Below, piece by piece: positions 1-33,668 of a stretch of 33,668 nt of DNA (position 1 is the first letter of the stretch; the number at the start of each line of letters is the position of its first letter). The notes under the pieces are model-generated. The model ran no database searches. It had not been told where the DNA came from and saw only the letters and a list, made by a program, of their open reading frames with translations. A program made the translations under genes and the position numbers. The stretch is from Deltaproteobacteria bacterium. Lineage in GTDB: Bacteria > Desulfobacterota > Dissulfuribacteria > Dissulfuribacterales > UBA5754. The stretch spans positions 1 to 33,668 of the forward strand of contig JAINCN010000007.1 in the NCBI GenBank assembly GCA_036574075.1, read 5' to 3'.

Positions 1-165
1 CTATATAACCACCAGATCCCCCAAAAGGCACTCGGTCATATCACCCCGGTACAGGCACTCAAAAAATGGCAGGAAATGAAACCGGAACTCTTCACTAAAA
101 CGGTCTATGATCTCTCGGGACATGACAGTTATCAGCTATCAGCTATTGTTTTTGCTGATAACTGA
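1..165 (+). mobile_element. C-terminal fragment of a DDE/integrase-core transposase (IS481-like), cut by the window edge
   Basis: An open frame enters from the left edge and stops at TGA 163-165. The translated end carries YNHQIPQKALGHITPVQALK followed by a KPELF segment. This is the typical C-terminal tail of integrase-core transposases of the IS481-like kind, which move DNA by a DDE-catalysed cut-and-paste reaction. The catalytic residues lie outside the window. The last dozen codons (about 129-165) fall in a low-complexity ATCAGCTATCAG repeat, so the natural C-terminus and the terminal inverted repeat of the element seem to be lost or overwritten. The stop overlaps the 3' end of the convergent PHP gene. 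The family is clear, but the exact IS group and whether the element is intact are not. Confidence 0.7.
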
Positions 166-184
166 AAGCTGATAGCTGAAAGCT
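129..184. repeat. Short low-complexity repeat of the ATCAGCTATCAG type
   Basis: This stretch is built from alternating TATCAGCT, GCTGATAACTG and GCTGATAGCTG units. It shares 13 identical bases, GTTTTTGCTGATA, with a second copy upstream of leuB (148-160 here, 30555-30567 there). It encodes the last residues of both flanking convergent reading frames: the transposase tail on the plus strand and the QLSAISFQLSA tail of the PHP protein on the minus strand. It therefore looks inserted at, or used as, their shared 3' boundary. Confidence 0.6.
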
Positions 185-812
185 GCTTTGAGACGTCTTC
201 GTAGATCCGATCCACCTCCTCCCCGGAAAGTCCGGCCCCCATACCTACCCTGCGTGCGTGATCAGAGGTCATGAAATCTCCTGGGGCATGGGCGTCCGAA
301 TTGATGACGAGGCGGGCACCTGCCGTGCGTGCGACCTTGGCGACGTGGCCATTGGTAAGGCAGTGGCCCTTGCGCCCGGAAATCTCGAGAAGAACGCCTT
401 TTTCAGCGGCACGCCTCGCATCATCCGGATCGAGGAGGCCGGGATGGGATAGGATGTCCACCCCAGCCTCTATGGCCGCCCGGTTCGTCCCGGGACGCAC
501 CGGCTCCACGATGGTCTCTCCGTGGCAGACAACAATCAGGGCACCGAGCCTTCTCGCATCTTCCGTCAGCCTGGCGATGAGTTCCGGATGGACATGTGTG
601 AGTTCGACTCCTGGGAAAAGACAGGTCCCGCTCATCTTGTTGATGTCCGCGGTGACCCTGACGATGCTCGAGACCACGTGCTCCAGATTCGAGGCGTCAG
701 CATGGTCGGTGATGGCAACCGCCCTGTATCCCATGACCTCGACCCTCCTTACGAGCTCGGACGGGAGAAGCTCACCGTCGCTCAGAAAACAGTGGCAGTG
801 AAGGTCGAACAT
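132..812 (-). CDS. PHP-domain phosphoesterase (histidinol-phosphatase-like)
   Basis: The product is a 226-residue PHP-family metallohydrolase. It starts with the metal-binding DLHCHCFLSDGE segment, followed by ITDHAD, a GVELTHVHPE segment, VCHGETIVEPV, DILSHPGL and NSDAHAPGD. These are the histidines and aspartates that bind the trinuclear metal centre. The family hydrolyses phosphoesters, but the substrate is not readable from sequence, so histidinol phosphatase remains only a family label. I chose the ATG at 812 because it follows GGAGG at a normal distance and begins directly with the PHP motif; a longer frame upstream is unsupported. It is the last gene of a minus-strand operon, 8 nt after the nuclease gene. 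Its final residues (QLSAISFQLSA and after) are encoded by a low-complexity repeat and replace the normal C-terminal end. Confidence 0.85.
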   Translation of the reverse strand: MFDLHCHCFLSDGELLPSELVRRVEVMGYRAVAITDHADASNLEHVVSSIVRVTADINKMSGTCLFPGVELTHVHPELIARLTEDARRLGALIVVCHGETIVEPVRPGTNRAAIEAGVDILSHPGLLDPDDARRAAEKGVLLEISGRKGHCLTNGHVAKVARTAGARLVINSDAHAPGDFMTSDHARRVGMGAGLSGEEVDRIYEDVSKQLSAISFQLSAKTIADS

Positions 813-820
813 GAGGCCTC

Positions 821-1318
821 CTACATCTTGTATTTCTGAGGGTCGATCTCCTCCAGGATGTCGGCCCATCTTTGTTTCTCCTCGGTGAGGTCTTCGCTTC
901 TCAGAATGGTCTCGGCCTGTCCGGGGGATTGGTTGATGATGGCCTCGTTTACAAGGATCTCCGCCTGTGCCCTGAGCGCCAAGGCCACGGCGTCGCTCGG
1001 CCTGGCATCCACCTCGATGACCTGATCGCCTACCACGAGACTGATGAGTGCATAATACGTATTTTCCTTAAGTTCGGTAATGGTGACACGGGATATGGAT
1101 CCGTTTACGGCCTTGACGATGGCGATGGCAAGATCGTGCGTCATGGGACGGGAGAACTCGATCTTTTCCATCTCGGTCGCAATAGCAGTGGCCTCGAGGA
1201 GACCGATCCAGATGGGAAGGATTTTGTCTCCGCCCTTTTCCTTGAGAATAAGGATGGGAGAATTGCTCTCCGGATCGAGGGTGATGGAGTGGACGTCCAC
1301 AGGGACAAATTTCATCAT
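821..1318 (-). CDS. Bifunctional nuclease family protein (DUF151/BFN)
   Basis: The product is a 165-residue protein of the BFN (DUF151) family, named after a plant protein with RNase and DNase activity. The bacterial role is not settled. Visible family signatures are [18 protein letters not shown] near the N-terminus, a conserved EATAIA segment, RPMTHDL, and the [14 protein letters not shown] block. The ATG at 1318 overlaps the miaB stop in an ATGATG/TGA arrangement and has AGGAG nine bases upstream, so translation is probably coupled to miaB. A second ATG three bases later is possible. It is the third gene of the DUF4911-miaB-BFN-PHP operon. Length and motifs are normal for the family. Confidence 0.9.
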
Positions 1319-2646
1319 GATCTTGGGCTCCTGACAGGCTCTTTCCCCTTGAGGGAATGATAGCTGGCCTGGATGATGGGGACTGTCACGCACTGGCCGA
1401 CGCAGTCCGTCGGGCTGGGGAAATTGACCACGTGATTTCCGCGGGTCCTGCCCGCAAACTCATTAGGGTCTGCCTTGCTCCGCCCTTCTACGAGGACCTC
1501 CACCTCCTGCCCCACGAATCTTTCATGCCGGCGCAGGCCGATCCCGCGCTGATGGGCGAGCAGGATCTCAAGACGCTCCTGTTTCACCTCCTCCTGCACC
1601 TGACCATCCAGGTCCGCCGCACGGGTGAAGGGTCTTTTCGAGTATTTGAATGCGAAGATGTCGTCATATTCGACCTGGGAAAGGAGGCTTAAGGTCTGCT
1701 CGAAGTCCTCGTCGGTCTCTCCTGGAAACCCTACGATAACGTCCGTCGTGAAGGTGATGGAAGGGCACGCCAAGCGCAGACGCCGGATGACTTCGAGATA
1801 TTGTTCCCGGGTGTAGTGCCGGTTCATGCGGGAGAGGATCCGGTCCGAGCCTGACTGGACCGGAAGATGGAGGTGCTCGCAGAGGTTCGGGATCTCGGCA
1901 AATGAGCGGATGAGGGCGTCAGATATGTCCCGCGGGTGGCTCGTAGTGAACCGAAGGCGAAAAAGCCCGGGTATGGCCGCAACCCTTTTCAAGAGTTCAG
2001 GGAAATCGGGGAAACCCGCGCCCTTTTTCCCGTACGAGTTCACGTTCTGGCCAAGGAGGGTGATGTCTTTTACACCCGCCTCCACCAGCCCTTTGACCTC
2101 ACGAATGATATCCTCAGGAGGTCTGCTCGTCTCCCGTCCGCGAACGTAGGGCACGACGCAGTACGTGCAGAAGTTGTCGCAGCCCTGCATTATGGTGACA
2201 GAGGCCTTGACGGATCCGCCAACCAGGACCGGGGGGTCGAGACAGGGGATGACGAAATCCTTCATAAGCCGCGTATCACAGCAGGGGCCTTCCCCCCTTC
2301 TCACCGCGTCGAGCATCTCGGGCAGGCGGTAGATGCCCTGGGGCCCGAAAACCAGGTCAAGGAAGGGAAGACGCCGAAGGAGCCTCGCCCCCTCCTGCTG
2401 GGCCACACACCCGCACACGCCGACGAGAAGCTTAGGGCGTTTCTCCTTGAGGAGCCGAAATCGTCCGGCCAGGCTGTACACCTTGTTCTCTGCCTTTTCC
2501 CTTATGGAACACGTGTTCAGGAGGATGAGATCCGCATCCTCGGGCGTGTCCGTGACGACATAGTCCTGGGAGAGGACCTGGGCCATCTTCAATGAGTCGT
2601 ATTCGTTCATCTGGCACCCGAGGGTGGCGATGTAGAGACGCTTCAT
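1315..2646 (-). CDS. miaB: tRNA-2-methylthio-N6-dimethylallyladenosine synthase MiaB
   Basis: This radical SAM methylthiotransferase converts i6A37 to ms2i6A37 in tRNAs that read UNN codons. The 443-residue product has an N-terminal UPF0004 domain with three cluster cysteines ([34 protein letters not shown]). The radical SAM CxxxCxxC motif follows in [18 protein letters not shown], and a C-terminal TRAM-like segment ends the protein. The [11 protein letters not shown] and [10 protein letters not shown] stretches are typical of MiaB rather than of RimO or MtaB. The start at 2646 overlaps the stop of the preceding gene (ATGA), and its own stop overlaps the next start, so the four genes from 3014 to 132 look like one coupled transcription unit. 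Confidence 0.95.
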
Positions 2647-3014
2647 GAGATAGCTTCCTGACCTCCCTTCTCCAGTTCGAACAGGGGCAGGGAAGAGACG
2701 AGGCCGATCCTTTCCCTCAAGGATTCCAGGATCCACAGAAGATCCGCAAGCGCACCTTCGGCGTAGCGGATCAGGACCAGGCCGGCCTTCCGGTCCAGGG
2801 TCGTAAGGAGAAAGAGATTATCATACCCCTCGAGGACGAACTTCAAAAAATGCACGGCACTTGGGTCTATCCTCGCCGTAATGGTCATAAGGCGGTCTCG
2901 GCAGGGCCTTTTTGCCGCCATGGAAGGGGAGGAGGAGACCACATGCGGGTCAAGAGGAATGCAATCGTCCGATCCTCCGCATTTGACACGCCCTTCTGCC
3001 CTGGGTAGTTTCAT
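2643..3014 (-). CDS. DUF4911 domain protein
   Basis: This is a small protein of unknown function whose C-terminal 80 residues carry the DUF4911 pattern: [20 protein letters not shown], then [16 protein letters not shown] and a short helix. The start is uncertain. The ATG at 3014 has AGGGAG about ten bases upstream and gives 123 residues, with a low-conservation cysteine-containing leader. The ATG at 2888 gives an 81-residue protein closer to the usual family length but has no clear ribosome site. The stop overlaps the miaB start by ATGA. If 3014 is right, the gene starts only five bases from the divergent recJ start, which would be unusually tight. The family call is firm, the start is not. 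Confidence 0.75.
2983..3011 (+). promoter_or_regulatory. Candidate sigma70-type promoter for recJ
   Basis: A consensus -35 hexamer TTGACA (2983-2988) is followed after exactly 17 bases by TAGTTT (3006-3011), which keeps the T, A and final T of the -10 box. Transcription would begin near 3018, almost at the recJ start codon (3020). The recJ start lacks a Shine-Dalgarno sequence, so the message could be nearly leaderless. Sequence pattern only. Confidence 0.35.
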
Positions 3015-3019
3015 CGGCC

Positions 3020-4807
3020 ATGAACTCCCTGTTTCTCGGTCACGGCTGGCATAGGCGTCCCCTTGACAGGGATCTTGCAAAAAACATTGCATCAAGAACA
3101 GGCATCACCTTTCCCATCGCCGCGATCCTTGTCCAGAGGGGGATTACCACACCGGACGATGCAATCTACCACCTCACCCCCTCCCTTTCCAGCCTGAACG
3201 ATCCCTACGCCATGGCAGATATGGAAAGGGCCGTTGAACGGGTGATCGCCGCCGTCGAGGCCCGGGAGCGCGTTGCGGTCTTCGGGGATTACGACGCGGA
3301 CGGGGTCAGCGCCTCCATCGTGCTCTCCCGTTTTCTGAAGGGGCTCGGGCTCGACGTCTCCGTGTATATCCCACACCGGGAAAAGGAGGGCTACGGATTG
3401 AACCCGGATGCCCTCTCCCGATTCTCCTCCGAGGGCCGCACCCTCGTCATCACCGTGGACTGCGGCGTCTCGAACCACGACGAGATTGCCCACGCCCGCA
3501 CCCTCGGCATGGACGTCATCGTGACCGATCACCACGAACCCCCGCCCTATCTCCCACCGGCCTTGGCCGTCCTGAATCCCAAACGCCCCGACTGTACGTA
3601 TCCCTTCAGGGAGCTGGCCGGCGTGGGGGTCGCCTTCACCTTCGTGAGGGCCTTGAGGAGCAGACTCCACGGCCTTGGCTTCTGGAACGGCCGCACCGTT
3701 CCCAATCTCAAGGAATATCTCGATCTTGTGGCCATCGGGACCGTGGCCGACATGGTCCCCCTGCTCGGGGACAACCGGATACTCGTACGGACAGGACTCG
3801 AGGTCCTTGGAGCAGCGGCGCGCCCTGGGATCGCATCCCTTTTGGCCACATGCAGCATCACACCTCCGCTCTCCGTCGATGACATTGCGTTTCGAATAGC
3901 GCCCCGCATCAACGCCGCCGGACGCATGAACCACGCACGTACGGCCCAGCTCCTTCTCGAGACAAGCGACCCGGGCAGGGCTGCTGATCTGGCAGCCGAA
4001 CTCCACTCCCTGAACGAAGACCGACAGCGCGAGGAAGGGAAGATCTTCGAAGAGGCGCAGAGGATGATCCAGGCGCTGGGAGAGAGGCCCGCCTACGTGT
4101 GCGCGAGCGCTGCATGGAAACGGGGAGTCCTCGGGATCTCGGCGAGCAGACTCTCATCAAGTCATCTCAGGCCTGTCATCCTCTTTACCTTTCACGAGGG
4201 GACCGCCTACGGCTCAGCCCGATCCCCCGAAGGGATCGACCTCATGGAGGCCCTTCGGTCATGTGCCTCTTTTCTCGACGGATACGGTGGGCACCAGTCA
4301 GCAGCCGGGCTCCATCTTCCGCAGGATCGCCTCCCTGCCTTCACAAGGGCCTTTGAGGAGGTCATCCATGCACAGATCGGGCGGTCCACATACACGCCAG
4401 TTCTTCCGATTGACCTCTCTGTTTCTGTCCAGGAAATCGCATCCCCGGAATTCAGCCGTCTCTATCCCCTCCTCGAACCCTTCGGGACAGGATATCCGCC
4501 GCCGGTCCTCGCCATCCAGGACTTCCATGTCCGGGAAAGGCGGCTCGTGGGCAATGGACACCTGAAGCTCAGGCTCGGCTCTCACCATTCAAACGGTCCG
4601 ACCCTCGATCTCCTCGCATGGGGACACGGAGACAAGGCGGATCTTTCCTGGGACCGCATGGAAATCGCCTGCACTCCGAGCCTTACGGTATGGAACGGAA
4701 AAAGACAGATCTCGCTCCGCCTCAAGGACGCGAGGCCCAGAAACGGCGATGTCGAGCATGAGGGCGGAAATGTTGAAAAGGAAATCCGAAACGACTCATA
4801 CCCCTGA
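3020..4807 (+). CDS. recJ: Single-stranded-DNA-specific exonuclease RecJ
   Basis: RecJ degrades single-stranded DNA 5' to 3' in recombination and mismatch or base-excision repair, in the cytoplasm. The 595-residue product shows the DHH-phosphoesterase motifs in order: [38 protein letters not shown], and [18 protein letters not shown]. The DHHA1 part follows with [11 protein letters not shown] and [13 protein letters not shown], and then an OB-fold region. All metal-binding aspartates and histidines appear present, and the length is normal. The start at 3020 gives an N-terminus ([10 protein letters not shown]...) that aligns with the usual one, but no ribosome site is visible. The gene is followed at ten bases by a YjbQ-family gene, so the three plus-strand genes to 5575 probably form one operon. 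Confidence 0.95.
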
Positions 4808-4817
4808 GGAGCTCATG

Positions 4818-5237
4818 ATGAAAAGCTACCGAAAAGAACTCTGGTTTCACGTCCCCACAAGGAGGGCATTTCTGAACATAACAGGCCAGGTGGAGGAGTG
4901 CCTTAGAGAAAGCGGCATCACGGAAGGCCTCTGCCTCGTGAACGCCATGCACATCACGGCCTCGGTCTTCATCAACGACGACGAGCCAGGCCTTCACGCC
5001 GACTACGAAGAATGGCTCGAGATGCTCGCCCCTCACGCACCCGTCTCGCGCTACCGACACAATCTCACCGGAGAAGACAACGGGGACGCCCATCTAAAGA
5101 GGCAGGTCATGGGACGGGAGGTGGTAGTGGCTGTCACAGGCGGGAGACTTGATTTCGGCCCGTGGGAACAGATCTTTTACGGGGAATTCGACGGCGGCAG
5201 GAAAAAACGGGTCCTTGTCAAAATCATCGGAGAATAA
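4818..5237 (+). CDS. YjbQ/UPF0047 family protein (secondary thiamine-phosphate synthase family)
   Basis: This 139-residue protein belongs to the YjbQ (UPF0047) family. Members have a weak thiamine-phosphate synthase activity, but their main role is unknown. Diagnostic segments are [10 protein letters not shown], the [12 protein letters not shown] stretch, [16 protein letters not shown], and [18 protein letters not shown]. The two histidines (HITAS and DAHLKR) probably bind metal. Two ATGs compete (4815 and 4818); GGAG at 4808-4811 is better spaced for 4818, and MKSYRKEL is a family-like beginning. It lies ten bases after recJ and five bases before the next gene. Family assignment is firm, function is not. 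Confidence 0.85.
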
Positions 5238-5242
5238 AAAAC

Positions 5243-5575
5243 ATGAGACAGTACGTCATCAACGAACTCAGGGAGGAAGAGATCACCCGGATTCGGGCCT
5301 TCCTTGACAAGGTCTGCGAGCGTTCGGGACTGGAGAACCTCTACTGGCTCAACATCCCGGAGGACCTCCTTTCCCCGGAACAATCTGCACACACGGATTG
5401 CAGGCCGTTTGCTGCGGGCATCGAAATAGGCCGCAGGGAGGTCACGTTCGAACTCCTCGTCCGGAGCAGGGCCAGAATTCGATGCACATGCATCGCATTC
5501 GCCACTCCTGCACAGCGGGACTTCATCCTATCCTTCGCGGATCGGGTCGTCACGGAAAACGCCATACCGGTATGA
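5243..5575 (+). CDS. Small conserved protein of unknown function
   Basis: This 110-residue product follows yjbQ after five bases (GGAGAATAAAAAAC before the ATG), so it is probably translated from the same message. It begins with a helix-rich segment rich in Glu and Arg (residues 1-30), then an NLYWLNIPEDLL segment, and two beta-like stretches ending in a CTCIAFATPAQ block with two cysteines. There is no signal peptide or membrane segment. I do not recognise an enzymatic motif. Codon use and base composition match the neighbours, which supports a real gene. The coding call is good, the function unknown. Confidence 0.7.
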   Translation: MRQYVINELREEEITRIRAFLDKVCERSGLENLYWLNIPEDLLSPEQSAHTDCRPFAAGIEIGRREVTFELLVRSRARIRCTCIAFATPAQRDFILSFADRVVTENAIPV

Positions 5576-5609
5576 CCCATGCCCCAAAAAACCTTTCCCA
5601 GATGATGTG

Positions 5610-5651
5610 GAGCAAGGCGCCCATGGATGGGCGCCTGCTCGCGGATTCAGG
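5610..5651. terminator. Strong hairpin between convergent genes, related to the intergenic repeat family
   Basis: The stem GGCGCCCAT (5616-5624) pairs perfectly with ATGGGCGCC (5627-5635). It is extended by an A-T pair and by GAGC/GCTC with a single bulge. There is no T-tract, but the position between the convergent 3' ends at 5575 and 5647 suits a bidirectional terminator. AGGCGCCCATGGATGGG and the following CGGATTCAGG also occur in the 176-bp repeat at 17719-17894, so this is probably an internally deleted copy of that element. Confidence 0.55.
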
Positions 5652-8040
5652 ACACAAGGGCCGCGTCCAAGACCTCGTCTATGGTGTCCACCGGGATGAA
5701 ACGGAGCGCGCCCCGCACGTCTTCCGGCAGGTCGTCCAGGTCCCTTTCATTTCTCCTGGGCAGGATAACGGTCGAAAGCCCTCCACGGTGCGCTGCGAGG
5801 ACCTTCATCTTGACGCCTCCTACAGGAAGGACCCTGCCCCGCAGGGTGATCTCCCCGGTCATCCCCACGGTGTAGCGCACCGGGCGACCGGACAGGAGGC
5901 TTGCAATGGCGCAGACCATGGCCACCCCTGCTGACGGGCCGTCCTTGGGAATGGCGCCCGCAGGTACGTGGACATGGATGTCCATCCCCTCGAAGACGTC
6001 AGGATCGATCCCCAGTTCCGCCGCCTTGGATCGCACATAACTGTAGGCGATCTGGGCACTTTCCCGCATGACGTCCCCGAGTTGGCCGGTGAGGGTGAGC
6101 CCGCCCTTTCCCTTCATTCGGGTGGCCTCGATGAAAAGGATGTCCCCGCCGGTAGCGGTCACCGCGAGCCCGGTCGAGATGCCTGGGATCTCCATCTTTT
6201 CCGAAACCTCTGAAAAGAAACGCTCCCTTTTGAGAAATTCCCGCACCTTTTCCGGAGTCACCACCATGACCCCAGACGGGCCTCCTTCTGCGATACGCAC
6301 CGCCGTCTTGCGGCAGATCGAACCGATCTGGCGCTCCAGGTCCCTGACCCCGGACTCGCGCGTGTAGTCCTGGATGATCTTTCGAATGGCATCGTCCTGA
6401 AACTCGATCTCACCGGGATCGAGACCGTTGGCACAGACTTGGCGGGGGACAAGATAGGTCCTGGCTATGTGGAGTTTCTCGTGCTCCGTGTATCCGTCGA
6501 GCTGTATGATCTCCATCCGGTCCTTCAGGGGCTCGGGAATGGTCTCGAGCTGGTTTGCGGTCGCGATGAAGATGACGTCGCTCAGGTCGAAATCCACATC
6601 GAGGTAGTGGTCCCGAAAGGCGTGATTCTGGGCCGGGTCCAGGACCTCGAGGAGGGCGCTCGAAGGATCTCCCCGCCAGTCTTTACCCACCTTGTCCACC
6701 TCATCGAGCATGAAGACCGGGTTTCTTGTCCCGGCCCGCTTGATGGCCTGGATGATGCGGCCTGGCATGGCCCCGATGTAAGTCCGTCGGTGTCCCCGGA
6801 TCTCGGCCTCGTCCCGCATGCCCCCAAGGCTCATTCTGGTGAATTTCCTTTCGAGCGCCCGGGCGATGCCCTGCCCGAGGCTCGTCTTTCCCACCCCTGG
6901 AGGGCCTACGAAACAGAGGATCGCGCCCATGGCCCCCTCTTGCTTGGCTGCAGTTTTCCGGTCGGCCCCTCGATCGGCTATGAGCTTTCTCACAGCGAGG
7001 TATTCGATGATCCGATCCTTCACCTCGTCGAGATCATAGTGATCCTCGTCCAAGACGGCACGGGCATGGGCGATATCCAGCCGTTCGCGGTCTACGACGT
7101 TCCAGGGGAGCTCGACGAGCCAGTCGAGATAGGTCTTGATGACAGAATACTCTGCTGCCTGGGGGGAAAGCCCCTCGAGGCGCCTGAGTTCTCTCTCCGC
7201 CTCCTTTCGGGCCTCCTCCGGGAGTCCGGCCTCGTCGAGCTTGCGGCGATACTCGTCGGCTACGTCCTGACCTTCCTCGTATTCTCCGAGTTCCTTGCGA
7301 ATGGCCTTGAGCTGCTGACGGAGAAAATACTCCCTCTGGGCCTTGTCCATCTCCTCCCTGGCCTCGCTCTCGATCTTCTGTTCAAGGGTGAGGACCTCCC
7401 GCTCCCTGCCAAGATGGGAGACGAGCATGCGGAGTTTCTCCTTGATGGAGTCCGCCTCAAGGATCATCTGCCCTTCGGAGACATCGAGCCTGGCATTCGA
7501 TGCAACGAGATAGGCAAGAAACCTGGGGTCCCTCACCTTGTCGAGAAAGGCCCCGAATTCCCTGGGGACATTGGGCAGGAGGGACATCACCTCGCGGGCA
7601 AGATCGACAAGGCTCCTCTTCAGGGCGTCCAGCTCCACGCCTTCCTCCACTGTGTCAGGGGCAAGGGTGATCCGCCCTCTGAGGTACGGAGAGGGATCGA
7701 GCCAGGACTCGACTCGAAAGCGCTCGATCCCCTGGACGACCACCTGAAGGGCGTTATCCGGGGTCCGGGCGACCCGCTGGATGAGCGCCACGGTTCCGGT
7801 CTCGTAGACCTGTCCGGCAATGGGCTCCTGGATCTCGGGGTCCTTCATGGCCACGAGCCCGATGAGTCTGTCCTTTTCGAGGGCATCCTCGATGAGCCGG
7901 ACTGATCGGGCGATGCCTATGGCAAGGGGAAGGACAGTGAAGGGATAGGCCACCGTGTTTCGAAGTGGAAGTATGGGAAGCTCGGACGGGATGTCCGTGA
8001 GTTTGATGGATTCTTCTGGCTGCATGAAATGGGCGGTCAT
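5647..8040 (-). CDS. lon: ATP-dependent protease Lon (La)
   Basis: Lon is a cytoplasmic AAA+ serine protease that removes damaged and regulatory proteins. The 797-residue product has the N-terminal LON substrate-binding domain (ELPILPLRNTVAYPF, about residues 20-210) and a coiled-coil linker. Its AAA+ module has Walker A GPPGVGKT (379-386), Walker B PVFMLDEVDK and the ATANQLETIP sensor. The protease domain carries the catalytic serine in PKDGPSAGVAM (Ser703) and the lysine in GGVKMK (Lys746). Length is normal. The ATG at 8040 has GAGGAG eleven bases upstream; an internal ATG five codons later is possible. It stands alone on the minus strand, and a strong hairpin follows its stop. A CCCCCCATAAT stretch at 8059-8069 (minus strand) slightly resembles a heat-shock -10 element, too weak to assign. 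Confidence 0.96.
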   Translation of the reverse strand: MTAHFMQPEESIKLTDIPSELPILPLRNTVAYPFTVLPLAIGIARSVRLIEDALEKDRLIGLVAMKDPEIQEPIAGQVYETGTVALIQRVARTPDNALQVVVQGIERFRVESWLDPSPYLRGRITLAPDTVEEGVELDALKRSLVDLAREVMSLLPNVPREFGAFLDKVRDPRFLAYLVASNARLDVSEGQMILEADSIKEKLRMLVSHLGREREVLTLEQKIESEAREEMDKAQREYFLRQQLKAIRKELGEYEEGQDVADEYRRKLDEAGLPEEARKEAERELRRLEGLSPQAAEYSVIKTYLDWLVELPWNVVDRERLDIAHARAVLDEDHYDLDEVKDRIIEYLAVRKLIADRGADRKTAAKQEGAMGAILCFVGPPGVGKTSLGQGIARALERKFTRMSLGGMRDEAEIRGHRRTYIGAMPGRIIQAIKRAGTRNPVFMLDEVDKVGKDWRGDPSSALLEVLDPAQNHAFRDHYLDVDFDLSDVIFIATANQLETIPEPLKDRMEIIQLDGYTEHEKLHIARTYLVPRQVCANGLDPGEIEFQDDAIRKIIQDYTRESGVRDLERQIGSICRKTAVRIAEGGPSGVMVVTPEKVREFLKRERFFSEVSEKMEIPGISTGLAVTATGGDILFIEATRMKGKGGLTLTGQLGDVMRESAQIAYSYVRSKAAELGIDPDVFEGMDIHVHVPAGAIPKDGPSAGVAMVCAIASLLSGRPVRYTVGMTGEITLRGRVLPVGGVKMKVLAAHRGGLSTVILPRRNERDLDDLPEDVRGALRFIPVDTIDEVLDAALVS

Positions 8041-8154
8041 GGCTGAAAGATCTCCTCGATTATGGGGGGAATAATCATATACACTAAGCAGATATGGCCC
8101 CGAGGCAAGGAAATCCTGCCGTGATCCCGCTTGGCAAAAGGACGATAAAGCCCC

Positions 8155-8937
8155 CTACATCCCTGAACGCGACACCTTTCGGTACCCGGCCGGGATCTCG
8201 TAGAAGCCGGCAGGAGGGATCATCTCCTTGTATTCGAGAAGCTCCTGGGTCGTGCTGAAACTCATTCCCATCACATTGCTCTTAGTGACGCTCTGGACCG
8301 GAACCCCCTTGATCTTCTTCAGTTCCTTGACGGAGGCGCCCATGCCTTCCTCCATTCCCGGCTGCATGGCCTGCATGGCACTCCTGAAGACGGCATAGAG
8401 ATCGGTGTCCATCCTGAGATCGGACGTGGCCCATATCTCGCTTGTCACGGTCCCCATGGGCATAATGGTATTCTGGATGTATCTGCGGCACTTCCAGCCG
8501 TTTATTGTCCGGGTCTCGGGCATCTCCTGGACGGTTATCTTCACGGTGGACACCATTCCCTTGGCCATCTGGGCCATCTGGGAGATCATGGCCTTCTGCT
8601 CCGGGCTCATGTCGGCCCCATGTTCCTCGATGGCCTGTTCGATCATGGAGTCGAGATTCATGGACATCTCTTTGTAGGTCTTGGCCTGCACATCAAGGAC
8701 ATATATGACCTTCCTGTCGAGTCTTACGATATAGGTACCCTCCGGGGTCTCGGAACGGATTCGGTCCTTGCCCATCCAGACGGTGTCCACCGAATCCCTC
8801 GGGGGCTGTGTCTGGCCCATGACCGTAAATCCGTCCGTATGGGTGCGCTGCTTCATGAAGACATCGGCAAGAAGGATGGATGGAGCGGCAAGAAAAAGGA
8901 GCGCGAATGAAAAGGAAAGAAGACGCCTTGCAATCAT
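8155..8937 (-). CDS. Secreted DUF4412 domain protein
   Basis: This 260-residue protein starts with a clear signal peptide: MIARR, a hydrophobic run of about 15 residues, and a cut near LLADVF. It is therefore exported, probably to the periplasm. The mature part matches the DUF4412 pattern: VWMGKDRIRSETPEGTYIVR, LDRKVIYVLDVQAKTYKEM, a methionine-rich helical middle (residues about 100-130), and NGWKCRRYIQNT. The domain has a lipoprotein-carrier-like beta fold in related families, but no function is known. The ATG at 8937 is chosen because GGAGG stands eight bases upstream and the signal peptide begins there. It lies 114 bp upstream of lon on the same strand and may be transcribed separately. 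Confidence 0.8.
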   Translation of the reverse strand: MIARRLLSFSFALLFLAAPSILLADVFMKQRTHTDGFTVMGQTQPPRDSVDTVWMGKDRIRSETPEGTYIVRLDRKVIYVLDVQAKTYKEMSMNLDSMIEQAIEEHGADMSPEQKAMISQMAQMAKGMVSTVKITVQEMPETRTINGWKCRRYIQNTIMPMGTVTSEIWATSDLRMDTDLYAVFRSAMQAMQPGMEEGMGASVKELKKIKGVPVQSVTKSNVMGMSFSTTQELLEYKEMIPPAGFYEIPAGYRKVSRSGM

Positions 8938-9068
8938 GGGAATAACCTCCAGAGGATTAGGGCATGTGAAGAAATCAGTGAAGCACTGAATCTTTATCAT
9001 ATCCCAAGGCATCCACAAAGGTATGGGCAGTATGTTCGAAGCTCCCTGCCTACTACGTTTCGCTCATA

Positions 9069-9236
9069 ATGACTTTGTCGCTCCACATTCCACAGGGGTC
9101 GTCACCCTGTGATATGGAATCCGACGTGCTTTTCGTCTTGCCACCCTGGACGGGCTGGGAGCTGACCCAGGCGGGTGAGGTATGGATAAAAAACAGGTAT
9201 GGTGTTTTCATCCCAGGACCATTTTTATTGATCTGA
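9069..9236 (+). other. Short unassigned reading frame in the 8938-9286 gap, possible gene remnant
   Basis: The 349-bp gap before hicB contains one open frame worth recording: 55 codons from ATG 9069, or 40 from ATG 9114, to TGA 9234-9236. The product contains VLFVLPPWTGWELTQAGEVW and GVFIPGPFLLI. The LPPW segment resembles the first strand of B12-binding radical SAM proteins, but nothing follows the stop, so it may be a truncated remnant. An imperfect inverted repeat (ATTCCACAGGG at about 9086-9096, CCCTGTGATATGGAAT at about 9105-9120) covers the second ATG. No convincing ribosome site is visible. The rest of the gap shows only AT-rich sequence before hicB. Coding status is doubtful. Confidence 0.2.
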
Positions 9237-9286
9237 GACCGATTTTATGATATTGATATTTCATATGATTTTTGAGGAGACCTGCC

Positions 9287-9517
9287 ATGGAAAAGGTTGT
9301 GAACCTCCATATCGAGAAACTTCCCGAGGGCGTTTATCTCGCCACCAGCGATGAGATCCAGGGTCTTGTGGCCCAGGGCCGGACGATTCAAGAAACCCTT
9401 GAAATCGCCAGGGACGTTGCCAGGAAGCTGCTGGAAGCCCAAAGCGAGCGGGAAGGAGGCCAGACTTTGCCATCAGCCGGGGATGCCTTCGACTATCCCC
9501 TTATTGTCAATGCCTGA
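9287..9517 (+). CDS. hicB: HicB family antitoxin
   Basis: This 76-residue protein of the HicB fold carries the signature LPEGVYLATSDEIQGLVAQG, followed by a helix (RTIQETLEIARDVARKLLEA). HicB binds and neutralises the HicA mRNA interferase. The protein is the short form: after residue 50 there is only a variable tail and no helix-turn-helix or ribbon-helix-helix domain, so autorepression by this protein alone is not evident. The ATG at 9287 has GAGGAG eight bases upstream. The stop overlaps the hicA start by one base (TGATG), giving an antitoxin-first order. The region just upstream (about 9225-9270) is AT-rich with two TATGAT hexamers and is a probable promoter or operator area. Confidence 0.85.
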   Translation: MEKVVNLHIEKLPEGVYLATSDEIQGLVAQGRTIQETLEIARDVARKLLEAQSEREGGQTLPSAGDAFDYPLIVNA

Positions 9518-9741
9518 TGGGCCGTCTCTGCGGGTTCAGGTATCGGGAAATAATCAGGCGGCTCAAGCGGTCCGGTTTCGAGTTTGACCGACAGGCCGCA
9601 GGGAGCCACGAAATCTGGTACAACCCCGAAACAAACCGCTATACTACCATTCCCAATCATCCTGGCGAGATACCGGAAGGAACGCTCAAGGCCATTCTCA
9701 GGCAGGCAGGGATTGAGCCGGAGGAGTTTTTAGAGAGGTGA
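9517..9741 (+). CDS. hicA: HicA family mRNA interferase toxin
   Basis: This 74-residue double-stranded-RNA-binding-fold toxin of the YcfA/HicA family cleaves mRNA when free of HicB. Family features are YREIIRRLKRSGFEF, the GSHEIW motif with the catalytic histidine (His31), the TIPNHPGEIPEGTLKAIL segment, and the final helix. Length and all key positions are typical, so the toxin looks functional. The start codon shares one base with the hicB stop, so expression should be coupled and antitoxin made first. It ends 26 bp before a sulfite-reductase-like gene whose relation to the pair is unclear. Confidence 0.9.
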   Translation: MGRLCGFRYREIIRRLKRSGFEFDRQAAGSHEIWYNPETNRYTTIPNHPGEIPEGTLKAILRQAGIEPEEFLER

Positions 9742-9767
9742 CCTTGCCATGGGGGAGGTGGGTATTC

Positions 9768-10626
9768 ATGAACGACAATCTCAGCGTCCTTGCCGACAGG
9801 ATCGTTTCCCACATCTCAGATGAAAAGCTCGCAGAGGCCAGCCTCAGGGACCTCGTACAAGCTCCCGGAAGAGGCCGCCCGCTCCGGCTCCAACGAGGTC
9901 CGTCTCGAGCACGTGACTGCATGCAGGGAGCGGTTTCTCCACAACCATGAGGACGAGGTCCGAGGTTACAGTGTCGAGACATGCCTTGGTACCGGAGGCT
10001 GCTCCAACGCAGCCGTGATCGACACCGGGCTCGCGGACACCATCGAAAAGGGCCTTGACGCCCTCGACATCAGGTCCCGCATAAGGGCCAAGATACAGGG
10101 CCCCCTCAAGATGCACCACGAGTTCCGGGTCTCCATCTCCCAGTGTCCCAACGCCTGCTCCAGGCCCCAGATCGTGGACGTGGGCCTCATTGGGGCCCGC
10201 ATCCCCCAGGTTGTCGAAGAGGCGTGCAAGGGATGCATGGGCTGTGTTGAAGCGTGCAGGGAAAAGGCCGTCTCCTTCTGGGACAAGGCCCCTTTCCCGG
10301 TCATCGATTCTGACAGATGCCTGGGCTGCGGGGCGTGCATCGCGGCCTGCCCAACGGGGACCATCGCGGAAAAGGCGACTGGCTACCGGATCCTCGTGGG
10401 CGGAAGGCTCGGCCGACACCCCAGACTCGGAAGCGAGCTTCCGGACGTCTTTTCGCGGGAGGATGTGGAGCGGATCGTTCCAGCCTGCGCCGGGATCTTT
10501 CTCGACGAAGGGACTGGGGATGAAAGGTTCGGGGACCTGGTGGAACGCCTCGGAATGGACCGGCTCATGTCGGCCGTCAGGCGTCGATGGCCTCGCGCAC
10601 CTTCAGAGCGATATCGCTCAGGGTGA
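9768..10626 (+). pseudogene. Siroheme sulfite/nitrite reductase-like protein with two [4Fe-4S] sites, frameshifted
   Basis: The frame starting at ATG 9768 (GGAGG ten bases upstream) encodes about 29 residues ending ASLRDL. The reading then jumps by one base: removing one base near 9855 joins it to a long second frame beginning YKLPEEAARSGSNEVR. The joined product is about 285 residues. It has the siroheme-[4Fe-4S] cysteines as CLGTGGC (CX5C) and SQCPNAC (CX3C), then two ferredoxin clusters in CKGCMGCVEAC and CLGCGACIAAC. This layout resembles small assimilatory-type or AsrC-like sulfite reductases; the substrate cannot be told. All cluster cysteines are intact, so the break is recent or a sequencing error. 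The last 50 bases overlap the 3' end of the convergent kinase gene, and the final 15 residues look unnatural, so the true stop may also be lost. Confidence 0.75.
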
Positions 10627-12862
10627 AGGGCTTCTGAAGGAATTTGACGCCCTCGTCCAGGACCCCGTGATGGGCGATGACGTTTGCCGTATAACCCGAC
10701 ATGTAAAGCACCTTGAGGCCCGGGGAGATGGCTGACAGCCGGCCGGCAAGATCGCGGCCGTTCATCCCGGGCATGACCACGTCTGTGAGGAGAAGCCGGA
10801 TCTCCCTGTGGAGACCCGCGATCTCTATGGCCTTTTCCGCTGTCCGGGCACGGAGTACCCTGTATCCGAGCCTTTCAAGCATGGTCGCGGCAAGATCGAG
10901 GATCGCCTCTTCGTCTTCCACCACCAGCACCGTCTCACCACGGCCGCCAGGGACGGCCTTCGGCGCTTCCTTTATCTCGGCGGCCTCACCACCCACCCTG
11001 GGAAGATAGATCTTTATGGTCGTTCCCTGTCCAGGCTCGCTGTAGATGTTGATGAAACCAGAGTTCTGTTTGACAATGCCGTAAACGGTTGCAAGCCCGA
11101 GCCCGGTGCCCTTTCCGACCTCCTTGGTGGTGAAGAAGGGCTCAAAGGCCTTTTCCAGTGTCTCCTTGTCCATGCCGCAGCCAGTATCGCTCACTGCGAG
11201 CATCGCATAGTCTCCGGGGACAAGACCTGGGTGGTCTGCGCAGTAGGCCTCATCGAGATGCACGTTTGCCGTCTCGATGGTGATCTTCCCCACGTCAGCT
11301 ATGGCGTCCCTTGCGTTCACGCAGAGGTTTACAAGGATCTGGTCCACCTGGGCAGGATCGATCTTGACCTTCCATAGGTCCGGACCTGGCAGCCACTCGA
11401 GCGCGATGTCCTCGCCGATGAGCCTTTTGAGCATCTTGAGCATGCCTTCAGCGGTCTTGTTGATATCGAGGACAACTGGGGCAGCAGGCTGTCTCTTAGC
11501 AAAGGCAAGGAGCTGCTGGATGATGCCGGTCGATCTCTCAGCTGCAGAGAGGATCTTCTCGAGATGGCCCCTTACCGGCGAATCCTGGCCGATCCTTGAA
11601 AGGGCGAGCTCGGCATAGCCCATGATGACGCCAAGCATGTTGTTGAAGTCGTGGGCCACCCCGCCGGCAAGCCTTCCCACGGATTCCATCTTCTGGGCCT
11701 GCTGGAACTGGGCTTCGACCTTGACGTGCTCAGTCACGTCGTATTTCCCAGCGACATAGTTCACAATGGATCCGGATTCGTCGAACACGGGAGAGATAAC
11801 GACGTCTTCGGTGTAGAGCGTCCCGTCCTTTCTCCGGTTCACGAACCTTCCCTGCCATGTCCTTCCGGACGAGATGGTCTTCCAGAGCCTCCGGTAAAAG
11901 CCCTCGTCGTGTTTCCCGCTCTTGAGGATGCGCGGGTTCTGGCCGATAGCCTCCTGCCGCGTATATCCGGTAGTCCTCTCGAAGGCCTTGTTCACATACT
12001 GGATGTTCCCCGCGCGATCGGTGACAACGATTGACTCGCCCGCCTGCTCGACCGCAACTGAAAGCATCCTGAGTTGGCGCTCGGCCTCCTTGCGCCCGGT
12101 GATGTCCTTGGCAGAGACCACGAAATACCCGGGCACCCCCTCCATCTCCTCAACCAGGGAGGCGGCCATCTCGACCCAGATCAGGGATCCGTCCCTGCGA
12201 ACGAGCCTCTTTTCAGTCCCGCAGGTCAGGGCCTTGCCGTCTTTCAATTGACGCATGCAATCCATGCCCATCGCCCTATCCTCGGGCGGGATCATGTCCA
12301 TAATGTTCATAGAATAGAGTTCATGTGCGGAGTAACCTGTCATGCCCATGAAGAAACGATTCGCCCGCAGAAAGCCCCCGTCGAGTGAGAGAAGGATCAT
12401 GCCCACAGCGGCCTGCTCGAAGGTCGCACGGAACATCTCCCCGCTTTCAAGGAGCCGCGCCTGGGCCTCGCGCTCTGCGGTCTGGTCGCGAAAGACCAGG
12501 ACTACTCCGGTGATGGCGCCTGATTCGTCCCGGATGGGGGCCCCGCTGTCGGTGATGGGGATCTCGCGGCCGTCACGGGAAAGAAGCAAGGTGTGATTGG
12601 CGAGCCTCACCACCACCCCCTCCCTAAGCACCCGGGCCACAGGGCTCTCCAGCTCAGCACGGGTCTCCTCGTTCACTATGCGAAAGACCTCGGCAAGCGG
12701 CCTGCCGCGGGCATCCTCCTCCTTCCAGCCCGTAAGGGCCTCGGCCACGGGATTCATGAGCTCCACATCGCCTCCAGAATCAGTGGCGATGACCGCATCC
12801 CCGATGGATCTGAGGATCACACTTTGGCGCTCGAGAGTTGCCCTCAAAGCGGACTTGTCCAT
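10577..12862 (-). CDS. PAS-containing hybrid sensor histidine kinase/response regulator
   Basis: This is a soluble hybrid kinase of about 761 residues. Three PAS domains follow each other (about 10-125, 140-258 and 265-385; the second ends in VVSAKDITGRKEAERQL). Then comes a HisKA domain with the phospho-accepting histidine in GGVAHDFNNML (about His404). The HATPase has N-box NLCVNARDAI and G-boxes DTGCGMD and GKGTGLGLATVYG. The C-terminal receiver domain has its aspartate in LLLTDVVMPGMNG (about Asp694). No membrane segment is seen, so it senses a cytoplasmic signal, perhaps redox or a ligand through PAS. The ATG at 12862 follows AAAGGGGG; a GTG eight codons earlier lies inside the neighbouring repeat and is less likely. 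No partner regulator is adjacent. The 3' end overlaps the sulfite-reductase-like gene by 50 bp. Confidence 0.9.
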   Translation of the reverse strand: MDKSALRATLERQSVILRSIGDAVIATDSGGDVELMNPVAEALTGWKEEDARGRPLAEVFRIVNEETRAELESPVARVLREGVVVRLANHTLLLSRDGREIPITDSGAPIRDESGAITGVVLVFRDQTAEREAQARLLESGEMFRATFEQAAVGMILLSLDGGFLRANRFFMGMTGYSAHELYSMNIMDMIPPEDRAMGMDCMRQLKDGKALTCGTEKRLVRRDGSLIWVEMAASLVEEMEGVPGYFVVSAKDITGRKEAERQLRMLSVAVEQAGESIVVTDRAGNIQYVNKAFERTTGYTRQEAIGQNPRILKSGKHDEGFYRRLWKTISSGRTWQGRFVNRRKDGTLYTEDVVISPVFDESGSIVNYVAGKYDVTEHVKVEAQFQQAQKMESVGRLAGGVAHDFNNMLGVIMGYAELALSRIGQDSPVRGHLEKILSAAERSTGIIQQLLAFAKRQPAAPVVLDINKTAEGMLKMLKRLIGEDIALEWLPGPDLWKVKIDPAQVDQILVNLCVNARDAIADVGKITIETANVHLDEAYCADHPGLVPGDYAMLAVSDTGCGMDKETLEKAFEPFFTTKEVGKGTGLGLATVYGIVKQNSGFINIYSEPGQGTTIKIYLPRVGGEAAEIKEAPKAVPGGRGETVLVVEDEEAILDLAATMLERLGYRVLRARTAEKAIEIAGLHREIRLLLTDVVMPGMNGRDLAGRLSAISPGLKVLYMSGYTANVIAHHGVLDEGVKFLQKPFTLSDIALKVREAIDA

Positions 12863-12880
12863 GAATGCCCCCTTTCCCAA

Positions 12881-13021
12881 TTTCACAGCATAAGCCTACG
12901 GCCGGGGTATTTGTGGATGGAGGCGCCCATGGACGGGGCTCGAACGGCAAATCCGCCCCCATGGATGGGGGCTATTTGCCGCACGAAACAAATACACCGG
13001 CCGTAGGCTCACGGATTCAGG
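12881..13021 (+). repeat. Palindromic intergenic repeat, copy 1
   Basis: This is a near-full copy of the repeat family best seen at 17719-17894. It begins with TTTCACAGCATAAGCCTACG, contains the paired CCTACGGCCGGGGTATTTGT and ACAAATACACCGGCCGTAGG arms, and ends with CTCACGGATTCAGG (13008-13021). The left outer arm CCTGAATCCGTGAG is missing: the copy starts at the kinase start region. It fills the first part of the 541-bp gap between the divergent kinase and hcp genes. Confidence 0.8.
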
Positions 13022-13082
13022 TCAGTGACAGACGCGCATATAACCGGGAGGGTGAACCCCTTTTGGCCTGAGGCGTGGCCCA

Positions 13083-13175
13083 TGCGGTTACTGCGGTTAC
13101 TATATAGATGACCAGCCAGCATGCAATACCTTTGTAAAATTTTTTTACACTACGTCGAACATTCCAATTCGACGT
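13083..13175. other. Tandem 9-mer and 8-bp palindrome in the kinase-hcp gap
   Basis: TGCGGTTAC is directly repeated (13083-13091 and 13092-13100). Further on, ACGTCGAA (13152-13159) is the exact inverted partner of TTCGACGT (13168-13175), with an eight-base spacer. Either could be an operator, but no regulator can be named. Confidence 0.3.
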
Positions 13176-13243
13176 CATTCCAGCACATGCCGGAATCCCG
13201 TGTTTTCAATATGCCATAGATACCGGATCAGGTCCGGCATGAC
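13174..13243. repeat. Small inverted-repeat element with GTCAT/ATGAC ends
   Basis: The 70-bp stretch is bounded by GTCATTCC and GGCATGAC, which match as inverted repeats at seven of eight positions. Inside are two further imperfect palindromes, ATTCCAGCACATGCCGGAAT and CCGGATCAGGTCCGG. Such GTCATTCC...GGAATGAC elements are a common type of dispersed intergenic repeat in proteobacteria. Only one copy is seen here. Confidence 0.4.
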
Positions 13244-13304
13244 GAGTCCGGCACTTTTTGCGAGGTCATCAAATATGGGCCTCCTGCAACAGATGCCCAG
13301 ACCA

Positions 13305-13317
13305 TCACGGATTCAGG
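13305..13317 (+). repeat. Solo right end of the palindromic repeat family
   Basis: TCACGGATTCAGG matches 13 of the 14 bases of the right terminus of the repeat family, without the remainder of an element. It lies 15 bp upstream of the candidate FNR-type site of hcp and is probably a remnant. Confidence 0.4.
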
Positions 13318-13331
13318 CCAGAGACATGAGG

Positions 13332-13345
13332 CTTGACGTAGATCA
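13332..13345 (+). promoter_or_regulatory. CRP/FNR-family (HcpR- or FNR-like) operator of hcp
   Basis: TTGACGTAGATCAA has the TTGA-N6-TCAA symmetry of CRP/FNR-family sites. Its centre (13338.5) lies 41.5 bp upstream of the start point predicted from the extended -10 sequence at 13365-13373, the classical class II activator position. Regulators of this family (FNR, HcpR) are known to control hcp genes in anaerobes. Confidence 0.6.
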
Positions 13346-13364
13346 AGGAACGCCCGTCTCACCC

Positions 13365-13373
13365 CTGCTATCC
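13365..13373 (+). promoter_or_regulatory. Extended -10 promoter element of hcp
   Basis: TGCTATCCT contains a TGn extension and a TATCCT hexamer (13368-13373). It places the transcription start near 13380, 24 bp before the hcp ATG. No good -35 box is visible, as expected for a class II activator-dependent promoter. Confidence 0.45.
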
Positions 13374-13403
13374 TTTCTTACAAAAATGCAAGGAGGTAGC
13401 GCG

Positions 13404-15032
13404 ATGTTTTGTTTCCAGTGCGAACAGACGGCAAAGGGAACGGGCTGCACTACAATGGGTGTCTGTGGGAAAAAACCCGATGTGGCGGCCCTTCAGGATC
13501 TACTCATCTACACAATAAAGGGCCTTTCCCAGGTGGCGGCGGAGGGGAGAAAGGCGGGTGTGAGCGACCGCGAGGTGAACGTCTTCACCTGCGAGGCGGT
13601 CTTTTCCACCCTCACGAACGTGGACTTTGACCCAGAGCGCCTCGTGGGGCTCATAAGGCGGTGCGTAGAGCTCCGCGAGGGGCTCAAGGAAAAGGTGAAG
13701 GCCGCCGGAGGAGCCGCGTCATTCCCTGCGGGTCCTGCCACATTCACCCCAGCTCAGACCGTTGAAGGCCTCGTGAAGCAGGGCGAGGAACACGGCGTCA
13801 TGGCCGATCCTACAGAAAACCCAGACATCCGATCCCTGAAGGAGACCCTGCTCTATGGACTCAAGGGGGTCTGCGCCTATGCGGATCATGCCCAGATACT
13901 GGGCCAGGAGGATGAAAAGGTCTATGCCTTCATCCACGAGGGGATGGCAACCACGCTCAGGAAGGACCTGGGCCTTGACGACTGGGTAGGGCTTGTCCTC
14001 AAATGCGGCGAGACAAACCTCCGGACCATGGAGCTCCTTGATGCCGCAAACACCGGCACATACGGGCACCCGGTGCCGACCAAGGTCCCCCTCGGCGCAA
14101 GAAAGGGAAAGGCGATCCTCGTCTCTGGACACGACCTTAAGGATCTTGAAGAGATCCTGAAACAGAGCGAGGGAAAGGGCATCAATGTCTATACCCACGG
14201 CGAGATGCTCCCCTGCCACGGCTATCCGGAACTGAAAAAATATCCCCACTTCTACGGGCACTACGGGACTGCCTGGCAGAACCAGATAAAGGAGTTCCCG
14301 GAGTTTCCCGGCCCCATCGTCATGACCACCAACTGCATCCAGAGGCCGGCAGATGCGTATAAGGACCGGATCTTCACCTCTGGGATCGTGGCCTGGCCGG
14401 GCGTCCCCCACATCAAAAACCGCGACTTTACCCAGGTGATCCAGAAGGCCCTTGAGACCCCGGGATTCCCCGAGGACACGGACAAGGGCTCGGTCATGGT
14501 GGGATTTGCGAGAAACGCGGTCCTCTCAGTGGCTGACAAGGTGATAGAGGCCGTGAAGGCGGGAAAGATTCGCCACTTCTTCCTAGTTGCGGGCTGCGAC
14601 GGCGCGAAACCCGGCAGGAACTACTACACCGAGTTCGTGGAGAAGGTGCCCAAGGATTGCGTGGTACTTACGCTCGCATGCGGGAAGTTCCGCTTCTTCG
14701 ACAAGGACCTCGGCGACATCGGTGGCATTCCTCGTCTCCTTGACGTCGGCCAGTGCAACGACGCCTACTCGGCGATCCAGATCGCCGTTGCCCTTGCAAA
14801 GGCCTTCAACTGCGGGGTAAACGACCTTCCCCTCTCCTTGATACTTTCCTGGTACGAGCAGAAGGCAGTGGCGATCCTGCTTACCCTTTTCCACCTTGGC
14901 ATAAAGAACATCCGCTTAGGACCCAGCCTTCCTGCCTTCATCACGCCGAACGTGCTCGACGTGCTCGTGAAGACCTATAACATAAGGCCCATCACCACCC
15001 CGGACGAGGACCTCAAGGCCATCCTGGGGTAA
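13404..15032 (+). CDS. hcp: Hybrid cluster protein (Hcp, hydroxylamine reductase family)
   Basis: Hcp is a cytoplasmic iron-sulfur protein that reduces hydroxylamine in vitro and detoxifies nitric oxide in anaerobes. The 542-residue product has the N-terminal cubane cysteines at 3, 6, 15 and 21 (CX2CX8CX5C), the class I pattern of strict anaerobes. The hybrid [4Fe-2S-2O] cluster ligands are visible in SGHDLKDL, THGEMLPCHGYP, TNCIQRP, GCDGAKPGRN, DVGQCND, and the Glu and Lys of SWYEQKAVAIL. The ATG at 13404 is set by AAGGAGG and by the MFCFQCEQ beginning; the longer frame upstream runs through the promoter. A CRP/FNR-type site and an extended -10 box precede it. It probably shares a transcript with the cysteine-rich gene that follows. 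Confidence 0.96.
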   Translation: MFCFQCEQTAKGTGCTTMGVCGKKPDVAALQDLLIYTIKGLSQVAAEGRKAGVSDREVNVFTCEAVFSTLTNVDFDPERLVGLIRRCVELREGLKEKVKAAGGAASFPAGPATFTPAQTVEGLVKQGEEHGVMADPTENPDIRSLKETLLYGLKGVCAYADHAQILGQEDEKVYAFIHEGMATTLRKDLGLDDWVGLVLKCGETNLRTMELLDAANTGTYGHPVPTKVPLGARKGKAILVSGHDLKDLEEILKQSEGKGINVYTHGEMLPCHGYPELKKYPHFYGHYGTAWQNQIKEFPEFPGPIVMTTNCIQRPADAYKDRIFTSGIVAWPGVPHIKNRDFTQVIQKALETPGFPEDTDKGSVMVGFARNAVLSVADKVIEAVKAGKIRHFFLVAGCDGAKPGRNYYTEFVEKVPKDCVVLTLACGKFRFFDKDLGDIGGIPRLLDVGQCNDAYSAIQIAVALAKAFNCGVNDLPLSLILSWYEQKAVAILLTLFHLGIKNIRLGPSLPAFITPNVLDVLVKTYNIRPITTPDEDLKAILG

Positions 15033-15047
15033 GATGCATGATCAAAT

Positions 15048-15076
15048 CCCGTCCCTTCACCAAACGAAGGGACGGG
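15048..15076 (+). terminator. Stem-loop between hcp and the following gene
   Basis: CCCGTCCCTTC (15048-15058) pairs perfectly over 11 bases with GAAGGGACGGG (15066-15076), with a seven-base loop. No T-run follows; the GGGGGGAGG ribosome site of the next gene begins right at the foot of the stem. It may be a partial terminator, or a processing or stability element lowering expression of the second gene. Confidence 0.5.
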
Positions 15077-15093
15077 GGGGAGGTCTTATAATC

Positions 15094-15327
15094 ATGAAAT
15101 GCCCAGGACAGGACAGCCGCTACTGGAAACCAGGGGCCATCTTTGAGATCCCCTGCCCCGGCTGCGGAAAGGCCGTGGAATTCTTCAAGGACGACGTCTT
15201 TCGCACCTGCCCGTCCTGCAGGACCAAGATCCACAACCCAGGCATGGACTTCGGCTGCGCCAGGTACTGCCCCTATGCCAAGGAATGCGTAGGGAGCCTT
15301 CCGCCCGAATTAGAGGAAGGGAAATAA
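15094..15327 (+). CDS. Small cysteine-rich (zinc-ribbon-like) protein next to hcp
   Basis: This 77-residue protein carries four cysteine groups: MKCPGQDSRYW at the start, IPCPGCGKAVEFF, RTCPSCRTKI, and FGCARYCPYAKEC at the end. The central CPGCG and CPSCR pairs have the spacing of a zinc ribbon, and the outer cysteines could bind a second metal or a cluster. The ATG at 15094 follows GGGAGG with a ten-base gap. A strong stem-loop separates it from hcp, 61 bp upstream on the same strand. I recognise this as a recurrent neighbour of anaerobic metabolism genes, but no function is established. An accessory role in metal or electron handling for Hcp is inference from position only. Confidence 0.7.
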   Translation: MKCPGQDSRYWKPGAIFEIPCPGCGKAVEFFKDDVFRTCPSCRTKIHNPGMDFGCARYCPYAKECVGSLPPELEEGK

Positions 15328-15433
15328 GGAAAATTTCCCCATCAGTCCCTCTCGTCCCATCATAAACGTCTTCCACAGAAATCCCCACGAAAATCTGTGA
15401 CAAAAAGGGGTGAGACCAAAAGACACAATCGAT

Positions 15434-16528
15434 TCACTTCGTCCCGGACTCTGGAGACACGCCTGCTCCCTCGAATGTGGCCATCTCGCGATAGATCCTG
15501 AGACCCGCCTCCACAAGACACATGGCGAGCACGGCACCAGTCCCTTCTCCAAGACGAAGATCGAGGTCGAGGACCGGGGAAAGCCCCAAATGCGCAAGCT
15601 GGATACGGTGGCCCGCCTCCACTGAGACATGGGAGGCAAAGAGGTAATCCGTGACAGACGGGGAGAAGGCCTGGGCAGCGACGGCCCCGGCAGTAGAGAT
15701 GAATCCATCAACCACTACTGGTACACGCAGGGACGCAGCACCGAGGAGGAAACCGCAGATCCCGGCTATCTCGGCCCCCCCGATTGAGGCAAGGACCCCG
15801 AGGGGATCGGCTGGATCCGGACGGTGAAGGGAGAGCGCCCTTTCGATGACCCGGATCTTGCGCGCCAAGGCCTCGTCTCCTATCCCCGTCCCCCGGCCCG
15901 TGACCTCCCGGGGGGAGGTGGCGCACAAGACCGCCGTGATGGCGCTCGCAGGTGTAGTGTTTCCGATCCCCATCTCTCCTGTGGCAAGAAGGCCCATCCC
16001 CTCTGAAACGAGATCCCGGGCCACCTCGGCCCCGGCCATGATGCACAAGGCGGCCTCCTGCCGGGTCATGGCCGGCTCTCGCGCCATGTTGCGGGTCCCA
16101 CGGACGACCTTTTTGAGAAGAAGCCCCGGGACAGCTCCGAAGTCCCAATCCACCCCGATGTCAACGACCCTGACCTCGGCCCCGGCGTGGCGCGCGAGGA
16201 CGTTGATCCCCGCGCCTCCTGCAAGGAAGTTGAGGACCATCTGGCGGGTGACCTCCTTGGGAAAGGCGCTGACACCTTCCTCCACCACCCCGTGGTCTCC
16301 AGCAAAGACCGCCACCGCCTTTTTGGGGGATGCCGGCATGAACTCTCCACGGATGCAGACGTAACGCATGGCCAGCTCCTCGAGCCTCCCAAGGCTTCCT
16401 TTGGGCTTGGTGAGGGAATCGAGTCTGGCCTGGGCCGCCTTGGCAAGAAGATCCTCGCGTATCGGAAGGACCCTGGCTGCAAGGGCATAAACGTCATTTT
16501 CCACTTCCACTTCCTTTTTGTCCTCCAT
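15434..16528 (-). CDS. cobT: Nicotinate-nucleotide--dimethylbenzimidazole phosphoribosyltransferase CobT
   Basis: CobT activates the lower-ligand base of cobalamin (dimethylbenzimidazole or a related benzimidazole) to its alpha-ribotide using nicotinate mononucleotide. The 364-residue product shows [73 protein letters not shown] and [12 protein letters not shown], which supplies the catalytic glutamate region. Length is normal. The ATG at 16528 directly abuts the cobU stop (TAAATG), so the two are translationally linked. The other late-pathway gene, cobS, is not in the window. Confidence 0.95.
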
Positions 16529-17086
16529 TTACGGCCTGATTTTCATGGGCAGGCCAGCCACGACGAAATAAACCGACGAGGCGCGCCGCGCAATCCCCTG
16601 GTGGAGCCTGCCTGCCAGATCGCGAAAGGCCCGCGAAACCGGATCCATGGGGACGATCCCAAGGCCCACTTCGTTCGAGACCATGATCACCGGGCAGGCG
16701 ACTTCAGAAAAGGTATCCACCAGTTCCTCGATCGCGGGCCCCACGGCAGCTGGCATACGCTGGATGAGATTAGAGATCCAGAGGGTGAGGCAATCGACGA
16801 GCAGGACTGGGTACCTTTCTGCCTCGCGCCGCATGACCTCGGCAAGGCCCACAGGCTCCTCGATCGTCTCCCAGCGCTCCCCGCGCTCCAACCTATGCCT
16901 GAGGATCCTCGCCTCCATCTCCTCGTCAAGGCACTCGGCGGTTGCAACAAAAAGCCCCCTCCCCCCCTCCGGGATGAAGTCCTCGGCGAGCGAAAGGGCA
17001 AAGGCGCTTTTTCCTGAGCGGGCCCCGCCGAGAACGAGTACCTTTTCTCTTCGCCCTGCCTCCCCCTTGACTCGTTCCATGACCAT
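16529..17086 (-). CDS. cobU: Adenosylcobinamide kinase/guanylyltransferase CobU
   Basis: CobU phosphorylates adenosylcobinamide and then transfers GMP to it during nucleotide-loop assembly of cobalamin. The 185-residue product has the P-loop GGARSGKSAFAL, the RHRLERGERWETIEEP segment with the histidine that carries GMP, VDCLTLWISNL, and VSNEVGLGIVP. Two starts are possible (17086 and 17080, ATGGTCATG); neither has a strong ribosome site, and 17086 is kept. It is the first gene of a cobU-cobT pair and is divergent from hsp20, with only 66 bp between. No cobalamin riboswitch is visible in that gap. Confidence 0.93.
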   Translation of the reverse strand: MVMERVKGEAGRREKVLVLGGARSGKSAFALSLAEDFIPEGGRGLFVATAECLDEEMEARILRHRLERGERWETIEEPVGLAEVMRREAERYPVLLVDCLTLWISNLIQRMPAAVGPAIEELVDTFSEVACPVIMVSNEVGLGIVPMDPVSRAFRDLAGRLHQGIARRASSVYFVVAGLPMKIRP

Positions 17087-17100
17087 GCCTAATCTTTTTT

Positions 17101-17129
17101 TTGAAAAACATCGAATCAGAGACCATACC
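17101..17129 (+). promoter_or_regulatory. Candidate promoter of hsp20
   Basis: TTGAAA (17101-17106) is followed after 17 bases by CATACC (17124-17129). The same TTGAAA...CCAT arrangement also loosely resembles a heat-shock sigma32 promoter, which would suit an hsp20 gene. Both readings are weak. Confidence 0.3.
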
Positions 17130-17152
17130 TGAAAGTAAGGAGGACGAAAACC

Positions 17153-17590
17153 ATGTTTGAAATCACACCATGGAGACCGTTCCGCGAGCTTGAAAGGATA
17201 AGAAGGGAAATGGATCGGCTCTGGGGCGATCTATTTACCCCGGCAGCCCCTTCTGAACTCGGGTGGGTGCCGCCCGTTGACATCTCCGAGACCAAAGACG
17301 CCATCCTCGTCCGGGCAGAGATCCCCGGCATGGACGCGAAGGACATCGATATCTCCATCGTAGGAGACACCCTCACCATCAAGGGGGAGAAAAAGCAGAA
17401 GGTCGAGGAAAAGGACGAAAACTACTACCGGATCGAGTGCAACTACGGCACCTTCACCCGGACGCTGAGACTCCCGACAACAGTTGACGCCGACAAGGTA
17501 CAGGCAAAGTACGAAAAGGGGGTCCTCAATATCCAGCTCCCCAAGAAAGAAGAGGCAAAACCCAAGCAGATCGAGGTCAAGACCGCCTGA
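17153..17590 (+). CDS. Hsp20/alpha-crystallin family small heat-shock protein
   Basis: This 145-residue ATP-independent chaperone holds unfolding proteins in the cytoplasm. It has a short N-terminal arm (MFEITPWRPFRELERIRREM) and an alpha-crystallin domain from about residue 40 (PPVDISETKDAILVRAEIPG, then DTLTIKGEKKQ). The conserved YEKGVLNIQLPKKEEAK strand follows. The C-terminal anchoring I-x-I/V motif is present only as IEV near the end. The start has AAGGAGG at good distance. The gene stands alone, with a strong hairpin 28 bp after the stop. Confidence 0.93.
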   Translation: MFEITPWRPFRELERIRREMDRLWGDLFTPAAPSELGWVPPVDISETKDAILVRAEIPGMDAKDIDISIVGDTLTIKGEKKQKVEEKDENYYRIECNYGTFTRTLRLPTTVDADKVQAKYEKGVLNIQLPKKEEAKPKQIEVKTA

Positions 17591-17618
17591 TCTCTTCGAA
17601 AATCTCGTCTCTGTTACA

Positions 17619-17646
17619 GAAAGGCGTCCCATGGTGGACGCCTTTC
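17619..17646 (+). terminator. Terminator hairpin of hsp20
   Basis: GAAAGGCGTCC (17619-17629) pairs perfectly with GGACGCCTTTC (17636-17646), with a six-base loop and a weak T-containing tail (ATGTTT). The position 28 bp after the hsp20 stop fits an intrinsic terminator. Confidence 0.65.
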
Positions 17647-17718
17647 ATGTTTCAGGATGTCCTGTCGTGTTTGAGAGATCATAGACCGTTTTTGTGAAGG
17701 GTTTCGGTTTCATTTCCT

Positions 17719-17894
17719 CCTGAATCCGTGAGATATGCACTCAACCTTTCGATTTCACAGCATAAGCCTACGGCCGGGGTATTTGTGGATGGAGGCGCCC
17801 ATGGATGGGGCTCGAATGGCAAATCCGCCCCCATGGACAGGAGGCTATTTGCCGCACGAAACAAATACCCCGGGCGTAGGCTCACGGATTCAGG
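17719..17894 (+). repeat. Palindromic intergenic repeat, copy 2 (best complete copy, 176 bp)
   Basis: The outer ends are perfect 14-bp inverted repeats: CCTGAATCCGTGAG (17719-17732) and CTCACGGATTCAGG (17881-17894). Nested inside, AGCCTACGGCCGGGGTATTTGT (17765-17786) matches the inverse of 17861-17882 at 21 of 22 positions, and GGCAAAT (17818-17824) pairs with ATTTGCC (17847-17853). A 32-base asymmetric insert (17733-17764) sits on the left. No transposase is encoded and no clear target duplication is seen. It could be a MITE-like non-autonomous element or a structured palindromic unit. With the hsp20 terminator it fills the 377-bp gap up to 17967; nothing else is evident there. Confidence 0.85.
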
Positions 17895-17967
17895 CACTTT
17901 GAAAGAGACCCGTTAAAATCTCCCATACATTGATGAACAGGCCAGCCTCAGATGAATCTCACGACTC

Positions 17968-18198
17968 ATGGATCAGGCCCTTCCATGGGCACTCACAGGT
18001 CTCAGCATCTTCGTGGCTGTGTTCAACATCAAAAAACGCCGATCGAGTTTTGCGATCTACACCTTTGCGAACATCGGCTGGATCGCCGTTGACATCTATC
18101 ACGGAATCTATGCTTAGGCACTCCTTTTCATGGTTTTTACCGGGCTTTCCACCTGGGGCTGGATTGAATGGAGAAACGAGCCATGGGGCAGAAAATAG
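17968..18198 (+). pseudogene. PnuC-like small membrane protein interrupted by an amber codon
   Basis: The frame from ATG 17968 encodes 49 residues, stops at TAG 18115-18117, and then continues in the same frame for 26 more codons to TAG 18196-18198. The upstream part (WALTGLSIFVAVFNIKKRRS, then IYTFANIGWIAVDIYHGIYA) and the downstream part (ALLFMVFTGLSTWGWIEWRN) together look like a two-to-three-helix PnuC-like membrane protein; PnuC proteins carry nicotinamide riboside. The stop falls in the linker where a residue such as glutamine (CAG) would fit, so a single C-to-T change may have broken the gene. Its 3' end overlaps the archease start, suggesting one operon. The substrate is not readable. 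TAG ends several other genes here, so recoding is unlikely. Confidence 0.6.
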
Positions 18199-18614
18199 GA
18201 CTCCCCTTCGAGACCTTTGAGCACGGCGCTGACATCGGGGTTCGTGGACGGGGAAAGACCCTCAATGAGGCATTCGAGAACGCAGCGCGTGCCATGTTTT
18301 CCCTCATGGTCGAGGACATTGGGGCGATCATGCCCAAAAAGACGGTTCATGTCTCCTGTGCGTCCTATGACAGGGAAGGACTCCTCACGGCATGGCTCAA
18401 TGCGCTTCTTGCCGAGGCATCCATTTCGGGCATACTCTTTCGGGACTTCACCTGCTCCATCGAGGACACCAGCGCCACAGGAACCGCTACAGGTGAGCCT
18501 TTTGACCCGTCCCGGCATCAGGCAGGGGTGGAGGTAAAGGGGGCTACCTTCACGGAACTTCGTGTCTTCGAGGAAGGAGGGATATGGACGGCACAGTGCG
18601 TGGTGGACGTTTGA
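18183..18614 (+). CDS. Archease (RtcB-activating protein)
   Basis: Archease speeds guanylylation and turnover of the RNA ligase RtcB, which is encoded next. The 143-residue product has the family signature FETFEHGADIGVRGRGKTLN with the metal-binding aspartate, then EAFENAARAMFSLM, a LLTAWLNALLAEA helix, and the C-terminal VKGATFTELRV segment. I prefer the ATG at 18183, which has GGAG ten bases upstream; an ATG at 18168 adds five residues and cannot be excluded. The gene overlaps the end of the interrupted PnuC-like gene and is followed by rtcB after 34 bp. Confidence 0.9.
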   Translation: MGQKIGLPFETFEHGADIGVRGRGKTLNEAFENAARAMFSLMVEDIGAIMPKKTVHVSCASYDREGLLTAWLNALLAEASISGILFRDFTCSIEDTSATGTATGEPFDPSRHQAGVEVKGATFTELRVFEEGGIWTAQCVVDV

Positions 18615-18648
18615 ACAGGATCTGCAAAACCTGACGGGAGGGAGCGAT

Positions 18649-20079
18649 ATGGATCTCAAAAAACTCAAGAAACACGCAGAATGCATCTGGGAGATCCCGC
18701 AAAAGGGCGAGATGCGGGTCCCAGGTTTCATCTATGCCGATGAAAAACTCGTCTCCGAGATGGATGAAAAGGTCTTCGAGCAGATCTCCAATGTCGCATG
18801 CCTGCCGGGGATCGTCCGAGCGGCCATGGCCATGCCTGATGCCCACTGGGGGTACGGTTTTCCCATCGGCGGAGTGGCGGCATTTGACCCAGACGCTGGA
18901 GGGATCATCTCAGTTGGAGGCGTGGGCTACGATATCTCGTGTGGCGTGAGGACCATGACCACCGGCATGACAAAGGACGAGATCACCCCCCACGTCAACC
19001 GTCTCATCGACCGACTCTTCGAGGTGGTCCCATCAGGGGTAGGCTCTGAAGGAAAGATCCGGCTCACACCCGAAGAACTCGACGACGTGCTCGTTGGAGG
19101 TGCAAAATGGGCGGTTGAACGCGGATACGGGATTCCCGAGGACCTCGCCCACATCGAGGAAGACGGCATGCTTTCCGGTGCCGACCCTTCATGTGTCTCC
19201 GATACGGCGAAAAAACGCCAGCACCGGCAGGTCGGGACCCTTGGATCCGGAAATCACTATCTTGAGATCCAATATGTGGATGAGATCTTCCACGAACCCT
19301 CGGCTTCTGGTCTCGGGCTCCGGACGGGAGACGTGTTGGTCGCCATCCATTGCGGTTCCAGGGCCCTCGGGCACCAGATCGGGACCGACTATCTTCAAAT
19401 TCTCGGCCAGGCTGCGCAAAAATACCGGATCCCGATCCGGGAGCGCGAACTCGTCTGTGCCCCTATCCGCTCTCCCGAAGGCGAACGGTACTACAAGGCC
19501 ATGGCCTGCGGCGTCAACTGCGCCCTTGCCAACAGGCAGGTGATCGGACACCTGGTGCGAGAGGTCTTTGCCGAGATCCTCCCCAAGGCGACGATCAGGC
19601 TCCTCTACGACGTGAGCCACAACACCTGTAAAGTCGAAGAACATGAGGTGGACGGCAAGAAAAAACGGCTCTATGTCCACCGAAAGGGGGCGACAAGGGC
19701 GTTTGGGCCTGGGCGCACGGAACTCCCGCCCTCCATTCGGGACGTAGGACAGCCTGTCTTCATCGGCGGGACCATGGGCACGCACTCCTACATCATGATC
19801 GGCATCGAGGAAGGGGAGCGGCTCGCCTGGAGCTCGGCCTGCCACGGCGCAGGAAGGGCCATGAGCAGACATGCAGCCCTCAAAAAGTGGAAAGGGGCCA
19901 AGGTGGTCTCTGACCTCGCACACCGGGGGATCATCGTACGGACGGCCAGTTACCGAGGCGCGGCCGAGGAGGCGCCCGATGCCTACAAGGACGTTACCGA
20001 GGTCGTGGATGCGACCCACAGGGCAGGACTTGCCCGCATGGTAGCCCGTGTAAGACCCTTAGCGTGCATAAAAGGGTGA
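18649..20079 (+). CDS. rtcB: RNA-splicing ligase RtcB
   Basis: RtcB joins RNA 2',3'-cyclic-phosphate or 3'-phosphate ends to 5'-hydroxyl ends using GTP and Mn2+, in RNA repair. The 476-residue product shows MPDAHWGYGFPIGGVAAF, GGVGYDISCGVR with the metal-binding cysteine, GTLGSGNHYLE, AIHCGSRALGHQIG, and YDVSHNTCKVEEHEV. It also has HRKGATRAFGPG and the SACHGAGRAMSR block with the histidine that carries GMP. The ATG at 18649 has GGAGGGAG in front. It follows archease directly, a known functional pairing. No RtcA or RtcR regulator is present. Confidence 0.95.
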   Translation: MDLKKLKKHAECIWEIPQKGEMRVPGFIYADEKLVSEMDEKVFEQISNVACLPGIVRAAMAMPDAHWGYGFPIGGVAAFDPDAGGIISVGGVGYDISCGVRTMTTGMTKDEITPHVNRLIDRLFEVVPSGVGSEGKIRLTPEELDDVLVGGAKWAVERGYGIPEDLAHIEEDGMLSGADPSCVSDTAKKRQHRQVGTLGSGNHYLEIQYVDEIFHEPSASGLGLRTGDVLVAIHCGSRALGHQIGTDYLQILGQAAQKYRIPIRERELVCAPIRSPEGERYYKAMACGVNCALANRQVIGHLVREVFAEILPKATIRLLYDVSHNTCKVEEHEVDGKKKRLYVHRKGATRAFGPGRTELPPSIRDVGQPVFIGGTMGTHSYIMIGIEEGERLAWSSACHGAGRAMSRHAALKKWKGAKVVSDLAHRGIIVRTASYRGAAEEAPDAYKDVTEVVDATHRAGLARMVARVRPLACIKG

Positions 20080-20155
20080 TGGAAAATGTCACGTAAATGT
20101 AACATTTAGACAAACCCCTTCGACTTTTCCTCGTAAGCGGATCCGTTTATCATTT

Positions 20156-20220
20156 CCTGAATCCGTGAGATATGCACTTAACCTTTCGATTTCACAGGAT
20201 AAGCCGACGGACCACGGATT
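20156..20220 (+). repeat. Palindromic intergenic repeat, internally deleted copy
   Basis: The left end CCTGAATCCGTGAG (20156-20169) and the next stretch to TTTCACAG agree with copy 2 except for one base. After GATAAGCCGACGG the sequence jumps to CACGGATT, part of the right end. The core hairpins are gone. It lies between rtcB and the phoB-like gene. Confidence 0.65.
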
Positions 20221-20271
20221 GCTGTAATCGGCCCTGTGGAAATGCGTCCGAAATATGGTTGCGAAATAGCG

Positions 20272-20301
20272 TTTCTCTGTGTCCTCTGTGCTCTCTGTGG
20301 T
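20272..20301. repeat. CTCTGTG low-complexity repeat
   Basis: Three CTCTGTG units lie within 30 bases, ending CTCTCTGTGGT. The inverse, ACCACAGAG, occurs before leuB at about 30548-30555. This is a widespread type of short dispersed repeat. It lies just upstream of, or inside, the possible 5' extension of the phoB-like gene. Confidence 0.45.
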
Positions 20302-20352
20302 AAGAGGTTTGCCCTAATGATGCCTGCAACCGAGTTTTTGTCTGATCGTCCA

Positions 20353-21048
20353 ATGAAAGTGCTCGTCGTCGAGGACGAAGACGACATAGCCGACCTCATT
20401 CGCTTCAACCTCGAAAAATCCGGATTCATCCCCCATGTCCTTTTCGAGGGAAGACACATGCTCCACTCAGTCAGGGAATTTGGACCCGACCTCCTCGTCC
20501 TGGATCTCATGCTCCCTGATTCCAACGGTCTCGACCTGTGCAAAAGGCTGCGGGAAGACCCGGATCACGGCCACCTCCCTGTCATAATGCTGACTGCCAA
20601 GGGCACGGAAGGGGACCGGATCCAGGGGCTTGAAAGCGGAGCGGACGACTATATTGTCAAGCCATTCAGCCCGAAAGAACTGGTCCTCAGGATCAAGGCG
20701 GTTCTCTCCCGGACGTACACCGGCGCTACCAATCGGAGCCCTTCCACGAACGGAATCATCGTCAAGGGACCGGTCACCATGGATCTCGATCGCCACACGG
20801 TCCTGATCGAGGGGAAAAAGACAGACCTGACGGCTACGGAATACCGGCTACTTCGAGAGCTCATCACCCATACGGGCAAAGTGAGGTCCAGAGAAACCCT
20901 TCTTGACAAGGTCTGGGGATACAGTTTCGAAGGCTATGCCAGGACCGTAGACACCCACATCCGACGACTTCGAAAGAAGATCGGCATCGCCTCGGACCTC
21001 ATCGAGACCATCAGGGGCATCGGATACCGATTCAGGGAAGAATCCTGA
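20353..21048 (+). CDS. OmpR/PhoB family response regulator
   Basis: This 231-residue two-domain regulator has a receiver domain at 1-120 with the acidic pocket VVEDEDD, the phospho-accepting Asp51 in LLVLDLMLPDSNG, the threonine in MLTAKG and the lysine in YIVKPFSPKEL. The winged-helix DNA-binding domain (about 135-231) has LTATEYRLLRELI and YARTVDTHIRRLRKKIG. The PhoB subfamily is likely, but no phosphate genes are nearby. The ATG at 20353 matches the normal receiver beginning but lacks a ribosome site; ATGATG at 20317, behind AAGAGG, would add 12 residues. It is followed directly by its histidine kinase. Confidence 0.88.
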   Translation: MKVLVVEDEDDIADLIRFNLEKSGFIPHVLFEGRHMLHSVREFGPDLLVLDLMLPDSNGLDLCKRLREDPDHGHLPVIMLTAKGTEGDRIQGLESGADDYIVKPFSPKELVLRIKAVLSRTYTGATNRSPSTNGIIVKGPVTMDLDRHTVLIEGKKTDLTATEYRLLRELITHTGKVRSRETLLDKVWGYSFEGYARTVDTHIRRLRKKIGIASDLIETIRGIGYRFREES

Positions 21049-21049
21049 G

Positions 21050-22315
21050 GTGGATCCGTGGCTTGTGGCCGCGGCCGCTTTCGCGGTAGGTATAGGGTCT
21101 GGATACATCGGATGTTTCGTGCGTCTCTACCGGGAAAGGCGTCGGCGTGAGGAAGAGATCCGAAGTCTCTTCGAAGCCATCTCCTCAGATGGAGGAATTC
21201 GCCTTCCCCCCTCCTCGACTGGTGGCATGCCCACACACATCGATCATGGGCACGTCATCCAGACGATTCAAAATCTTGACAGGGAAAAACGCCTTCTTAC
21301 CTCCGCCCTGAACCATATCGAGGAAGGGGTCCTCATCCTGGATCCTCCTGACACCATACGTCAGGTGACATCGCCCCTTCTTGCGCTTATCGGCGCAAAG
21401 GGCACACCAAAAGATTGGACCGGGAGGTCCCTCATCGAGCTTTCCCGCGAGAGAAGACTCCTTACCGCCGTGGAAACCGCCTGGAGCGGCACGAGACCGG
21501 AGAAGATCTCTTTCACATGCGGGGCCAAGAACATCGAGGTCGTCCTTCATCCTCCGGGCAGGGATGGGACCATTTTGAGCGTCTGGAAGGATATCACCCC
21601 CCTTGTGAGGACCAAACGGGCAGGCGAGGATCTGGTCTCCAATGTCGCCCATCAACTCCGAACGCCTCTGACAAGCATCAAGGGCTACGCGGAAACGCTC
21701 CTCGAAGGCGACATGGGAGACCCCGCTTCCTCAAAGAGGTTCATCGCGACCATCCTCAAAAACGCAGACAAGCTCTCCCGGCTCGTCACCGACATACTGA
21801 CGCTGGCCAGGCTCGAAGGAACGGACATGCAAACCGCGGCGGAGACATTTGTGTGGCAGGACCTCATTTCACGAACCGTGGATGGCCTCCTGCCCGAGGC
21901 CGCGAAAAAAGACATCACCATCGAGACCATATTACCCCGAACGCCAATAGAGGGCCGCGGAAGCAGGCAGGATCTCGAACAGGCCGTCTTCAATCTCCTT
22001 GACAACGCCGTCAAGTACGCCCCTCGGGAGACAAAGGTGACCGTCCTCTTGGAGGTTAGGGAGAATAATGTCCTGATTTCCGTAGAGGACCGTGGACCCG
22101 GCATCCCCATGGACCTTGCTGACCGCATATTCGAAAAATTCTTCCGCATCCAGGGGAAAAAGGGACAAGACGTCCCGGGAACCGGGCTCGGACTTGCCAT
22201 TGTCAAGGAGATCATAGAGGCCCACGGAGGCAAGGTCTGGCTGAAAAGCGGGGTGGGGCTGGGTTCCACTTTTTTTGCACTCATCCCTTTGGGTAGGAAC
22301 ACGATTTTGGATTGA
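21050..22315 (+). CDS. PhoR-like membrane sensor histidine kinase
   Basis: This 421-residue kinase begins with one membrane segment (residues 4-24) and no long periplasmic loop. A coiled stretch and a PAS-like region (about 80-185) follow, then the HisKA box with His201 in VSNVAHQLRTPLTSIKGY. The HATPase domain has N-box NLLDNAVKYAP and G-boxes DRGPGIP and GTGLGLAIVKEI. This is the PhoR layout. The residue after the phospho-accepting histidine is glutamine instead of the usual glutamate, a substitution also known in other kinases. The start is GTG at 21050, two bases after the regulator stop, with AGGGAAG upstream. It is the presumed partner of the regulator at 20353-21048. Confidence 0.88.
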   Translation: MDPWLVAAAAFAVGIGSGYIGCFVRLYRERRRREEEIRSLFEAISSDGGIRLPPSSTGGMPTHIDHGHVIQTIQNLDREKRLLTSALNHIEEGVLILDPPDTIRQVTSPLLALIGAKGTPKDWTGRSLIELSRERRLLTAVETAWSGTRPEKISFTCGAKNIEVVLHPPGRDGTILSVWKDITPLVRTKRAGEDLVSNVAHQLRTPLTSIKGYAETLLEGDMGDPASSKRFIATILKNADKLSRLVTDILTLARLEGTDMQTAAETFVWQDLISRTVDGLLPEAAKKDITIETILPRTPIEGRGSRQDLEQAVFNLLDNAVKYAPRETKVTVLLEVRENNVLISVEDRGPGIPMDLADRIFEKFFRIQGKKGQDVPGTGLGLAIVKEIIEAHGGKVWLKSGVGLGSTFFALIPLGRNTILD

Positions 22316-22317
22316 CA
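22312..22317 (+). promoter_or_regulatory. Candidate -35 element for the ilv block
   Basis: A consensus TTGACA overlaps the stop of the kinase gene, and an AT-rich stretch follows (TAGTTATTAAAATTT). Only a weak -10 match (TAGTTA) stands 17 bases downstream. It is the only promoter-like signal in the 58-bp gap before ilvB. No leader peptide or attenuator is visible. Confidence 0.3.
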
Positions 22318-22373
22318 AGTTTTCAGCAGAAGGATAGTTATTAAAATTTCTATCAGTATTTTGAGGTGAAATA

Positions 22374-24074
22374 ATGGCGAAGATGGCCGGCAAACAGATG
22401 TTCGTTGAGGCGCTCAAACGAGAAGGCGTCCAGGTGATCTTTGGCTATCCCGGCGGGGCGATCATCGACCTTTATGACGCGCTCGACCAGGACGGCACCA
22501 TCAAACACATCCTCGTACGGCATGAACAGGGCGCTGCCCACGCGGCGGACGGATATGCACGCGCCTCCGGAAGGGTCGGGGTGTGTCTTGCGACTTCAGG
22601 GCCAGGTGCCACGAATACGGTGACAGGCATTGCAACCGCCTATATGGACTCCGTCCCCATAGTGGTCTTCACAGGCCAGGTCCCCACGGCCCTCATCGGA
22701 AACGACGCCTTTCAGGAGGTGGATATCGTCGGCATCACCCGACCATGCACCAAGCACAACTATCTCGTCAAGGATGTAAAGGACCTCCCCCGGGTTATCA
22801 AGTCGGCCTTTTACATCGCCCGCACTGGAAGGCCCGGTCCCGTGCTTGTGGACATCCCCAAGGACGTACAGAACGCCAAGGCCGAATTCAACTACGACGA
22901 AGAGATCAAACTTCGTTCATACAATCCCGTCCTTGATCCCCACATCAAACAGATCGAGAAGGCGTATCACCTTTTCGAACACTGCAAAAGACCCATACTC
23001 TACGTGGGAGGAGGAGCCGTGATCTCCGGGGCGCACGAGGAAGTCCGTGAACTCGCCGAACTTATCCACGCCCCTGTTGCCATGACCCTCATGGGTCTCG
23101 GCGCATTCCCTGGCACCCATCCTTTGAACATCGGCATGCTCGGCATGCACGGGACCTATTGCGCCAACATGACCATGGCGAACTCGGACCTCATCCTCGC
23201 TATCGGCGCCCGTTTCGACGACCGCGTCACTGGAAAGGTCGACGCCTTTGCGCCACATGCCAAGATCATCCATATCGACGTGGATCCCACGTCCATCCAG
23301 AAAAACGTCAAGGTGGACATCCCCATCGTGGGCGACTGCCGAAAGGCCCTCCAGAAACTCATCAAGGTCATAGCGGACAATGGACGCCCTACAGAGACAT
23401 GGAAAGAGATATTCTCTCCATGGTGGGAACAGATCCACGCGTGGGAAAAACGCCACCCCCTTGGATACAAAAAAGACCCGAACGTCATCAAGCCCCAATT
23501 CGTCATCGAGACCCTTTACGGCATGACCAAGGGCCGCGCCATCATCACCACCGAGGTGGGGCAGAACCAGATGTGGACGGCCCAGTTCTACAAGTTCGAC
23601 AGCCCACGGAGCATCCTCTCCTCCGGCGGCCTCGGGACTATGGGCTACGGGCTTCCCGCAGCCATCGGGGCACAGATGGCGTTTCCTGACCGGCTCGTCA
23701 TCGACATCGCTGGTGACGGAAGCATCCAGATGAATATCCAGGAGCTGGCGACGGCCATGGAACAGCGGCTTCCCATCAAGATCGTCATCCTCAACAACCG
23801 GTTCCTCGGCATGGTCCGTCAATGGCAGGAACTTTTCTACGACCGCCGCTACGTAGCGACGGACTTCACCTTCACCCCCGACTTCGTCAAGATAGCAGAG
23901 GCCTACGGTGCAACCGGGCTTCGTGCCACTCGTCCGGACGAAGTGGAAGATGTCCTCAAAAAAGGGCTTGAAACACCGGGACTCGTCATCATGGAATTCG
24001 TCATCGCCCGGGAAGAAGGGGTCTTCCCCATGGTCCCCGCGGGCAAGGCCACCACCGAGATGCTCCTCGTGTAA
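22374..24074 (+). CDS. ilvB: Acetolactate synthase large (catalytic) subunit
   Basis: This enzyme condenses two pyruvates to acetolactate, or pyruvate with 2-oxobutyrate, in the first common step of valine, leucine and isoleucine synthesis. The 566-residue thiamine-diphosphate enzyme shows [17 protein letters not shown], the catalytic glutamate in [33 protein letters not shown], an FAD-domain [10 protein letters not shown], and the diphosphate-binding [18 protein letters not shown] with NN further on. Length is normal. The ATG at 22374 has TGAGGTG upstream. It is the first gene of the ilvB-ilvN-ilvC series and is followed at 21 bp by its regulatory subunit. Confidence 0.96.
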
Positions 24075-24095
24075 TTCACAAGGAAAGGAATCCGC

Positions 24096-24584
24096 ATGAA
24101 ACACACCCTCTCAGTCCTCGTGGAAAACAACCCCGGTGCCCTTTCGAGGATCGCCGGACTTTTCAGCGGACGCGGCTTCAACATCGAAAGCCTCTGTGTC
24201 GCAGCCACCCTCGATCCCACGCTCTCCCACCTGACGCTTACGACATCTGGAGACGACCTGATCATCGAGCAGATCATCAAGCAGCTCAATCGCCTCGTCG
24301 ACGTCTACAAGGTCGTGGATGTGACGGAAGAGGGTGCATATGTGGAACGCGAAATGGCCCTCATCAAGGTAAAGGCCGAGGCGGAGACCCGGGCCGAGAT
24401 CCTCCGCATGTGCGACATATTTAGATGCAAGGTGGTGGACGTGAGCCCAAGGACCTATACAGTCGAGGTCACCGGCCCCAAAACTAAGATCGACGCAGTT
24501 GTCGAGCTTCTCAAGCCCATCGGAATCAAGGAAATCGCCAAGACCGGCGTTATTGCCATGTCGCGGGAGAAAAAGTCTCTGTAA
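24096..24584 (+). CDS. ilvN: Acetolactate synthase small (regulatory) subunit
   Basis: This 162-residue regulatory subunit has the N-terminal ACT domain ([31 protein letters not shown]) that binds valine for feedback control. A C-terminal half follows, with [11 protein letters not shown] and the [19 protein letters not shown] stretch. The length is that of the longer IlvH type. The gene lies 21 bp after ilvB with GGAAAGGAA before its ATG, and is followed by ilvC. IlvH is an equally common symbol for this form. Confidence 0.94.
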
Positions 24585-24609
24585 TTCTTGCAATAAAGGA
24601 GTAGACACC

Positions 24610-25599
24610 ATGCAGATCTTCTACGAGCAGGACGCGTCTTTTGACATATTCGCTGGCAAGACCATTGCTGTGATCGGCTACGGAAGTCAGGGACACGCCC
24701 ACGCCCAAAATCTCAGGGAAAGTGGTCTGAACGTAATCGTGGGGCAGAGGCCGGGTTCCGTCAATTACGAACTTGCTGTGAAACACGGATTCACTCCGGT
24801 CAGCGCTGCCGAGGCGGCAGCCCTTGCCGATGTCATCATGATCCTCGTCCCCGACCAGTCCCAGGCCGCGCTCTACTATGAGGCCATAGAACCGAATCTC
24901 AAGGCGGGGGACATGCTCCTCTTTTCCCATGGCTTCAACATCCACTTCGGGCAGATCGTACCGCCTGTGGAGGTGGATGTGGCCATGGTGGCGCCTAAAG
25001 GCCCCGGGCACCTCGTGAGGAGGGAATATGAGCGCGGAGCCGGGGTCCCGGCCCTGGTTGCCATACACCAGGACTACACCGGAAGCGCCCTGGACCGGGC
25101 CCTTGCGTACGCAAAGGGAATTGGCGCGACACGGGCGGGAGTCCTTCGTACCACCTTCAAGGAAGAGACGGAGACCGACCTCTTCGGTGAGCAGTGTGTG
25201 CTCTGTGGAGGTGTCAGCGCCCTTGTGAAGGCTGGCTTCGAGACCCTGGTCGAGGCCGGTTATCAGCCGGAGATCGCCTTCTTCGAGTGCTGCCACGAAC
25301 TCAAGCTCATTGTTGATCTCATCTACGAGGGCGGACTTTCCCGAATGCGCCACTCCATCAGCGACACCGCCGAGTACGGTGACTTCACCCGCGGTCCCCG
25401 TATCATTACAGAGGAGACCAAACGCGAGATGAAAAAGATCCTGGCAGAGATCCAGACCGGCACCTTCGCCCGTGAATGGATACTCGAGAACCAGGCCAAC
25501 CGCCCGGTCCTGAACGCTCTTAGGAACAGGGACCGCGCCCATCAGCTTGAGGAGGTCGGCCAGAGGCTCAGGGCCATGATGAGCTGGCTCCAGAAATAA
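24610..25599 (+). CDS. ilvC: Ketol-acid reductoisomerase (class I)
   Basis: This enzyme converts acetolactate to dihydroxyisovalerate by Mg2+-dependent isomerisation and NAD(P)H reduction. The 329-residue class I form has the Rossmann motif [45 protein letters not shown], and the metal-binding acids in [13 protein letters not shown] and [18 protein letters not shown]. The cofactor loop reads [11 protein letters not shown]. The second hydroxyl residue that usually helps bind the NADPH phosphate (Ser or Thr) is asparagine here, so cofactor preference cannot be assumed. The ATG at 24610 follows AAAGGAG. It is the third gene of the ilv series. Confidence 0.96.
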
Positions 25600-25618
25600 C
25601 CAGGGCCATCGCCCTCGA

Positions 25619-26275
25619 ATGCTCGCTGAAAGGATCCCGGTGGCTCGTGAAGGGATCCCCTTCATCGCCACCGCTGCCCTTGCCACCGTGACGAGCGCCC
25701 AGCTCGGATGGGAGATACCCGCAGCGATCGCATTTCTCATTACGGCCTTTGTCCTGTATTTCTTCAGGGATCCGGAGCGGGTGGTGCCTGCGGACGACGA
25801 TGCGGTCGTATCCCCTGCGGACGGAAAGGTCCTCGAGATCGCCCCCGCATCCGATCCTGTGCTGGAAAATGTGAAGCGCCAACGGGTAAGCATCTTCATG
25901 AACGTCTTTAATTGCCATGTCAACCGTGCCCCCATCGCCGGCGTAATCGATGCGATCAGCTATCGTGAGGGCTCGTTCATCTCCGCGAACAGGGATCGGG
26001 CCATGCTCGAAAACGAGCAGTGCGCCCTCCTCCTGCGCCGGGACGACGGACTCGAGTGCACGGTGGTCCAGGTGGCGGGCCTCATCGCCCGGAGGATCGT
26101 TTGTAGGGCCCAGATCGGAGACAGGCTCGAAAAAGGTGAAAGATTCGGCATGATCCGTTTTGGCTCCCGTCTGGATGTCTATCTTCCCCCGGAGGTGGAG
26201 TTCACCGTCCGGCCTGGCGAACGGGTCGTGGCAGGACAAAGCATCATCGCCAGAAAAGGAGGTCGTCTCCCATGA
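25619..26275 (+). CDS. psd: Phosphatidylserine decarboxylase (short type)
   Basis: Psd makes phosphatidylethanolamine from phosphatidylserine at the membrane. The 218-residue proenzyme has a hydrophobic N-terminal stretch (about residues 14-46), FFRDPERVVPADDDAVVSPA, FMNVFNCHVNRAPI, and the self-cleavage site in RFGSRLDVYLP, where the serine becomes the pyruvoyl group. It belongs to the short, archaeal-like class. The ATG at 25619 lacks a good ribosome site but gives the usual RIPVAREGIPF beginning. Its stop overlaps the pssA start (ATGA), so the two steps of phosphatidylethanolamine synthesis are coupled. Confidence 0.93.
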   Translation: MLAERIPVAREGIPFIATAALATVTSAQLGWEIPAAIAFLITAFVLYFFRDPERVVPADDDAVVSPADGKVLEIAPASDPVLENVKRQRVSIFMNVFNCHVNRAPIAGVIDAISYREGSFISANRDRAMLENEQCALLLRRDDGLECTVVQVAGLIARRIVCRAQIGDRLEKGERFGMIRFGSRLDVYLPPEVEFTVRPGERVVAGQSIIARKGGRLP

Positions 26276-27075
26276 TCAGGAATCCTTTTATGGACAGACA
26301 GCGGGAAAGCGCCCATCATGCACGAAGAGGGATCTTCCTCCTTCCGAACATCCTGACAACAGGCGGCCTTTTCTGTGGATTCTATGCCATCGTCGCCGCC
26401 ATCAATGGAAGCTACCCGGTCTCAGCCATGGCCATCATCGTAGCCGCTGTCTTTGACGGCCTGGACGGCAGGATCGCCAGACTCACCAAGACGACGAGCC
26501 GTTTCGGGGTAGAGTACGACTCCCTTTCGGATCTCGTGGCCTTCGGGGTCGCGCCCGGGATACTCGCCTTTCTCTGGGGTCTTAAGGGCTTTGGGAGGTT
26601 GGGCTGGCTCGCGGCATTTCTCTACGTGGCAACAACCGCCCTGCGGCTTGCGCGTTTCAATACCTTGAGTCTCAGCGGGGCCGGTTTCTCCAAGTCTTAC
26701 TTCCTCGGCCTCCCCTGCCCGGCAGCGGCCGGAGCCGTGGCCACAACCGTCCTCTTTTGCCAGCACATGGGTATCGAGGGAAACGTGCATCACGCCGGCA
26801 TCCTTGCCATGGTCTATGTCCTTTCCTTTCTCATGGTGAGCAACATCCGCTACTATTCATTCAAGGAGGTGGCGTGGTTCCAACGGCATCCCTTCAGCGC
26901 CGTCACTGCCTTCGTGCTCATACTCACGGTTATCGCGACCGAACCCAAGGTCACGCTCTTTGTCATGGCGCTTGCCTATGTACTTTCCTGTCCGGTCATC
27001 ACCCTTGCAAGGCGATTGCATCCCGTGGAGGGATCTGTCAAAAAGGGAGAGAGGACGGACGACACGCCCTCGTAG
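26272..27075 (+). CDS. pssA: CDP-diacylglycerol--serine O-phosphatidyltransferase
   Basis: PssA transfers phosphatidyl from CDP-diacylglycerol to serine, giving phosphatidylserine for the neighbouring decarboxylase. The 267-residue membrane protein carries the full CDP-alcohol phosphotransferase signature: FDGLDGRIARLT, then a glycine and acidic pair in FGVEYDSLSDLVAFG. About seven hydrophobic segments follow the first one (LLPNILTTGGLFCGFYAIVA). The start at 26272 (ATGA) overlaps the psd stop. A short polar tail ends the protein. The psd-pssA pair lies between ilvC and leuA and is probably cotranscribed with them. Confidence 0.94.
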   Translation: MIRNPFMDRQRESAHHARRGIFLLPNILTTGGLFCGFYAIVAAINGSYPVSAMAIIVAAVFDGLDGRIARLTKTTSRFGVEYDSLSDLVAFGVAPGILAFLWGLKGFGRLGWLAAFLYVATTALRLARFNTLSLSGAGFSKSYFLGLPCPAAAGAVATTVLFCQHMGIEGNVHHAGILAMVYVLSFLMVSNIRYYSFKEVAWFQRHPFSAVTAFVLILTVIATEPKVTLFVMALAYVLSCPVITLARRLHPVEGSVKKGERTDDTPS

Positions 27076-27150
27076 CCGTCTCTTTTGTTCAGGGCGTGGC
27101 AGGGATTTCACGGATCTCCTCATAAGATTACGGACAATCATGGAAGCAAA

Positions 27151-28695
27151 ATGAGAAAGATCATCGTCTTTGATACGACTTTGCGGGACGGGGAACAATC
27201 CCCTGGGGTCTCCCTGAACGTGGAGGAAAAGCTCCAGATCGCCCGCCAGCTCGAAAAACTCGGGGTTGACGTGATCGAGGCCGGTTTTCCCGTGGCATCC
27301 CCTGGGGACTTCGAGGGGGTCCGGAGGGTGGCTCGGGAGATCCGCGGCCTTCAGGTTGCGGCCTTGGCCCGGGCGAACCCCAAGGACATCGACACGGCAT
27401 GGGAGGCGATCCGGGATGGAGCCAACCCTCGGATCCATACGTTTGTCGCCACCTCTGACATCCATCTGAAGTACAAACTCAGGAAGTCACGGGAAGAGGT
27501 CCTGGATATTGCCCGCGATGCAGTGGCCTACGCGGCCAACTACACGAAAAACGTGGAGTTTTCCGCGGAGGACGCGAGCCGAAGCGACCTGGACTACCTC
27601 TGTCGGGTTTTCGAGGCCGTGATCGACGCCGGGGCCACCACGATCAACTTTCCGGACACGGTGGGCTACGCCATTCCCTGGGACTTTGCCCGAATGATCC
27701 GCTATTGCATGGAGCACATCTCCAATATCCATAAGGCGGTGCTGAGCGTCCATTGTCACAACGACCTCGGCCTTGCCACGGCCAACGTCCTCTCGGCCTT
27801 AGACGCAGGCGCTGGGCAGGTGGAGTGCACGGTGAACGGGATCGGAGAACGGGCAGGAAATACGGCCATGGAAGAGGTCGTGATGGCCCTCAGGACCCGC
27901 AAGGACCTCCTCCCGTTCGAGACCTCCATCCACACGGAGCACATCACTGCCACGAGCCGCCTCGTGAGCCACCTTACAGGCATGGTCGTCCAGCCCAACA
28001 AGGCCATCGTCGGGGCAAATGCCTTTGCCCACGAATCCGGCATCCATCAGGACGGGGTCCTGAAGGAACGGACAACCTACGAGATCATGGACCCGCGGGA
28101 GATCGGACTTGCCACTGGCACCCTCGTGCTCGGCAAGCACTCAGGCAGACACGCCCTCAAGGCCCGGCTCGAGGAACTCGGCTACCACTTGAATGACGAA
28201 GAGATGGGCCGGGTCTTCGCTCGGTTCAAGGAGCTCGCGGACAAGAAAAAGGAGATCTTTTCCGAGGACCTGGCGGCAATAGTCGCCGAAGAGATCCTCC
28301 GCATCCCTGACACCTACCGCCTTGTTTACCTTCATGTAGCAGGGGGAAGCGGAATCCGTCCCACAGCGACCCTCGCCGTGGAGATAAACGGCGAGGAAAA
28401 GAGCGGTGTGAGCATGGGGGCAGGCCCAATCGACGCCGCATTCCGGGCGGTGGCGGCCCTCACAGGGACGAAGAGCAGGCTTCTTCGCTTCTCCGTGAAC
28501 TCCATCACGGGCGGAACCGACGCCCAGGGAGAGGTCACGGTCAGGATCGAGGAGGAGGGCCGGGTGGTGACCGGACAGGGCGCTGACCCGGACGTGATAA
28601 CGGCGAGCGTCAAGGCATATCTCAATGCGCTCAACCGCATCGAATACATGAAACGCAATCCCGCTGTGCAATCCCCCCAAGGGATGTGCAGGTGA
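27151..28695 (+). CDS. leuA: 2-isopropylmalate synthase
   Basis: LeuA condenses acetyl-CoA with 2-oxoisovalerate, the committed step to leucine. The 514-residue product begins with the catalytic [16 protein letters not shown], has the metal-binding histidines in [17 protein letters not shown], and [31 protein letters not shown] and [10 protein letters not shown] follow, and then a C-terminal regulatory domain (about 390-500) that binds leucine for feedback control. The ATG at 27151 is used because the protein normally begins just before the TTLRDGEQ motif; GGAAG lies close upstream, a short spacing. It heads the leuA-leuC-leuD run, 13 bp before leuC. Confidence 0.96.
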
Positions 28696-28708
28696 CTAAG
28701 GAGTCATA

Positions 28709-29980
28709 ATGAAACGCCCCATGACCATAGCAGAGAAGATCCTCGCTGCCCACGCCGGACAGGAAGCCGTGGAGCCCGGGGATCTGGTCGAGGTCTCCGT
28801 CGACTTCGCCCTCGGAAACGACATCACGGCCCCCATTGCCATCCGTATCTTTCGGGAGGCCGGCATCGAACGGGTCTTCGACCCGGAACGCATCGCCCTC
28901 GTGGCTGATCATTTCTGCCCGAACAAGGACATCAAGAGCGCGGAACAGGCCAAGATCCTTCGGGATTTCGCCAGAGAGCAGGGCATCTCCCACCACTATG
29001 ACGGCGGAGAGGCCGGAGTTGAACACGTCCTCCTGCCGGAAAAGGGTCTGGTCCTTCCGGGAGACGTGGTCATCGGCGCGGACAGCCACACCTGTACCTA
29101 CGGCGCCCTCGGGGCATTTGCGACCGGGGTTGGGAGCACGGATCTCGCCGCCACTATGATCACGGGCAAGACCTGGTTCAAGGTCCCAGAATCCGTAAAA
29201 CTCATCTACACGGGCGCCCTTCGGCCCTGGGTCACGGGCAAGGACCTCATTCTCCACACCATCGGTGACATGGGAGTGGACGGGGCGCTTTACCAGGCCA
29301 TGGAGTTCACAGGACCTGTTATCGACTCCCTTCCCATGTCGGACCGATTCACCATGGCGAACATGGCCATAGAGGCCGGAGGCAAGGTCGGTCTCTTCAA
29401 CCCGGACGTTGAGACCGAGCGTTACGTCACCGGCCGCGCGGTCCGGATCTACACCGCCTATCGAAGCGACGCAGACGCCACATACGCACGGACCGTGACC
29501 TACGACTGCACTGATATCGAACCCGTGGTGGCATTTCCCCACCTCCCGGAAAACACGCGCCCTGTCCGCGAGGCACGGGATGTAAAAATCGACCAGGCCG
29601 TCATCGGTTCCTGCACCAACGGCCGGATCGAAGACCTGGAACTTGCCGCCAGGGTGCTTGCCGGTCGTCACGTGGCCAAGGGTGTGAGGTGCATCGTTCT
29701 TCCCACGACCCCGCACGTCTATAGGGAGGCCCTTGATCGCGGCCTCATAAAGATCTTTCTCGAGGCTGGGGCCGTCATCGGTCCTCCCACCTGCGGACCG
29801 TGTCTTGGTGGGCACATGGGAATCCTTGCCAAAGGCGAGCGGGCGATCGCGACCACCAACCGGAACTTCGTCGGCCGCATGGGCCATCCGGAAAGCGAGG
29901 TCTATCTCTCCAATCCTGCGGTCGCGGCAGCGAGCGCGGTCCTCGGACGCATCGCACACCCTGCGGAGGTCGTATCATGA
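28709..29980 (+). CDS. leuC: 3-isopropylmalate dehydratase large subunit
   Basis: LeuC and LeuD together isomerise 2-isopropylmalate to 3-isopropylmalate with a [4Fe-4S] cluster. The 423-residue LeuC shows [30 protein letters not shown], and the cluster cysteines in [11 protein letters not shown] and [13 protein letters not shown], plus [12 protein letters not shown]. The size is that of the shorter, archaeal or anaerobe type. The ATG follows AAGGAG with normal spacing. The stop overlaps the leuD start by ATGA, ensuring paired synthesis of the two subunits. Confidence 0.96.
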
Positions 29981-30474
29981 AACTTCAGGGAAGAGTCTGG
30001 AAATTCGGTGAAAACATCGACACCGACGTCATCATTCCGGCCCGTTATCTCAACACGTCGGATCCGACCGAGCTTGCAAGGCACTGCATGGAGGATGCGG
30101 ATCCGGAATTTTCAAGAAAGGTTCGACCTGGAGACATCATCGTCGCAGGCAAAAACTTCGGCTGCGGCTCGTCCCGCGAACACGCCCCCATAGCCCTCAA
30201 GGCAGCAGGGGTCGCCTGCATCATCGCCCCCACATTCGCCCGGATTTTTTACCGAAACGCCTTCAACATGGGGCTTCCTATCTTTGAATCCTTAGAGGCC
30301 GCTCAATCGATCCAGGAAGGGGACGAGGTAGAGATAAATGCCGACACAGGAGAGATACGGGACACCTCGACCGGGGAGGTCTATTGGGCCAAGCCCATTC
30401 CGGCCTTCATGCAGACCCTCATCGCTGACGGGGGTCTCATTCCACATATCCTCAAGTCACGATCTGAAAGATAA
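29977..30474 (+). CDS. leuD: 3-isopropylmalate dehydratase small subunit
   Basis: This 165-residue swivel-domain partner of LeuC shapes the substrate site. It shows [55 protein letters not shown], and a C-terminal beta segment. It starts at 29977 inside the leuC stop. The 125 bp after it, up to leuB, holds two types of short repeat and no gene, so leuB could be transcribed separately or more weakly. Confidence 0.95.
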
Positions 30475-30545
30475 AAAAACCGTTTGCACCATTAATCCCA
30501 GATTATGCACCACACCACTGGCCGGAATAAATTTCAACACCTTAT

Positions 30546-30587
30546 AACCACAGAGTTTTTGCTGATAGCTAACAACTGATAACTGAC
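30546..30587. repeat. Short low-complexity repeat upstream of leuB
   Basis: AACCACAGAG is followed by GTTTTTGCTGATAGCT and two ACTGATAACTGAC-like units. The 13-mer GTTTTTGCTGATA is identical to that at 148-160, and ACCACAGAG is the inverse of CTCTGTGGT at about 20293-20301. It ends just before the leuB ribosome site (AAGGAG). Confidence 0.55.
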
Positions 30588-30599
30588 AAGGAGAACACC

Positions 30600-31661
30600 A
30601 TGAAACACTACCAGATCGCTGTCATCCCCGGGGACGGCACAGGCCCGGAGGTCGTGGCCGAGGGGGTCAAGGTCCTGACGGCTGCAAGCGAAAGGTTTGG
30701 ATTCGGCCTCGATCTCCAATGGTACGACTACGGCGGGGAGCGTTATCTGAAGACCGGTGAGGTCCTTCCGGAAGGCGCTGCTGAGGACCTCAAGCGCTAC
30801 CACGCCATCTTCCTCGGGGCCATCGGACACCCGGGCGTCAAACCCGGCATCCTCGAGAAGGGCATCCTCCTGCACCTGCGCTTTGCCCTTGACCAGTACA
30901 TAAATCTCCGGCCCGTGGTCCTCTATCCTGGTGTGGACACCCCGCTCAAGGACAAGGGACCCAATGAGATCGACTTCGTCGTCGTGCGTGAGAACACGGA
31001 AGGCCTTTACGCTGGGGCCGGCGGTGTCCTCAAGAAGGGGACACCGGATGAGGTCGCAATTCAGGAGTCCATCAACACGAGAAAGGGTGTGGAACGTTGC
31101 ATCCGTTTCGCCTTCGAGTACTGCCGCAAACGGAACAAGAAGAAAAAGCTCACCCTCTGCGGCAAGACCAATGTCCTAACCTTCGCCTTCGACCTCTGGG
31201 AGCGGACCTTTTACGAGGTTGCCAAGGAATATCCCGACATCCAAACCGACTACGCCCACGTAGACGCGACCTGCATGTGGATGGTGAAGAACCCGGAATG
31301 GTTCGACGTGATCGTGACCGACAATATGTTCGGGGACATCATCACGGACCTCGGCGCCATGATCCAGGGCGGCATGGGGATCGCTGCTGGCGCGAACATC
31401 AACCCCCAGGGGGTCTCCATGTTCGAACCCATCGGAGGCTCGGCACCCAAGTACACGGGCAAAAATGTCATCAACCCCTTGGCCGCCATCTGCTCCGTCC
31501 AGTTGATGCTCGATCACCTGGGTGAGGAGGCAGCTGCCAGGGCCGTGGAGGATGCCGTCAAGCTCGTCGTCTCCAAACATCTGAAGAGCCTATCTGCCGG
31601 AAAGATGGGCTACGGGACACGCGAGGTGGGAGACCTCGTTGCAGGTTACGTGAAGGGATAG
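30600..31661 (+). CDS. leuB: 3-isopropylmalate dehydrogenase (isopropylmalate/isocitrate dehydrogenase family)
   Basis: LeuB oxidises and decarboxylates 3-isopropylmalate to 2-oxoisocaproate with NAD+. The 353-residue product has AVIPGDGTGPEVVAEG, LRFALDQYINLRPVVLYPG with the substrate-binding arginines, VVRENTEGLYAG, and CGKTNVLTF. The acidic metal site follows in DNMFGDIITDLGAMIQGG, and then PIGGSAPKYTGKNVINPLA. The related enzymes for isocitrate and tartrate share most of these, so the name rests partly on the leuACD context. The ATG at 30600 follows AAGGAG. It lies 125 bp after leuD and ten bases before asd. Confidence 0.9.
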   Translation: MKHYQIAVIPGDGTGPEVVAEGVKVLTAASERFGFGLDLQWYDYGGERYLKTGEVLPEGAAEDLKRYHAIFLGAIGHPGVKPGILEKGILLHLRFALDQYINLRPVVLYPGVDTPLKDKGPNEIDFVVVRENTEGLYAGAGGVLKKGTPDEVAIQESINTRKGVERCIRFAFEYCRKRNKKKKLTLCGKTNVLTFAFDLWERTFYEVAKEYPDIQTDYAHVDATCMWMVKNPEWFDVIVTDNMFGDIITDLGAMIQGGMGIAAGANINPQGVSMFEPIGGSAPKYTGKNVINPLAAICSVQLMLDHLGEEAAARAVEDAVKLVVSKHLKSLSAGKMGYGTREVGDLVAGYVKG

Positions 31662-31671
31662 GTGACTCGAT

Positions 31672-32691
31672 ATGGCTCGTTCATTCAGTGTTGCAATCGC
31701 AGGCGCCACAGGAGCAGTGGGCCGGACCATGCGTCAGGTCCTCGAGGAGCGCTCGTTTCCCGTTCGGGAGATACGTTTCCTCGCCTCCGAGAGGTCCGTC
31801 GGGAAGAAACTCCCCTTCAGGGGAGAGATGATACCGGTCCAGAAACTGGACCACGATTCCTTCTCTGGGGTCGATATCGCCCTCTTCTCCGCTGGCGGAG
31901 ACAGAAGCCTCACCTTCGCCCCCTCCGCTGCCAAGGCAGGGGCGGTCGTCATCGATAACTCGAGCGCCTGGCGTATGGATCCCCAGGTCCCACTCGTGGT
32001 GCCAGAGGTAAATCCCCATGCCATCGCCGATTACAGGACCAAGGGCATCATCGCAAACCCCAACTGCTCCACCATCCAGATGGTGGTGGCACTCAAACCC
32101 CTTCACGACTTCGCCCGGATCACCCGCATAGTGGTCTCCACATATCAAGCGGTCTCAGGGACCGGCCAGAAGGCCATCGCTGAGCTGGAAGGACAGATAA
32201 AGGCGTGGGCGGCCGGCGCCGCCATGGATATACAGGTCTATCCCCATCAGATCGCCTTCAATTGCCTCCCCCACATCGACTCATTCATGGAGAACGGCTA
32301 CACAAAGGAAGAGATGAAGATGGTGAACGAGACCAGGAAGATCATGGAGGCCCCAGAGATCCGAGTAGTGGCCACGACCGTTCGTGTGCCGGTCTTCTAC
32401 GGACACTCCGAGTCAGTAAACGTGGAGTTTGAGCGGCCCATCTCGCCTGAGAAGGCGCGGGAACTCTTGCAAGGCGCACCAGGCGTTAAGGTAGTGGACG
32501 ATCCTGGAAAAAACGTCTATCCCCTCGCTATCGAGGCAGCTGGGCAGGATCTCACCTTTGTCGGAAGGATCAGAAAGGACCTCTCCTGCGAAAACGGGCT
32601 CGCCCTCTGGATCGTCGCTGACAACATCCGCAAGGGTGCGGCGACGAACGCCGTACAGATCGCGGAGATCTTAGCGGAAAAGTACCTATAG
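31672..32691 (+). CDS. asd: Aspartate-semialdehyde dehydrogenase
   Basis: Asd reduces aspartyl phosphate to aspartate semialdehyde with NADPH, the branch point to lysine, threonine and methionine. The 339-residue product has the Rossmann motif VAIAGATGAVGRTM, the catalytic cysteine at about 132 in IANPNCSTIQMVVALKP, VSTYQAVSGTGQKAI, and TTVRVPVFYGHSESVNVEF. It belongs to the common bacterial class of about 335-340 residues. It starts ten bases after leuB and closes the long plus-strand block. Confidence 0.95.
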   Translation: MARSFSVAIAGATGAVGRTMRQVLEERSFPVREIRFLASERSVGKKLPFRGEMIPVQKLDHDSFSGVDIALFSAGGDRSLTFAPSAAKAGAVVIDNSSAWRMDPQVPLVVPEVNPHAIADYRTKGIIANPNCSTIQMVVALKPLHDFARITRIVVSTYQAVSGTGQKAIAELEGQIKAWAAGAAMDIQVYPHQIAFNCLPHIDSFMENGYTKEEMKMVNETRKIMEAPEIRVVATTVRVPVFYGHSESVNVEFERPISPEKARELLQGAPGVKVVDDPGKNVYPLAIEAAGQDLTFVGRIRKDLSCENGLALWIVADNIRKGAATNAVQIAEILAEKYL

Positions 32692-32700
32692 AGGGTACCT

Positions 32701-32729
32701 TGAAAAGGTGCGAGAATCAGGTCTTTTCA
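32701..32729. terminator. Possible terminator between asd and dtd
   Basis: TGAAAAG (32701-32707) is the exact inverse of CTTTTCA (32723-32729), in the 63-bp gap between two convergent stops. The stem is short and the loop long (15 bases), so support is weak. Confidence 0.3.
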
Positions 32730-32754
32730 GCGGGATCAGCCATAGGATGGCGGA

Positions 32755-33204
32755 CTAAAATCTCTTGCGGCTGTCAATAAGCAGGGTGACCGGGCCGTCG
32801 TTCATGATATACACCTCCATGTGGGCACGGAAGACCCCGGTCGCGACCGGCACGCCGCGCCCTCTCGCAAGCCCGACTGCGTATTCGTAGAGGCGCCTGC
32901 CCTCTTCAGGGTCGGCCGCCCCTGCAAAGGATGGCCTTCTACCCTTCCGACAGTCACCGCACAGGGTGAACTGAGAAACGATCAAAACGCCGCCACCCGT
33001 CTCGGTTACGGAGTGATTCATCCTGCCCTTTTCGTCCTCGAAGATCCGGAGCGTAAGGCACTTGTCGACCACGTATTCGGCATCGCACTCCGTATCCCCT
33101 TTCTCGACCCCGAGAAGGACAAGGATCCCAGGACCGATCCTTCCGGTCTCCGCTCCGTCAACCACGACCCAGGCCTTGCCCACTCGCTGAACGACTGCTC
33201 TCAT
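32755..33204 (-). CDS. dtd: D-aminoacyl-tRNA deacylase
   Basis: Dtd removes D-amino acids (and glycine from tRNA-Ala) mischarged on tRNA, a proofreading step in the cytoplasm. The 149-residue product begins [17 protein letters not shown] and has [14 protein letters not shown] and the active-site SQFTLCGD. It ends with the cross-subunit motif [10 protein letters not shown], where the Gly-Pro pair in cis gives the chirality filter. Length is normal. The ATG at 33204 follows GAGGT with six bases between. It is convergent with asd and single. Confidence 0.95.
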
Positions 33205-33277
33205 CTTGCACCTCGTATGCCCTCAATCCGCTGATGCTCAACATGTATTCCTCATATGTTTGACGGAAAGATCAAGA

Positions 33278-33428
33278 CCTGAATCCGTGAGCCAACTGCC
33301 GGGGTATTTGTTTCGTGCGGCAAACAGCCTCCTGTCCATAGGGGCGGATTTGCCGCTCGAGCCCTGTCCATGGGCGCCTCACCCCACAAATAACCCGCCC
33401 GTAGGCTTATGCCGTGAAATTGAAAGGT
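33278..33428 (-). repeat. Palindromic intergenic repeat, copy 3 (reverse orientation)
   Basis: Read on the minus strand this matches copies 1 and 2 from TTTCACGGCATAAGCCTACG to CTCACGGATTCAGG (33291-33278), with scattered differences. The left outer arm is missing: the copy ends at the ACCTTTCAATTTCAC stretch, and the next element starts at once. It occupies the start of the 464-bp gene-free end of the window (33205-33668). Confidence 0.8.
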
Positions 33429-33589
33429 AGGGAGGGGGTGCGGGGCAGTGCCTCATCGGCCGGATAACCGCTTTGGCAATGCAACTGCCTTTTCGGCCGT
33501 GGACGCGAGGTGCCATGCAAGGCCCTGCGGCCGCCTGCCCCGGCTTTCTGGATCCGGCCTGATTCAGCACTACCCCGCACCCCCTCCCT
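33429..33589. repeat. 161-bp element with 23-bp terminal inverted repeats
   Basis: AGGGAGGGGGTGCGGGGCAG starts a 23-base arm (33429-33451) that is the inverse of 33567-33589 at 22 of 23 positions. The arms extend imperfectly inward through GGCCGGAT (left) and ATCCGGCC (right). Nothing in the core looks coding. It directly abuts copy 3 of the other repeat family. Confidence 0.65.
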
Positions 33590-33668
33590 GGATTACATGG
33601 GCGTACAGCAAACCTTACACGAAGGTTTGGGACTCTCATCCTAACGGGGTTTGGACGGATGGGTGCAC
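33590..33668. other. Window end, non-coding sequence with one hairpin
   Basis: The last 79 bases contain a small perfect hairpin, CAAACCTT (33609-33616) with AAGGTTTG (33622-33629), and no open frame I can support. A structured RNA or mobile element starting here would be cut by the edge. Confidence 0.3.

Follow-up and report, generated by a model that had tools for sequence, protein, structure and literature searches.

The palindromic repeat at positions 17719-17894 of the window (the whole stretch of 33,668 nucleotides analyzed here) is, with a probability that we put at roughly 93% from sequence comparisons, a copy of a non-autonomous MITE that would be moved in trans by a transposase of the IS1380 family. 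The unit is 174-178 bp long, carries perfect 14-bp ends and holds no protein gene; it is thus shorter than 600 bp and free of a transposase gene, and has inverted ends, target duplications and dispersed copies with empty counterparts, as expected of a MITE. A MITE of IS1380 type is an ordinary kind of thing; the unusual part is a common 14-bp end joined, across phyla, to unrelated interiors whose folds are conserved. The features of the window are the following.

17719-17894, plus strand: full-length MITE copy, both ends intact
17719-17732, plus strand: left terminal inverted repeat of this copy, CCTGAATCCGTGAG
17733-17765, plus strand: left "bulge" of about 33 nt, unpaired in the folds and on one side only
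17765-17786, plus strand: left arm of the inner stem (covarying helix 2), from inverted repeat and covariation
17788-17815, plus strand: central hairpin A, GGCGCCCATGGATGGGGCTC, from fold and covariation
17819-17857, plus strand: central hairpin B, GGCAAATCCGCCCCCATGGACAGGAGGCTATTTGCC, from fold and covariation
17861-17882, plus strand: right arm of the inner stem, from inverted repeat and covariation
17881-17894, plus strand: right terminal inverted repeat of this copy, CTCACGGATTCAGG
12880-13021, plus strand: MITE copy without left end, adjoining a PAS histidine-kinase gene at its 5' end
33278-33428, minus strand: MITE copy with another repeat in place of its outer left part
20156-20220 (right limit approximate), plus strand: left-end fragment of the MITE
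5606-5651, plus strand: deleted MITE copy, central hairpin fused to the right end
13304-13317, plus strand: solo right end with one mismatch; at only 13 bp it could be due to chance
17673-17718, minus strand: relic matching positions 71-116, left neighbour of the full-length copy

The original prediction had placed six sites of the family in the window and described the 17719-17894 copy as having nested inverted arms between perfect 14-bp ends; all six sites are present and the copy is built as described. The end motif, allowing up to two mismatches, occurs seven times in the window against 0.4 expected. The two other long copies, said to lack the left arm, do both lack the left end, but this is not a trait of the family: among 120 sampled copies, 68 have both ends, 23 miss the left, 19 miss the right and 10 have neither. 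The left arm of the 33278-33428 copy ends exactly where a different palindromic repeat of 161 bp (33429-33589) starts. This second repeat, with ends AGGGAGGGGGTGCGGGG / CCCCGCACCCCCTCCCT, is unrelated to the MITE and has about 14 near-full copies, the present one included, at 93-100% identity; these frequently lie at the ends of contigs, paired with related inverted copies in the vicinity. In the deleted copy at 5606-5651, the terminal CCTGA provides the TGA stop of lon (5647-8040, minus strand); with the MITE end (5638-5651) used as stop, this protease may have had its C-terminus reset by the insertion.

Evidence for transposition comes from the flanking sequences. The 17719-17894 copy itself lies between TTCCT and CACTT, with no target duplication. 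Among the 65 sampled copies with clean ends, an exact 5-bp duplication was found at 27 and an exact 6-bp duplication at nine (together 36/65), against a chance level of about 0.2 exact 5-bp matches obtained by mixing flanks between copies; in a sister species (G001), duplications flank 6 of 14 copies. Comparison of filled and empty sites gave three pairs showing clean insertion with a 5-bp duplication, two of them against the sister species, in which the GAGAT and AGGAC sites that carry a MITE in the host are empty. The third lies in an IS1380 relic on contig 39, which reads ACAACAG-GAGAA-[MITE]-GAGAA where the empty homologue on contig 37 reads ACAACAG-GAGAA. Between chimeric arms and loss of the target duplication there was only a weak trend (p=0.07).

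A transposase with matching ends was found in the IS1380 family, as intact genes in other genomes. In a Verrucomicrobia MAG (G060), a 1676-bp IS has both exact 14-bp ends, a TCAAT duplication and an intact transposase scoring 294.8 bits with NF033539 (cut-off 180), and the same MAG carries its own 162-bp element with the same 14-bp ends. A complete, single-contig genome of the host's phylum (G374) contains two intact IS1380 copies with ends CCTGAATCCGTGAG / CCTGAATCAGTGAG, one exact and the other matching the MITE end at 13/14 positions, a TGGAA duplication at one of the two, and one MITE with the same ends. In both the sister species and a Syntrophobacteraceae MAG (G070), IS1380 N-termini lie directly inside an exact end. 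Profile search of the host assembly returned IS1380 relics and no intact IS1380 gene; these relics were found with NF033539, and PF13701 alone missed most of them. Relics C37 and C39 have the end CTCACGGATCCAGG, which matches the MITE end at 13/14 positions. Two others, C47 and C63, were rejected as partners on account of their different ends (CCTCGACGTTTTGTG). A pair of ends 1.6 kb apart (L054) was likewise discarded, as it encloses no transposase. Relics with the different ends (CCTCGACGTTTTGTG) represent another, decayed IS1380 lineage in the host (L174, 930-2040; L169, 1216-1820).

Target-duplication lengths agree as well, being 5 bp for IS1380 (TCAAT, TGGAA) and 5, in some cases 6, for the MITE. 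IS1247, a member of the IS1380 family, is listed with 1672 bp and DR 5 (PMC3281130, Table 2). The IS1380-family elements (NF033539; IS1247 is an example) thus resemble the MITE in their 5-bp duplication and, for those found here, in the same 14-bp ends, whereas the MITE has no transposase gene, measures 174-178 bp and has an interior that is unrelated beyond 14-27 bp. Since only these first 14-27 bp are common to IS and MITE, descent by internal deletion is unsupported. This lowers the probability of an IS1380 deletion derivative, not that of movement by IS1380, as mobilization in trans does not require an IS-derived interior. Altogether, the designation as a MITE in the original prediction is backed by target duplications and empty sites, and by the identification of a transposase family; that family is well supported as the source of the motor, an IS1380-type transposase is likely the motor itself, and such an enzyme would have moved the host copies. 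A likely motor can be named for a repeat family that fills about 2% of a 2-Mb genome. In the model that we favor, the transposase would recognize the 14-bp ends CCTGAATCCGTGAG and move the 174-178-bp unit in trans, inserting it at targets that are mostly intergenic and of which 5 bp, in some cases 6, are duplicated. The gene-less interior folds as a long stem that includes a three-way junction, and in source elements changes on both arms have preserved this fold.

The same evidence bears on a different reading, in which a RAYT (HUH) transposase would have moved palindromes of the REPIN/REP type; this would fit a palindromic, intergenic repeat with hundreds of copies, and ERIC and REPIN-type repeats do share high copy number, intergenic location and palindromic structure with the MITE. 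What sets the MITE apart from them is a DDE-transposase family with matching ends. The staggered-cut target duplications contradict this reading, and the 14-bp terminal inverted repeats and the presence of the same ends on IS1380 (DDE) elements count against it too; we consider it extremely unlikely. To our knowledge, such duplications are not expected of RAYT-REPINs. Bacterial MITEs such as Chunjie of Geobacter uraniireducens, of 235 bp according to a review (PMC10969869), are likewise short and non-coding, with inverted ends, target duplications, intergenic location and a stem-loop fold. The review text consulted does not mention IS1380. No IS1380-type MITE was found in the literature searched, a partial coverage without ISfinder, and searching the literature for the end sequences as exact strings gave unrelated matches only.

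The family is not confined to a few copies. The 1.99-Mb genome contains 405 end motifs with up to one mismatch, whereas the reversed control gave none. Counting on 834 kb (the window plus further stretches, 42% of the genome) gave 120 copies that together span 17.1 kb (2.0% of the DNA sampled), one copy per 6.9 kb, from which about 286 are extrapolated for the whole genome. The sister species holds 21 copies in 249 kb and was, besides the host itself, the sole match in a search by sequence of 60 genomes. The suggestion of a recent spread found no support. Full sampled copies diverge by 10.9% on average and the closest pair by 1.7%, which gives no sign of a recent burst, with the caveat that identical copies may be lost in short-read assemblies. 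One truncated copy occupies the same place in host and sister species, so some insertions are older than the species split. The lack of an intact partner transposase in the host assembly also argues against recent spread and, as only IS1380 relics remain, amplification in the host has probably stopped.

We also considered that the repeat might be a host-domesticated structured element (an RNA hairpin, terminator or mRNA-stability element) kept for the neighbouring genes. Such a role would agree with a very stable fold maintained by paired changes and with the location of about 96% of the longer copies outside genes predicted by a crude gene caller. With the same crude gene calls, however, gaps between convergent genes hold 16 copies against 18.3 expected, an absence of excess, and orientation relative to tandem genes shows no preference (25 to 20). 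Furthermore, the element has no T-tract, Rfam covariance models gave no match at the gathering threshold or at E<=1, and the occupied sites differ between the sister species. We therefore regard a domesticated element as improbable; copies lying mostly outside genes, with neither convergent nor orientation bias, point to tolerated insertion of the MITE rather than to a function at gene ends.

The second suggestion of the original prediction, selection on a folded structure, is supported by covariation as regards maintenance of the fold, but selection is not separated from correction between the arms. Typical full copies fold as single strands at about -100 kcal/mol into an end stem, a one-sided 33-nt bulge, a 21-bp inner stem and a three-way junction with two hairpins. 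In the 68 full copies of the two species, 93.4% of cells are paired, against at most 46% with the partners slid, and changes on both sides number 78 compared with 27 in shuffled data, nearly all of them in the inner stem. Conservation is therefore not limited to the ends: the nested arms are conserved too. These results support the MITE fold being under constraint, which may be imposed by DNA transposition, by RNA or by arm-to-arm repair. In the last case, the paired changes would be products of recombination or template switching inside the inverted repeat, without selection for a folded molecule. This rival bears on the fold alone and agrees with the MITE explanation; we take it as a serious, though not our preferred, possibility. 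Of 82 cores, three carry the 33-nt bulge on the opposite side and one carries it on either side; such flipped isomers imply that the arms exchange, which keeps correction a rival to selection. Several paired changes (U-A to G-C, G-C to U-A) also lack a G-U intermediate. On the other hand, private changes of single copies comprise 47 broken pairs and 5 compensated ones, whereas the changes shared by subfamilies include 45 compensated cells. This contrast indicates that the fold was kept in the source lineages; it is also compatible with correction, as younger changes have had less time for it.

The 14-bp end is not restricted to the host's family. We scanned species genomes for both ends 130-160 bp apart (elements of 158-188 bp, bounds of our choosing) and obtained at least 120 stretches. 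The matches listed include Verrucomicrobia, Thiotrichaceae, Chromatiales, Thiosymbion, Burkholderiales, Desulfobulbus, Syntrophobacteraceae, Desulfuromonadales, Saprospiraceae and Aquificaceae, some of which may be mis-binned. Among the matches listed, at least 124 elements fall into 11 clusters whose interiors show no detectable similarity to one another, mostly of 159-165 bp within the 158-188-bp bounds; all 11 are palindromic and strongly folded (z of -5 to -13 against mononucleotide shuffles), and in the four largest the paired changes exceed every shuffle. The excess is clearest in the 62-sequence cluster, with 247 paired changes (shuffled mean 77, maximum 98), and the margin is small in the nine-member cluster, 4 against a shuffled maximum of 3. 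Such counts are inflated by relatedness, and the alignments that were scored also served to derive the structures. Judged by eye, the apex resembles CACC-N-GGTG in several clusters. Within the host's phylum, 6 of 395 genomes contain the end pair; searches of viral contigs for the exact-end pattern, and of plasmids and phages for the MITE element, gave no matches. It is tempting to speculate, and we do so tentatively, that there is a cross-phylum class of structured MITEs with IS1380-type ends in which the whole-length hairpin and not the sequence is conserved, unrelated interiors converging through compensatory change on a palindrome of ~160-176 bp whose folded DNA or RNA may aid transposition or protect the element. 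In Verrucomicrobia, in Gamma- and Betaproteobacteria and in deltaproteobacterial lineages, a single 14-bp end sequence serves elements whose hairpin interiors are unrelated. The tendency of mini-transposons to be long palindromes poses an old question; it becomes directly testable here by comparing arm-matched with arm-mismatched elements, since several independent families combine these ends with the same constraint on the fold.

Other repeats and relics were noted in the window. By eye, the contig starts within the C-terminus of an IS481-like transposase (NHQIPQKALGHITPVQALKKWQEMKPELF, positions 1-116), and 17673-17718 is a decayed piece of such a C-terminus. The stretch at 13140-13260, upstream of a prismane-family gene, contains short inverted pieces (ccggaatccc...ccggatcaggtccggcatgacg) and looks like another common dispersed repeat. 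Finally, intergenic repeats rich in TAGCTGA/TAACTGA lie at 148-193 and 30555-30586, and recall TAACTGA repeats that have been reported from Beggiatoaceae (PMC4679880).
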